DNA of 50,188 bases. It comes from Candidatus Lambdaproteobacteria bacterium RIFOXYD2_FULL_50_16 (lineage in GTDB: Bacteria; SAR324; XYD2-FULL-50-16). Both the position numbers and the translations under genes were made by a program. This document shows positions 1-50,188 of the stretch, piece after piece (the stretch's first letter is position 1; each line of letters starts with the position of its first letter). Where the stretch lies: positions 1 through 50,188 of the forward strand of contig MFNE01000004.1 in NCBI GenBank assembly GCA_001783695.1. The letters are read 5' to 3'. The notes beneath the pieces are model-generated. The model did no database searches, was not told the DNA's origin, and saw nothing but the letters and a program-made list of their open reading frames with translations.

Positions 1-291
1 GAGACCGGACCGGTAGCGCAGCTTTAATACCAATCTTCACTAGTCCAATTTACCCGAACTTGCAAGATTTTTTATGAAAAAAACTTTATCTTTGCCTTTG
101 CTAAATAAGAAGGCCGGACCGGTTCTGCTTCTTCCGGTTTATATACTCCAATCTATCAAAAAAAAACTCGATTTGCTTAAAATTTTATTAATCCGTTTTA
201 AAAGCGCCAAACATCGGTTGCCCCCCTTTTTCGATTGGGCTAGCATACCGAGGAGTTTCCCAAAAATTTGCCGTTCATCAAGGATGAGGTT
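1..291. other. Intergenic region upstream of lon
   Basis: I see no convincing gene here. A short reading frame at 74-295 has low-complexity Lys/Leu composition and no homology I recognise, so I leave it out. The ten-base palindromic word CCGGACCGGT occurs at 5-14 and again at 115-124. The stretch from about 160 to 220 is A/T-rich and is a plausible place for the lon promoter, but no clean -35/-10 pair stands out. Confidence 0.5.
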
Positions 292-2790
292 ATGAGCGAA
301 CAAGAGGACCTAAAGGATTTTGAAGAGGAACCCTCCAAGGGGGAGGTGATTGAACCGGATCAGGTGATTTTGCAAGGCGTGTCCCCAGATTCAAACTTTG
401 GGGCGCTTTTGCCAAAGGCCGACCTATTGCCCGAACAGCTTGGTATTATAGCGGTTCAGCACCGGCCCTTGTTCCCCCATATGGTCATTCCGCTGGTAGT
501 CGAGGGTGACATCTATCAAAAAACCCTCAATCAGGCTCAAAAGGAGCAGGATTATGTGGGCATCTTTTTAGCTAAGCCCCAGTTTGATGCGGAAGATCCA
601 AAAGTGGAACACCTGCACAAAGTGGGCGTGGTCGCCCGAATTGCCAAGGTTTTTGCCCAAGATGACCACGGAAGCCAAGTGCTTTTGGATGTTTTAGAGC
701 GGGTGACCATTGTCGCGCCTATTGAGGCGGGCGAATTGATGCGGGCTCACGTTAAATATCGACGGGATCAGAGAATTAAGGTTAACGACGAGATTCGAGC
801 CTATAGCCGCGAAATCTTGACTAATATGAAAGAACTGATTCGGCTCAATCCTCTGATTAAAGAGGAACTAAATCAGTTTATTAACCAAATATCTATCGAC
901 GACCCCAGCCGGTTGGCCGACTTTGCCGCCACCTTAACCTCTGCTGAAAAAGAAGAGTTACAACAGATTCTGGCCGCCGAAGACATTATTGATCGTTTGG
1001 GTAAAACCCTGCTCCTCATTAAAAAGGAGCTTGAGCTTAGCCGTCTGCAAGCAGAGATATCCGAGCGGATCGAAAACCGGATTTCAGAACACCAACGAGA
1101 ATTTTTCCTACGCGAACAGCTCAAAGAGATTCAAAAAGAACTGGGTATCAGTAAAGACGAAAAAGCCCAGTTAATGGAGAAGTTAGAGGCGCGGGCAAAG
1201 TCTCTTAAATTTAGTGAGGAGGCCCGGGAACGCTTCGAAGAGGAGATGAACAAGCTTTCCTTGCTCGACGTACAGTCCCCGGAATTTAACGTCAGCCGAA
1301 ACTATCTGGACTGGATTGTATCCTTGCCTTGGGGGGTTTACTCTAAAGAAAACCTTAGCTTAGAGCGGGCTGAGCGGGTCTTGGCAGAGGATCACTACGG
1401 CTTAGAGGACATAAAGGAGCGGATTGTGGAGTTTATCGCCACTATGATCCTAAAGAAGGAAAACTCAGGGACTATTTTGTGTTTTGTGGGGCCACCAGGG
1501 GTGGGCAAAACCAGTATCGGCAAGTCGATAGCGCGCGCTATGGGGCGCAAGTTTTTCAGGTTCTCTGTCGGCGGAATGCGAGATGAGGCCGAGATTAAGG
1601 GGCACCGACGCACTTATATAGGGGCTATGCCAGGTAAGTTTATTCAGGCACTTAAAGGGTCTAAGTATGCCAACCCGGTGATCATGCTTGATGAGATCGA
1701 CAAGATTGGCAACAGTTTCCAAGGAGATCCGGCTTCAGCCCTCTTAGAGGTCCTAGACCCAGAGCAAAACCACGCTTTTTCAGATCACTACCTAGATTTA
1801 GCCTTTGACCTTTCTAAGGTCTTTTTTATTGCGACCGCCAACCAGTTAGACACCATTCCGCCGGCGCTGCTGGACCGGATGGAGGTCTTGCGGCTTTCGG
1901 GCTACATTGCTCAAGAAAAGATGCATATTGCCAAACGTTACTTGATCCCCAAACAGCGCAAAGAACATGGTTTAAAGGGGTCTCAAGTGGCTTTTGCCGA
2001 CGGGGCCATTCGCGATATTATCGACGGCTACGCCCGCGAGGCGGGGGTCCGAAAGCTCGAAAACATGATTCAAAAGATCTGCCGCAAGCGGGCGACCGAG
2101 CTGGTTCGAGGTACGGAAGTCAAGTCAAACCGGATTGGGGTGGTAGAGGTGAAAAAATACCTAAAAAACCCAATTTACGAAGAAGACGAGATTCACGGCG
2201 AAGGCAAAGTGGGCGTGGTCACCGGGCTGGCATGGACCAGTTTGGGAGGCAGTATCTTGCCGGTCGAGGCCAATTGGGTGCCTTCAAAAGCCAAAGGGTT
2301 TCAGCAGACTGGCCAGTTGGGCGATGTGATGGTCGAGTCCTCAAAGATTGCTTATAGTTTTGTGAACTCGGCCGCCGATCGGTACGGCGGAAATACCGAC
2401 TTTTTTGATGACAAGCTGGTCCATTTGCACGTACCTGCCGGGGCGACCCCTAAAGACGGACCTTCTGCAGGGGTGACTATGGCCACGGTGTTGATTTCCT
2501 TGATCCGCAATCAGCCGGTTATCCCTAAACTAGGTATGACCGGCGAACTAACCTTGGTGGGTGAGGTCTTGCCCATTGGGGGGCTTAAGGAAAAGGTGAT
2601 CGCTAGTCGGCGTAGTGGACTCAAAGAGATTATTATCCCCTGGGCCAACAAGAAGGATTTTATCGAATTGCCCGAACATCTTAAGGAAGGCTTAACGATT
2701 CATTATGCCAAACATTATGATGACGTCTTTAAGGTGGCCTTTGCGGTGAAACCGAAGTTTCCCCGAATCAATCGGCGCAAGGCTCGCTAG
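292..2790 (+). CDS. lon: Lon ATP-dependent serine protease (LonA)
   Basis: Cytoplasmic AAA+ protease that degrades misfolded and short-lived regulatory proteins. The order is an acidic N-terminal extension of about 50 residues, the LAN substrate-binding domain, a long helical region, an AAA+ module with Walker A GPPGVGKTS near residue 400 and Walker B IMLDEIDK, and a C-terminal protease domain. The catalytic serine lies in KDGPSAGVTM (about residue 725) and the lysine in GGLKEKV (about residue 768), so the enzyme looks active. The frame opens at a TTG at 268, but I chose the ATG at 292 because AAGGATGAGG lies just upstream; this gives 832 residues, a normal LonA length apart from the N-terminal extension. 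The stop codon overlaps the stop of the convergent PEP-utilising gene, so no separate terminator fits between them. Confidence 0.97.
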   Translation: MSEQEDLKDFEEEPSKGEVIEPDQVILQGVSPDSNFGALLPKADLLPEQLGIIAVQHRPLFPHMVIPLVVEGDIYQKTLNQAQKEQDYVGIFLAKPQFDAEDPKVEHLHKVGVVARIAKVFAQDDHGSQVLLDVLERVTIVAPIEAGELMRAHVKYRRDQRIKVNDEIRAYSREILTNMKELIRLNPLIKEELNQFINQISIDDPSRLADFAATLTSAEKEELQQILAAEDIIDRLGKTLLLIKKELELSRLQAEISERIENRISEHQREFFLREQLKEIQKELGISKDEKAQLMEKLEARAKSLKFSEEARERFEEEMNKLSLLDVQSPEFNVSRNYLDWIVSLPWGVYSKENLSLERAERVLAEDHYGLEDIKERIVEFIATMILKKENSGTILCFVGPPGVGKTSIGKSIARAMGRKFFRFSVGGMRDEAEIKGHRRTYIGAMPGKFIQALKGSKYANPVIMLDEIDKIGNSFQGDPASALLEVLDPEQNHAFSDHYLDLAFDLSKVFFIATANQLDTIPPALLDRMEVLRLSGYIAQEKMHIAKRYLIPKQRKEHGLKGSQVAFADGAIRDIIDGYAREAGVRKLENMIQKICRKRATELVRGTEVKSNRIGVVEVKKYLKNPIYEEDEIHGEGKVGVVTGLAWTSLGGSILPVEANWVPSKAKGFQQTGQLGDVMVESSKIAYSFVNSAADRYGGNTDFFDDKLVHLHVPAGATPKDGPSAGVTMATVLISLIRNQPVIPKLGMTGELTLVGEVLPIGGLKEKVIASRRSGLKEIIIPWANKKDFIELPEHLKEGLTIHYAKHYDDVFKVAFAVKPKFPRINRRKAR

Positions 2791-5441
2791 AGTTGGTCTT
2801 CAGGCGCTTCGAAAAAGGCTTCTTCCTCTTGGGGGGTCTCCAAACCTTGGGGGGCAACTAGCGCGGGTTCTGGCACCTCTGGCTGGGAGGCGCTGGGCAA
2901 GGAGGCTACCTTTTGGGGAGCCGAGTTGACCAGAGTTGATTCTTGTTCGATGGCCAACTTTAAGCGGACCAATTTTAGTAACATCCCCGGCACCCGGCCT
3001 GGGGGCACCGAGATTTGGCTGACCCCTTGATCCAGTAAAAACAGCAGGTCTTCTTCGACTAAGGGCTGTTCGCCACAAAAACGAGCCTTTAGGTCGGGCC
3101 GCAAGGCCTTACCCCGTTTGATTCCTAAGCCAATCAACTCCTTTACGGGCCCAGTTAGGTGTTGGAAGGGGTCCGATCCGAACAGCCCCAAGGGGGCGTA
3201 CCCTACCTGAATCTGTCCCCAATCCTCCCGCGACAGCCCCATGGTTGACTGGGTCAAATCGTTACCCCCAAAGCTAAAAAAGCTAACCTCGCGGGCAATC
3301 TCATAGGCGTCTAGCGCCGCTGAAGGCAGTTCGATCATAGCACCCAACTCAATACTAAAGGGAACCTCATTAAACCCTTTTAGTTTGGCCCAACTGGCAA
3401 TGGTTTCTTCAATCCCATCAACCGGGTCCCGCCCACCTCGTCGCAGCAGTTTGATCTCATTAGCAGTAGCCGCATAAGGGATCAAAAGCTGGACCTTGGG
3501 GGGCTTTTTGCCATTTCTAATTAGCGCGTCTAAAGCCCCTAAAAGCGCTTGCACCTGGAGTCGGGTTATAAAATAGCTGGTCAAGCCCATCCGAACCCCT
3601 CGGTGGCCTAACATTGGGTTGGTTTCCCGGTGGGCCTCGATCCGTTCGATCCATTTGTCTGTACGGCTGCGAATAAAGGCCTTGGCCAAGTCTTGGGCCG
3701 CCAGTCCGGTTTCTAGTCCGTGCTTGGGTAATAAATCGTTAATCGAAAGATCAAGTAGCCGTAAGCAAAAGCGTTTGCCCTCTAAGGGAGCCATTAACTC
3801 CATCAATTCCGACTTGAGTGACTCTTTAAGTTGGCGCACTCCATCGGCGTCTTCTCCAGCTAGCACCAACCCTCGCAACCAGGTTAGCCTTGGACCTTCC
3901 ATCATTAGGTTTTCTAAACGAAAAAGCCCAATCCCTTGAGCGCCCCATTTAAGTGCTTTTTTAATCCCGTTTAACTCCTCAGTGTTCGCCAATACCTCGG
4001 CGGGCATGGGCAGGCCACGCAAAGCCTCGGTATAGCGGGCGACTGTGGAGGGATCAGGGGAAAGGGTGTTGGACTGGCCCCTATACAGGCCGGGCTCGCC
4101 AACCTGGGGGACTTCCAGACTAATCCACTGGCCCTCATTAATTTCGTCGCCGCCAATCCGAGCCGATTTGAGGCTGATTTTGGCTTTGGGCAAAAGCAAG
4201 GAAGGCAAACCTAGACTACGCGCCATTACGGGGCCGTGGCTGGCGTAACTCGATTGGGCAGTGATCACACCCGAGGATTGGCGCAGGGCCTCTGTATCTT
4301 GCGGGGTGATCTCGGTGACCATCAAAATTTTAGGACCTGTTGGGGCGGCTAATAGCCGGGCAGCAGAGAAATAGACCCTTCCCGAAGCGGCCCCTGGAGC
4401 CCCGATAAATTGGGTCTGGGTCTTGATAGGTATCAACTTGTCTAAATCTTCTAGCTTAGTGGCTAAAAGGTCTTCTAGTTGGCTAGGGGTGATCGAGCGG
4501 GCTAGGTCAGACGCAGGGATCAGGCCTCGCTCAAATCGGTCTAAAAGCTGGCTCAATCTGGAGGTGAGGTTGCCTGCCTCTAAGCGTCTTAGGCCTAAAG
4601 GACGAACTTGATTTCGGTCCCATAAAAACCGCACGGCGCAGCGTTCAGGCACCGACTCTTCGACCAATGCTACAATCTGGGCGAGGGGCGGGTCTAAAGC
4701 GTCTCCCTTGGCCCAAGTGGCGCTAAGCTCCTCCATCTTGATCCAAGGCGGCTGCTGGCCTTCGGGCTCCCCGCGGAAGGGCTCATTAAAAGCACGGAAT
4801 GGCTTGACCCAAATCTGCGGATCCCATCCACCTTTAGACTCATCTCTGGGGGCCACCTCGCCCAAGGCCCAAACCTCTCCAGGTTCAGGTAGGCGGACCG
4901 GCTCTAGCACTAGGATGGCCCCTTCTGGGGCTTTTTTGGCCATAAGTTGCAGGCAGTTTTCGATCTGATGTTGCCTAGTGTGGGCAAAGCCACGGGCGCG
5001 GCCTAAAAGCAGTAGTTGAACCTGTTCTTGGGCGCTGCCCTCTGGTTGGCTGGGAGGGCGGTCGCTAAGGTCACCAAAGTCTTGCAGCAATAAAGCCCAA
5101 GCTCGCAAGATATCGTCTTCAGGATAGCGAGCGCCTAGGCGTTGGAGAATTTTTTCATTAAAACCTAAGTGATCGAGTGAGGCTAAAGGTTCTAGGTCCA
5201 CCATGCCGTAAATTCTTGCGGCATATAAAAGCCCCCTAGCCGCTCGAATCCCGCCCACTTGTTGCTTAATTTCAACCAGAGTGGGTTTAACGATCCGTTC
5301 AAGCTCACTGTTGGTCAGCCCAACCAAGGTGCGTGCCTCAATCCAAAAAACCAACTCCGCCTGCCCCAATTCCCGTTGAAGCCGAAGCCAGAGGGGAAAA
5401 TCTTCGGGGATTTCGCTAGCCAAGGGCTTAAAGTGGTTCAT
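2787..5441 (-). CDS. PPDK-like PEP-utilising protein with degenerate ATP-binding half
   Basis: The C-terminal half matches pyruvate phosphate dikinase and PTS enzyme I: a swivelling domain with phospho-histidine candidate H402 in SYASHGPVMAR, followed by a PEP-binding TIM barrel with GIGLFRLENL, the LRLLD arginine, GHRGVRMG, GAMIELP, SFGGNDLTQ (usually SFGTNDLTQ) and catalytic Cys C789 in FCGEQ. The N-terminal ~370 residues occupy the place of the PPDK ATP-grasp domain. They keep only linker-like features (GAPGAASGRVYF leads into the swivel), and the usual LQTRNGKR motif has become LGLRRLEAGN. ATP/Pi chemistry is therefore doubtful, while PEP-dependent phosphorylation of H402 looks possible. 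A Pro/Glu-rich tail follows the barrel. The start overlaps the stop of the EIIA/HPr-like gene (ATGA), implying translational coupling and a shared phosphorelay. The exact partner and output are unknown. Confidence 0.85.
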   Translation of the reverse strand: MNHFKPLASEIPEDFPLWLRLQRELGQAELVFWIEARTLVGLTNSELERIVKPTLVEIKQQVGGIRAARGLLYAARIYGMVDLEPLASLDHLGFNEKILQRLGARYPEDDILRAWALLLQDFGDLSDRPPSQPEGSAQEQVQLLLLGRARGFAHTRQHQIENCLQLMAKKAPEGAILVLEPVRLPEPGEVWALGEVAPRDESKGGWDPQIWVKPFRAFNEPFRGEPEGQQPPWIKMEELSATWAKGDALDPPLAQIVALVEESVPERCAVRFLWDRNQVRPLGLRRLEAGNLTSRLSQLLDRFERGLIPASDLARSITPSQLEDLLATKLEDLDKLIPIKTQTQFIGAPGAASGRVYFSAARLLAAPTGPKILMVTEITPQDTEALRQSSGVITAQSSYASHGPVMARSLGLPSLLLPKAKISLKSARIGGDEINEGQWISLEVPQVGEPGLYRGQSNTLSPDPSTVARYTEALRGLPMPAEVLANTEELNGIKKALKWGAQGIGLFRLENLMMEGPRLTWLRGLVLAGEDADGVRQLKESLKSELMELMAPLEGKRFCLRLLDLSINDLLPKHGLETGLAAQDLAKAFIRSRTDKWIERIEAHRETNPMLGHRGVRMGLTSYFITRLQVQALLGALDALIRNGKKPPKVQLLIPYAATANEIKLLRRGGRDPVDGIEETIASWAKLKGFNEVPFSIELGAMIELPSAALDAYEIAREVSFFSFGGNDLTQSTMGLSREDWGQIQVGYAPLGLFGSDPFQHLTGPVKELIGLGIKRGKALRPDLKARFCGEQPLVEEDLLFLLDQGVSQISVPPGRVPGMLLKLVRLKLAIEQESTLVNSAPQKVASLPSASQPEVPEPALVAPQGLETPQEEEAFFEAPEDQL

Positions 5442-6226
5442 ATAAAAAACCTCCGCCCAGGTAGGATCAAAGCTTGGAAGGCGGGGCTAAGGGCTCGGCC
5501 TAAAAGCCCACGTAGGTGAGCTAGGTCGTAAAAGCCCGGTCCTTCGATCTGCACCTCTAGATGATCCCCTTTTTTAAGCCGGGTCCAGCCGAATAAGGAA
5601 AACAGGTCTTCGACCAATTCGCCTTCAAAATAGAGTTTCAGTTCAAGCAGGGGGAAGGTTTCCTCAAAATCGGTAATGATTTTGGTCAAGGCTTCTACGT
5701 TGCCGTGGTGTAGTAAATTATTTGAAAGTTCAATCGAGTAAATCGGGCTCTTGGGCCCTTGGCGGGTCTTTGGGGTCCAGTTGGGGGCGGCGGGTTCGGA
5801 GGTCAACCGGTCTAGGCTAATAGGGCTCCCCTGCCTAATCAGCGAGGTAATCTGGGAGAGCACCGAGGTTTCGTAACCTACCGCTTGTGGGTCAGCTACG
5901 CCTATATATATAAGCAATAATTCAAAAGGCTTTAATGGGGTTCGGGTTTCGATGCGACCCGGCTCGATCCAAACTAAGTGCTCTGGTCTAGGCAAGAGCA
6001 AGATAAACTTAAAGCCAGTAAACTTTTTGAGTTCGCCCCAAAAAACTTCCCATTTTTGAGGTTCCGCTTTGAGATTAACACTGCGACAAAGATAACCGAG
6101 ATCGGCCAGGCCCGCGTCGAGGCTGGGCAACAATCCCATTTGCGAAGGGTCCTGGGTTGAAAACCAAGAAAAAAGCCCAGCCGTTCCGGCTTCTAAGTCG
6201 GAACGGGCCGCCAAAGGTCCGGTCAT
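5438..6226 (-). CDS. EIIA-like/HPr-like fusion protein (putative phosphocarrier)
   Basis: A 262-residue cytoplasmic protein that I read as two PTS-type domains. Residues ~60-150 resemble a type 2 (fructose/PtsN) EIIA domain in length and pattern, but the place of the active LPH motif reads LPRP, so the usual phospho-histidine seems lost. Residues ~163-250 follow HPr: IELSNNLLHH aligns H173 with HPr His15, LFSLFGWTRLKKG matches the Ser46 helix and following loop, and VQIEGPGFYDLAHLRGLL matches the C-terminal strand and helix. The HPr Arg17 and Pro18 positions are changed to Gly and Asn. It lies 23 bp after the CfpA-like gene and overlaps the PPDK-like gene by 4 bp. Inference: a phosphocarrier that receives phosphate from the PPDK-like protein. 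The match is structural and by eye, and no sugar permease is encoded nearby. Confidence 0.6.
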   Translation of the reverse strand: MTGPLAARSDLEAGTAGLFSWFSTQDPSQMGLLPSLDAGLADLGYLCRSVNLKAEPQKWEVFWGELKKFTGFKFILLLPRPEHLVWIEPGRIETRTPLKPFELLLIYIGVADPQAVGYETSVLSQITSLIRQGSPISLDRLTSEPAAPNWTPKTRQGPKSPIYSIELSNNLLHHGNVEALTKIITDFEETFPLLELKLYFEGELVEDLFSLFGWTRLKKGDHLEVQIEGPGFYDLAHLRGLLGRALSPAFQALILPGRRFFI

Positions 6227-6249
6227 GGCCTAACCCTGGGCCAGGAGTT

Positions 6250-8124
6250 TTATAGACCCGCTGCCAACCCTGGCGGCGGAATGAAACTAGGCTCGTAAAT
6301 ATCGCCTCGTTTGGCGTGGATATGAGACTCTTGGGTCTGATCAACAAACCCAGCAGCCACCGCGTCCAAGAAGTCAGCGATAACGTTGCTAATCGCCTGC
6401 ATCGTGCTTTCTTTACGCTTAATCGTGGTCAGGTTGATCTCTAAGACTAAGCCTGAGCGCAAGTGATACGGATTCACCTGCCGATTATAGGTGGAAAACT
6501 CAGATTCCAAAAAGTCTAACCGCTGGTCTAAAATCACCCGCTCAGGTGGGTTTTCATACTTAAAGGTTTCGTGGATCTTTTCGCGCAGCAGTTGGAACTT
6601 GCGGGTCAGATATTGGCGGCGCTCACCAAAGGTGTCGTTGAGTTTTTCAATATCGCTCTTTTTAGGCTGAACAAAAAACACTTCGTCCCATTCTTTGACA
6701 ACCTTGGGGGCTGCCGCTGGGGCCGTTTGGGGTTCGGGGGCGGCTCCTCGTCTGCCTTGGGCAGCGTCTTGAGCCGGGGCGGTGCCGCCGCCTAAAAATT
6801 TCTCGGTAATCGCGTGATAGTCTAAAAATCCCTGTTCCTTTTTGTGGTTTTCATGGACTTTTTCGTACACGTTCCAAAGCTTGTTAGCCTGGGCACCAAA
6901 CTCATCGAGTTGGGCGCAATAGGCGTTACGCATCTCACGTAATTGGAGGTTGTCGTAATATACCAAGGTCGCAGAATACCGTTCGTCAGGAAGGTCGTGT
7001 AGGCTCGATTCGGAATATTCGCGAATCACCACCTTGCCCGCCTGCTTAAAGTTTTCGATGTGTTGGTACCCTAAACGGGTCTTGTCTAATATTTCAGTCA
7101 ACGCGTTGACTGCTTTATTAAACCCGCGATTACGCAGATTCTCCCGGCCAACAATCCTCTGGATATTTTCGCGCAGGTTTAATGGGTCATTGCTGTCGCC
7201 CGGGGCACCCATATCGTGGATGGCGTCCAAAAAGTCTTTAGAGACCCATTGGAATTGAGGGGACTCTGCGTTTGCCTCGAAATCGACATATTTTTCGAGC
7301 CGTTTAAACTTCTCAATGATCTGCTCTGCTTCGGTTAAGGCGGCTTGCCCTTCTTCGGCGAACTTGGCATTGAGTCCGTCTAATTCTTTATCCAGCAGGC
7401 CTACGATATAGTCAGAAAGCACCTCTCTGATGATGGTCTCGGTGCCGACTTGGAAATGGAACACTGGGTTTAAAAGTTCAGATTCGGCGATGTTAATTGT
7501 TAAAGATACATCGGTCACCCATTCGGGCTTGAGCTTGTTGTCCGAATAATGTCCCTTTACTAAACTAAAGGCGTTGTCTGTACCCACCATTAAACCAATA
7601 TCGGTCTTTTCGCGCAGTAATTTGGCGGTTTTTTGGGACATGTCGTGGACGCCATGTTCCAAGTGGCCTTGTAGGTGTTGGTAAATGTTAACGACCGACA
7701 TCTCCAGCGCCCGGTTGTTAAACTTTTCGGCTCCACCTATCTCGTCGATCAGCTCACCCATTTCTTGAGGGGTGTAGCGGGAGAGATTTTTTTGTTCTTC
7801 ATCATCAACCAGCTTGTTAAATTTCTTGGACATCTCGTCTTCGACGGTGACCAAGTAGCGGTTGTACATGTTGTGGAAACCCTGGTTAAAATAATTATGC
7901 AGGATTTCTTTGATCGAGCCGGTGACATGTAGCTTTTCTAGGACCTCGGGAGGTAACTTAGAGGCTACATGGTTGAGGATCTTATCTACTTCTTCGTCGA
8001 TTATCCGTTGGGATTCAACGTATTCATTACGTTCGTCGCGGTTGGCACTGTTCCTTGAACCGACAGCACTAGCCGACTCTGGATCAACCAAACGGGGATT
8101 TTTGTCCTTTTTTTCTTCGTTCAT
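6250..8124 (-). CDS. cfpA: CfpA-like cytoplasmic filament protein
   Basis: A 624-residue, charged, mostly helical soluble protein without signal peptide or membrane segment. It resembles CfpA, the cytoplasmic filament (ribbon) protein of Treponema and other spirochaetes, in length (T. pallidum about 678) and in conserved-looking stretches such as NRYLVTVEDEM, NIYQHLQGHLEHG, LLREKTDIG, VSLTINIAESELLNPVFHFQV, ENLRNRGFNKAVNALT and the C-terminal NPYHLRSGLVLEINLTTIKRK. A Gly/Pro/Ala-rich linker at ~455-485 splits a long N-terminal part from the C-terminal coiled part. The frame opens at a TTG at 8130, but the ATG at 8124 is the likelier start. It heads a minus-strand unit with the EIIA/HPr-like and PPDK-like genes, behind a good promoter at 8183-8211. 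The family assignment is from memory of the sequence pattern, and CfpA is regarded as spirochaetal, so it should be tested. Confidence 0.75.
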   Translation of the reverse strand: MNEEKKDKNPRLVDPESASAVGSRNSANRDERNEYVESQRIIDEEVDKILNHVASKLPPEVLEKLHVTGSIKEILHNYFNQGFHNMYNRYLVTVEDEMSKKFNKLVDDEEQKNLSRYTPQEMGELIDEIGGAEKFNNRALEMSVVNIYQHLQGHLEHGVHDMSQKTAKLLREKTDIGLMVGTDNAFSLVKGHYSDNKLKPEWVTDVSLTINIAESELLNPVFHFQVGTETIIREVLSDYIVGLLDKELDGLNAKFAEEGQAALTEAEQIIEKFKRLEKYVDFEANAESPQFQWVSKDFLDAIHDMGAPGDSNDPLNLRENIQRIVGRENLRNRGFNKAVNALTEILDKTRLGYQHIENFKQAGKVVIREYSESSLHDLPDERYSATLVYYDNLQLREMRNAYCAQLDEFGAQANKLWNVYEKVHENHKKEQGFLDYHAITEKFLGGGTAPAQDAAQGRRGAAPEPQTAPAAAPKVVKEWDEVFFVQPKKSDIEKLNDTFGERRQYLTRKFQLLREKIHETFKYENPPERVILDQRLDFLESEFSTYNRQVNPYHLRSGLVLEINLTTIKRKESTMQAISNVIADFLDAVAAGFVDQTQESHIHAKRGDIYEPSFIPPPGLAAGL

Positions 8125-8182
8125 AACCAACTCGACTCAAGCGTAAAAAGCAGGATTTGAAGGCCATAACGCCTTTCCCGAT

Positions 8183-8211
8183 ACCATAAGAAATAACGTC
8201 CTAGGCGTCAA
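8183..8211 (-). promoter_or_regulatory. Sigma70-type promoter for the cfpA-like unit
   Basis: On the minus strand TTGACG (8206-8211) and TATGGT (8183-8188) are separated by exactly 17 bp, about 60 bp upstream of the cfpA-like start codon. No other candidate in the 178-bp divergent intergenic region is as close to consensus. Confidence 0.55.
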
Positions 8212-8302
8212 GCCAATTGTTATTTTAATCAAGCCCCTTTTGACATTTTGCTTCTGCTCTTCCACAGTAAGCCCTGTTTTAACCATGATGGGTATTAAGC
8301 CG

Positions 8303-8743
8303 ATGAGTGAGCACAATTTTCAAAAAACCTATGAACCGTCGCTTGATAAGGAACTGCTAAGCCGCATCAGTGATCTGCTGCGTGAACTATTCGGGGAGGA
8401 TTTGACCAAGCTGAGTCAGATCAAACCTAATGTCTGGGTGGTCGAAGAAGCGGGCTTTTTTATGGATATCATCGTCACCAGCCTACTTTTAGTGTTGGAT
8501 GCGCAACTCTTTGAAAAAATGCCTACTGACTCCAAAGGGGCCTATAAAAAGATGCTGCAATTAAACGCCCATCATGTCAAAGAAACCCGCCTTTGTTTGG
8601 TCAAGGAGGCGGTGCATCTGCGTGCCTTGGTTAGCCACCAAAACATTGACCAGCCCAAACTAGAAGACGCCCTGGCCGAATTCCGCGCCTTGTTCCCCAT
8701 TATTCATGGTGAGCTAAAATCCTTTTTCCCTCAGGATACTTAA
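8303..8743 (+). CDS. Small protein of unknown function, possible YbjN/CesT-like fold
   Basis: About 146 residues, cytoplasmic, no signal peptide. The pattern is helix, then strands with WVVEEAGFFMDIIVTSLLLVL, then RLCLVKEAVHLRALVSHQN and a C-terminal helix. It loosely recalls the YbjN/type III chaperone fold, but I do not recognise the family. Start choice is uncertain: in-frame ATGs lie at 8285, 8288 and 8303 and none has a strong ribosome-binding site; the frame extends to 8240. Its stop overlaps the ccmA start (TAATG), so it is translationally coupled to the haem-exporter genes and may have a role in cytochrome maturation. That link is inference from position only. Confidence 0.65.
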   Translation: MSEHNFQKTYEPSLDKELLSRISDLLRELFGEDLTKLSQIKPNVWVVEEAGFFMDIIVTSLLLVLDAQLFEKMPTDSKGAYKKMLQLNAHHVKETRLCLVKEAVHLRALVSHQNIDQPKLEDALAEFRALFPIIHGELKSFFPQDT

Positions 8744-9447
8744 TGCGGCCCCTCTTGGTCGCGGCGGGGGTAAAAAAGGATTTTGGGTATAAACAAATCC
8801 TTAAAGAGGTCTCCTTTGGTTTGTCTAAAGGGGACGCAACCTTACTGCTGGGCAAAAACGGGGCGGGGAAATCGACCTTGCTAAAGATTATGTCGGGCCT
8901 GATGCGGCCTACCGGGGGGGCGGTGCATTTTGAGGGTAAACCAGTCATTGAGGACCCAGACGGCTTGCGCCGTGCCTTAGGGGTTATTGGCCATCATCCA
9001 CAGGTTTACGGAGACCTCAGTGCTAAAGAAAACCTAATCTTTGCTGCAAGGCTGCGCCACGTGGCCGATCTGGAAGAGCAGGTGGAGAAGGCTTTGGTTC
9101 AGGTTGGGTTAGAGCGGTTTAAAAACGCGCAAGTCAAAAATTTTAGTTCAGGAATGTTTAAGCGATTGGCCATCGCCAAACTCATGGTTACCGCCCCTCG
9201 GGTGCTGCTTTTAGACGAGCCCTATACCGGGTTGGATTACAAATCAGTCGAGTTTTTTAATGAATACCTGACCCAGTTTAAACAAGGCGGTGGAGCGATT
9301 TTATTGGTAAGTCACCAATTAGACTGCTGCTTTGAACTGGCCGGGAAGATTGCCATTTTAGAACAGGGCGTAATCGACCAAGAACACCAACGCTCCGACT
9401 TTGAATATCAAGAACTAGTTGAACATTACCAAAGGTCAACCCAATGA
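8743..9447 (+). CDS. ccmA: Haem exporter ATP-binding subunit CcmA
   Basis: ABC-type ATPase of the CcmABCD complex of system I cytochrome c maturation, which energises release of haem-bound CcmE. Walker A is GKNGAGKST (residues ~38-46), the signature is FSSGMFKRLAIAK, Walker B is VLLLDEP, and the switch histidine lies in LVSHQ. The 234-residue length is right for CcmA. Followed by ccmB with a 4-bp overlap and ccmC, which is what separates this from a generic ABC ATPase. CcmE, CcmF and CcmH are not in the window. Confidence 0.93.
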   Translation: MRPLLVAAGVKKDFGYKQILKEVSFGLSKGDATLLLGKNGAGKSTLLKIMSGLMRPTGGAVHFEGKPVIEDPDGLRRALGVIGHHPQVYGDLSAKENLIFAARLRHVADLEEQVEKALVQVGLERFKNAQVKNFSSGMFKRLAIAKLMVTAPRVLLLDEPYTGLDYKSVEFFNEYLTQFKQGGGAILLVSHQLDCCFELAGKIAILEQGVIDQEHQRSDFEYQELVEHYQRSTQ

Positions 9448-10115
9448 TCGGTGACGCCTACGTTATCTTAAAAAAGGACCTGATCCTTGACCTGCGCCGC
9501 ATGGAAAACTTTGTGGCCATGTTGTTTTTTGGGGTGATTATCCTCTTGGTCTTCTCCTTTGCTTTGCCCCAAGACGAAGAGATGCATAAAAACCTCGCAC
9601 CCGGCGTCTTTTGGGTGACCTTTTTACTTTCAGGTATCTTAGGGCTTTCTAAAAGCTTCCAGATGGAAAAGGAGATGGGCTCAATGGAAGCCCTGCTCCT
9701 GGCTCCCATCAGTCGGGGGTCCATTTTTTTAGGCAAGATGTTAGGCAACTGGATCTTTGTGTTGGTCATGCAATGCCTACTAATCCCTCTGTTTTCGCTG
9801 CTGTTTTTTGCCCCGGCGATGGATCATTTTGGGGAAATGCTAGCCCTTTCGGCGCTAACCGCTTTGGGTTTTTCTAGTCTAGGCACCTTACTTTCGGGCC
9901 TGACTACCGACGTGCGCTTTAAAGAGATCTTGCTACCCATTCTCCTTTTTCCCCTGTTAATCCCGTTACTTTTGGCGGCCGTGCGGATTTTGGCAGGAAT
10001 TTTGGTGGGGGAGGGTTTCCAAGGGGAGCTAGATTGGTTAAAGTTGCTGATCGGCTTTGATCTTATCTTCTTGATCATCGCCTATTTGACCTTCGATTTC
10101 GTAATGGAGCTTTAA
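9444..10115 (+). CDS. ccmB: Haem exporter permease CcmB
   Basis: A 223-residue membrane protein with six predicted hydrophobic helices, matching CcmB in length and topology. The early part reads DLILDLRRMENF followed by the first helix, and LLSGILGLSKSFQMEKEMGSM is typical of CcmB between helices 2 and 3. It overlaps ccmA by 4 bp and ccmC by one base (TAATG), so the three are a single coupled operon. It acts in the inner membrane with CcmA and CcmC to load haem for c-type cytochrome assembly. Confidence 0.92.
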   Translation: MIGDAYVILKKDLILDLRRMENFVAMLFFGVIILLVFSFALPQDEEMHKNLAPGVFWVTFLLSGILGLSKSFQMEKEMGSMEALLLAPISRGSIFLGKMLGNWIFVLVMQCLLIPLFSLLFFAPAMDHFGEMLALSALTALGFSSLGTLLSGLTTDVRFKEILLPILLFPLLIPLLLAAVRILAGILVGEGFQGELDWLKLLIGFDLIFLIIAYLTFDFVMEL

Positions 10116-10786
10116 TGCGGTATTCTTCGATCCTGGGTTGGTTGTCCTTGTTAGGTTTGGCGCTGACCGCCTATTTGGTGTTTGCCTGGGCTCCCATAGA
10201 GCAGGCCATGGGGTTTGTGCAAAAGATTATGTATATCCATGTTCCGAGTGTGCTGGTTTGCTATGCCGCCTTTTTTATCAGCTTTTTGGCTAGTATTGGT
10301 TACCTCTGGAAACGAGAAGAAAAATTCGATGTTACCGCTTATGCTGCTGCCGAAGTGGGCGTGATCTTTTGTGGCTTGACCCTGGTTACTGGCGCCATTT
10401 GGGGCCGCCCTACTTGGAATACCTACTGGACCTGGGACGCTCGGTTGACCACAACCTTGATCCTCTTTTTGATTTTTGTGGGCTACCTCCTGCTGCGCCG
10501 GTTTGTGGAATATTCAGACCAACAGGCCCGGTTTGCCGCCGTTATTGCGATTATTGGTTTTTTGGACATCCCCTTGATTCACCAAGCGGTTACTTGGTGG
10601 CGGACCCTACACCAAACCTCGACCTTGTTTTCTAAAAAGGCTGGGGTAATCGATGACCCCTTAAAATGGATGCTGTATCTAAGCATCTTTGTTTTTTATC
10701 TGCTTTTTGCTTACCTCTTAGCCAAACGAGTGGAGCTGGAAAATCGGGAAAGGGCGCTCAAGCGGCTCCTGGCCAATGCCGACTAA
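10115..10786 (+). CDS. ccmC: Haem-handling protein CcmC
   Basis: A 223-residue inner-membrane protein of the haem-handling protein family with six hydrophobic segments. The periplasmic tryptophan-rich WWD-type segment reads WGRPTWNTYWTWDARLTT, and conserved histidines flank it (YIHVPS and WWRTLHQTSTLF). CcmC places haem on CcmE. The order ccmA-ccmB-ccmC with overlapping codons is typical. The product would support maturation of the Cyc2-like cytochrome encoded at 27784-29097. Confidence 0.93.
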   Translation: MRYSSILGWLSLLGLALTAYLVFAWAPIEQAMGFVQKIMYIHVPSVLVCYAAFFISFLASIGYLWKREEKFDVTAYAAAEVGVIFCGLTLVTGAIWGRPTWNTYWTWDARLTTTLILFLIFVGYLLLRRFVEYSDQQARFAAVIAIIGFLDIPLIHQAVTWWRTLHQTSTLFSKKAGVIDDPLKWMLYLSIFVFYLLFAYLLAKRVELENRERALKRLLANAD

Positions 10787-10859
10787 ATTGGGCTAAATGG
10801 GGCTTGGCTATGGGCCCTCGTTGGGGTAGGCTTAAACCGACCTTAGCCCCAAGTTGCCC

Positions 10860-11993
10860 ATGTCTGAACAAGACCAAAGCTTAGAAATTCGAATCCGGCT
10901 GGACGGAGCCCACGTGGCCAAGGTCGAGGTCCATTCGCGAAGGCCTTTGGAATACGCCCAGATCTTAATGGGCCGAAGCCCCGAAGAGGCCATTCGGCTA
11001 ATCGAAAAATTCTTCCCCCTTACTCGCGCAGCCCATCTCCATGCGGCGGTACAGGCTTTAGAAGAAGCCAGCGGTATCCACGCCCCCGCGCACCACGCCA
11101 AGGCCCGAACCCTCTTGGTGCATCTGGAAAACATTGCCGAACCAGCCGAACGATTGAGCCAGGATTGGGCCCAAACCTTGGGGCGCTCCCTGCCCGAAGG
11201 CGACTGGCAAAGGCTAAAGGAGCAAGCCCGAAAGGCCCTGTACCCCACGGGCGAGCCCTTTTCCTTGACCCTGCGCCATGTACAACCCGAACCAGAGGCC
11301 TTTGCTCGGATCGTCCAGGCGGCTGAGTTAGGGCTGACTGATCTGTTAGGGCTGGACCCTTCGACCTGGGCCAGCCAAACCCCGGAGGTTTTGGCGGTTT
11401 GGTTGGAGGATTCCAAATCCTTGGCTGCTCAATATTTCCGCTGGCTTGGCCAGTTGCCCGATCTGGTTGAGGTGCCTATCGAGCCCCTTGAGTGGCATAG
11501 CACCCAAAATTGGAATCAGTTTTTTACAGACCTCTTGGCCGCCGAATTGATTTATCTTCCCGAATGGGCGGGGCAATGCCGCCAGACTGGAGCCTACGCT
11601 CGCCAAGCGAGGAGCTTGATGTTAAAAGATTTTAAATCAACCAACCCCCTAAAGCGCCACTGTCTTGCCCAATTGTTAGACCTATGTTTTCAGTTTCGCG
11701 CGTTAAAAAAGGGGCTGGAAATTCCTGTGACTTCGCCAGGCTCTCCTAAACATGCGGGGCTTGGGCTGGCGCAGACCGAAGGGTCACGTGGGCGAATTGT
11801 CCACCGTATTGAACTCGAAAGGGGATTGGTCAAACGATACCAAATTCAGGCTCCAACCGAATGGAACTTCCACCCACAAGGCCTTTATGCCAGCACGCTC
11901 AGAGGGGCCCCAGCAGAAAAAATAGCGGTGCTTGCGCAACATTGGGCCAAGTTGGTTGACCCCTTTGTATTACCAAAATTTCAAATCCGGTGA
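10860..11993 (+). CDS. HupK-like protein related to the NiFe-hydrogenase large subunit
   Basis: A 377-residue soluble protein. The N-terminal part (RRPLEYAQILMGRSPEEA) and the C-terminal part (GRIVHRIELERGLVKRYQI, then APTEWNFHP at residues ~331-339) follow the large subunit of NiFe hydrogenases and especially the HupK accessory family, where APTEWNFHP is characteristic. The two CxxC nickel-ligand pairs of true large subunits are absent: the first site reads FPLTRAAHLHAA and the C-terminal DPCxxC position reads DPFVLPKF. It therefore cannot hold the NiFe centre. HupK is known as a hydrogenase maturation factor, but no hydrogenase structural gene lies in this window. The frame opens at TTG 10854; I prefer the ATG at 10860. 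Sits 73 bp after ccmC, perhaps in the same transcript. Confidence 0.75.
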   Translation: MSEQDQSLEIRIRLDGAHVAKVEVHSRRPLEYAQILMGRSPEEAIRLIEKFFPLTRAAHLHAAVQALEEASGIHAPAHHAKARTLLVHLENIAEPAERLSQDWAQTLGRSLPEGDWQRLKEQARKALYPTGEPFSLTLRHVQPEPEAFARIVQAAELGLTDLLGLDPSTWASQTPEVLAVWLEDSKSLAAQYFRWLGQLPDLVEVPIEPLEWHSTQNWNQFFTDLLAAELIYLPEWAGQCRQTGAYARQARSLMLKDFKSTNPLKRHCLAQLLDLCFQFRALKKGLEIPVTSPGSPKHAGLGLAQTEGSRGRIVHRIELERGLVKRYQIQAPTEWNFHPQGLYASTLRGAPAEKIAVLAQHWAKLVDPFVLPKFQIR

Positions 11994-12003
11994 TGAGGTT
12001 TAA

Positions 12004-12708
12004 ATGTTACTTTTAGGTTTAGACGTGGAAACCACCGGGCTTGACGTGACTGAAGAGTGGATTATTGAAATTGGCTTGGTACTTTGGGATACCCAGCTTA
12101 ACCAACCGGTTCGTATATTTAGCGAATTGGTTTTAGAAAAGCCCGATTTGGCGCTGTCTAAAGAGATTGAGGAGTTGACCGGGATTACCACCTCTATGTT
12201 ACACCAGTTCGCCGACGCTCCAGATGGTCGGCTCTTTGATAAAATAGACCAGATGGTTGCGCAAGCGGACCTGATGGTTGCCCACAACGCCCCCTTTGAT
12301 CGAGGGTTTATTGAGGCCTTTTATCAGCGATGGGACCGGCAGTTCCCCCAGAAGGATTGGCTTTGTACCCTGGCCGATGTGGAGTATCCCAAGGCAATTC
12401 GTTCTAAAAGTTTGATCTACTTGGCGGGCGCCCATGGCTTTGCCAACCCTTTTGCCCATCGGGCGGTGACCGATGTGTTAACCATGTTTAAGGTACTATC
12501 CCACTATCCCCTAGAGCCCGCGATCAAAAATGCCACCAGCCCCAAACTATCTCTGATAGCGAGGGTGACCTATGACGAGCGGGACAAGGCCAAGGAACAA
12601 GGCTTTCGCTGGGATGGTAAAAATAAACAGTGGAAAAAAACCGTCAGGCAGGTTGATTTTAAACCCGGTGAGTTGCCCTTTGAGGTCAACGTAATCGAGT
12701 TAACCTAA
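12004..12708 (+). CDS. DEDDh 3'-5' exonuclease with C-terminal DUF5710-like domain
   Basis: DnaQ-type exonuclease fold at residues 1-170: Exo I is LDVETTGLD with D7 and E9, Exo II is AHNAPFDRGF, and Exo III is HRAVTDV with the catalytic His and Asp. The remaining ~45 residues contain VTYDERDKAKEQGFRWDGKNKQW, matching the short DUF5710-type module (Y-x-E-K-x-x-A-K-x-x-G-x-x-W-D) found at the ends of various nucleic-acid enzymes. Likely a repair or proofreading type nuclease, not the Pol III epsilon subunit itself, since no polymerase-binding context is seen. It starts 10 bp after the HupK-like gene. Confidence 0.88.
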   Translation: MLLLGLDVETTGLDVTEEWIIEIGLVLWDTQLNQPVRIFSELVLEKPDLALSKEIEELTGITTSMLHQFADAPDGRLFDKIDQMVAQADLMVAHNAPFDRGFIEAFYQRWDRQFPQKDWLCTLADVEYPKAIRSKSLIYLAGAHGFANPFAHRAVTDVLTMFKVLSHYPLEPAIKNATSPKLSLIARVTYDERDKAKEQGFRWDGKNKQWKKTVRQVDFKPGELPFEVNVIELT

Positions 12709-13673
12709 GCCCCAAGTTTCAGGTTGCCCACTGGCTTGGCCTGGGTCGCCACCCGGCTTTGCACCGGCTCTACCCGCTGAATGGGGCTTAAGGGGCTGAT
12801 CACCTTGATAGCCTTGGGCAGCAGGGTGAACGAGGCGGGCAGGCGCCCAATCAGGTTGCCATCGGCAACGATCCGGTTTTCTTCCCCTAACCCACGCAGT
12901 TCTAGCTCCGTATATTTTCCTTTAAATAAGGCGGGGTTTTCCGATTCTGTCGAAAACAGTTTGGGTAATGCTGAGGTGTACTCGCGCAGCCCTTGGCCGT
13001 TAAGCTGATAATAGTGGAAATTTTTAACCATAAAACGCCTTTTTTGCAACAGCCTAGGCCCGCCTGTGATCTTGTTGCCGAGGAGTATAATCGAAAAGAG
13101 ATATTCCCCTTCAAAAAACTTCACTCCGCGCTCAAACAAAGTGATTTTAGAAGGGGCCTTGGCTCCTAGCCCAGTATGGGTCCGCATAAACTGCACCACC
13201 GTCCTAAATAGCAGGGGTAGCTTTAGATGGGGCAGGCGGATCAGGGCGTCGTTAAGGACCAAATAGCTTTTAGGGAGACCTTCTGGGCTAATGCAGTGGC
13301 AGCGGATCAAATCAAACGGGATTTGCGGACCTAAAGTGATTAAATCGATTTGTTGCTTGAGCCCAAAAGGTAATTCCAAACTGGCGGCAATGGAGGATTC
13401 TCGACTAGTGGGCAAGAAAGCAAAAACCTGTTCAGACCCTTGGGTCAGGCGTTCCCCAAAGATTTGGTTAATCGCAAGGCTAAAAAAGGGATCGGTCCCC
13501 ACCAAAACCAGCTGGTCAAATTCCAAGTAACTGCCCAATCCCTGCATCTTTTTGGCGTCAACCACCAGAAATTCAGACCCTTGGAATGCTTCGCGCAAGG
13601 CTTTTTGGTGCCGCCGCCAATACCAAGCGGTGCGTTTGGAACCCTTTGCATTTACAATAAAAAGCCTAGTCAT
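12705..13673 (-). CDS. Divergent diacylglycerol/sphingosine-kinase-like protein
   Basis: A 322-residue protein with the general layout of the YegS/LCB5 lipid kinases: N-terminal LFIVNAKGS, a short motif followed by a helix, and a C-terminal beta-rich domain ending near VADGNLIGRLPASFTLLPKAIKV, which matches the usual DGE...P..V.P.A region. The nucleotide-binding GGDGT is replaced by VGTDPFF, so kinase activity is questionable. The last 40 residues are a proline/valine-rich tail. Convergent with the exonuclease gene (4-bp overlap). Assigned on pattern; moderate confidence. Confidence 0.55.
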   Translation of the reverse strand: MTRLFIVNAKGSKRTAWYWRRHQKALREAFQGSEFLVVDAKKMQGLGSYLEFDQLVLVGTDPFFSLAINQIFGERLTQGSEQVFAFLPTSRESSIAASLELPFGLKQQIDLITLGPQIPFDLIRCHCISPEGLPKSYLVLNDALIRLPHLKLPLLFRTVVQFMRTHTGLGAKAPSKITLFERGVKFFEGEYLFSIILLGNKITGGPRLLQKRRFMVKNFHYYQLNGQGLREYTSALPKLFSTESENPALFKGKYTELELRGLGEENRIVADGNLIGRLPASFTLLPKAIKVISPLSPIQRVEPVQSRVATQAKPVGNLKLGA

Positions 13674-13706
13674 GAGCGCGGGTTTAGTTGGGCGGGGTGA
13701 GCCCTA

Positions 13707-13745
13707 GGTGGTTCTCGGCCCTATCTTACAAGAAAGGGCCCCACC
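13707..13745. terminator. Strong intergenic hairpin between the beta-barrel and kinase-like genes
   Basis: GGCCCT (13717-13722) pairs with AGGGCC (13735-13740), and outside it GGTGG (13707-13711) pairs with CCACC (13741-13745) with a five-base bulge. There is no U-run directly after it on either strand, so a Rho-independent terminator is not certain; it could be an mRNA processing or stabilising hairpin. Confidence 0.4.
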
Positions 13746-13757
13746 AAGGCAAGCGGT

Positions 13758-14330
13758 CTAAAAGCGAAACACCAAAGCTATATACAGCCCCGAACTAATC
13801 ATACTGGCGTTGTCACCCGCTTCGGTCTGGTAGCGGAGCAAACTGTATTGATAGGTCGGGATAAAAATAAAGCTTTGGCCCAGTTGGAACCGCACGCCTA
13901 GGTTGGCCATGGGGCCCAACCCGGTGCCCGAGGTTTTGCCGGTTTTACTTCCTGGGCTGGTGAAATCATAGCTGTAAGATTCGGCGATCATCCCGAGACC
14001 CACAAAGGGTTCGATGTCTTCAGCCGCTTGCGTGCGCCACTCCCCGCCCCCAGTAAGGGCGGTGCTGCTGGCAGTGGATTCATATTCAATGCCGTTAATT
14101 TTTTCAGAGCCAATGGCGTCGCCTTGGGAAACCGCCCCAAACCAAGCCCAGTTGGGATCGAGAAGTTGTTTGACGCCAACCGCCAATCTGGTTCCATAAA
14201 GGTTGGCCTCACTATCGGAGACTTGATAACTCCCAAACGAGATTTGGGTGATTGTTCTTTTTTGGAACGCAAAAGCGTTGTTTCCCAATAAAACCAGTGC
14301 CAACAACATCCAACCCAACCTTAATTTCAT
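13758..14330 (-). CDS. Small outer-membrane beta-barrel protein
   Basis: A 190-residue protein with a clear signal peptide (MKLRLGWMLLALVLLGNNAFA). The mature part has alternating hydrophobic strands, Gly-rich turns and a C-terminal phenylalanine (IALVFRF), the usual mark of a BAM-assembled barrel. The open frame reaches 14471, but the ATG at 14330 has GGAG seven bases upstream and puts the signal peptide at the N-terminus. No enzyme motif is seen; the eight-strand OmpA/OmpW-like size suggests a small porin or structural barrel. Confidence 0.75.
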   Translation of the reverse strand: MKLRLGWMLLALVLLGNNAFAFQKRTITQISFGSYQVSDSEANLYGTRLAVGVKQLLDPNWAWFGAVSQGDAIGSEKINGIEYESTASSTALTGGGEWRTQAAEDIEPFVGLGMIAESYSYDFTSPGSKTGKTSGTGLGPMANLGVRFQLGQSFIFIPTYQYSLLRYQTEAGDNASMISSGLYIALVFRF

Positions 14331-14451
14331 CGCTAACTCCGTTTGCGTTTCGCTTAAGATAAAAGGTTTACCCAAACCTTGCAAACTGATTGAGCAAAGT
14401 TGACGAAAGGCCGATCCAGCCGTATCTTGGGGGCGAACCTTGGAGTCGATT

Positions 14452-15882
14452 ATGGCCAGCTCAACCCTCAAAGATCAATTAATCCGCTATATTCTGGACT
14501 TTTCCCCACCTAAGATGATGGTGGTCGGGGATTTAATGTTGGACCAATACGCTTGGGGGAAGGTCGAGCGAATCTCGCCTGAGGCTCCTATCCCAGTGGT
14601 AAAAATCACCAAAGACGAATTTCGATTGGGTGGGGCCGCTAGTGTGGTCTCTAACTTAAAGGCCTTGGGGGTAAGCCCGGTAACAGTGGGGCTTTTGGGC
14701 CAGGACGAGGCGGGCGAGCGGTTTCGCCGGATTTATACAGAAATGGGGCTTGACCCGGCCGATTTAGAATTACGCGCCGATGTGACCACAGTGGTAAAAA
14801 CCCGGGTCTTAACGGAGCAACAGCAATTAATCCGTATGGACCGCGAGGCCGATGGTGCGGTTAGTAATGAGGCGCGAGCTTGGCTGAAGTCCAAGGTAAT
14901 AGCCCACCTAGATCAGGTCCAAGGGATTGTTTTATCCGACTATGCCAAGGGCGCTCTGGACGAGGAGTTGATCCGCTTTTGTATAGAAGAAGGAAAAAAG
15001 CGGGGGATCCCGGTGGTGGCGGATCCGGGTAAAGGGGTGCCGATCGAGCGATACCAAGGGGTTACTAGTATCAAGCCCAACCGCGCTGAGGCCGAAGCGG
15101 CAGTGGGCCACAAATTAACCGACAATCCTAGTATCTTGGCGGCAGCAAAAAAACTTCAAGAAAAAATTAAAGCCGATTTTCTGAGCCTCTCCCTAGATCG
15201 AGACGGGTTACTTTATTACAAAAACGACACAGAATACCATTTTTTCCCTACGCAAGTACAAGAGGTTTTTGATGTAACCGGGGCGGGGGATATGGTTATC
15301 ACCCTTTTATCGGTGATGCTGGCCACCGGGGATGGACCTATGTTGGCCCTACCTATGGCCAATCTGGCCGCCGAATTAGAGATTAACCATATGGGAGTTG
15401 TGCCGATTCCTTGGGCTGAGATTCTGGCCTTGATCGAGACCGGCACGCCCCATTCGAAGGTGACCAGCCTCGACTTTTTGTTGCGCGACTTGGCCCACCA
15501 AAAGGAACCTATTTCCTTTACTAACGGGTACTTTGACCAACTCTCGGCTGGGCATTTAGGCTTTTTGCTGGAAGCCGGAAAGATCGAAGGGCGCTTGGTG
15601 GTGGCCATTAATTCGGACAAGTCAATTCAGCGCTCTAAGGGCAGCCTGCCGGTGCTTAAGGAAATGGACCGAGCCCGGCTCCTGGCCAGCTTGGACGCAG
15701 TACACCGGGTTTTGATCTTCGAAGAAGAAGACGCCAGCCGCTTAATCAACCTCCTGCGTCCCAAAAAGGTGATCAAAGGTGCCCAGTTCAAGGGGCAACG
15801 ATTACCCGAACAACAAGCTATTGAAGCGGTAGGCGCAGAATTGGTATATCTGCCGGTGATCGATTTTTATGGCCGGTCTTAG
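14452..15882 (+). CDS. hldE: HldE-like heptose-7-phosphate kinase with decayed nucleotidyltransferase half
   Basis: A PfkB-family kinase domain (residues 1-~320) is intact: VVGDLMLDQYAWGKVERISPEAPIPV at the start and the DVTGAGD catalytic motif near residue 280. It should make D-glycero-beta-D-manno-heptose 1,7-bisphosphate for LPS inner core. The C-terminal adenylyltransferase half begins TNGYFDQLSAGH, where the catalytic HxGH has become SAGH. SRPV reads SLPV, KGGDY reads KGAQF, and the protein ends at FYGRS before the usual STT motif. The second half may therefore be inactive, and a separate HldC-type enzyme would be needed. The ATG at 14452 has TGGAG upstream and is preferred to the TTG at 14440. 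It overlaps rsmD by 14 bp. Confidence 0.88.
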   Translation: MASSTLKDQLIRYILDFSPPKMMVVGDLMLDQYAWGKVERISPEAPIPVVKITKDEFRLGGAASVVSNLKALGVSPVTVGLLGQDEAGERFRRIYTEMGLDPADLELRADVTTVVKTRVLTEQQQLIRMDREADGAVSNEARAWLKSKVIAHLDQVQGIVLSDYAKGALDEELIRFCIEEGKKRGIPVVADPGKGVPIERYQGVTSIKPNRAEAEAAVGHKLTDNPSILAAAKKLQEKIKADFLSLSLDRDGLLYYKNDTEYHFFPTQVQEVFDVTGAGDMVITLLSVMLATGDGPMLALPMANLAAELEINHMGVVPIPWAEILALIETGTPHSKVTSLDFLLRDLAHQKEPISFTNGYFDQLSAGHLGFLLEAGKIEGRLVVAINSDKSIQRSKGSLPVLKEMDRARLLASLDAVHRVLIFEEEDASRLINLLRPKKVIKGAQFKGQRLPEQQAIEAVGAELVYLPVIDFYGRS

Positions 15883-16432
15883 GATTGTTTCAGGTAGGCT
15901 GAAAGGGCGCCGCATCCCTTCGCCAGAGGGATTGGGCGCTAGACCTAGTTTAGAGAAAAACCGGATTGTACTCTTTGAGGTTTTGGCGGCACGCTACCGC
16001 TTAAGTGACTTTCAAGGGGTCGATCTTTTTGCGGGCTCCGGGGCTTTGGGGGCCGAAGCCTATAGCCGCGGGGCAGAGCCGGTGACCTTTGTGGAAAACC
16101 ATAAAGAGCGCGCCTTGGCCCTACAAAAAAACCTGGGTCCGCTCTTTGGACCAGATTCCTTTTTCCTTTTTAAGGGCGATGGGTTAGATTGGCTAAAGGC
16201 TCAAAAACTAGGCGGCAAGCCTTGTTTGTTTCTTCTGGATCCCCCTTGGGGTCAAGGGTTAGGCGAACGGGCACTGGCCTTTTTGGGCCAAAACCAAGAC
16301 CGCTGGCCTGGGTCTTTGGTGGTACTCGAAGAAAGCGCGGACCGGCCCGTTTTTGAAGGGCCAGGGTTAACCTGTTTTATGGTTAAAAAACTAGGTCGAG
16401 CGAGGCTCGACTTTTTTACCTTAAACCCATGA
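15869..16432 (+). CDS. rsmD: 16S rRNA (guanine966-N2)-methyltransferase RsmD
   Basis: An 187-residue class I SAM methyltransferase. It has the RsmD-type N-terminus LRIVSGRLKGRRIPSP, the SAM-binding motif DLFAGSGALGAEAYSRGA and the catalytic DPPW (usually DPPY) in LLDPPWGQGL. It methylates G966 of 16S rRNA in the small subunit. The start lies inside the end of hldE (14-bp overlap), and the stop overlaps the following gene by 4 bp (ATGA). Confidence 0.92.
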   Translation: MAGLRIVSGRLKGRRIPSPEGLGARPSLEKNRIVLFEVLAARYRLSDFQGVDLFAGSGALGAEAYSRGAEPVTFVENHKERALALQKNLGPLFGPDSFFLFKGDGLDWLKAQKLGGKPCLFLLDPPWGQGLGERALAFLGQNQDRWPGSLVVLEESADRPVFEGPGLTCFMVKKLGRARLDFFTLNP

Positions 16433-17154
16433 AAATAGTCCTTTGCATATTGGTTGCGCTCTTGTCCGCCTTGCCGGTCCAAGCAGAGATGGGGAGTTTT
16501 ATTATCCTTAAATCCGCATATTTTTACGCTGATAAAGACGCAAATGGGCCAAAGATTTTAACCCGTAGTCGCGAGGCCTACCCGGTCTTAGGGCTGGAGG
16601 TGATTAATAAGGAAAAAACGATGTTCCAGATCTTGGTGCCCTCGAAACGGGTGACCACTGGTTCTGGTTTTATTGTTGAAAGTGATCAGGAATTAGAGGA
16701 AAAAAAGGGGGGACTGGTTAAGGTGTATGTTGAGATGCCCGATAGCGGCTCTGACCTGACCCATTATCAATTGGTGCCTTCAGTAGGGCTCCTGACCACG
16801 GGCCAAACCGAAAAGGCCAAAGGCTTTCCCCACCTTAATTTTAGGGCGGTTAACTTCAAAGCCCAACTGCCTAAACCCTACTGGGTTGATGAATGGGCCG
16901 GGGTTTACCGACCCGACAAGGACGCCGATTGGCTCAACCGCACCAACGAAGAGTTAATCCGCCAAAATTTCAGCGCCAAGCTAACGGACAAAATCATCCA
17001 AGGGCAGGTGGAAACCGGGTTTAACGAATTACAGGTCAAGCTAGCCTTGGGCGAGCCGGTTAAAACCGAAACCTTAGAGACCGGTGCAATCCAGTGGGCT
17101 TATCAAGACAAAAAGGTGATCTTTGAACAGGGAAAGGTCGTCCGTATTCTTTAG
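16429..17154 (+). CDS. Secreted protein of unknown function with BamE/SmpA-like C-terminus
   Basis: A 241-residue protein with a signal peptide ending at ALPVQA. The early mature part (FIILKSAYFYADKDANGPKI) looks like an SH3b-type module. The C-terminal ~50 residues (VETGFNELQVKLALGEPVKTET, then IQWAYQDKKVIFEQGKVVRI) resemble the short SmpA/OmlA two-helix-three-strand fold, in which a helix is followed by LG-P and a strand describing a line of text. It lacks a lipobox. I cannot give a function. Coupled to rsmD by ATGA and convergent with rsmI. Confidence 0.7.
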   Translation: MKIVLCILVALLSALPVQAEMGSFIILKSAYFYADKDANGPKILTRSREAYPVLGLEVINKEKTMFQILVPSKRVTTGSGFIVESDQELEEKKGGLVKVYVEMPDSGSDLTHYQLVPSVGLLTTGQTEKAKGFPHLNFRAVNFKAQLPKPYWVDEWAGVYRPDKDADWLNRTNEELIRQNFSAKLTDKIIQGQVETGFNELQVKLALGEPVKTETLETGAIQWAYQDKKVIFEQGKVVRIL

Positions 17155-17870
17155 CGCCTTTTGCGGGTTTTGACCCTGGCAGGTTTGGGCTCGTGTTTGG
17201 ATGGGGCGGCCTCTAAGATCATTACAAATTCCCGCCTTGGTGGCTCTGGACCCAGAAAAGTAGTCAGTTCCGCCAAGTTCCCCACAAAAATTTCTTCCTC
17301 CGGTTGGGTCAGGGAGAAAAAAACCCGAACCCCTTGGACCGGGCCTAGTTCCTGCAATAAATCTTGGACTAGGGCGGCAATACGGTAGGGGGTATCCATG
17401 ACCACAACCGCCCTTTTGAGTGGCAGCCATGAGGTGATTACTGCACGGCGCTCTGGCGAACTACGGGGCAAAAAGCCGGCAAACAAAAATTCGGTTAACA
17501 AAAGGCCAGAGACACTTAAAGCCGCCGTCAAGCTGGCCGCGCCAGGGACCGGAATGACTTGTACCCCGTTTTGATGGCAAAGCTCAACCAGTTTAGCCCC
17601 TGGATCGGCAAACAAAGGGGTGCCGCAGTCCGAAATCAAGGCTAGGTTTTGCCCCTCTAAAAGGGATTGCAACACCTGGGCAGCTTCAGCGGCTTCGTTG
17701 TGTTCGTTTAAGGGCATCATCTCCTTTTGGAGGCCCAGGCTTTTGGCAAACCTCCGTCCTACCTTGGGTTCTTCAACCACCCAAAGGTCGGCGGACTCTA
17801 GGACTTGCCGGGCTCTAGGGCTGAGATCGTCGGGATTGCCAATGGGGGTGGCGACTACGTAGAGGGGCAT
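17151..17870 (-). CDS. rsmI: 16S rRNA (cytidine1402-2'-O)-methyltransferase RsmI-like
   Basis: A 239-residue member of the tetrapyrrole-methylase-like family. VATPIGNPDDLSPRARQVL at the start, ALISDCGTPLFADPGAKLV and PVPGAASLTAALSVSG match RsmI. It is somewhat divergent: the usual AEDTR reads VEEPK and SDAGTPGISDPG reads SDCGTPLFADPG. The basic C-terminal tail (KTRKRR) fits an RNA-binding role. Convergent with the upstream secreted protein gene. Confidence 0.85.
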   Translation of the reverse strand: MPLYVVATPIGNPDDLSPRARQVLESADLWVVEEPKVGRRFAKSLGLQKEMMPLNEHNEAAEAAQVLQSLLEGQNLALISDCGTPLFADPGAKLVELCHQNGVQVIPVPGAASLTAALSVSGLLLTEFLFAGFLPRSSPERRAVITSWLPLKRAVVVMDTPYRIAALVQDLLQELGPVQGVRVFFSLTQPEEEIFVGNLAELTTFLGPEPPRREFVMILEAAPSKHEPKPARVKTRKRR

Positions 17871-17912
17871 ATGGGCTCCAACTTGATTAAATCTAAGGAG
17901 ATTGTTAACTTG

Positions 17913-19547
17913 ATGTTTTCCACGAAATATCCGGTTCTGCCAAGCCGAGCCGAAACAAAAACCCCTAGGTCCTTGGGTATGTGGCGATTTTTCTGCTTTT
18001 TTTTATTGGCCTTAGGGTTGAGTTCGCCAGCAGGCGCGGTCACCTTAGACACCGAACAGATTGCCCAGAAACTGGCTGAAAGTTTAAAGTCAGTTGCCAC
18101 GGGCAAATACGCCACTATTGCCTTTAGCCGCATCCAGGGCAATCTGGACCTAGAGACTAAAAACGAGCTAATCGACTTTACCAACGTCGCCATTGTTCGC
18201 TCCCGCACCTTTCGGGTGATTGACCGCTCTAAGTTAAACCTAATTATTGAAGAGCAGAAGTTTAATCTTTCGGGGATGGTCACCCAAGACACTTATAAAG
18301 AACTGGGCAAACTCTTAGGGGTTGACCTGTTTGTTTATGGCCGATTTTATAATGATGTTTTGGTGATGAAGGCGATTGATGTTGAACGCTCGATTATTGT
18401 TTGGGCTGAAATCATTCAAACCGCTCCCTTGGACCCTCAAACCCTTGCTTTAAGCCAGCTTTCAGAGGTTTTCACCAGTTCAATTTCCAAAGATATAAAA
18501 CGGCTCAACGCAGAAAAGATCAATCAGATCAGCTTCTGGAATATCAACAGCCGCTTTAACTCAGAACTGACCGTCGATTTTTTGTCCGCGAGCCTCACTA
18601 AAGCGGGCTTATTAAGAGTGGTTGACCGGGACAACCTGTCCTTGATTTTAGAGGAACAAAAGCTTTCCATGTCCGATTTTATTGACCAAAACAAGGCCAA
18701 AAAGATGGGTGAGCTTTATGGGGTGGACGCCTTTATCTACGGCTCGATCACTCAGAAAAAAGGCCAATGGGTAGCCAGCTTGAAGATGTTAAATATATAC
18801 ACTGGCGAAATGCAGTGGGCCGATTTGCTGCGTTTTGGGGGGGAGCCGGAAGAGGACAAGCGGCGGCAAAGTGCGGTTGGCCCTGCTGAAAACGGGATGG
18901 TTCAGATCGGAGCCGGGGAGTTTATTATGGGTAATAATGAGGGGGACCTGATCTATACTCCGATTCTTCGAAATCGGACGGGTAGTTATTTTATCGACAA
19001 AACCGAGGTTTCAAACCGAGATTATTTGAGTTATATCAACCGTTTTTCGCATCGGGCCCCGCCCCATTGGTCTGGCGGACGTTATCCAATGGGAAAAGAC
19101 GATCAGCCCGTGGTAAACGTTAACTGGCAAGACGCCCATCGCTTTTGCCAAACCTCTGGAAAGCGTCTGCCCACCGAATCCGAATGGGAAAAGGCGTATC
19201 GAGGATCTAACGGGAATATCTATCCTTGGCCCGGGGATCAGTTTGAACGCAACGCCGCGCGCACAGTCGAATCTGGGGTGCAGGACCCGGTTAGCGTTTA
19301 TGAGCCAGAATCAGATATCTCGACCTACGGTGTGATGCATCTGGCGGGTAACGTTCGCGAGTGGGTTGATTCGGACTTGGTTGCTTATCCAGGCAGCAAC
19401 TATAGGGTCAGCGCCAGGGAAAAGGTAATCCGTGGCGGATCCTGGGCTAAATCGAAGGTGGACGCGCGGGGATATATTCGCCACCATTCAGACCCAAAGT
19501 ATGGCTGGCAGGATGTTGGATTTCGCTGCGCCAAAGACGCCAATTAA
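17913..19547 (+). CDS. Exported protein with two CsgG-like units and a formylglycine-generating-enzyme-like domain
   Basis: A 544-residue protein from the chosen ATG. A hydrophobic segment (FFCFFLLALGLSSPAGA) after ~24 residues serves as signal peptide or anchor. Two tandem CsgG/TolB-N-like units follow; each has the pattern VIDRSKLNLIIEEQKFN...GVDLFVYGRF, and the second reads VVDRDNLSLILEEQKLS...GVDAFIYGSI. Residue 329 to the end is an FGE-sulfatase domain: MVQIGAGEFIMG, DKTEVSNRDYLSYIN, RLPTESEWEKAYRG, GNVREWVDS, VIRGGSW and GFRCAK. Such domains in exported proteins are mostly binding modules rather than formylglycine formers. The start is ambiguous: AAGGAG at 17895 precedes TTG 17910/ATG 17913, while ATG 17979 opens directly at the signal peptide. 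Confidence 0.85.
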   Translation: MFSTKYPVLPSRAETKTPRSLGMWRFFCFFLLALGLSSPAGAVTLDTEQIAQKLAESLKSVATGKYATIAFSRIQGNLDLETKNELIDFTNVAIVRSRTFRVIDRSKLNLIIEEQKFNLSGMVTQDTYKELGKLLGVDLFVYGRFYNDVLVMKAIDVERSIIVWAEIIQTAPLDPQTLALSQLSEVFTSSISKDIKRLNAEKINQISFWNINSRFNSELTVDFLSASLTKAGLLRVVDRDNLSLILEEQKLSMSDFIDQNKAKKMGELYGVDAFIYGSITQKKGQWVASLKMLNIYTGEMQWADLLRFGGEPEEDKRRQSAVGPAENGMVQIGAGEFIMGNNEGDLIYTPILRNRTGSYFIDKTEVSNRDYLSYINRFSHRAPPHWSGGRYPMGKDDQPVVNVNWQDAHRFCQTSGKRLPTESEWEKAYRGSNGNIYPWPGDQFERNAARTVESGVQDPVSVYEPESDISTYGVMHLAGNVREWVDSDLVAYPGSNYRVSAREKVIRGGSWAKSKVDARGYIRHHSDPKYGWQDVGFRCAKDAN

Positions 19548-20605
19548 GCCCCCAGTTTGTTAGGGCTTGGGGGCAAAGACAAGGTTAAATCGAACCAAAA
19601 CCGGCTACCGCTATCTAGTTGACTGTAAACCTCGATTTTACTCCCCATTAATTTAGCAAATTCGGCGCATAAAGTAAGGCCAAGACCGGAGCCGCCAAAA
19701 CGGCGCGTGGTAGAAGCATCTGCCTGGCGGAAGGCTTCAAAAATATGGTCTAAATGCTCAGAATTAATCCCGATCCCTGTATCACTCACCTCAAAGCGAA
19801 CCGTTTGTGTTGTCTCGTCGTTTTTTATATGTTGGGCGGATAAGCGAATCTTGCCTTTTTGGGTAAATTTAATCGCGTTGCCTACCAGATTGCCCAAGAT
19901 CTCTTTGATCAAATAGTCATCCCCCACTAGCTCACGAGGGATCTTCGGGTCTATCCCGGTGACCAATTCGGTGTTTTGAATCTGCGCGCTACCTATATAG
20001 AGTTTGCTAATCTGATCAAATAGTTCGTTTAAATGTAGGGGGCCTAAATGCACCTCCATCTTAGAGGCCTCCAAACGGCCAAGATCTAGGATGTCATTAA
20101 GCACCTTTACTAAGGAAAAGCCCGAATTAATAATGGTTTCGACCATGTCTTCCTGGTCTTTTTCCAAATTACCCATAGATAAAAGTTGGGCCATCCCTAA
20201 CATCCCATTGAGGGGCGTTCGGATCTCATGGCTCATATTAGAGACAAACGAACTTTTAAATTGACTGATACGTTCGGCTTTATGTTTGGCCTGGATCAAT
20301 TCAGCCTGGGTGTGGTAAAGGCGATTTTGAGCGCGCCAGTAAAAAAAAACTGTGGACAAATAGACAAGGACTAAAGCCCCTCTAAAGTAGAGTTCAAAGG
20401 CAGACACATCGAAAAGCAAAGTCTCCAAAAATTCTTCTTTTTCAAACACAAAAGAGTCAATAATGGCGTCGAGAGAATAAAGTAAAATACAAGAAAACAG
20501 ACCCGCCCAAAGCATACGCTTTTGGTCGGAGTGCTTTTTTTGTTCCAACAGAGCTAGCTCTTCGGCTAGCGATGTATCCGAAAGGGTTATGTTCGAATCA
20601 AACAT
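19544..20605 (-). CDS. Membrane sensor histidine kinase
   Basis: A 353-residue protein with two transmembrane helices (~32-50 and ~73-90) separated by a short loop, so there is little or no periplasmic sensor. HisKA contains NMSHEIRTPLNG with the phospho-acceptor H126. HATPase_c carries the N box (GNLVGNAIKF), DTGIG and GGSGLGL. It lacks a receiver domain and no response regulator lies beside it, so it is an orphan kinase in this window. The first ATG at 20605 follows a 137-bp intergenic region. Confidence 0.92.
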   Translation of the reverse strand: MFDSNITLSDTSLAEELALLEQKKHSDQKRMLWAGLFSCILLYSLDAIIDSFVFEKEEFLETLLFDVSAFELYFRGALVLVYLSTVFFYWRAQNRLYHTQAELIQAKHKAERISQFKSSFVSNMSHEIRTPLNGMLGMAQLLSMGNLEKDQEDMVETIINSGFSLVKVLNDILDLGRLEASKMEVHLGPLHLNELFDQISKLYIGSAQIQNTELVTGIDPKIPRELVGDDYLIKEILGNLVGNAIKFTQKGKIRLSAQHIKNDETTQTVRFEVSDTGIGINSEHLDHIFEAFRQADASTTRRFGGSGLGLTLCAEFAKLMGSKIEVYSQLDSGSRFWFDLTLSLPPSPNKLGA

Positions 20606-20742
20606 ACATTAGCTTAGATAGGGGTATCGCATTTGCTAAAGGTTGCGGTTAATAGGTTGATATCCGTGGAACTAATTACCACGCCAGTTGAGTTGCTCCA
20701 AATTACATCAATAAAAAGGAAATGTCAGCCATTTGAGGAAAA

Positions 20743-21462
20743 CTATCTTAAGGGAAGATATCGCATCGGATTACGGGCGCGATCATGAACCCTAACCTCA
20801 AAATGCAGATGAGGCCCAGTCGAGCGGCCCGTGCTGCCGATACGAGCTATTTTTTGGCCCTGGCGAACCCGGTCTCCCTTGCGCACCAAGTGGCGTTTGT
20901 TGTGCCCATAAAGGGTTTTGATGCCATTGCCGTGATCAACAATAATCACATTGCCATATCCCCTCTGGCGACCTACAAAATCGACTACACCGCCGCCCGC
21001 TGCATAAATAGCGTCGCCCTGATCTTTGGTGATGTCGATTCCTTCATGAACCCTACCGTGGCGAGGTCCAAACCCAGACGAGATCGAGCCTTTAGCCGGC
21101 CAAATAAACCGCTTGCCACTTCTGCCAATGGGGTCGGCGTCGGTTAGCTTTGGAAAACGCCGCTCCCCCTTTCGCCGCGCCATCCCGATCGTTTCCGGGG
21201 CAGGTTCAGGAGGCTCTGGAGCAATGCCTGGGATAAAAATAACCATCCCTTCGGACAAATCCTCGGCCTCATAAATTTCGTTTCTTTTTTTAATTACGTA
21301 AGGATCAACCCCGTATTGAGCTGCGATCTGTTCGAGTTGTTCGCCTGACTGAATCTCATACCAAATCCCAACCTCTTGGGGGCCAAAACGATGGGCACAG
21401 CTCGCGCTGGCCAAAGCCAGCAGCAAAAACCACAAATAAAAATATGCCCTTTGAACCCACAT
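20743..21462 (-). CDS. LysM-M23 peptidase lipoprotein (LytM type)
   Basis: A 239-residue lipoprotein with the lipobox around C22 (ALASASC). Residues ~33-78 form a LysM peptidoglycan-binding module (YEIQSGEQLEQIAAQYGV). Residues ~115-239 form an M23 metallopeptidase domain with complete zinc ligands: H139 and D143 in HEGIDI, H187 in YGHN and H218/H220 in GPHLHFEV. Unlike EnvC/NlpD regulators, it therefore looks catalytically active, as an endopeptidase acting on cell-wall cross-links. A promoter with good spacing lies directly upstream (21491-21519). Confidence 0.93.
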   Translation of the reverse strand: MWVQRAYFYLWFLLLALASASCAHRFGPQEVGIWYEIQSGEQLEQIAAQYGVDPYVIKKRNEIYEAEDLSEGMVIFIPGIAPEPPEPAPETIGMARRKGERRFPKLTDADPIGRSGKRFIWPAKGSISSGFGPRHGRVHEGIDITKDQGDAIYAAGGGVVDFVGRQRGYGNVIIVDHGNGIKTLYGHNKRHLVRKGDRVRQGQKIARIGSTGRSTGPHLHFEVRVHDRARNPMRYLPLR

Positions 21463-21490
21463 CGGTTTCCTCCCTGTTTCCTGGTTCCGG

Positions 21491-21519
21491 TTTATACTTG
21501 ATTGCGTTCAATAAAGCAA
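21491..21519 (-). promoter_or_regulatory. Sigma70-type promoter for the M23 peptidase gene
   Basis: On the minus strand TTGCTT (21514-21519) and TATAAA (21491-21496) are separated by 17 bp, about 29 bp before the start codon at 21462. Confidence 0.5.
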
Positions 21520-21598
21520 AATCGATATCCTCAGACCGGATTTGCTAATTTTTGTTTACCTTGACTAGGTTTTTAGGTCTAATACTTGTATCTATTGG

Positions 21599-24500
21599 GT
21601 GTCAAAACCCCTATTCAAGATCCAAACTTTTGCACTCATGACCGATCCATCCAAAATCGCTACCGATAGCCTGCAAGGAACAGACTGGGTGGTCCGGTTT
21701 GTCTCCACAGCCGAGCGTCGCCAAGTGATCGGGCATGATTTGATTGTTAGAGCCTTGGAGTCTCAAGGGTTTAAGGTTGATCACGAAGAATATAAAATCA
21801 CCAAAAAAACCGAACACAAAAGGCCTATCAATCCCAAAAAACCAGATGGGCCTAAAGAAACGGTGGTGATTGAGGAAAAAATTAATGTTAACGGCTCGAT
21901 TCGGCATTTGCGGCAATTGGCTTGGCGAGCTACCAAAGATGAGGAAAATTTACTCCTCGTACAGTTAGAACGGCTCAAAGGGGAGTCGGTGGCGGTGCCC
22001 TTGATTTACCGCGAGGTTTTAGAAAGTGGCAAAGCGATTTTGGTGACCGGACTTTCCAGATCGGTGCATTCCCAACTGCTAGCGAAGCCCGATATTGGCC
22101 TAAACCTAATTTCCGAATTCCTCGCCGAGGACAAAGAATCCTTGGAGGATTTGGTCGCGCGCAGTAAACGCAAAAAAGGTTTTCAGTCAGCAGCACGCGA
22201 GATAATGGACCTGCAAGGTCTCTCGCCAGAGGTTTCCAAACGGATTTCAGAAGTGGCCTTGGGCAAAGCGGCCAGTGTGACCGATGAAGAAGCGGTTAAC
22301 ATTTTACTGCTCTCAGACCTCTATAGCCGATACCAGCCTATTTTGATCCAGTTCTGGGAAGATGTTAAACGCAAATCCCACCCGCCTGCCGCCTTGGCCA
22401 AGCAGTTTGAACTTTTATGCGATGGCATCCCAACGATGACCTTGGTCAAAAAGTTTTCGGTTTATTTGGATTCAGAGCGCAAATACAAAAACAACGCCGA
22501 AATCTTTTTAAGCCTGTTTGCCTGTTTGCAAGAGATGGATAAGGGCGGTTTTAAAGGGGACCCAAAGCTTTACACCCCAACTGCTATGTGGTCCTTGGTC
22601 AAAGGGGTGATGGTTATTGGCCGAAGCCAAATAGACCCCGATTTGTGGGGGAAGTGTGTTTTCTTTTTTAATCCCGAGGACGAACGCACCGAAACCAAGG
22701 CTAGCTTAGAGGCGATTGTCCGCTTAGGGGCTAAATTTAAAAATGAATATATCAAACGGATGGCCACCAGCAGTCAAAGCCTGCAGGACATCTTCGACAC
22801 AGTAAACGCGGATCGTTATCTAAAACGCCACCCTTTAAGTTTTGGCCAATTAGATAAACAAGAACGGTCCATTGCCGAACAGTGGCTCAAGCGACGCCTG
22901 GGGTTCCAATTGGCTACAGATGAACTAGACCAATTATCCCTTTTTACCTCCGAACAACCTCCGATCCCTAAGCTTATTTATTCTATGCCCACTATAGGCG
23001 GGGCCTATGGTTATACCATTTCCCAGATGTTAAAAGCGACTGCCAGCGATTTTTTGAAGCCGGACGCGGTTACCCTTGGTAAAAGGATGGGTAAAGAGTT
23101 TTTTGAGATCTGTTATTTTAAGTGTGTAGTCGAACCTGCTTTGCCCGTGACCCGTGGCCAGTTTGGCCGTTGGTTGACCTCTTTAGGGATGTTGGAAAAT
23201 CCAGAGGCCATGGGATTTGTCCCTGACGAAAAAGAGGAAGCGCCAGATGCGTGGATAAACGACGATGTTTTAAAGGGCACAGGGAACTCGATTATCCCCA
23301 AAGACGTGGGCCCCGACGAATTTTCGGTCGCTTACCAGGATGCGCGGCAGAAATATCAGTCCTTTTTTGCAAAGTTGCGTAACCATGGCTTTGCGGCTAA
23401 CGAAGAATACAACCCGGCCAAACTGCTACTTTCCTGCTTTGAACAAGGCATCTTCGACTTCGGCACCCCTGCTTTCCGCCATTGGCTCAAGGGAACCTAT
23501 CTGCATGATGAACTAGAAGAAGTGATTTCCAATTGCACCGCCGAGTTAAAAGAAACCCTGGCTGAACATGCCAAAGGGAGCAAATTAGCCCTCTTTTTAC
23601 CCCAGCCTTTGGCGGGTATTTTTTATATGACCCGCCGATTTAACATCCGCGTGGCGAACCGAAAACTCAAGGTTCATCTACTCCTGCACCCGGCCAAAAA
23701 ACCGAGCGAACTCTTTGGGGCGCATCGCGACTTTGCCAAGGCGGTGAGTGCTTATCTAAAGGGTGGGACCGAGGCCGAGCGGCAGGGATTGGTTCAGGCG
23801 ATGCAGATGATTGCTGAATACCAAAAAGGGGCGGAAGAGTATTTGCGATTTTTAGGGTTGTTTTTGTTTGACCGTTTTTTGCACGCCTATCACCGATTGC
23901 GCGAAAGTTCCTCGATGAACAGCCCGTCCCATATCAAATATTGGATACCAGATAACCGCAAGTTGGTTATAGGCAACCTCAAGGGGCTAAATCTCGCGAA
24001 GATGATTAACTTTGTTCAGGACTCGAAACGGGGGGATGGCCCCCCGGTTCACAACCAAAGTTTAGCGCAGTTCGCTCAAGGGATTTTTTATTACCAAAAC
24101 AGCGGTAAAAAGATGAAGGAGATCGCCAAAAAAACTAAAAAATTGGCTAAACTGTTTGATCGTTTTTCTGATTCCCTTAAAAAGACCAGTGAGTTCAAAC
24201 GGTACGAAAAAAAGTTAAGTCAATTAACTGAACTGCTTGAGCGACCAGTCGAACTGTTTACTGCTAAAAAATTGGCTGAAATTGAAGAAATCTCCATGCA
24301 AATGAAACAAATGGCGGACAATAGCGATTCGGGCGATGCGGTGGTGGCTAGGCTGCAAAAGGAGTGGATCAAACGCTACCCCCAAGATGATACCATCGCT
24401 AAACCACATAAGGTATTTAGCCATGAGCGCAACAAAAATGACAATTTCCTGATGGAATTAACCTTGGGCCGTGACTTGGTTTTGCAGTTGCAGGTAAAAC

Positions 24501-24715
24501 GCTGCGTCATCTTTGTTCCAGAGCAAGGGAAAAAAGGGCAAATGGAAGCAATTTTAAATCTTCTGCCCTTTATCAGCCAGCATGCCCACGATGCCGAGTA
24601 CTACTTAGAGATTTCCAGTCTCGACCAAGAATCACAAAAGGGATTGGCTCGGGAAATCGACCCGACTCACTTCTTTAGTTCAGAAAAGATTCAGCCAATC
24701 CCCAAGGCTAACTAA
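21599..24715 (+). CDS. Large protein of unknown function (about 1,038 residues)
   Basis: A soluble, charged, mainly helical protein with no signal peptide and no membrane segment. I do not recognise any domain. The first 110 residues carry a mixed alpha/beta region (TDWVVRFVSTAERRQVIGHDLIVRALESQG) with a lysine-rich insert. A long helical stretch follows. Near the C-terminus a clear coiled coil (GKKMKEIAKKTKKLAKLFDR, ~840-920) precedes a small beta-containing end (LELTLGRDLVLQLQVKRCVIFVPEQG). Start choice: GTG 21599 opens the frame; ATG 21638 is an alternative 13 codons in. It overlaps the end of the convergent GH77-like gene. Codon usage looks like its neighbours, so I see no sign of transfer. 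Confidence 0.85.
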   Translation: MSKPLFKIQTFALMTDPSKIATDSLQGTDWVVRFVSTAERRQVIGHDLIVRALESQGFKVDHEEYKITKKTEHKRPINPKKPDGPKETVVIEEKINVNGSIRHLRQLAWRATKDEENLLLVQLERLKGESVAVPLIYREVLESGKAILVTGLSRSVHSQLLAKPDIGLNLISEFLAEDKESLEDLVARSKRKKGFQSAAREIMDLQGLSPEVSKRISEVALGKAASVTDEEAVNILLLSDLYSRYQPILIQFWEDVKRKSHPPAALAKQFELLCDGIPTMTLVKKFSVYLDSERKYKNNAEIFLSLFACLQEMDKGGFKGDPKLYTPTAMWSLVKGVMVIGRSQIDPDLWGKCVFFFNPEDERTETKASLEAIVRLGAKFKNEYIKRMATSSQSLQDIFDTVNADRYLKRHPLSFGQLDKQERSIAEQWLKRRLGFQLATDELDQLSLFTSEQPPIPKLIYSMPTIGGAYGYTISQMLKATASDFLKPDAVTLGKRMGKEFFEICYFKCVVEPALPVTRGQFGRWLTSLGMLENPEAMGFVPDEKEEAPDAWINDDVLKGTGNSIIPKDVGPDEFSVAYQDARQKYQSFFAKLRNHGFAANEEYNPAKLLLSCFEQGIFDFGTPAFRHWLKGTYLHDELEEVISNCTAELKETLAEHAKGSKLALFLPQPLAGIFYMTRRFNIRVANRKLKVHLLLHPAKKPSELFGAHRDFAKAVSAYLKGGTEAERQGLVQAMQMIAEYQKGAEEYLRFLGLFLFDRFLHAYHRLRESSSMNSPSHIKYWIPDNRKLVIGNLKGLNLAKMINFVQDSKRGDGPPVHNQSLAQFAQGIFYYQNSGKKMKEIAKKTKKLAKLFDRFSDSLKKTSEFKRYEKKLSQLTELLERPVELFTAKKLAEIEEISMQMKQMADNSDSGDAVVARLQKEWIKRYPQDDTIAKPHKVFSHERNKNDNFLMELTLGRDLVLQLQVKRCVIFVPEQGKKGQMEAILNLLPFISQHAHDAEYYLEISSLDQESQKGLAREIDPTHFFSSEKIQPIPKAN

Positions 24716-26742
24716 GCCTTAATTTGGGGGGTAGGGTAGCCTCGACCTTCAGGCCAAACCAAAAAATGATGGATTTGGCCGGGTCTTAGTTTAAAATAGA
24801 GCCCCTCAGCGGCTATCTTTTTATCTTCATAGTGGTACGCCGGGCTTTCTAGGTTTAAATCTAAAAAGGCGTGTCTAGCTCCTTCGGACAGTTTTAAAAC
24901 CGAGGCTATCTGCAACATCCCCTCTAACTCTTGGTCTGTTTCGTTGGCTAAGGTTAGCTCAATTAATCCTGATAATAGCGCCTCTGGACCGGGGTACAAT
25001 TCCCAGCCCGCTTTAAAATGGTGCCTTAGGATTTGCCGACCTTTGGGTTGAGACCAGAGTGCTCGGGTCCCGGCTGGTGAAGCCAGTTCTTCAAAGACCC
25101 CAAACCGCACAAAACGTCGCTGGCCCAAACGCTTGAGAATAGCCGCTGTTTCAGGACGTTCTAACAAGGAGATGGGAGGAGAAAAATAGGACCAGTTCCC
25201 CTCTTCATTTCCGACCTCGCCACTTGTGCCGGGTTGCACGTTGATATTGTTAAACTTAGAGGCGTTTCGGTATTCTGGGGTAAGCCAACTTAAAAGACTA
25301 GGTAGCGTAAAAAGCAGATCCTTCGCTGGCGAACCCCAGGCTAGGCGGGTGAGGACCTCTTCGTAAAAATCGCCAGAAAACGCTCCTAGGGTGAGGGGCA
25401 TTTGGGATTTATACAAGGGTATGCCTAACACTTGCCGGCAAAATTCAAGAATTAAATGGGGGCTTTCAAAGTCGGGGAACCGGCCTTTTTGGTTAATTAG
25501 GTATTGCAGCAAGGTCGAGGTATCGTGGGTTTCGACCGCCAATAAGGCTTGCTCTGGATATTGATCTAAGGTTAAAAACCGGTCGCCTTCGCGCTCCCAA
25601 CGTGGGATCATCATCAAGCTGATCGGCGCTCCGGCTTTAGCCATTTGCAACGCCACCCGCTTGGTCACCTCCACCCTATTAAAATCGCCCGCAATTTCCC
25701 CCCGAACCTTGAGACCTGAATCGGTCACCAGTTGCAAAAACCAGCAGATATTTTCTTCGCGAACCGATTCGTCTTCGGTTAAAAAAGCCCCAAGTTGTTG
25801 CCCCGGTGCGGGATTGGCCCTGCGGGGCAGGGCGTATTGGCCACACCAGCCAACTAAGTGATCAATAAAAACCCCATCGCCCAGTTGGGCCAACCAAGCA
25901 AGTCGTTCTTTGAGGTAGGTCTCCAACCCAGCAGAATGTTCTTTATACAAAGCCATGCCCCAAGCCTGTTCTGGGTACCCATTTTCTGGTTCAGGGCCGC
26001 AACCTACCTGATTTTGGGTGTCAAAAACTTCAGGATGAAAAAACACATCTGCACTATGGAATTCAACACCAAAAGGTAGGTTGACAATCAGCCCCACCTT
26101 GAGCCGCCGCAAGTCCTCAACTAGGGCACGGCGCTGCTCAAAACAGAGAAATTGAACATATTCAAAATAGCCAATTTTCTCTTGGTGCTTTCCGGCATAG
26201 GCGCGCGCTAATATTGGGTCTTTAAGTGCCTCCAGGCCTGATCCAGAAAGACCTTGACTAGTGGCGGCCTCATATAAGGCATAATGTGGCAGCCAGTAAT
26301 CCTGGGTTTGTACAAAGTTTTCAAAGGCCTGCCTGCGATTGGTGCGGGTTTGGGCCAAAAAAAACGAATAACAAGCCTCTAAAATCCAAGGCATCAGGCT
26401 TAACTTTAAAGGGAAACTTAGGGTCCGGTCTCCCTTGAAATGAGCCGAGTAATGCCGATTAATCTCGGTTAGGTGATCGAAGATAGGCAGTGCCGGGGTT
26501 ATTTCGGGGATGCGGTTAAGATCGAGTTGCAAAGGGTCTAGGGCAAATCCTGACTTCAAAGAGAAGGGACTAGCCATTCCAGGCGACTTAGCGCCACTGG
26601 GCAAATCATAAAGGTCGCAGTTTAGTCCTAAACGACCTACAATCTCGCCTAGGTGACGCAGTCCGTCTAAGCTGGTGGTGCCAAAGGAGCGCGCGCGGGC
26701 GCTATTGATTTGGGAAGCGCCAACTAAGAGATTGAACTTCAT
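24712..26742 (-). CDS. GH77-like 4-alpha-glucanotransferase (MalQ/amylomaltase), divergent
   Basis: A 676-residue protein with an amylomaltase core: WLPHYALYEA, YFEYVQFLCFEQ, the GLIVNLPFGVEFHSADVFF segment and YPEQAWGMALYK. The three catalytic acids can be placed: nucleophile D294 in VFIDHL, acid/base E349 in RGEIAG and D407 in ETHDTST. Family members nearly always have Arg two residues before the nucleophile (RIDH); here it is Phe (FIDH). About 150 residues of beta-rich C-terminal extension follow. It would rearrange maltodextrins or glycogen-derived glucans if active. It overlaps the upstream formiminotransferase gene by 41 bp. No other glycogen genes lie nearby. Confidence 0.8.
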   Translation of the reverse strand: MKFNLLVGASQINSARARSFGTTSLDGLRHLGEIVGRLGLNCDLYDLPSGAKSPGMASPFSLKSGFALDPLQLDLNRIPEITPALPIFDHLTEINRHYSAHFKGDRTLSFPLKLSLMPWILEACYSFFLAQTRTNRRQAFENFVQTQDYWLPHYALYEAATSQGLSGSGLEALKDPILARAYAGKHQEKIGYFEYVQFLCFEQRRALVEDLRRLKVGLIVNLPFGVEFHSADVFFHPEVFDTQNQVGCGPEPENGYPEQAWGMALYKEHSAGLETYLKERLAWLAQLGDGVFIDHLVGWCGQYALPRRANPAPGQQLGAFLTEDESVREENICWFLQLVTDSGLKVRGEIAGDFNRVEVTKRVALQMAKAGAPISLMMIPRWEREGDRFLTLDQYPEQALLAVETHDTSTLLQYLINQKGRFPDFESPHLILEFCRQVLGIPLYKSQMPLTLGAFSGDFYEEVLTRLAWGSPAKDLLFTLPSLLSWLTPEYRNASKFNNINVQPGTSGEVGNEEGNWSYFSPPISLLERPETAAILKRLGQRRFVRFGVFEELASPAGTRALWSQPKGRQILRHHFKAGWELYPGPEALLSGLIELTLANETDQELEGMLQIASVLKLSEGARHAFLDLNLESPAYHYEDKKIAAEGLYFKLRPGQIHHFLVWPEGRGYPTPQIKA

Positions 26743-27694
26743 GGATTTTACCCTTTTTTAATAGATTCAACTCGATCACTTTTGAGTCTTCATCGAAGTG
26801 GCCCAGTTCGTCCAGCCCCAAAGCCGAGATTGCCGCTGGTAGATCAGATAAAGTTTGAGTTTGATCAATTAGTGCTTCTAAGGGGCAGAGCCCAACTAAT
26901 TCGGAGCCGGTGACTTGCATTCCCATGTTTTGAGCCACTTCGGAGACCCGCGCAAAAACCTGGGCTATCGAACACTGGTGGTAATCTAACAGATTAGTGC
27001 TTAATTGAGCGCGGCCCAGCTGCGGAGCTACCCAGCCAAAAAATCGAACCGAGGCTAACTGCGGGTCTGTATTGCGGCGGGTGCGGAGCGCCTTGGCTAG
27101 GGTTTGGGCTTGTTCCAGATTACAGGAGTTCAAGTTGAGGTTAAAGGCGATTAATATCGGACGAACCCCGACCACGCTGGCCCCCAAACGGGGATTGGGG
27201 AGGATCGGTCCAAAATCGGGGGCCCATTCTGGGAGGGACAGCTTATCCCCCAAAGCCTCATAGCCCCCCTTTCTAATGGAGGCCAAATCCTTTCGCTTAG
27301 GTGAAGACGCAGACTGGGCGTAGAGATAAACCGGCAATTGATGGGTCTCGGCTAAGGACTTACCTAGTTGTTGGCTAAGTCGAATGGTTTCATCGAGGGT
27401 AATTTTAGATAAGGGTATCAGTGGGCAGACATCCAGCGCTCCAATCCGGGGGTGGTTCCCTTGGTGCTGGCGCATGTCGATTCGTTCAAAGGCGATCTTA
27501 CTGGCTTTGAGGAGGGCGTCTAGCACCAAATCAGGAGGCCCGATCAGGGTGTAAACCGTGCGGTTGGCATCCATCCCGGCATCTAGGTGGAGCAAGGTCA
27601 CCTTAGGCACGCTGGCCAAGGCTTGGGCGATTAATTGGATCGTTTGATTATCCCGGCCTTCGGAAAAGTTGGGAACCGCTTCGATCAATTGCAT
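26702..27694 (-). CDS. ftcD: Glutamate formimidoyltransferase (FTCD N-terminal type)
   Basis: A 330-residue protein matching stand-alone formiminotransferases: EAVPNFSEGRD at the N-terminus, DANRTVYTLIGPP, and QGNHPRIGALDVCPLIPL, which carries the catalytic histidine. It transfers a formimino group between formiminoglutamate and tetrahydrofolate, linking histidine breakdown with one-carbon metabolism. The cyclodeaminase domain of the animal FTCD is absent, and no hut genes lie in the window. It is followed by the GH77-like gene with a 41-bp overlap, which is unusually long and metabolically unexplained. Confidence 0.88.
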   Translation of the reverse strand: MQLIEAVPNFSEGRDNQTIQLIAQALASVPKVTLLHLDAGMDANRTVYTLIGPPDLVLDALLKASKIAFERIDMRQHQGNHPRIGALDVCPLIPLSKITLDETIRLSQQLGKSLAETHQLPVYLYAQSASSPKRKDLASIRKGGYEALGDKLSLPEWAPDFGPILPNPRLGASVVGVRPILIAFNLNLNSCNLEQAQTLAKALRTRRNTDPQLASVRFFGWVAPQLGRAQLSTNLLDYHQCSIAQVFARVSEVAQNMGMQVTGSELVGLCPLEALIDQTQTLSDLPAAISALGLDELGHFDEDSKVIELNLLKKGKIHEVQSLSWRFPNQ

Positions 27695-27720
27695 CTGGGA
27701 GGCAGGGAAACTGGGTACAA

Positions 27721-27754
27721 AAAAAAAGGCCCGCCGCTGTTACGCGCCGGGCCC
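27721..27754 (-). terminator. Rho-independent terminator after the Cyc2-like gene
   Basis: On the minus strand GGCCCG (27748-27753) pairs with CGGGCC (27728-27733), and the stem is followed by a run of T (complement of the A-run at about 27719-27727). It ends the cytochrome transcript 30 bp after its stop codon and separates it from ftcD. Confidence 0.8.
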
Positions 27755-27783
27755 TTTCTTTAACCGTTTGAGCTTTTCTTGGC

Positions 27784-29097
27784 TTAGAAGGCCATGAAGA
27801 GCATCATTTGGTTATTGGTGTAAGCTTCGTAAGCATCGCCGGCGGTGTTAGCCTTGGCGGTGGTTTGGATGTTGTATTCGAACTTGATGTTCTGAGCGAT
27901 CATGTACTGAACACCGATGTCCGAAAGCGACTGTGAGCCAAGGCCCGAGCCATCGTCGAGGCTGCCGGTTTGTACTACTAAGGACAGTTCGGGCATTACC
28001 GAAATCTTAGCCGCTACACCACTAGCAGACTTAGCGTTGAAGTTGCCATCCGCATCTGCACCAGCAGCAAAGGTGTTTACTGCGCTGGTGTAACCATCAG
28101 CGGTTGCAGAGCCAGCGGGTACGCTAGCGCTGGTGACGTAAATACCCGTCATCATGCCAGCTAGGTCACCCTGCATTTGGAAGTCGAAGTAGCTGCCCGC
28201 AGGAGCCACTTTGATTGCTTCATACTTGCCAGCAGCGGTCTGGTGGGTGTGGTCTAAGGTCTGAGCGGTACCAGAGAACATGCCAATACCGAAGGCGGTA
28301 TCGAAGCCAGCCAGATCCATCATGAAAACGCCACGAATGAAGGTGGCCATGGTGGTCAAGTTGCCTGCTTGCTCATTCTCCTCAGGGAAGTTAACCGGAG
28401 CCCATTGGTTAAAAGTAAAGTACCAGTTGGGAGCCGAAGCAACTAAGTCTAGACCTGCCGCAGCGTCCACGAAACCAACTTGGACGGGAGCCGAAGCAAC
28501 CTTAGATTCCGAGTAGCGCTGAAGACCCAAAGAAGCGGTGTTCAACAATTCGAAACCGTAAGTGGGGCCTTGACCGTCGGTCATGTAAGGAATCACCAAC
28601 AAGTCAATATCACCAACTTTACCAGCTTGGAAGGACAGTTTCGAACCCAACAAACCAGGTCCAGTGGCGGTCTGTGAAACTTCCCACAAGAAGCCAGCGT
28701 TAGCCGAAGCACGACCACCAATTAACAAAGCCGATTCATCGGGGAAGTCAATTCGACCGAAGTCCATCGAGCTACCGGTCTCGGTGTAGTCTCCGCTACC
28801 CTTGTTATGGCGCATCTTCAAAACCGCGCCAATGTTCAAGGTGTCGGGCAATTTCATGGCATTTTCGCCTTCGATCGAAGCCTGTGAACCTTCCATCGAG
28901 TATGAGCCAGCCTTAAAAGACCGACCCATCTGGTTCAAGGCGGGAAAGTTTTGAAAGTGGCAAGAGTTACAGGCCATGCCGGTTTGGCGAGCAAAAGCCG
29001 GTACGGCTTGAGCATCAGAACCGGTGAATACAGAAGTTGCAACGAGGCCAAAAGCGGCCAGGGACAATCCTAACTTTTTCGCAAAGTTATTTCGCAT
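27784..29097 (-). CDS. cyc2: Cyc2-like outer-membrane cytochrome-porin fusion
   Basis: A 437-residue exported protein: signal peptide to about residue 31 (GSDAQA), then VPAFARQTGMACNSCHFQNFP with one haem c site, C43-N-S-C46-H47. The remaining ~360 residues form a beta-barrel with alternating strands and Gly/Ser/Asp loops, ending in phenylalanine (MMLFMAF). This single N-terminal haem plus barrel, and the FARQTGxxCxxCH context, is the architecture of Cyc2, the outer-membrane Fe(II) oxidase of many neutrophilic and acidophilic iron oxidisers. Homologues also occur in organisms not shown to oxidise iron, so the substrate is inference. It is alone in its transcript with its own terminator, and a ~330-bp structured upstream region precedes it. 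Confidence 0.8.
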   Translation of the reverse strand: MRNNFAKKLGLSLAAFGLVATSVFTGSDAQAVPAFARQTGMACNSCHFQNFPALNQMGRSFKAGSYSMEGSQASIEGENAMKLPDTLNIGAVLKMRHNKGSGDYTETGSSMDFGRIDFPDESALLIGGRASANAGFLWEVSQTATGPGLLGSKLSFQAGKVGDIDLLVIPYMTDGQGPTYGFELLNTASLGLQRYSESKVASAPVQVGFVDAAAGLDLVASAPNWYFTFNQWAPVNFPEENEQAGNLTTMATFIRGVFMMDLAGFDTAFGIGMFSGTAQTLDHTHQTAAGKYEAIKVAPAGSYFDFQMQGDLAGMMTGIYVTSASVPAGSATADGYTSAVNTFAAGADADGNFNAKSASGVAAKISVMPELSLVVQTGSLDDGSGLGSQSLSDIGVQYMIAQNIKFEYNIQTTAKANTAGDAYEAYTNNQMMLFMAF

Positions 29098-29242
29098 CGG
29101 ATACCTCTATGATACCATTGAAAGGTTTCTACCAGTGAGCTCCGCCCACAGGTAGGAATGGAACCAATGTGACACAACCCGGGGCGTAATGCACGAATTA
29201 GCCCATTCCGCTTTATCGTCACATCGAGAATTCGAAGTCTAA

Positions 29243-29364
29243 CCCGCATCCTCCGAGGCGGGGGTCAACCCCAAACTGCTAAGCCCGACTATCGGACTTG
29301 TTGATGGCTTAAGCATATACAAATGGTTCCGAAGAACCAACCCTGCAACGAGCCTATGCTTAAG
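29243..29364 (-). ncRNA. Candidate structured leader RNA upstream of the Cyc2-like gene
   Basis: Read on the minus strand, a series of stems lies in 122 bases. CTTAAGCATA/TATGCTTAAG (29355-29364 with 29308-29317) encloses a TGGTTC/GAACCA hairpin (29324-29339) capped by a UUCG tetraloop. Then come AAGTCCG/CGGGCTT, a stem fully paired only on this strand thanks to a U-G wobble; GGGG-UUGA-CCCC (29261-29272); and CCCGC/GCGGG (29243-29262), the last two sharing bases and so being mutually exclusive. The wobble and UUCG cap point to a minus-strand RNA. It ends about 145 bases before the cytochrome start codon. Known riboswitch motifs were not recognised. Confidence 0.5.
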
Positions 29365-29689
29365 TTGCTCATCGTTCAGCTTAGACAAGACACTGTTTAA
29401 ACCCAAGCCGGAAGTCAAGCTTTTTTTAAACGGCCTTACTAATCTAAAGTTGTCCATTGGTAACATTTTTTTTTTTTCTGTTCCAGAGGTTTTTTACACT
29501 TCGCCTACATTTTTTTGCTGATTATGCGTATCTATCTGTATTTATAGCACATAAAAATATAATAAAAAATACCAAAAACCATCAATTTGGGTGATTTGGT
29601 TAAATCTTTTGGGAATAATTTTTTTTTGTACCTAGTTTGGACTCTTGGCACGAAGTAAGCTTTACCCGAAGGCAAGCAAGGACTACCTA

Positions 29690-29718
29690 TTGATAACGGG
29701 ATTCCTACACTATATATA
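29690..29718 (+). promoter_or_regulatory. Sigma70-type promoter for the pentapeptide-repeat gene
   Basis: TTGATA (29690-29695) and TATATA (29713-29718) are separated by 17 bp, 30 bp before the ATG at 29749. Confidence 0.55.
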
Positions 29719-29748
29719 TTAACCAAAACCCAAACCAGGGAAAAACCC

Positions 29749-30276
29749 ATGAAACTACCCATTCTTTTGGGACTTGGACTCAGCTTACTCGCTTTACCGG
29801 CGATGGCATTTGAGAAAGCAGATCTAGAAAAGTTGCGCAGTACCAAAAAATGCAACGCTTCTACCTTTTCTAGTTGCGACCTCTCTGGGGCAAGCTTGAT
29901 GGATATTGACCTCAATGGGGCCGAACTAGAAGGGGCTAACCTAGAAGGGATCACCATGGAAAATGTGGACCTTTCTAAAGCCAACCTATCCGAAGCCAAC
30001 CTCAAGGGGGCAAGGATGACCAAGGTAAACCTCAATCAGGCCATACTTAAGGAGGCTAATTTGGATGGGGTCAAGATGATGGCGGTGTCTGTTGAGGATG
30101 CGGATTTAACCGATGCTAAACTGACCGGCGGTACTCTCAAAGGGGTCAGTTTTAAAAACAGTGTATTTAAGGACACGGTCCTAACCAATACTGACCTCAA
30201 ACTCTCAAACCTTTCAGGGGTAACCGGGATTACCGAGGCCCCCTGTGCTAAACCCAGCTTTGGTGCTTGTAAATAA
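29749..30276 (+). CDS. Secreted pentapeptide-repeat protein
   Basis: A 175-residue protein with signal peptide ending LPAMA. Residues ~45-160 consist of pentapeptide repeats of the A(D/N)LXX type (for example LSGASLMDIDLNGAELEGAN), which fold as a right-handed quadrilateral beta-helix of about five coils. Pairs of cysteines flank the repeats (KKC...SSC and APC...GAC), suggesting disulphide caps in the periplasm. AGGGA precedes the start. No partner or function is evident. Confidence 0.88.
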   Translation: MKLPILLGLGLSLLALPAMAFEKADLEKLRSTKKCNASTFSSCDLSGASLMDIDLNGAELEGANLEGITMENVDLSKANLSEANLKGARMTKVNLNQAILKEANLDGVKMMAVSVEDADLTDAKLTGGTLKGVSFKNSVFKDTVLTNTDLKLSNLSGVTGITEAPCAKPSFGACK

Positions 30277-30296
30277 AAAAACCTCCTATAGGCTCA

Positions 30297-33200
30297 CTAA
30301 ACTTCGTTTAAGAAGTGGTGGGCCACTTGCAGAGAAACCTGTTCCGAGCTGGCTCCAAAGCAAGAGCGGATCAGGGCCTCATAGATCGACTCTCGGTTGT
30401 TGAAAATATTCACTCCATCTACATCTATAAAGACGTTGGACTGAATCGCTAAGTGGTAGGATTCGAGTAAGGCGGGGCTTTCTTTAAGCTTATATATGGG
30501 CAAAGTGCCAACATAAACCAGTACCAAACTATTTCTACTTTTTTGAGGCCTAGGATTGCTGGTGGCCAGGTCCTCCTTGAATTTACAAAGCTGTAGAGCC
30601 TCTTCCATAGATATGGACGAGGGCAAATATAAGCAACGTTCGTCAATGTCCCCCTCCCATATCCGCGAAATCCGAGATTTGATGGATTCAACCCCATGGG
30701 TTTCAACCTTGTTGAGGCCGGGGCGATCCATATGGGCCAGCGCTGGAGCGCAACCTTGGGGGTACTTTTCGTTGAGTAACTGGAAAGCGGCGTTGATATT
30801 TTTTTCAGTATGATTTTTGGTGGACGACTGAACTTCCAAACAAAATCCGCCCTTGAAAAACTGGGGAAAGCCATGGCGCTTGCGGAAATAGCCGTCAAGT
30901 AGGGCCTGCTTGATTTGATTTTGCTTAGAAAGCACTTCAGTTAAGAAAGTATCGGCGCGAGCTAAAAGCTCCATTTCCCTTTCAACTAAGGGTATATACT
31001 GGGTTTTTAGGAGTAACCTTGCCGAAGGTAGCGCCTTGGACATAGCTACTTTTTCTAAAAGTGGCTCTTGGGCGCGTAGGAATTCCAATTCCTTTTGTTC
31101 CCCCTCTATCTCTGCCCCAATGGCGTTTACCCCTTGGGTCCAGTTGACTAGGTCCTTGGACCAATCGTTTATGGCTTCTCTTTTTTCGGCCTGTTCGATT
31201 AAATCAACAAAGTTAATCAAGCTAAGCTGTTTGCCAGGTTCGAGGGCTTCTTTAAAGCTGACCAAGGCCTCGCCCATTTGGGCCCGCAAGGTGCTTAACT
31301 CTTTTCGAATCTCCTCGGGGACCTCTTGTTTGCTTTGCAAACTTTCTTGAATCTTGGTTAGGCTGGCGGGGTCCTGGAGTAACATCTGCAAGGCCTTCAG
31401 CTTCAGTTTATCTCGCTCTGCCATGACATGAACCTCGACCGCTTGGGTTTGAGCCCGAAAGAGTTCTTGGTCTAATTGCCCCAACTCGGTCAAACGCTCA
31501 GACAAGTTTTTGGCGATGCTAATCATCCGCTCGGCTTCGGCCAGATAGTACTTAATATAAACCAATAGGTTACCCCGCTCTTTAGTCGGGTCTTGGAACA
31601 TCCCTTTGACGTTACAATCCTTAAGTCCAAGTAGTTTTTCTTTTAATTCCTTAACCAGGGCTAGGGGCAGCTGCTGGCTCGATTGGTCTGCTTGCACCTC
31701 GGTTTCCAGTTGTTTTTTTAATTCGATAGCTAGGCTACGAATGCGGGCTGGATCGGTGGCCGCTTGTTCTTGGGCAAATTTTTTGACCTCATCGAGCATC
31801 TTTTTGCGGGTCTGAATCCACAAGGCCTTTTGGAACAGCCCTGCCAAGGAAAGTACTTTTTCGTAATACTTAAACGAAGCCCCATGCACCTTGGTAAACG
31901 GGTTAAACAGGGCTACCACCTGCCCCCTTTTTACCTTGTGTAGCCCCATAATATGGGTCCGCATTCGGGCCAATTCGCCTTGATAGTCCCCTAAAAACGC
32001 CTCTAAAGCCCCTCCGGCAAGGTCGCGGCCTAGCAGTTCACTTAATTTGGCTCGGCCAGACTCAACCAAGATATCAATCTCGGCCTTTTCCTTTTGCAAT
32101 GAGGTGATGTTTTCTTCTTTTTGTGTTAGTTGGCCGGTGAATATTCCTTTAATCCGTTCAAGCAATTTAACGTAGGCCTGTTCTTTGTTGGCCGGGTTTT
32201 CTAAAAAAGCCAATTCATCACTTAGGCGTTGTTTTTGCTCACCGGCTAAATAGGTTAGTTCGGCAAGGGTGTGCTTGTATTGATGGTGAAAACTCTGTTT
32301 TAGCTCTTTTGCCTTGGCCAAAACCTTTTCCGTAAAACCCCGCATAAACTGAATAAATTGCATCTCCTCGTCTTCAGAGGCGGCAATAAAAATCTTGGCG
32401 TTTAAAATCCCGTTTAAACAAAGCGCCGGGTAAGCGGTATGGCGGTAATGGGTGATCAGGTCCTTGCGCTTGGTAAAGATAACCATGTCTGGATGGTAGT
32501 TTGGATCGGTAGCGATAGGCTTGATATGGTGATGGTAAAAAAGCATCTTTTCTACCAACAGCACCGCCCTTTGCACCAATTCGCGCTTCTTGAAAAAAAA
32601 GAAGTTGTCCCCAATAAAGTCGCGCTGGCCTGGGTCTAGGCGCTCCTTGTTAATGGCCAAGTCGCCTTGGTCTTCGGCCTCGGTGCCCATTTCCTGCTCG
32701 ACCTTGAGGTCCTGATCATAACGGTCATGGATGTTGAGTTGGAAGAAATCATCCATGTATTTAATCAATTCTTTAAGCTCTATCGAAGCCCCCTCTAAAA
32801 CCTCGGGGGTGGCCGCTTTGGGGTCTTGTAGGCTTAAATAAGCCCGAGCTTTTTTGGTAAGACGCAAAAAATCGTGATCCGTAAAATTAGGGCTTTTCGA
32901 AAGATCGGTGATTTTGCCCACGAGTTCTTTGATCTCGCCGTGAAGTGCGGCGAAGTCGGCTTCTAGCTTGGTGGGGTTTTTTAGGTCAGTGGGGGCGAAG
33001 CCTACACAAGGGGCGTCTAAAGGTAAAATATCTAACGACTTCAACGAAGACAGCACCAGCTGGCTGGCCACGTCGCCCGCCACCACCTTGTGTTGTGTCA
33101 AAAGTCTAAGCTCCAGATCGGACTGGCGAATTCGTTTTGCGCGCTCGTATTCGGTATAACCGCGACCCAAAAATTGGGCGGCTAAAGCAAAGTTGGATTC

Positions 33201-34268
33201 ACCCCGGTTAAAGGGGATAACCCGGTCGATCATAGAGCTTTGGTCTTCTTTGTGGAGTTTGATCTTTTGTACCCGGGCAATGTGGTACTCGTTTGGGCCC
33301 ACGCCACGGGTAAAAATTACCTGTTGGGTATCGAGGTTAAGTTCAATCTCTGTAATCTCGCCAGGGGTTAGGTCCACCATCTCTGGTCCCACCTTAACCC
33401 GAATAAAATCGATTTGCTCTGGGGTCAACAGACCCCCATCGAGATTTTTGGCCATAATATGCCCAGTGGCGACAAACTCCCCACCTACTGAAAAACCTGC
33501 CACGTTTTTAGATTGGGCCGCAGTCAGTTTGAAGGCCTGGATGTCGTCCCACTTCAGATGGAGACTATGTTTAGCATGAGACAATATCCCTCCCGCATCC
33601 TTTTTGCGGTTAAAGTAACCTAGCGCGTTTTTAAGCTTGCCTAAAGGGAGTTGCAATATCTTCGACTGGCCGCCCTGCTTGACTTTAAGTTGGATCTCTG
33701 AAAAAAAGCTCTTGTCTAAAATGGCCGGGCGCCTTTGCCCCTGACCTATTCCTTTGAGATCGTCTGGATGGGTTAAGGTCTTCCATGAATCTGTTTTAAA
33801 CTCTTCAAAAAATTCCGCTTGCCGCCCCCCGCCCTTGGCCAAAAAAAAGGTCAAATATTGGATTAATTCTTGATCCGAGAAATGGGTCAAGAGAAGCGGA
33901 GGGAACTCAAAGCCCCGCTCTAACATAAAACAAATTTCTAAAAAATCCTCGATCTCTTTGATTTGGATATTGGAGAGGATGTAGGCCAAAAACTGTTCTT
34001 CTTTACCTTTAAATTCCTTGATGAGGTTAATCTTGATTTGGCCGTCAATTTTTTTGTCGAGCCCTTGGCCCCTAACACTTAACATCCCTTCTAAGCCAGG
34101 AGGGACATACTCAGAGAGGTTAGAGCCGTTAAAGCAAACAATCTCTAACTTGCCGGTCATCTCGCCTAAGGTCATGGGCTTGACCTTTAGATCTTTGCGA
34201 GCCTGAATCAGCAGGTCCGCACGGCTTTGGTCGGTTAGTTTTTCGGGGTGCTCGTAATAATGTTTCAT
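30297..34268 (-). CDS. Giant coiled-coil protein of unknown function (1,323 residues)
   Basis: A cytoplasmic protein without signal peptide or membrane segments. Residues ~1-400 are mixed alpha/beta with three short beta-rich blocks (for example FSVGGEFVATGHIMAKNLDG and PGEITEIELNLDTQQVIFT). Residues ~400-600 are helical, ~620-1110 are Glu/Lys/Leu/Gln-rich and look like long coiled coils, and the C-terminal ~210 residues appear globular. I do not recognise the family. Its start overlaps the end of the AI-2E-type transporter gene by 4 bp, so they are coupled. It could be a scaffold, but that is only inference from shape. Confidence 0.85.
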   Translation of the reverse strand: MKHYYEHPEKLTDQSRADLLIQARKDLKVKPMTLGEMTGKLEIVCFNGSNLSEYVPPGLEGMLSVRGQGLDKKIDGQIKINLIKEFKGKEEQFLAYILSNIQIKEIEDFLEICFMLERGFEFPPLLLTHFSDQELIQYLTFFLAKGGGRQAEFFEEFKTDSWKTLTHPDDLKGIGQGQRRPAILDKSFFSEIQLKVKQGGQSKILQLPLGKLKNALGYFNRKKDAGGILSHAKHSLHLKWDDIQAFKLTAAQSKNVAGFSVGGEFVATGHIMAKNLDGGLLTPEQIDFIRVKVGPEMVDLTPGEITEIELNLDTQQVIFTRGVGPNEYHIARVQKIKLHKEDQSSMIDRVIPFNRGESNFALAAQFLGRGYTEYERAKRIRQSDLELRLLTQHKVVAGDVASQLVLSSLKSLDILPLDAPCVGFAPTDLKNPTKLEADFAALHGEIKELVGKITDLSKSPNFTDHDFLRLTKKARAYLSLQDPKAATPEVLEGASIELKELIKYMDDFFQLNIHDRYDQDLKVEQEMGTEAEDQGDLAINKERLDPGQRDFIGDNFFFFKKRELVQRAVLLVEKMLFYHHHIKPIATDPNYHPDMVIFTKRKDLITHYRHTAYPALCLNGILNAKIFIAASEDEEMQFIQFMRGFTEKVLAKAKELKQSFHHQYKHTLAELTYLAGEQKQRLSDELAFLENPANKEQAYVKLLERIKGIFTGQLTQKEENITSLQKEKAEIDILVESGRAKLSELLGRDLAGGALEAFLGDYQGELARMRTHIMGLHKVKRGQVVALFNPFTKVHGASFKYYEKVLSLAGLFQKALWIQTRKKMLDEVKKFAQEQAATDPARIRSLAIELKKQLETEVQADQSSQQLPLALVKELKEKLLGLKDCNVKGMFQDPTKERGNLLVYIKYYLAEAERMISIAKNLSERLTELGQLDQELFRAQTQAVEVHVMAERDKLKLKALQMLLQDPASLTKIQESLQSKQEVPEEIRKELSTLRAQMGEALVSFKEALEPGKQLSLINFVDLIEQAEKREAINDWSKDLVNWTQGVNAIGAEIEGEQKELEFLRAQEPLLEKVAMSKALPSARLLLKTQYIPLVEREMELLARADTFLTEVLSKQNQIKQALLDGYFRKRHGFPQFFKGGFCLEVQSSTKNHTEKNINAAFQLLNEKYPQGCAPALAHMDRPGLNKVETHGVESIKSRISRIWEGDIDERCLYLPSSISMEEALQLCKFKEDLATSNPRPQKSRNSLVLVYVGTLPIYKLKESPALLESYHLAIQSNVFIDVDGVNIFNNRESIYEALIRSCFGASSEQVSLQVAHHFLNEV

Positions 34269-35365
34269 GGGACTGACCCGTCTGGGGTCTCAAGGGAGTA
34301 TCGTTTTTTATATAGGTCCACAAAGGTTAGGAAGATCGACATGATCAAAGGGCCGTAAAAAATCCCTAAAAACCCAAAAACCGTCATCCCACCCAAGATG
34401 GCTAAAAAAACCAGTACCGAATGGATAGATACCCGCTTGCCCACAAACTTAGGTTTGAACCATTGCTCCACTACCAAGGCCACCAAGGAGCAAAAGATCA
34501 GCACCACCGTTGCACCCACGGTTTTGCCGGCAAACCACAAATAGATGGACGCGGGCACATAAATGACACTCATGCCTACCATGGGGATAAAGGCCAAAAC
34601 CACCATGGAAGTGGTCCACAAAAATACGGATTCAATGCCTGCAAACCAAAAAGCAATACCTGCCAATCCGCCCTGGATCAGCCCGCCAATGCCGTTACCC
34701 ACCAAGGTGACAAAGTTCATTTGATTAAACTTTTCAAAAACTAACTCCTCCTCGTCTCGGGGCAGGGGGCTGATGTCGAGCACAAAGGCTTTGACTTTTT
34801 TACCTTCGGATAAGATCCCAAAAATCACCACCATCATCACTACAAACTGCAACATAAAGGACAGCAAGTTGGCCACCCAACTGTTTACGGTGTCTAGCAA
34901 GTAGGTGCTGGTGGTTTTGGCGGAATCTAGGATCAAGGCTTGGATAGAACTGACATTGTATTTAATGTTCAGCATTTCAAAGATTTGCTCTAAAAGTTTG
35001 GGGAGGTACCCTTCACCAAAAAAGACCTCTTCTAAGGTTTCTTCGGTAACGTTGGCCTTTAGGTATTGGAAGAGTTGCAGTGCCTCTTTGGTTATTTCGG
35101 TAACTAAATAAATCGAAGGGACAAAAAAGGTGCATACAATCAAGGCCATTACCAAAAGCACCGAAACCCTGGGTCCGAATTTCCAGCGCTGAAGTTGAGC
35201 CAAGGCGGGATAAAAGGTGCCAGCCATTATAATACCAAAGACAATGGCACTTAAATAGGGCCAAGCCATTAACCCCATTAAATAAAAAAGCGCACCATAC
35301 CCAAGAATAAAGCCAACCGTTGAATGTAGTTCTTGGTCGCTTTTTCGCCGGTCGTAAGAGGTCAT
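34265..35365 (-). CDS. AI-2E family transporter (PerM/TqsA type)
   Basis: A 366-residue membrane protein with about seven to eight hydrophobic segments. The layout matches the AI-2E exporter family: two N-terminal helices, a ~60-residue loop (VTEETLEEVFFGEGYLPKLL), two helices, then the conserved GNGIGGLIQGGLAGIAFWFAG and the GGMTVFGFLGIFYGPLIMS region near the C-terminus. Members export AI-2 or act in cation/proton exchange, so the substrate is open. A gap of 82 bp separates it from trkA; the giant coiled-coil gene follows with a 4-bp overlap. Confidence 0.9.
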   Translation of the reverse strand: MTSYDRRKSDQELHSTVGFILGYGALFYLMGLMAWPYLSAIVFGIIMAGTFYPALAQLQRWKFGPRVSVLLVMALIVCTFFVPSIYLVTEITKEALQLFQYLKANVTEETLEEVFFGEGYLPKLLEQIFEMLNIKYNVSSIQALILDSAKTTSTYLLDTVNSWVANLLSFMLQFVVMMVVIFGILSEGKKVKAFVLDISPLPRDEEELVFEKFNQMNFVTLVGNGIGGLIQGGLAGIAFWFAGIESVFLWTTSMVVLAFIPMVGMSVIYVPASIYLWFAGKTVGATVVLIFCSLVALVVEQWFKPKFVGKRVSIHSVLVFLAILGGMTVFGFLGIFYGPLIMSIFLTFVDLYKKRYSLETPDGSVP

Positions 35366-35447
35366 TCTTCTCTTTAGGAGTTATTTTTAGATTGATCGTT
35401 ATTGGGTCTATCCTAGTTGAACCCCCCTCAAAGCTCAAGCTTAGGCG

Positions 35448-36809
35448 TTATTTTTTACCTTCGATTAATTCCCGAAGGCGGGGCACCCCCTCGGGTAGGG
35501 TCAACATAATCACCTGATTACCGGCCTCAATAGCGGTTTCCCCGTTGGGGATAATCGCCTGATTGCCCCCCTTGACAATAGCCCCGACCAGACTGTTTTG
35601 GGGGAGGCGGAATTTTTTAAGGGGTAGGCCCAAAATGGGGGCGTCCTCGCCTGCGACCATTTCGTGAACCTCCATGTTGGTTTCAGAAATAGTGGTAAAG
35701 TTTAGGTCCCCTTCGGCACTGTAGATAACTTGGCGCACCCTTCTGGCGGTTGAAAGCCGGGGCGATATCACCCCGTCGATCTCGGCGCTGCGGGCGGCCT
35801 CGGCCAGTTCTTCTTTGTTAACCAAGGCAATGGTTTTTTGCGCCCCTAAATATCGGGCCACCACTGAGGCAGCGATATTTACAAAGTCATCTTTAGTGGC
35901 GGCAATAAACAGGGCGGCAACGGGCACGTCTAGCTGGAGTTGCAGCCTGACGGATTCGGCGTCCCCGCGGATCATATGGAAATTTTTGTTGTTTAAAATC
36001 TTCCGTTTAATATCAGGGTGCTCTTGTTCCCCAATGATCAAGGTGACTTCATAATGGCTCTTGATCAACCCTTCGGCCACGCGTAGCGCCGTTTGCCCTG
36101 AACCTGCCACCACCGCCCGGCGGCTGCGGTTGACCTGCACCTTGAGAAATTGATTTAACATCTCCTGTTTTTCGCGGGGTACTAATATATAGACGTAATC
36201 CCCGGCCAAAATACGGTCCTTACCTGAAGGGATAAAGGATTCTCCTTCGCGGACAATACTCCCGATCAGAAATTGGTCCAGTGCTTCAGAGCGAAGGCCA
36301 ATCAATTCCTTTCCCTCCAAAGGGGAATCTGGCTTGACCTTGTAGCCAATCAAAAGCACGTTTTTTTCCCCAAACGCCGAGACCTCTGCGGCAGAAGCAA
36401 AGCCAGCGGTGTCTAAAATCTCTTGGGCGGCGACCATGCTGGAGTTGATGATCTGGCTAATCCCGGATTCGAGGTATTTGCTGATTAGGGTCGGCTTGAA
36501 AAAGCTGCCGGTTTTGGTAATGGCTATTTTAGTCTCAACCCCATAGTGGTTCGCCAAAAGGCAGCAGATTAGATTGGTTTCGTCTTGGTCCGTGGCGGCA
36601 ATCAGGAGGTCTGATTTTTCGATGCCCGCCTGTTCTAAAACCGAAAGACTGGTGCCGTTACCCCTTACACAGGCGACGTTAAGCTCCTTTTGGGCTGCAA
36701 GCAGATGGGTCGGGTTTTCATCGATTAGGGTCACCTCCATCTTTTCAGAGGAGAGTTCTTGGGCGATGTGGTACCCGGTTTCCCCGGCCCCAATGATCAG
36801 GGTTCTCAT
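35448..36809 (-). CDS. trkA: Trk potassium uptake regulatory protein TrkA
   Basis: A 453-residue cytoplasmic protein with two RCK units. Each has an NAD(H)-binding Rossmann half (first: RTLIIGAGETGYHIAQEL; second: RRAVVAGSGQTALRVAEG) and a TrkA-C half. It gates a TrkH/KtrB-type potassium channel, which is not in the window. It overlaps ligA by 4 bp (ATGA). Confidence 0.94.
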   Translation of the reverse strand: MRTLIIGAGETGYHIAQELSSEKMEVTLIDENPTHLLAAQKELNVACVRGNGTSLSVLEQAGIEKSDLLIAATDQDETNLICCLLANHYGVETKIAITKTGSFFKPTLISKYLESGISQIINSSMVAAQEILDTAGFASAAEVSAFGEKNVLLIGYKVKPDSPLEGKELIGLRSEALDQFLIGSIVREGESFIPSGKDRILAGDYVYILVPREKQEMLNQFLKVQVNRSRRAVVAGSGQTALRVAEGLIKSHYEVTLIIGEQEHPDIKRKILNNKNFHMIRGDAESVRLQLQLDVPVAALFIAATKDDFVNIAASVVARYLGAQKTIALVNKEELAEAARSAEIDGVISPRLSTARRVRQVIYSAEGDLNFTTISETNMEVHEMVAGEDAPILGLPLKKFRLPQNSLVGAIVKGGNQAIIPNGETAIEAGNQVIMLTLPEGVPRLRELIEGKK

Positions 36810-38842
36810 AGGGTTGGTCCTGATTCGATTAGCTCGTTCATATCCTTTTCCGATAAAATCGGGATATTAAGTTGTTGGGCCTTTTTAAGCTTACTGCCCG
36901 CCTCTTCCCCTGCTAAGAGATAGTCCGTTTTGGCCGAGACCGCCTCGACGGTTTTAAAGCCAAGCTGTTCTAATTGAAATTTCCAGTCAGAGCGTTTTTT
37001 ACTCAAGGTCCCCGTGATACAAACCGATTTGCCTTTAAAGGGCTGGTTCTGGGGGCGTGCTAAGGGTTCGGGGTTCACCCCTAAATTGGTTAAGCGCAAC
37101 AGCAAATCCTGATTCTCTGGGGCTTTAGTCCAATCTAAAACCGATTGCACCATCACCGGGCCAAATTCGGGAATAGATTCCAACTCGGCGAGGCTCAAAC
37201 CTTTAAAATGGTTCAAGTCCTTACAAAAAAGGGCTAGGGTCTTTGCGGCCCTTTCGCCCACATTATTGATCCCAAGTCCAATAATCAGCCGGTCCAAGGG
37301 CTGGGTTTTGGCGGTTTCTAACGCATTTAAAAACTTGGCAACTGAAATATCCCCCAAACCTTTAATCGCTTCTAATTCGGCCCGATGTGCCTTTAAACGA
37401 AACAGATCGTCGATTTGGGCGACAAAACCCTTTTGCATCAGCAACTCTACCATCTTAGCTCCCAAACTGGATACGTCCATCGCCTTTTTGGAAACAAAAT
37501 GTTCAATCTTGGCTAAAAGCTGGGCCGGGCATCGGGCGTTGGTGCAGCGCTGGTCAATCTCGTATTCGATTGTGCCGTCCTCTTTGGGTTTGGAACCCGA
37601 TTTTTGGGCGTGGGTTAGGGGGCCTTGGCAACTAGGGCAGGCCTGGGGCTTGGCATAGGCTTGGGCGTCAGGTAGCCGTTGGGTCAAGTCGATACTTACC
37701 ACTTTGGGGATAATATCTCCCCCTTTTTCTAAAAAAACCCAATCCTTTTCATGGAGGTGTAGTCGATCAACCACCTCTTTGTAGTTATGCAAGCTCGCTC
37801 GGCGGACCTCGGTTCCGTCTATATCCACAGGCTCCACCAGGGCGACCGGGGTCAAGACCCCGGTGCGGCCTAGGCTGTTTTCTATCCCCAAAAGCCGGGT
37901 TAATTTGCGTTGTGGTCTAAATTTCCAAGCCCGAGCCCAGACCGGCGATTTTTGCGTTCGCCCTAGTCTTGCGCGTTGTTCAAGGTGGTTGATTTTGATC
38001 ACCACTCCGTCAATTTTAAAGGCCATCTGATCACGCAGGGCCTCGGTTTTTTGGCAAAAAGCCAAGACCTCATCTAGGTTATGGCAAAGCTCGCGAAAGG
38101 GGTTGACCGGCAGGTCTAACCCTTCCAAAAGGATCAAGTTGGCTTGGTGTTCTTCTTTAAAACCAGGGGTGACTAGGTCATAAAGCAGAATATCTAAACC
38201 CCGTTTTTTGACCAAGGCCGGATCCTTTAGGCGCAGCGAGCCCGCCGCGAAGTTGCGAGGGTTTTTAATCACTTGGTCTGGGAACTGGGCTCGGTTTTTT
38301 TCAAACTCCGCCCAAGACATGACCACCTCCCCGCGCAGTTCCAGGTCTAGCGGTTCCTTAAGCTGGTGAGGTAGGGATTTAATGGTTTTGACATTTTCAG
38401 TCACCTCGTCGCCGACTTCACCATTGCCCCTGGTCACCGCCCGCACCAGCCGTCCTTTTTCAAAAATCACCGACATCGAAAGCCCGTCCAACTTAGCTTC
38501 GCAGCAAAACAAGGGCACCAAACCGTCTAACTTCTTTTCCACCTGCTCCCCCCATTGGGCCAATTCTTCTGGGGTCGAGAGGTTTTCTAAGCTAAGCATG
38601 GGGGTCTGATGCTTTGATTTTTTAAAGTCACTTTTGGTGGGGGTACCCACATTTTTATTAGGTGAGTCGGGGCGGGCTAGTTCGGGGAACTGGGATTCTA
38701 GGGAGGCCAGTTGGCCAAGCATTAAGTCAAATTCCTCATCTTCCATCAAGACTTCGCCGCTATTGTAATAAGCCTCGCTGGCCCTAAGCAGCAGGTCGGT
38801 CAAGCGGTTGATCTCTTCAAGGGCCTTTTGGGTGGTGAGCAT
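36806..38842 (-). CDS. ligA: NAD-dependent DNA ligase LigA
   Basis: A 678-residue enzyme of standard length. The adenylation domain has the active-site K117 in CEAKLDGLSM, followed by the OB fold, the four-Cys zinc finger (ACPSC...RCTNARC), a helix-hairpin-helix region and a C-terminal BRCT domain (GKSVCITGTLSKKRSDW). It joins nicks in replication and repair. It is the first gene of a unit with trkA. Confidence 0.97.
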   Translation of the reverse strand: MLTTQKALEEINRLTDLLLRASEAYYNSGEVLMEDEEFDLMLGQLASLESQFPELARPDSPNKNVGTPTKSDFKKSKHQTPMLSLENLSTPEELAQWGEQVEKKLDGLVPLFCCEAKLDGLSMSVIFEKGRLVRAVTRGNGEVGDEVTENVKTIKSLPHQLKEPLDLELRGEVVMSWAEFEKNRAQFPDQVIKNPRNFAAGSLRLKDPALVKKRGLDILLYDLVTPGFKEEHQANLILLEGLDLPVNPFRELCHNLDEVLAFCQKTEALRDQMAFKIDGVVIKINHLEQRARLGRTQKSPVWARAWKFRPQRKLTRLLGIENSLGRTGVLTPVALVEPVDIDGTEVRRASLHNYKEVVDRLHLHEKDWVFLEKGGDIIPKVVSIDLTQRLPDAQAYAKPQACPSCQGPLTHAQKSGSKPKEDGTIEYEIDQRCTNARCPAQLLAKIEHFVSKKAMDVSSLGAKMVELLMQKGFVAQIDDLFRLKAHRAELEAIKGLGDISVAKFLNALETAKTQPLDRLIIGLGINNVGERAAKTLALFCKDLNHFKGLSLAELESIPEFGPVMVQSVLDWTKAPENQDLLLRLTNLGVNPEPLARPQNQPFKGKSVCITGTLSKKRSDWKFQLEQLGFKTVEAVSAKTDYLLAGEEAGSKLKKAQQLNIPILSEKDMNELIESGPTL

Positions 38843-38992
38843 ATCGCGATCTGGGGTTTAGGCCAGGGATGGTTTGCTTTTTGACTTGCTTGTCTATACT
38901 ATTTGTCTATCCGAGGGGCGGGCCCCAAGGGCTACTTGGGTTGTACTCCAAGGCCCATGCCCCTGGCAACCGAAACCGCGCCCCTATAGCCC

Positions 38993-40555
38993 ATGTCGAG
39001 CAAACCGAAGAAAGGCCTCTTTGCACTGCCCTTCGAACTGATCAAATCCTTTATTTTTACGTTGAGGGTCTTTTCTGCCTTTATCCAAGAGGCCAGACAG
39101 GTAACCTTTAGTGATGATGAAGAAGAATCGATTGACGAGCAGATCAAGCTTAAAGCCCGCAAGCTTTTGCAAACCCAGGTAGAAAATTACGGTTCCAAGG
39201 TTATTACCCCCCACGTAGAAGGGCAGGTAAAAGAAACCTTAAACCGCCGGTTTTTGGAATTTGCCGAGGCCGAGAAAAATCCTTTGATGGATGATAAAAT
39301 CGAGCGGCTTTTAAATCAGTTTCTGAAAAACTACGATTCTAAGCGCCTCACCAGGGAAACCCAAGAGCGACTGGACACCTTCTTGAACCAGCAGATCACC
39401 AGCATCGCTACCAACCTAGAGACCCCATACCCTGGAGCGGTGGAAAAGGTTGATACGCTTTTGACTGACTTTTTAGCCGAAATGGGGCTAGCGAAAATAT
39501 TTACCCCTACGGCCCAAGAGATTGAGCGTTTTGTTAACGAACGGATTGTTGAACTGGCCATTTCGACGGATAATCAGCAAATGGCGGGGAAAGTACAGTC
39601 CTTGACCAGCGAATTTATAGAGCGGCTTTCAGGCTCGGTTTTAACTGGCGATACCCAAGCGACCATTAACCGCCAGATCAATGAGCAGGGGATCCATTGG
39701 ACCCATAGCGAAGGCGCAGTTAAGGTCGGGGCTAAATCAATGGCCCTATTTGTTGAATTTATCGAAAGCCTACGCACCGAGGCCATTGCTGCCCATGCGG
39801 TTGATGCGATCAAGGCTCAAGTTTCTCAAAAGGTGGAAGAAATCGCTACCACTGCAGGCAACAAAGAGGTCAAAGTACAAGCAGAGTCGCTTTCGGCCAA
39901 GATTATCGAAGCTTTGACCGAAACTGACGTGCATGCTGAATCGACCAAACAGGTCGTTGCCCATGTTAACCAAGAACTTTTAAAGTTTGCTTGCGAACAT
40001 TCAAACGAGATTATTAAGACCCGCCTAGTTGGAATCTTGCGTGAATTGGTGGCTTCGATGGGGCCCCATTCGCTTTATCCAGAGACCGAAAACGCGATTA
40101 AACTAAACCTCAATACCCGCGCCGTCGATCTGGCCCAGTTGCCCGACAACAAAGACATGATCCGTTCCGCCGAAACCTTGCTGAAGTTGTATTTGCAAGA
40201 AACCAACAAGGCTGAAGTGGTCAACCAAGAATCGATGGCCCAGATCAAACGTGCGCTAAACGGCGTGATCTTGGGGCTGATGGAACAAACCGGAAAAATC
40301 GAATCTGAAGCCAACCGTGTCTTTAATGAGATCTTAGAAAATTGCGGTCCTCAAAATATTGACCCCTTGGTGAAGATGAAGATCGAGTCGGTCTTGTATC
40401 AGGTGCTAGTTAAGCAGCTAGCGGTTTATGGGAACAAGGAGTTAACCAACAAGGCCTTGGAGTTGATCCGCGAGGTTGCCCAAAGCCTTCCTCATGATTC
40501 CTCGGTTAATGACCTGATTATGAGCCACAAAATTCGCCAACCTAGCACCCTTTAA
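38993..40555 (+). CDS. Membrane-anchored protein of about nine 48-residue helical repeats
   Basis: A 520-residue protein. A hydrophobic/amphipathic segment near the N-terminus (PFELIKSFIFTLRVFSAFI, ~14-32) may anchor it in the membrane, followed by an acidic stretch (SDDEEESIDE). The rest, ~52 to ~505, divides into nine or ten degenerate repeats of about 48 residues. Each begins like LLxxFLExxxxxx(L/V/I) and continues with xExxxxINxxIxxLAxxxxNKxMxxKA; for example repeat 6 begins SLSAKIIEALTETDVH and repeat 7 begins VGILRELVASMGPHSL. This suggests an alpha-solenoid or elongated rod. I do not recognise the family. It is 2 bp upstream of the radical SAM gene. A TATACT (38895-38900) with TTGCTT 15 bp upstream is a weak promoter candidate. 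Confidence 0.85.
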   Translation: MSSKPKKGLFALPFELIKSFIFTLRVFSAFIQEARQVTFSDDEEESIDEQIKLKARKLLQTQVENYGSKVITPHVEGQVKETLNRRFLEFAEAEKNPLMDDKIERLLNQFLKNYDSKRLTRETQERLDTFLNQQITSIATNLETPYPGAVEKVDTLLTDFLAEMGLAKIFTPTAQEIERFVNERIVELAISTDNQQMAGKVQSLTSEFIERLSGSVLTGDTQATINRQINEQGIHWTHSEGAVKVGAKSMALFVEFIESLRTEAIAAHAVDAIKAQVSQKVEEIATTAGNKEVKVQAESLSAKIIEALTETDVHAESTKQVVAHVNQELLKFACEHSNEIIKTRLVGILRELVASMGPHSLYPETENAIKLNLNTRAVDLAQLPDNKDMIRSAETLLKLYLQETNKAEVVNQESMAQIKRALNGVILGLMEQTGKIESEANRVFNEILENCGPQNIDPLVKMKIESVLYQVLVKQLAVYGNKELTNKALELIREVAQSLPHDSSVNDLIMSHKIRQPSTL

Positions 40556-40557
40556 TC

Positions 40558-41376
40558 GTGGCCGACTTGGACACCAAAAGCCATCCTCGCCAGGGCGGGC
40601 CAGGGAAATACGTTTATCTGGTGAAAAGCCGGCGGGCGGGCGGGCTGAGTTTGGGGATCAACCTTAATGCCGACAAGAAGTGCAATTTTGATTGTGCTTA
40701 TTGCCAAGTGCAGCGCAGTTCCGGGGGGATCCCAAACCCTAGTATAGACGAGATACTAAGTGAATTGGAGCCCTTTTTGAAGAGCTACCAACAAGCAGGC
40801 CATTGGCAGGGGATGCAGATTAAAGACTTCGCCCTGGCCGGAGACGGTGAACCTAGTTTGTTTGGCCCGCTGCCCGAGTTGCTTAACAGCCTGATGAAGC
40901 TAAAAACCAAATACCAACTTTCAGCCAAGATAGTGCTTTTTACCAACGGGGCTAAGATCACTCGGCTTGATTTAGATTCGGTTTGGCCCCAATATTTCGG
41001 CGGAAACAATCAGGTGTGGTTTAAATTGGATTTTTGGGATCAGCCAAGTTATTTGCGGGTCAATGGAGCCAAAGGGGACCGGGGACAAGTGTTAGAAAAA
41101 CTCCTCCATTTGGGTCAGCGTTACCCCTTAACCTTACAGGCCTGTTTTTTTAAACCAGAGGCCTTGGCCGAGGTGGACCTATGGGCGGCCCAAGCCTGGG
41201 TGGATCAACTAAAAGGGCTTTTAAATCAAGGGCTAAAAGTGGAAAAACTACAGATTTATACCCTCGCCCGTCCGCCTAAAGAAAAACAATTAGCTCCCTA
41301 TTCGCTGGGCGAGCTGAACCAGATTGGAAGCCTTATTAGATCTCAACTAAACCTCGACCTAGCCCTTTACGCATAA
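40558..41376 (+). CDS. Radical SAM protein (COG0731/TYW1-like family)
   Basis: A 272-residue protein with the 4Fe-4S motif C42-N-F-D-C46-A-Y-C49, preceded by GGLSLGINLNADKKCNF, typical of the wyosine-type radical SAM family seen in many bacteria without known function. The glycine-rich SAM contact is FALAGDGEPSLFG, and LFTNGAKI follows. The start is GTG at 40558, directly after the repeat-protein stop. It lies in a unit with pyrD (next base after its stop). Substrate unknown. Confidence 0.9.
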   Translation: MADLDTKSHPRQGGPGKYVYLVKSRRAGGLSLGINLNADKKCNFDCAYCQVQRSSGGIPNPSIDEILSELEPFLKSYQQAGHWQGMQIKDFALAGDGEPSLFGPLPELLNSLMKLKTKYQLSAKIVLFTNGAKITRLDLDSVWPQYFGGNNQVWFKLDFWDQPSYLRVNGAKGDRGQVLEKLLHLGQRYPLTLQACFFKPEALAEVDLWAAQAWVDQLKGLLNQGLKVEKLQIYTLARPPKEKQLAPYSLGELNQIGSLIRSQLNLDLALYA

Positions 41377-42447
41377 ATGTACGAACAGCTTAAATCCCTT
41401 TTGTATTTAGCTGAACCAGAATGGGCTCATGAACATACCTTGCTTTTAGCTCAAGGCTTGAGCCACACCAAAACCGGCCCTTGGCTGGCCGATTTTTTGT
41501 GGGGCTATGAGGACGACCGATTGTCCGTGGAGATTGGGGGTTTGGTTTTTCCCAACCCTGTTGGGTTGGCCGCTGGGTTTGACAAGGACGGCGTGGCCAT
41601 AGGACTCCTGGAGGCGGTTGGTTTTGGCGCTATTGAGGTAGGCACCCTGACCCCCAAGCCACAACTGGGCAACCCCCAGCCCCGGCTCTTTCGGCTGGTC
41701 GAAGATAAAGCCCTGATCAACCGAATGGGGTTTAACAATGGCGGTATTGACCGGTTTGTAAATCGGGTCAGTGGCCAAACCAGAAAGCGACCTTTAGGGG
41801 TTAATCTAGGGAAAAACAAAGACACCCCCAATGAGCAAGCGGGCGCGGATTATTGTTACGGATTAGAAAAAACCTACGACCTAGGGGACTACTTTACGAT
41901 CAACATCTCTAGTCCCAATACGGTTGGCCTTCGGGCGCTGCAAGAAGAAAAAAGTTTGCTGCCCTTGTTACAAGAGATTACCGCCAAGCGCGACCATTTA
42001 GCGCGGTTTTCTGGCAAGCGCAAACCCTTGTGGCTCAAGGTTGCGCCTGATTTGAGTGCAAAGGAAATGGAAGTGATCTGCCAGATTGCGTTGAGTCTAA
42101 AAATCGATGCCTTGGTGGTTTCAAACACAACCTTGGAGCGTCCTGCGTTGGCCGATTTAAACCGCAGCCAAACCGGGGGGCTTTCGGGGGCTCCTTTAAC
42201 GGCCAAAGCCGATCAGGCCTTGGATTGGGCGTTTGGTTACACCCACGGGCAAATCCCCTTGGTGGGGGTCGGCGGGATTATGAATGCAGCGCAAGCCCTT
42301 AGAAAATTCGAGCTAGGCGCCTCCTTTGTACAAGTCTATTCAGGGCTGATTTTTTCAGGGCCGGGGCTGGTCAAACAAATCAAAGAAGGACTGATTGCCA
42401 GTCTGAACCGGGAGCGACTCCCGAGGTTGCCCAAAAGAGTTGTATAA
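41377..42447 (+). CDS. pyrD: Dihydroorotate dehydrogenase, quinone-linked (class 2)
   Basis: A 356-residue FMN enzyme for the fourth step of pyrimidine synthesis. PNPVGLAAGFDKDG binds FMN, NRMGFNNGG follows, and the catalytic serine lies in INISSPNTVGLR (S178/S179), the class 2 arrangement; class 1 has cysteine there. The N-terminal extension (~40 residues, helical) is the membrane-associating quinone-tunnel region. The start lies directly after the radical SAM stop codon. Confidence 0.95.
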   Translation: MYEQLKSLLYLAEPEWAHEHTLLLAQGLSHTKTGPWLADFLWGYEDDRLSVEIGGLVFPNPVGLAAGFDKDGVAIGLLEAVGFGAIEVGTLTPKPQLGNPQPRLFRLVEDKALINRMGFNNGGIDRFVNRVSGQTRKRPLGVNLGKNKDTPNEQAGADYCYGLEKTYDLGDYFTINISSPNTVGLRALQEEKSLLPLLQEITAKRDHLARFSGKRKPLWLKVAPDLSAKEMEVICQIALSLKIDALVVSNTTLERPALADLNRSQTGGLSGAPLTAKADQALDWAFGYTHGQIPLVGVGGIMNAAQALRKFELGASFVQVYSGLIFSGPGLVKQIKEGLIASLNRERLPRLPKRVV

Positions 42448-42489
42448 ACCTAAATTTAACCGTATGCTACTAGGGCTTAGGGAACAAAG

Positions 42490-42972
42490 ATGGCCAATTA
42501 CGTAAGAGAAGATTTTGAGTTTTTGAAGGTAATGCGGTTTTCGATCAGCGAGATCGAATGCGCTATTGCCATCATGGAGGTCCGCGAAGTGATCCCCCCA
42601 CCTGATATCCGCCATATCCCCAAGGCTCCAGGCTTTGTCGAAGGGGTGTTCAGCCTGCGAGGAGAGATCATTCCGGTCGTAGATTTACGCAAGCTTTTTG
42701 GGGTTGAGCCCAAAAGTGCGGATTTCAAAGTGATTCTTCGCCAGATTAAAGAGGTCACCATCGGTTATATGGTAGATCAGGTTAATAATGTCATGCAGGT
42801 CGAACGTTCCCAGATAAAGCCTCCGCCTCCGGTAATTATTAAGGGCCTAGACAAGGGATGCCTTTACGGGTTGTTTGACTATAATGACGAAAACATCATC
42901 TTAATGGACCTGTCCAAAGCCATGGCCCCAGGGGAAGTAGCTCAAATTGGCAATTTGCTAAAACAACTTTGA
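42490..42972 (+). CDS. cheW: CheW-type chemotaxis coupling protein
   Basis: A 160-residue single-domain CheW protein: MRFSISEIECAIAIMEVREV, PGFVEGVFSLRGEIIPVVDLR and the C-terminal ILMDLSKAM match the family. It would link chemoreceptors to a CheA kinase. No CheA, receptor or flagellar gene is in this window, so it is an isolated copy. Confidence 0.9.
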   Translation: MANYVREDFEFLKVMRFSISEIECAIAIMEVREVIPPPDIRHIPKAPGFVEGVFSLRGEIIPVVDLRKLFGVEPKSADFKVILRQIKEVTIGYMVDQVNNVMQVERSQIKPPPPVIIKGLDKGCLYGLFDYNDENIILMDLSKAMAPGEVAQIGNLLKQL

Positions 42973-42977
42973 ACCCT

Positions 42978-43520
42978 ATGAAAACCTATTGGTTGGCGTT
43001 TTTGCTGCTTTTTGTTTTTAGCGCTTGCAGGCCTAATAAAACGGTTGAAGCCAACGACTGGACTAGTTTTGCTAAGTCTTCGGGAATGGCTCCCGAGAAA
43101 GAAGGGGCCATCGCTGCCGACTTCGAATATACCCTCAAAGGGGGCAAGAAGGAAAAGCTTTCAGACAATCGGGGTAAGGTGGTTTTCCTCAACTTTTGGG
43201 CCACTTGGTGTTACCCTTGTAAAAAGGAAATGCCAGATATTGAAAAGTTAAACACCCAGTTTTCAGGCCGGAATTTTCGCGTTTTGGCTGTCAGTGCTGG
43301 AGAAGGGGCAGCAAAGGTGGAACCTTTTTTAAAGCATTTTCCATATCAGTTTGAGTTCGCCTTTGACGAAAACTCGGCCATTAGCGCCCAATATCAGGTC
43401 TCGATGTTGCCCACGACCTTGATTATTGGACCAAAGGGTGAGATTTTGGGCCAAGCGATTGGACCGCGTAATTGGAACCAGAAGGATTTTACAGACCAAC
43501 TGGAAAAATTGATTCCATAA
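42978..43520 (+). CDS. TlpA/ResA-like thioredoxin lipoprotein
   Basis: A 180-residue protein from ATG 42978 with lipobox LFVFSAC (C17). The thioredoxin-fold domain carries [14 protein letters not shown] with redox cysteines C78 and C81 and cis-Pro context ([11 protein letters not shown]). It should reduce or shuffle disulphides in the periplasm, for example on apocytochromes before haem attachment, which would fit the CcmABC and Cyc2-like genes in the window. The frame starts earlier at TTG 42969 inside the cheW stop, but the ATG fits the lipobox. Followed 7 bp later by tatA/B. Confidence 0.9.
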
Positions 43521-43527
43521 GGAAGCT

Positions 43528-43881
43528 ATGTTTAACATTGGTATGACCGAAATGATTATCATCGCGGCTATCGCGTTGATTGTTCTGGGACCAAGCAAGT
43601 TGCCCCAATTCGCGCGGGCCTTGGGCCGGGGTTTGACCGAGTTTAGGCGCGCCACTAACGATCTAAAAGCGCAGGTGCATGATGAATTTAAAGAAGTCGT
43701 GGGCCCAGATGTCGCCGATTTGTCTAAATTGGCTCAAGATGTAAGGCGAGGCGGCTTGCCTACCCAGACCCTAGCCCAAACCTTAGAAACCGCTGCCCAA
43801 GTAATTGAGAAAGGTGGTGATTTTAAAGAAAAACCCAGTTTGCCCGATGCCCAGACCGAGGGGTCTGCGGCCAAATCTTAA
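43528..43881 (+). CDS. tatB: Sec-independent translocase subunit TatA/TatB
   Basis: A 117-residue protein with the short N-terminal helix ([26 protein letters not shown]), the hinge [14 protein letters not shown] and an amphipathic helix. The Glu8 and FNIG start are TatB-like, but TatA/TatB cannot be separated with certainty. GGAAGC lies upstream. No TatC is in the window. Confidence 0.88.
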
Positions 43882-43899
43882 CCCCTTTTATTAAGAGTC

Positions 43900-44424
43900 A
43901 TGGAAGAGTTAAAATCCTTTATTCGCAATATTCCCGACTTTCCTAAGCCTGGGATCCAGTTTAAAGATGTCACCACCTTGTTTGAAGACCGCTATGGCTG
44001 GCAGATGTGTTTAGACGCCTTTGAAGCCATCTTGCGTTATACCCCCATCGACAAAATTGCCGGGGTGGAAGCCAGGGGCTTTGTGTTGGCTGCGGCATTG
44101 GCCGACCGACTGAAAACCGGACTGGTGTTAGTACGGAAAAAAGGCAAGTTGCCAGGGGACGTGATTCGCCAAACCTACGAACTAGAATACGGCACGGACG
44201 AGATTGAGATGCACCAAGGCACCGTTAAGCCTGGAGAGCGGGTTTTGATTATGGACGACCTCTTGGCTACCGGTGGCACCTTAGAGGCCGCGGCCAAACT
44301 CGTAGAAAAATTGGGTGGGCAGGTGGTTTCGACTGCTTGTATTATTGAGTTAACCCCACTTAAGGGTCGCCAACGGATTGGAAAATATCCCTTTATTTCC
44401 TTGATCAGCTACGACGAAGACTAG
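43900..44424 (+). CDS. apt: Adenine phosphoribosyltransferase
   Basis: A 174-residue purine salvage enzyme. FPKPGIQFKDVTTLFED at the N-terminus, GVEARGFVLAAALA and the PRPP loop VLIMDDLLATGGTLEAA match Apt. It converts adenine and PRPP to AMP. It is the last gene of the plus-strand unit from 38993, followed by a strong terminator. Confidence 0.95.
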   Translation: MEELKSFIRNIPDFPKPGIQFKDVTTLFEDRYGWQMCLDAFEAILRYTPIDKIAGVEARGFVLAAALADRLKTGLVLVRKKGKLPGDVIRQTYELEYGTDEIEMHQGTVKPGERVLIMDDLLATGGTLEAAAKLVEKLGGQVVSTACIIELTPLKGRQRIGKYPFISLISYDED

Positions 44425-44433
44425 TCTTATTTG

Positions 44434-44466
44434 GCCCCCCCTTTTTTAAGGGGGGGGCTCCTCTTT
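44434..44466 (+). terminator. Rho-independent terminator after apt
   Basis: GCCCCCCC (44434-44441) pairs with GGGGGGGC (44451-44458) over a T-rich loop, followed by TCCTCTTTT. It lies 10 bp after the apt stop codon. Confidence 0.85.
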
Positions 44467-44550
44467 TGAGCAGTACCCTCACTTTTGTGACCAAGTTACC
44501 ATACCCCCTCCAAAACCGCTTTGTTTTGAACACCTTTTTTGTGACCCGAT

Positions 44551-45654
44551 TTGAATTTGACACCCTCGGTTCGGATATCAAAAATTTTGGCGGTCACCTC
44601 TGCACTAGAGTTGGCCCAGTGGACCGGCTTTTTAAGCGACCCAAGTTGCACCTGGACCCTAGCGCAATCGGATGAGGAGGCCTTATTTTTCTTAAAAAAA
44701 GAGGTGTTTGATTTAGTGCTTTTCGGTGGGTCTGACCCACAAGCGCTACTTGAAGCGACCCTTCGTCTGGGAAAAGCCCAAGGTCCTGTGATTTTTTTGT
44801 TAGACGAAGTGGACGACTTGGCCCTAGGTCGGGCCTTTGAAGGGGGTGCGGCTGACCTGATGGTCAGGCCCCTTAATGTGGCTGAATTTAAAGCTCGGAT
44901 TAAGGTCCAATTAAAACTGCGAAGGGTCCAAGCAGAGTTGGCCCAATCCGTACGCAGCCAAAAAGAGTTGTTAACGGTCTTATCCCACGACCTGCAAAAC
45001 CCTTTGGGCAGTGTGGCGCTTTTTTTAAACCTAGTCGAAGAAAGCCCCGAATTGTTGCCCGAGTTTTTGCCCAACTTAAAGGATTCAGTAAACGCGGGAC
45101 TACAGGTAATTGATATGGTTCGCCAACTTCGGAATTTTGGCGACCACCCCTTGGAACTGGCGCCGGTTTCGGTGGACCGGACGATAAATCAGGTGGTTAA
45201 CAACATGAAAAACCACTTGCGCCAAAAAAAGGTGGGTTTAGTATTTGAGCTGGAACCTGGCTTAAAGGTCCTAGCGGAGCCGGTTTCCCTAGCTAATTCA
45301 GTCCTAGCCAACCTGATTTCTAATGGGATCAAGTTTTCTATGCGCGGAAGTCCCTTGGTTGTCGGGGCCAAGCTTGAGGGTGATTGGGTTTGTTTTGATG
45401 TAAGGGATCAAGGGATTGGCATACCACAGTTAATGATGAGCCAGCTTTTTGATCTAACCCGAAACGTACACCGACTAGGAACCGAAGGGGAGGAGGGAAC
45501 CGGTTATGGTCTTATTCTACTTAAAAAATTCCTCGATTTTTACGGCGGGCGGATCCAATTTCAAAGCTCCGAACAGGGGCCGAATCGAGGAACTTGTGTA
45601 AAGATTTTTTTAAAAAACCTTAAGCAAAATAAATCAGCCCTTTTGAAAGGCTAA
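44551..45654 (+). CDS. Histidine kinase with N-terminal pseudo-receiver
   Basis: A 367-residue soluble protein. Residues ~8-120 follow a response-regulator receiver fold, but the phospho-acceptor position reads F58 in FDLVLFGG, the N-terminal acidic pair is missing, and the conserved lysine is Arg (MVRPL), so it cannot be phosphorylated in the normal way. A short coiled linker (~115-140) leads to HisKA with SHDLQNPLGS (H146) and HATPase_c with LISNGIKF, DQGIGIP and GTGYGL. The start is a TTG at 44551 with no strong Shine-Dalgarno, which is uncertain. Its last 35 bp overlap the end of the convergent luxR gene. Confidence 0.88.
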   Translation: MNLTPSVRISKILAVTSALELAQWTGFLSDPSCTWTLAQSDEEALFFLKKEVFDLVLFGGSDPQALLEATLRLGKAQGPVIFLLDEVDDLALGRAFEGGAADLMVRPLNVAEFKARIKVQLKLRRVQAELAQSVRSQKELLTVLSHDLQNPLGSVALFLNLVEESPELLPEFLPNLKDSVNAGLQVIDMVRQLRNFGDHPLELAPVSVDRTINQVVNNMKNHLRQKKVGLVFELEPGLKVLAEPVSLANSVLANLISNGIKFSMRGSPLVVGAKLEGDWVCFDVRDQGIGIPQLMMSQLFDLTRNVHRLGTEGEEGTGYGLILLKKFLDFYGGRIQFQSSEQGPNRGTCVKIFLKNLKQNKSALLKG

Positions 45655-46390
45655 TGGCCACCGCGTGGGGGGCGTTGTGGGCGTCCAACTTGGTGTAGAT
45701 TTTATTCATTAATTGCTGGGTTCTGGATTCAGAGATTACCAATTCGTCCGCGATCATCCGTCGGTTCATCCCTCGTTGCAAAAGTTGTAAAATCAACTTT
45801 TCCCGCTGGTCTAGAATACTCTGCCCCTGTTTTTGTTTAATTAAGGTGCAAGCCTTGTGAATATGGGGTTTGACCGTGTCTAAAATAAATTCGGTACGCC
45901 GGTTAAACTCCACCCCTCCAGCAAGATCAATTTGGCTAAACTCATTTTTGTTGTGGGTGTAACTGCGTACGGCATAACCCTCGGCTAGCCCCGCCTGACG
46001 AGCAATTTCGTACCATTCAGATGCTCCAGGATACTCAAAGGCAGCCAAGTTCCAATAGTGGTGTTCAAATTTCTGCCCAGCTAAAAGTGAAAAGACCGGG
46101 TCAAATTGTTCCACACTTTTGTTTTGCTTAGGTGGCGCATCTAAGATGGGCCAGTCGTAAAGGTGCTGCTCCAGGGACAACAAAAGATCGTCTTCGTTAA
46201 GTTCGGCCAAGGTAAAACTTAAATATTTAAAACGAATCAAACCCTTAAGCCCTTCAAAGATCGAGTCAAGATCTTCAGATTGGTTAGACTGGATGCAGCG
46301 ATTGATCAGATCTAAAAGTAAATAGGCATCCTGCGGGCTACAGTAGCTCACATCGGTGTCTGAGGCCTGAGCTTCGGGGGTGTGCTTCAT
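45620..46390 (-). CDS. LuxR-type transcription factor (solo) with autoinducer-binding-like domain
   Basis: A 256-residue protein from ATG 46390 (frame opens at TTG 46405). Residues ~15-165 have the AHL-binding fold pattern, including an DPVF motif resembling the conserved Asp-Pro, aromatic residues at YDW and HYWN, and a GLAEGYAV segment. The C-terminal HTH (~185-250) reads LDQREKLILQLLQRGM then IADELVISESRTQQLMNKIY, a LuxR/GerE helix-turn-helix. No luxI lies nearby. Upstream sit two inverted repeats (46437-46509). It could respond to a signal made elsewhere in the genome or outside. Confidence 0.85.
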   Translation of the reverse strand: MKHTPEAQASDTDVSYCSPQDAYLLLDLINRCIQSNQSEDLDSIFEGLKGLIRFKYLSFTLAELNEDDLLLSLEQHLYDWPILDAPPKQNKSVEQFDPVFSLLAGQKFEHHYWNLAAFEYPGASEWYEIARQAGLAEGYAVRSYTHNKNEFSQIDLAGGVEFNRRTEFILDTVKPHIHKACTLIKQKQGQSILDQREKLILQLLQRGMNRRMIADELVISESRTQQLMNKIYTKLDAHNAPHAVAISLSKGLIYFA

Positions 46391-46436
46391 GAACAGAGGT
46401 CTCAAATGGCTTGGGTTTCCCCTAGGCCGAGGTTAC

Positions 46437-46509
46437 AACAGATCAAACTCTTCTGTTCGAAGTGTAAACTTATTTAACCAAAATAGAAAGAATTTTTTCC
46501 GCTTCGAAC
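46437..46509. repeat. Inverted repeats upstream of the luxR-type gene
   Basis: AACAG (46437-46441) and CTGTT (46453-46457) flank an 11-base spacer, and GTTCGAAG (46455-46462) pairs with CTTCGAAC (46502-46509). They lie 47-119 bp upstream of the LuxR-type start at 46390. They may be operators. They do not have the lux-box orientation (CTG...CAG). Confidence 0.4.
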
Positions 46510-46537
46510 TGCTCGGAGCAAGGCTTGGTCAAAATGC

Positions 46538-46555
46538 GGCCCTAGGGTAAGGGCC
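46538..46555 (-). terminator. Hairpin terminator after the metY pseudogene
   Basis: Minus strand GGCCCT and AGGGCC (46550-46555 with 46538-46543) form a 6-bp stem with six-base loop, followed by GCATTTTG. It lies 13 bp past the end of the metY frame. The U-run is short. Confidence 0.5.
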
Positions 46556-46568
46556 ACCAAGTAGAAAC

Positions 46569-48630
<2,062 letters not shown>

Positions 48631-48632
48631 AC

Positions 48633-49256
48633 TCACTCCAGGAATTTGCCAATCCGCTCTAAACGATATCCTTCTAAAAGACTTTTGTCCGAATGGTGGG
48701 ACCAATAGATAATCTGTCCCCTACCGGCTACGGTGGTTTCGTCCACAAAGCCCCAATAGCGGCTGTCGCGGCTGTTGCGGCGGTTGTCGCCCATCACCCA
48801 GACCTTTCCTTGAGGCACGGTGAACTCACGTTCCATGGGCAGGCCTAAAAGGCTGTCGTCAAAAAACAGGGATGGAGATTGATCCAATACCCCGTTAACC
48901 CAGACGTTTTCACCTTCAAGCTTGACCTGGTCCCCACCTACGGCAATCGCCCGTTTGATAAAATCAATGGAAGGGTCTTCAGGATAAGGGAAAACAATGA
49001 TATCACCCTTTTGTACGGGGCTGATGAGTAATTTGGTATCGGTCAAGGGGACCACAAAACCGTAAGCGTGTTTGTTAACAAAGATATGATCCCCAATCTC
49101 AATGGTGTGGATCATCGAGCCCGTTGGCACCCGGTAAGGAGCCCAAGCCCAGGTGCGAAAGATAAAGGCCACTATAGCAGCAAACAAAAGTGCTTCGGCC
49201 CATTCGCGTAGGGTTTTGTTTTTAATAAACCGTTCGAGATTGATAATCTTACCCAT
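48633..49256 (-). CDS. lepB: Signal peptidase I
   Basis: A 207-residue inner-membrane peptidase with one N-terminal transmembrane helix (~17-35). The catalytic serine lies in VPTGSMIHT and the lysine in DFIKRAIAVGGD; GDNRRNSRDSRYWG is the family's C-terminal box. It removes signal peptides from exported proteins, several of which are encoded nearby. It is 77 bp downstream of murJ. Confidence 0.95.
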   Translation of the reverse strand: MGKIINLERFIKNKTLREWAEALLFAAIVAFIFRTWAWAPYRVPTGSMIHTIEIGDHIFVNKHAYGFVVPLTDTKLLISPVQKGDIIVFPYPEDPSIDFIKRAIAVGGDQVKLEGENVWVNGVLDQSPSLFFDDSLLGLPMEREFTVPQGKVWVMGDNRRNSRDSRYWGFVDETTVAGRGQIIYWSHHSDKSLLEGYRLERIGKFLE

Positions 49257-49333
49257 AATTTCTTTTTACCCTTTTTTGCTTTTGGATTAAGTCTTCTTTT
49301 TAGTGGAATTGCCAATTAAAGACAAGGAATTCT

Positions 49334-50188
49334 CTATTTCCGGTAGGCCTTTCGTAGCAGTCCTAGCGCCTCTTCAGACTCTGGATTTTTAAACAAAAGA
49401 CCCAGGACCACATACCCAACCACCGCCAAGAGCCCCATAAAGGGAAGACTGATGAGTAAGGGCCAATCAATCATAAACGCTTTGAGCCAGAGGAGGGGGT
49501 AATAGAGGGCTAAGGCGGCAAGGGTGCTTTTTATGAGGCTTAACCAAAAACCCCAGGTCCAGAGATTCTGTAGCCCTAAGCGTCCGATAAACCAGGCTAA
49601 TAAAAACCATTGCACCGCTTGGCTTAAACTGGACGCAGCGGCAATGCCCAAGTGGCCCATCAATTCGCTTAGCCCGTAGCAGGCCGCGAGGTTTACCACC
49701 ATAGCCACCCCGGCCACCCAAACCGTTATCTGAAGCCGACGCGCCCCTTGGTAGGCCGTTAAAACCACGCGGTTAAAGGAGATAAAAATCAACCCTAAAA
49801 TGTGGTAAAACAAGGCCCCGGCAGTCATTTGCAAGCTGGTTTGGTTAAATTCTCCACGCAAAAACAAAAGCCGCACAATCTCTTCTTTGAGGGCCAGGGT
49901 GATGATGGTCACAGGCAAACTAAAAAAGGCGACTATCTTTAAGGTGCGACTAATATTAAGGGTCACCGCTTTCAAGTCCCCACTGGTAAAAAAGCCAGAA
50001 AGCCTAGGCAAGGTGACCGTAGTAATCGAGACCACTACTACCCCTAAAACCAACTCTAACAGACGGTTAGAAAAAGTCAGGGAAGAGAGAGCCCCTTCAC
50101 CTAAGCCGGTAGCGATTAGGTTGCTGATTAAAATATTGATCTGATAAATCCCTACCCCAAAGATTGTGGGCAAAATCAGCCGAAACAC
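49334..50188 (-). CDS. murJ: Lipid II flippase MurJ (MviN), C-terminal part; cut by window edge
   Basis: The last 284 residues of a multi-helix membrane protein, running off the end of the window. LPTIFGVGIYQINILISNLIA, ALSSLTFSNRLLELVLGVV and TVTLPRLS are typical of the second half of MurJ, with eight to nine hydrophobic helices. It moves lipid II across the inner membrane for peptidoglycan synthesis. Partial: the N-terminal half lies beyond base 50188. Confidence 0.92.
   Translation of the reverse strand: MFRLILPTIFGVGIYQINILISNLIATGLGEGALSSLTFSNRLLELVLGVVVVSITTVTLPRLSGFFTSGDLKAVTLNISRTLKIVAFFSLPVTIITLALKEEIVRLLFLRGEFNQTSLQMTAGALFYHILGLIFISFNRVVLTAYQGARRLQITVWVAGVAMVVNLAACYGLSELMGHLGIAAASSLSQAVQWFLLAWFIGRLGLQNLWTWGFWLSLIKSTLAALALYYPLLWLKAFMIDWPLLISLPFMGLLAVVGYVVLGLLFKNPESEEALGLLRKAYRK

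Follow-up and report, generated by a model that had tools for sequence, protein, structure and literature searches.

Does a cytochrome-porin gene in a Lambdaproteobacterium encode a genuine Cyc2, an outer-membrane protein through which other bacteria draw electrons from dissolved iron, and if so, where could the electrons that it takes up go? We studied a 50,188-nucleotide stretch of contig MFNE01000004.1 (hereafter, the window) from Candidatus Lambdaproteobacteria bacterium RIFOXYD2_FULL_50_16, which groups with Candidatus Lambdaproteobacteria in the SAR324 phylum. An earlier note, made from the sequence of the window, had proposed a Cyc2-like protein for extracellular electron entry, possibly indicating iron oxidation in an unexpected lineage. 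In the literature, this lineage comes as no surprise: Lambdaproteobacteria appear by name on the Cyc2 tree of PMC12442345, and PMC9769843, a study including Dive96 samples, lists SAR324 among the Cyc2-bearing groups. Cyc2 in Lambdaproteobacteria/SAR324 is thus already known, and the addition made here is its respiratory context.

The features of the window are listed in Table 1. Neither Pfam nor NCBIfam, both of which were searched, has a model that covers the Cyc2 protein; thus, homology had to be demonstrated by other means. The published signature is AXPXFAR[Q/K][T/Y] ahead of a single CXXCH, and then PXL (PMC8406198). The single CxxCH in a FARQTGxxCxxCH context, on which the earlier note relied, was found as AVPAFARQT-GMA-CNSCH, and is followed by PAL at residues 52-54 in the order CNSCH-FQNF-PAL, which fits a PXL four residues downstream of the heme site. 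Three residues lie between T39 and C43, where PMC8406198 gives about 5 upstream. CNSCH is the sole CxxCH pattern match in the 50-kb window, and the motif A.P.FAR[QK][TY]...C..CH had one match in the six-frame window and none in 300 mononucleotide shuffles. Read by eye, the N-terminus has a basic n-region, a hydrophobic stretch, and an AQA/VP cleavage site followed by AVPAFARQTGMACNSCHFQNFPALNQMGRSFK, in agreement with the proposed signal peptide. Together with this signal peptide, the 437 residues exceed the family length of at least 365. Of 69 columns with conservation of 85% or more across 32 homologues, the protein retains 62, including all those in the heme segment, and its identity to the nearest homologues is 48-52%.

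Table 1. Features of the window, with positions counted from its first letter
Feature	Position	Strand	Basis or remark
cyc2, fused monoheme cytochrome-porin	27784..29097	-	437 aa, ATG start; ORF, tree, AlphaFold, Foldseek
Signal peptide, residues 1-31, MRNNFAKKLGLSLAAFGLVATSVFTGSDAQA	29005..29097	-	By-eye reading of sequence
Cyc2 signature AVPAFARQT, residues 31-39	28981..29007	-	Fits AXPXFAR[Q/K][T/Y] of PMC8406198
Heme c binding site CNSCH, residues 43-47	28957..28971	-	Sequence pattern
Predicted outer-membrane beta-barrel, residues 88-436	27790..28836	-	AlphaFold strands, Foldseek porin matches
Conserved inter-strand loop (barrel strands 5-6), residues 174-212, motif TDGQGPTYGFELLNTA	28462..28578	-	Model and conservation
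Intrinsic terminator, GC-rich hairpin and T run, directly 3' of cyc2	27719..27753	-	Sequence reading
Formiminotransferase (FTCD) gene, downstream of cyc2 and conserved there, marker of synteny	26702..27694	-	Domain search, synteny
Exported pentapeptide-repeat protein, divergent from cyc2	29749..30276	+	Present in each of the family's three genera with Cyc2
ccmA-, ccmB-, and ccmC-like genes, System I heme export	8743..10786	+	NCBIfam-type models

The fold was predicted by AlphaFold2 with 32 homologues. The model (mean pLDDT 79.4, pTM 0.79) is weak in the signal peptide and in the residues just ahead of the heme site. A search of the PDB by sequence with the Cyc2 profile gave zero matches, and Foldseek matched the model to solved porins at E values of about 1e-10; the best matches were 16-strand porins such as PorB, OprP (2O4V, E 3.6e-10), and OprO (4RJW, E 3.9e-8), and OmpT of Vibrio was also matched. 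A viral fold library returned generic phage-borne porins only. The predicted C-terminal barrel therefore stands as the earlier note described it, and the last residue of the protein is Phe (MMLFMAF). The 16 strands expected there were not cleanly reproduced, as DSSP assigned 17 long strands and 1 short strand, i.e., 16-18. The loop between strands 5 and 6 carries the invariant residues E183, N186, and T187, and its mean conservation (0.66) and that of the heme segment (0.73) are among the highest in the protein. In the model, the loop sits where porins have loop 3, which constricts their pore, and the Cyc2 loop may narrow the pore likewise.

Cyc2 homologues were taken from a survey of the SAR324 phylum and a scan of named genomes, and two trees, of 59 and 53 rows, were constructed. 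The proteins from the host, RIFOXYD2_FULL_56_26, and Dive96_bin4.205 form one clade (support 99/97). Its sister contains Thiodiazotropha symbionts, gammaproteobacterial MAGs, and a Thiobacillus denitrificans MAG (joint clade 100/98), and the joint clade nests (99/95 or 98/97) in a group with Chlorobium ferrooxidans, Gallionella, and Sideroxyarcus. More divergent Cyc2-like rows (Burkholderiales, Nevskia, and others) are split off by a 100/100 branch. What PMC12442345 and PMC7029218 term Cluster 1 is the group that contains C. ferrooxidans, Gallionella, and Sideroxyarcus. By its place in these trees, in which Chlorobium and Gallionellaceae sequences serve as the references for the cluster and which are without Mariprofundus, A. 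ferrooxidans, and Leptospirillum (no Zetaproteobacteria), the protein corresponds to the published Cluster 1. Both trees bear out the proposed family membership, and the gene product is confirmed as a genuine Cyc2.

Within the SAR324 phylum, Cyc2 was found in 4 of the 52 genomes, three in the family of the host and one, a distant copy, in another family; the homologues in the three other genomes of the phylum are intact. The orthologue of RIFOXYD2_FULL_56_26 (MFNF01000012.1) is about 50% identical and that of the MAG Dive96_bin4.205 (JAJRZQ010000002.1) about 40% identical, each from another genus of the same family. Dive96_bin4.205 has in addition a second, distant Cyc2-like paralogue with a FARKY form of the motif (L005, G005:C16:65327-65521). 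Outside the phylum, the nearest clade is that of the Candidatus Thiodiazotropha lucinid symbionts, which are gammaproteobacterial and show about 35% identity, with the Thiobacillus denitrificans MAG (cf. PMC12442345). Cyc2-PV1 of Mariprofundus ferrooxydans, a Cluster 1 member for which Fe(II) oxidation was measured (PMC8406198), is alike in signal peptide, AXPXFARQT, single CXXCH, PXL, porin barrel, length, and phylogenetic group. It differs in that the present model has 17-18 strands rather than 16, and in that the present host is a Lambdaproteobacterium with alternative complex III (ACIII) and Dsr genes, in which no O2 reductase was found.

Periplasmic partners were searched for by protein family and in selected stretches of the host genome, a 97.9%-complete draft of 54 contigs. 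There is no other cytochrome gene linked to cyc2 in the window, and an Rfam scan of the window gave no match. The CcmABC genes noticed earlier are indeed in the window (CcmA exceeds the TIGR01189 cut-off, and CcmB and CcmC are under theirs). Adjoining them is a gene for a 379-aa protein (10854-11993, plus strand) with partial likeness to NiFe hydrogenase large subunits, over the Pfam cut-off and far under those of NCBIfam. Elsewhere, the host genome encodes two diheme cytochromes of the c4 type. Of these, one (L103:3773-4390 on G000:C10) matches the cytochrome c4 structures 1ETP and 1H1O, the latter with an E value of 8e-17, and the other (L101:3869-4501 on G000:C9) matches cytochrome c4 with an E value of 4e-24. 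We take 1H1O to be CYC41, i.e., Cyc1, of A. ferrooxidans. Partner cytochromes of the kind anticipated by the earlier note are thus present as genes, and the two are candidate Cyc1-like periplasmic carriers for Cyc2. Twenty further CxxCH sites inspected in the host comprise a few class-I cytochromes and chance motifs, among which no denitrification enzyme was recognised. Genes for ACIII, with ActD (PF11821, E 1.3e-39), could take the place of the complex III needed for reverse electron flow. In the 97.9%-complete draft, bc1, RuBisCO, and an MtrB/PioB-type conduit were not found.

The terminal oxidase to which the earlier note looked did not turn up. One PF00115 match, on G000:C23, represents the sole heme-copper subunit I of the host, and neither a bd oxidase (PF01654) nor any canonical O2 reductase (cbb3, aa3, or bd) was found in the 97.9%-complete draft. 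From the Pfam match, the COX1 gene could be taken for that of an aa3-type terminal oxidase; this was overturned by the active-site motif, which is GHTLVN in the host and Dive96_bin4.205 as opposed to GHPEVY or SHPAVY in the aa3-type enzymes of relatives. At this position, Asn marks sNOR and CuANOR and Tyr marks O2 reductases (PMC8756737 Table A4); as Asn is common to both, it does not separate sNOR from CuANOR. The operon (L096:5352-9785) encodes a cupredoxin subunit II, the COX1 subunit I, SCO1/SenC, a CtaG-like protein, and a TM_HPP protein, and subunit II (COX2) carries the CuA ligands (CMEYCGSGH). The norSY-senC-orf1 cluster (sNOR) of ammonia-oxidising bacteria (PMC4940428) has the same gene content, the active-site Asn, and the CuA subunit II. 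An Rrf2 regulator, closest to NsrR/RirA with matches under the cut-offs, lies divergently beside the operon in the host and Dive96_bin4.205. Judged by its sequence, the one heme-copper enzyme found in the host is an NO reductase of the sNOR type, encoded on a contig other than that of its proposed partner Cyc2, and NO reduction is the predicted activity. Default annotation would name the operon cytochrome c oxidase.

The relatives differ in this respect. RIFOXYD2_FULL_56_26, which has cyc2 and is 97% complete, gave no heme-copper enzyme, in contrast to the host with its sNOR-type one, and no bd oxidase; Dive96_bin4.205 has cyc2 together with a true aa3-type oxidase (GHPEVY). As Cyc2 is conserved in the group and the terminal enzyme is not, an aerobic Cyc2 pathway cannot be assumed for the host, and this genome lends no support to the usual path by which electrons from Cyc2 reach an O2 reductase. 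Microaerophilic iron oxidation of the zetaproteobacterial kind, with an O2 reductase at the end of a chain from Cyc2 through Cyc1, would need either an oxidase missing from the draft, which is not a finished genome, or O2 reduction by the Asn-type enzyme. The aa3-type oxidase of Dive96_bin4.205 speaks for this route, but the host and RIFOXYD2_FULL_56_26, both at least 97% complete, lack a detectable canonical heme-copper or bd oxidase, and Asn at the Tyr position is a listed mark of sNOR/CuANOR; we regard it as unlikely.

We favour a role of Cyc2 in this host as an entry point for electrons from Fe(II), which it would oxidise, with a probability of about 0.68. A Cluster 1 Cyc2 would be an outer-membrane porin plugged by a small N-terminal monoheme cytochrome, in which dissolved Fe(II) would enter the pore from outside and donate one electron to the heme. 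The heme would then reduce a periplasmic diheme c4-type cytochrome (Cyc1-like), and this in turn a cytochrome-c-dependent terminal reductase. Given that the search for an O2 reductase came up empty, the likeliest such enzyme here is the sNOR-type NO reductase with its CuA subunit. In an alternative branch, electrons from the c4-type cytochrome would pass uphill through ACIII to the quinone pool. The donor (Fe(II)), the carrier order, and the acceptor are inferred from the genes described above, and the identity of the terminal acceptor is much less certain than the role of Cyc2 in electron entry. The complete chain, in which Fe(II) oxidation is coupled to reduction of NO (an N-oxide) via Cyc2, a c4-type cytochrome, and a CuA-type NO reductase without an O2 reductase, is a tentative and rather doubtful proposal.

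In a host that cycles sulfur, the electrons could also come from a donor other than dissolved Fe(II): reduced sulfur, FeS minerals, or a surface that acts like an electrode. The nearest Cyc2 relatives outside the phylum (Thiodiazotropha symbionts, the Thiobacillus denitrificans MAG, and Muproteobacteria) are from lineages known more as sulfur oxidisers than as iron oxidisers, and the host itself has DsrB, DsrK, other DsrMKJOP-like genes, and DsrEFH. However, known Fe(II) oxidisers belong to the same clade, the heme segment and most of the Cluster 1 conserved columns are retained, and a porin-enclosed monoheme plug has been argued to suit dissolved Fe2+ and not solids (PMC8406198). Thus, we find a different donor improbable. 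The sulfur genes (G000:C24 and C43; L130, L131) include dsrB, dsrK, DsrMKJOP-like genes, tusD/tusC/dsrH, and a molybdopterin oxidoreductase with NrfD; the direction of sulfur metabolism is uncertain, and earlier predictions of Dsr direction in Lambdaproteobacteria were termed inconclusive (PMC7596348).

The order trkA, AI-2E transporter, 1323/1329-aa protein, pentapeptide-repeat protein, cyc2, FTCD, and GH77 is common to three genera of one family, the partners being the RIFOXYD2_FULL_56_26 and Dive96_bin4.205 assemblies. In a relative without cyc2 (G001), the formiminotransferase and GH77-like genes still adjoin, and the upstream side differs. On this gene order, cyc2 is old in its Lambdaproteobacteria family, and its presence at the same locus in three genera suggests a retained function. 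The terminator directly 3' of the gene indicates that cyc2 is probably transcribed alone. Two large genes are also kept at the locus across genera: that for the 1323-aa protein (30297-34268, minus strand) has no match in Pfam, PADLOC, or NCBIfam, and that for a 1038-aa protein (21599-24715, plus strand) has none in Pfam or PADLOC.

A relaxed or non-respiratory relic, with Cyc2 serving as an ordinary porin or in iron or NO detoxification, could explain the long terminal branch of the host protein (0.85 versus 0.34 in RIFOXYD2_FULL_56_26) and a nearest identity of only 48-52%, but three genera keep the reading frame open and have the heme site, the signal peptide, and the synteny intact, and we consider a relic very unlikely. 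A contig misbinned from a known iron oxidiser, conceivable in a draft of 54 contigs, is refuted by the gene order common to two other assemblies of the family and by the monophyly of the three Cyc2 proteins; the shared locus marks cyc2 as native and excludes contamination to near certainty.

Our finding shows that a little-studied phylum has, in several of its genera, a well-formed Cluster 1 Cyc2 whose locus is stable, and it sets the protein apart from the oxygen-respiring context of the usual models. In the accessible parts of the published accounts of Cyc2-bearing lineages, we found no statement of the conserved cyc2 locus, nor one of the NO-reductase-type partner. As no oxygen-using oxidase was found in the genome, nitrogen oxides are a possible electron sink, and electrons may go to these rather than to oxygen. 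If Fe(II) is indeed oxidised with nitrogen oxides as the acceptor, cyc2 surveys in which iron oxidation is taken to be aerobic would have to be corrected.
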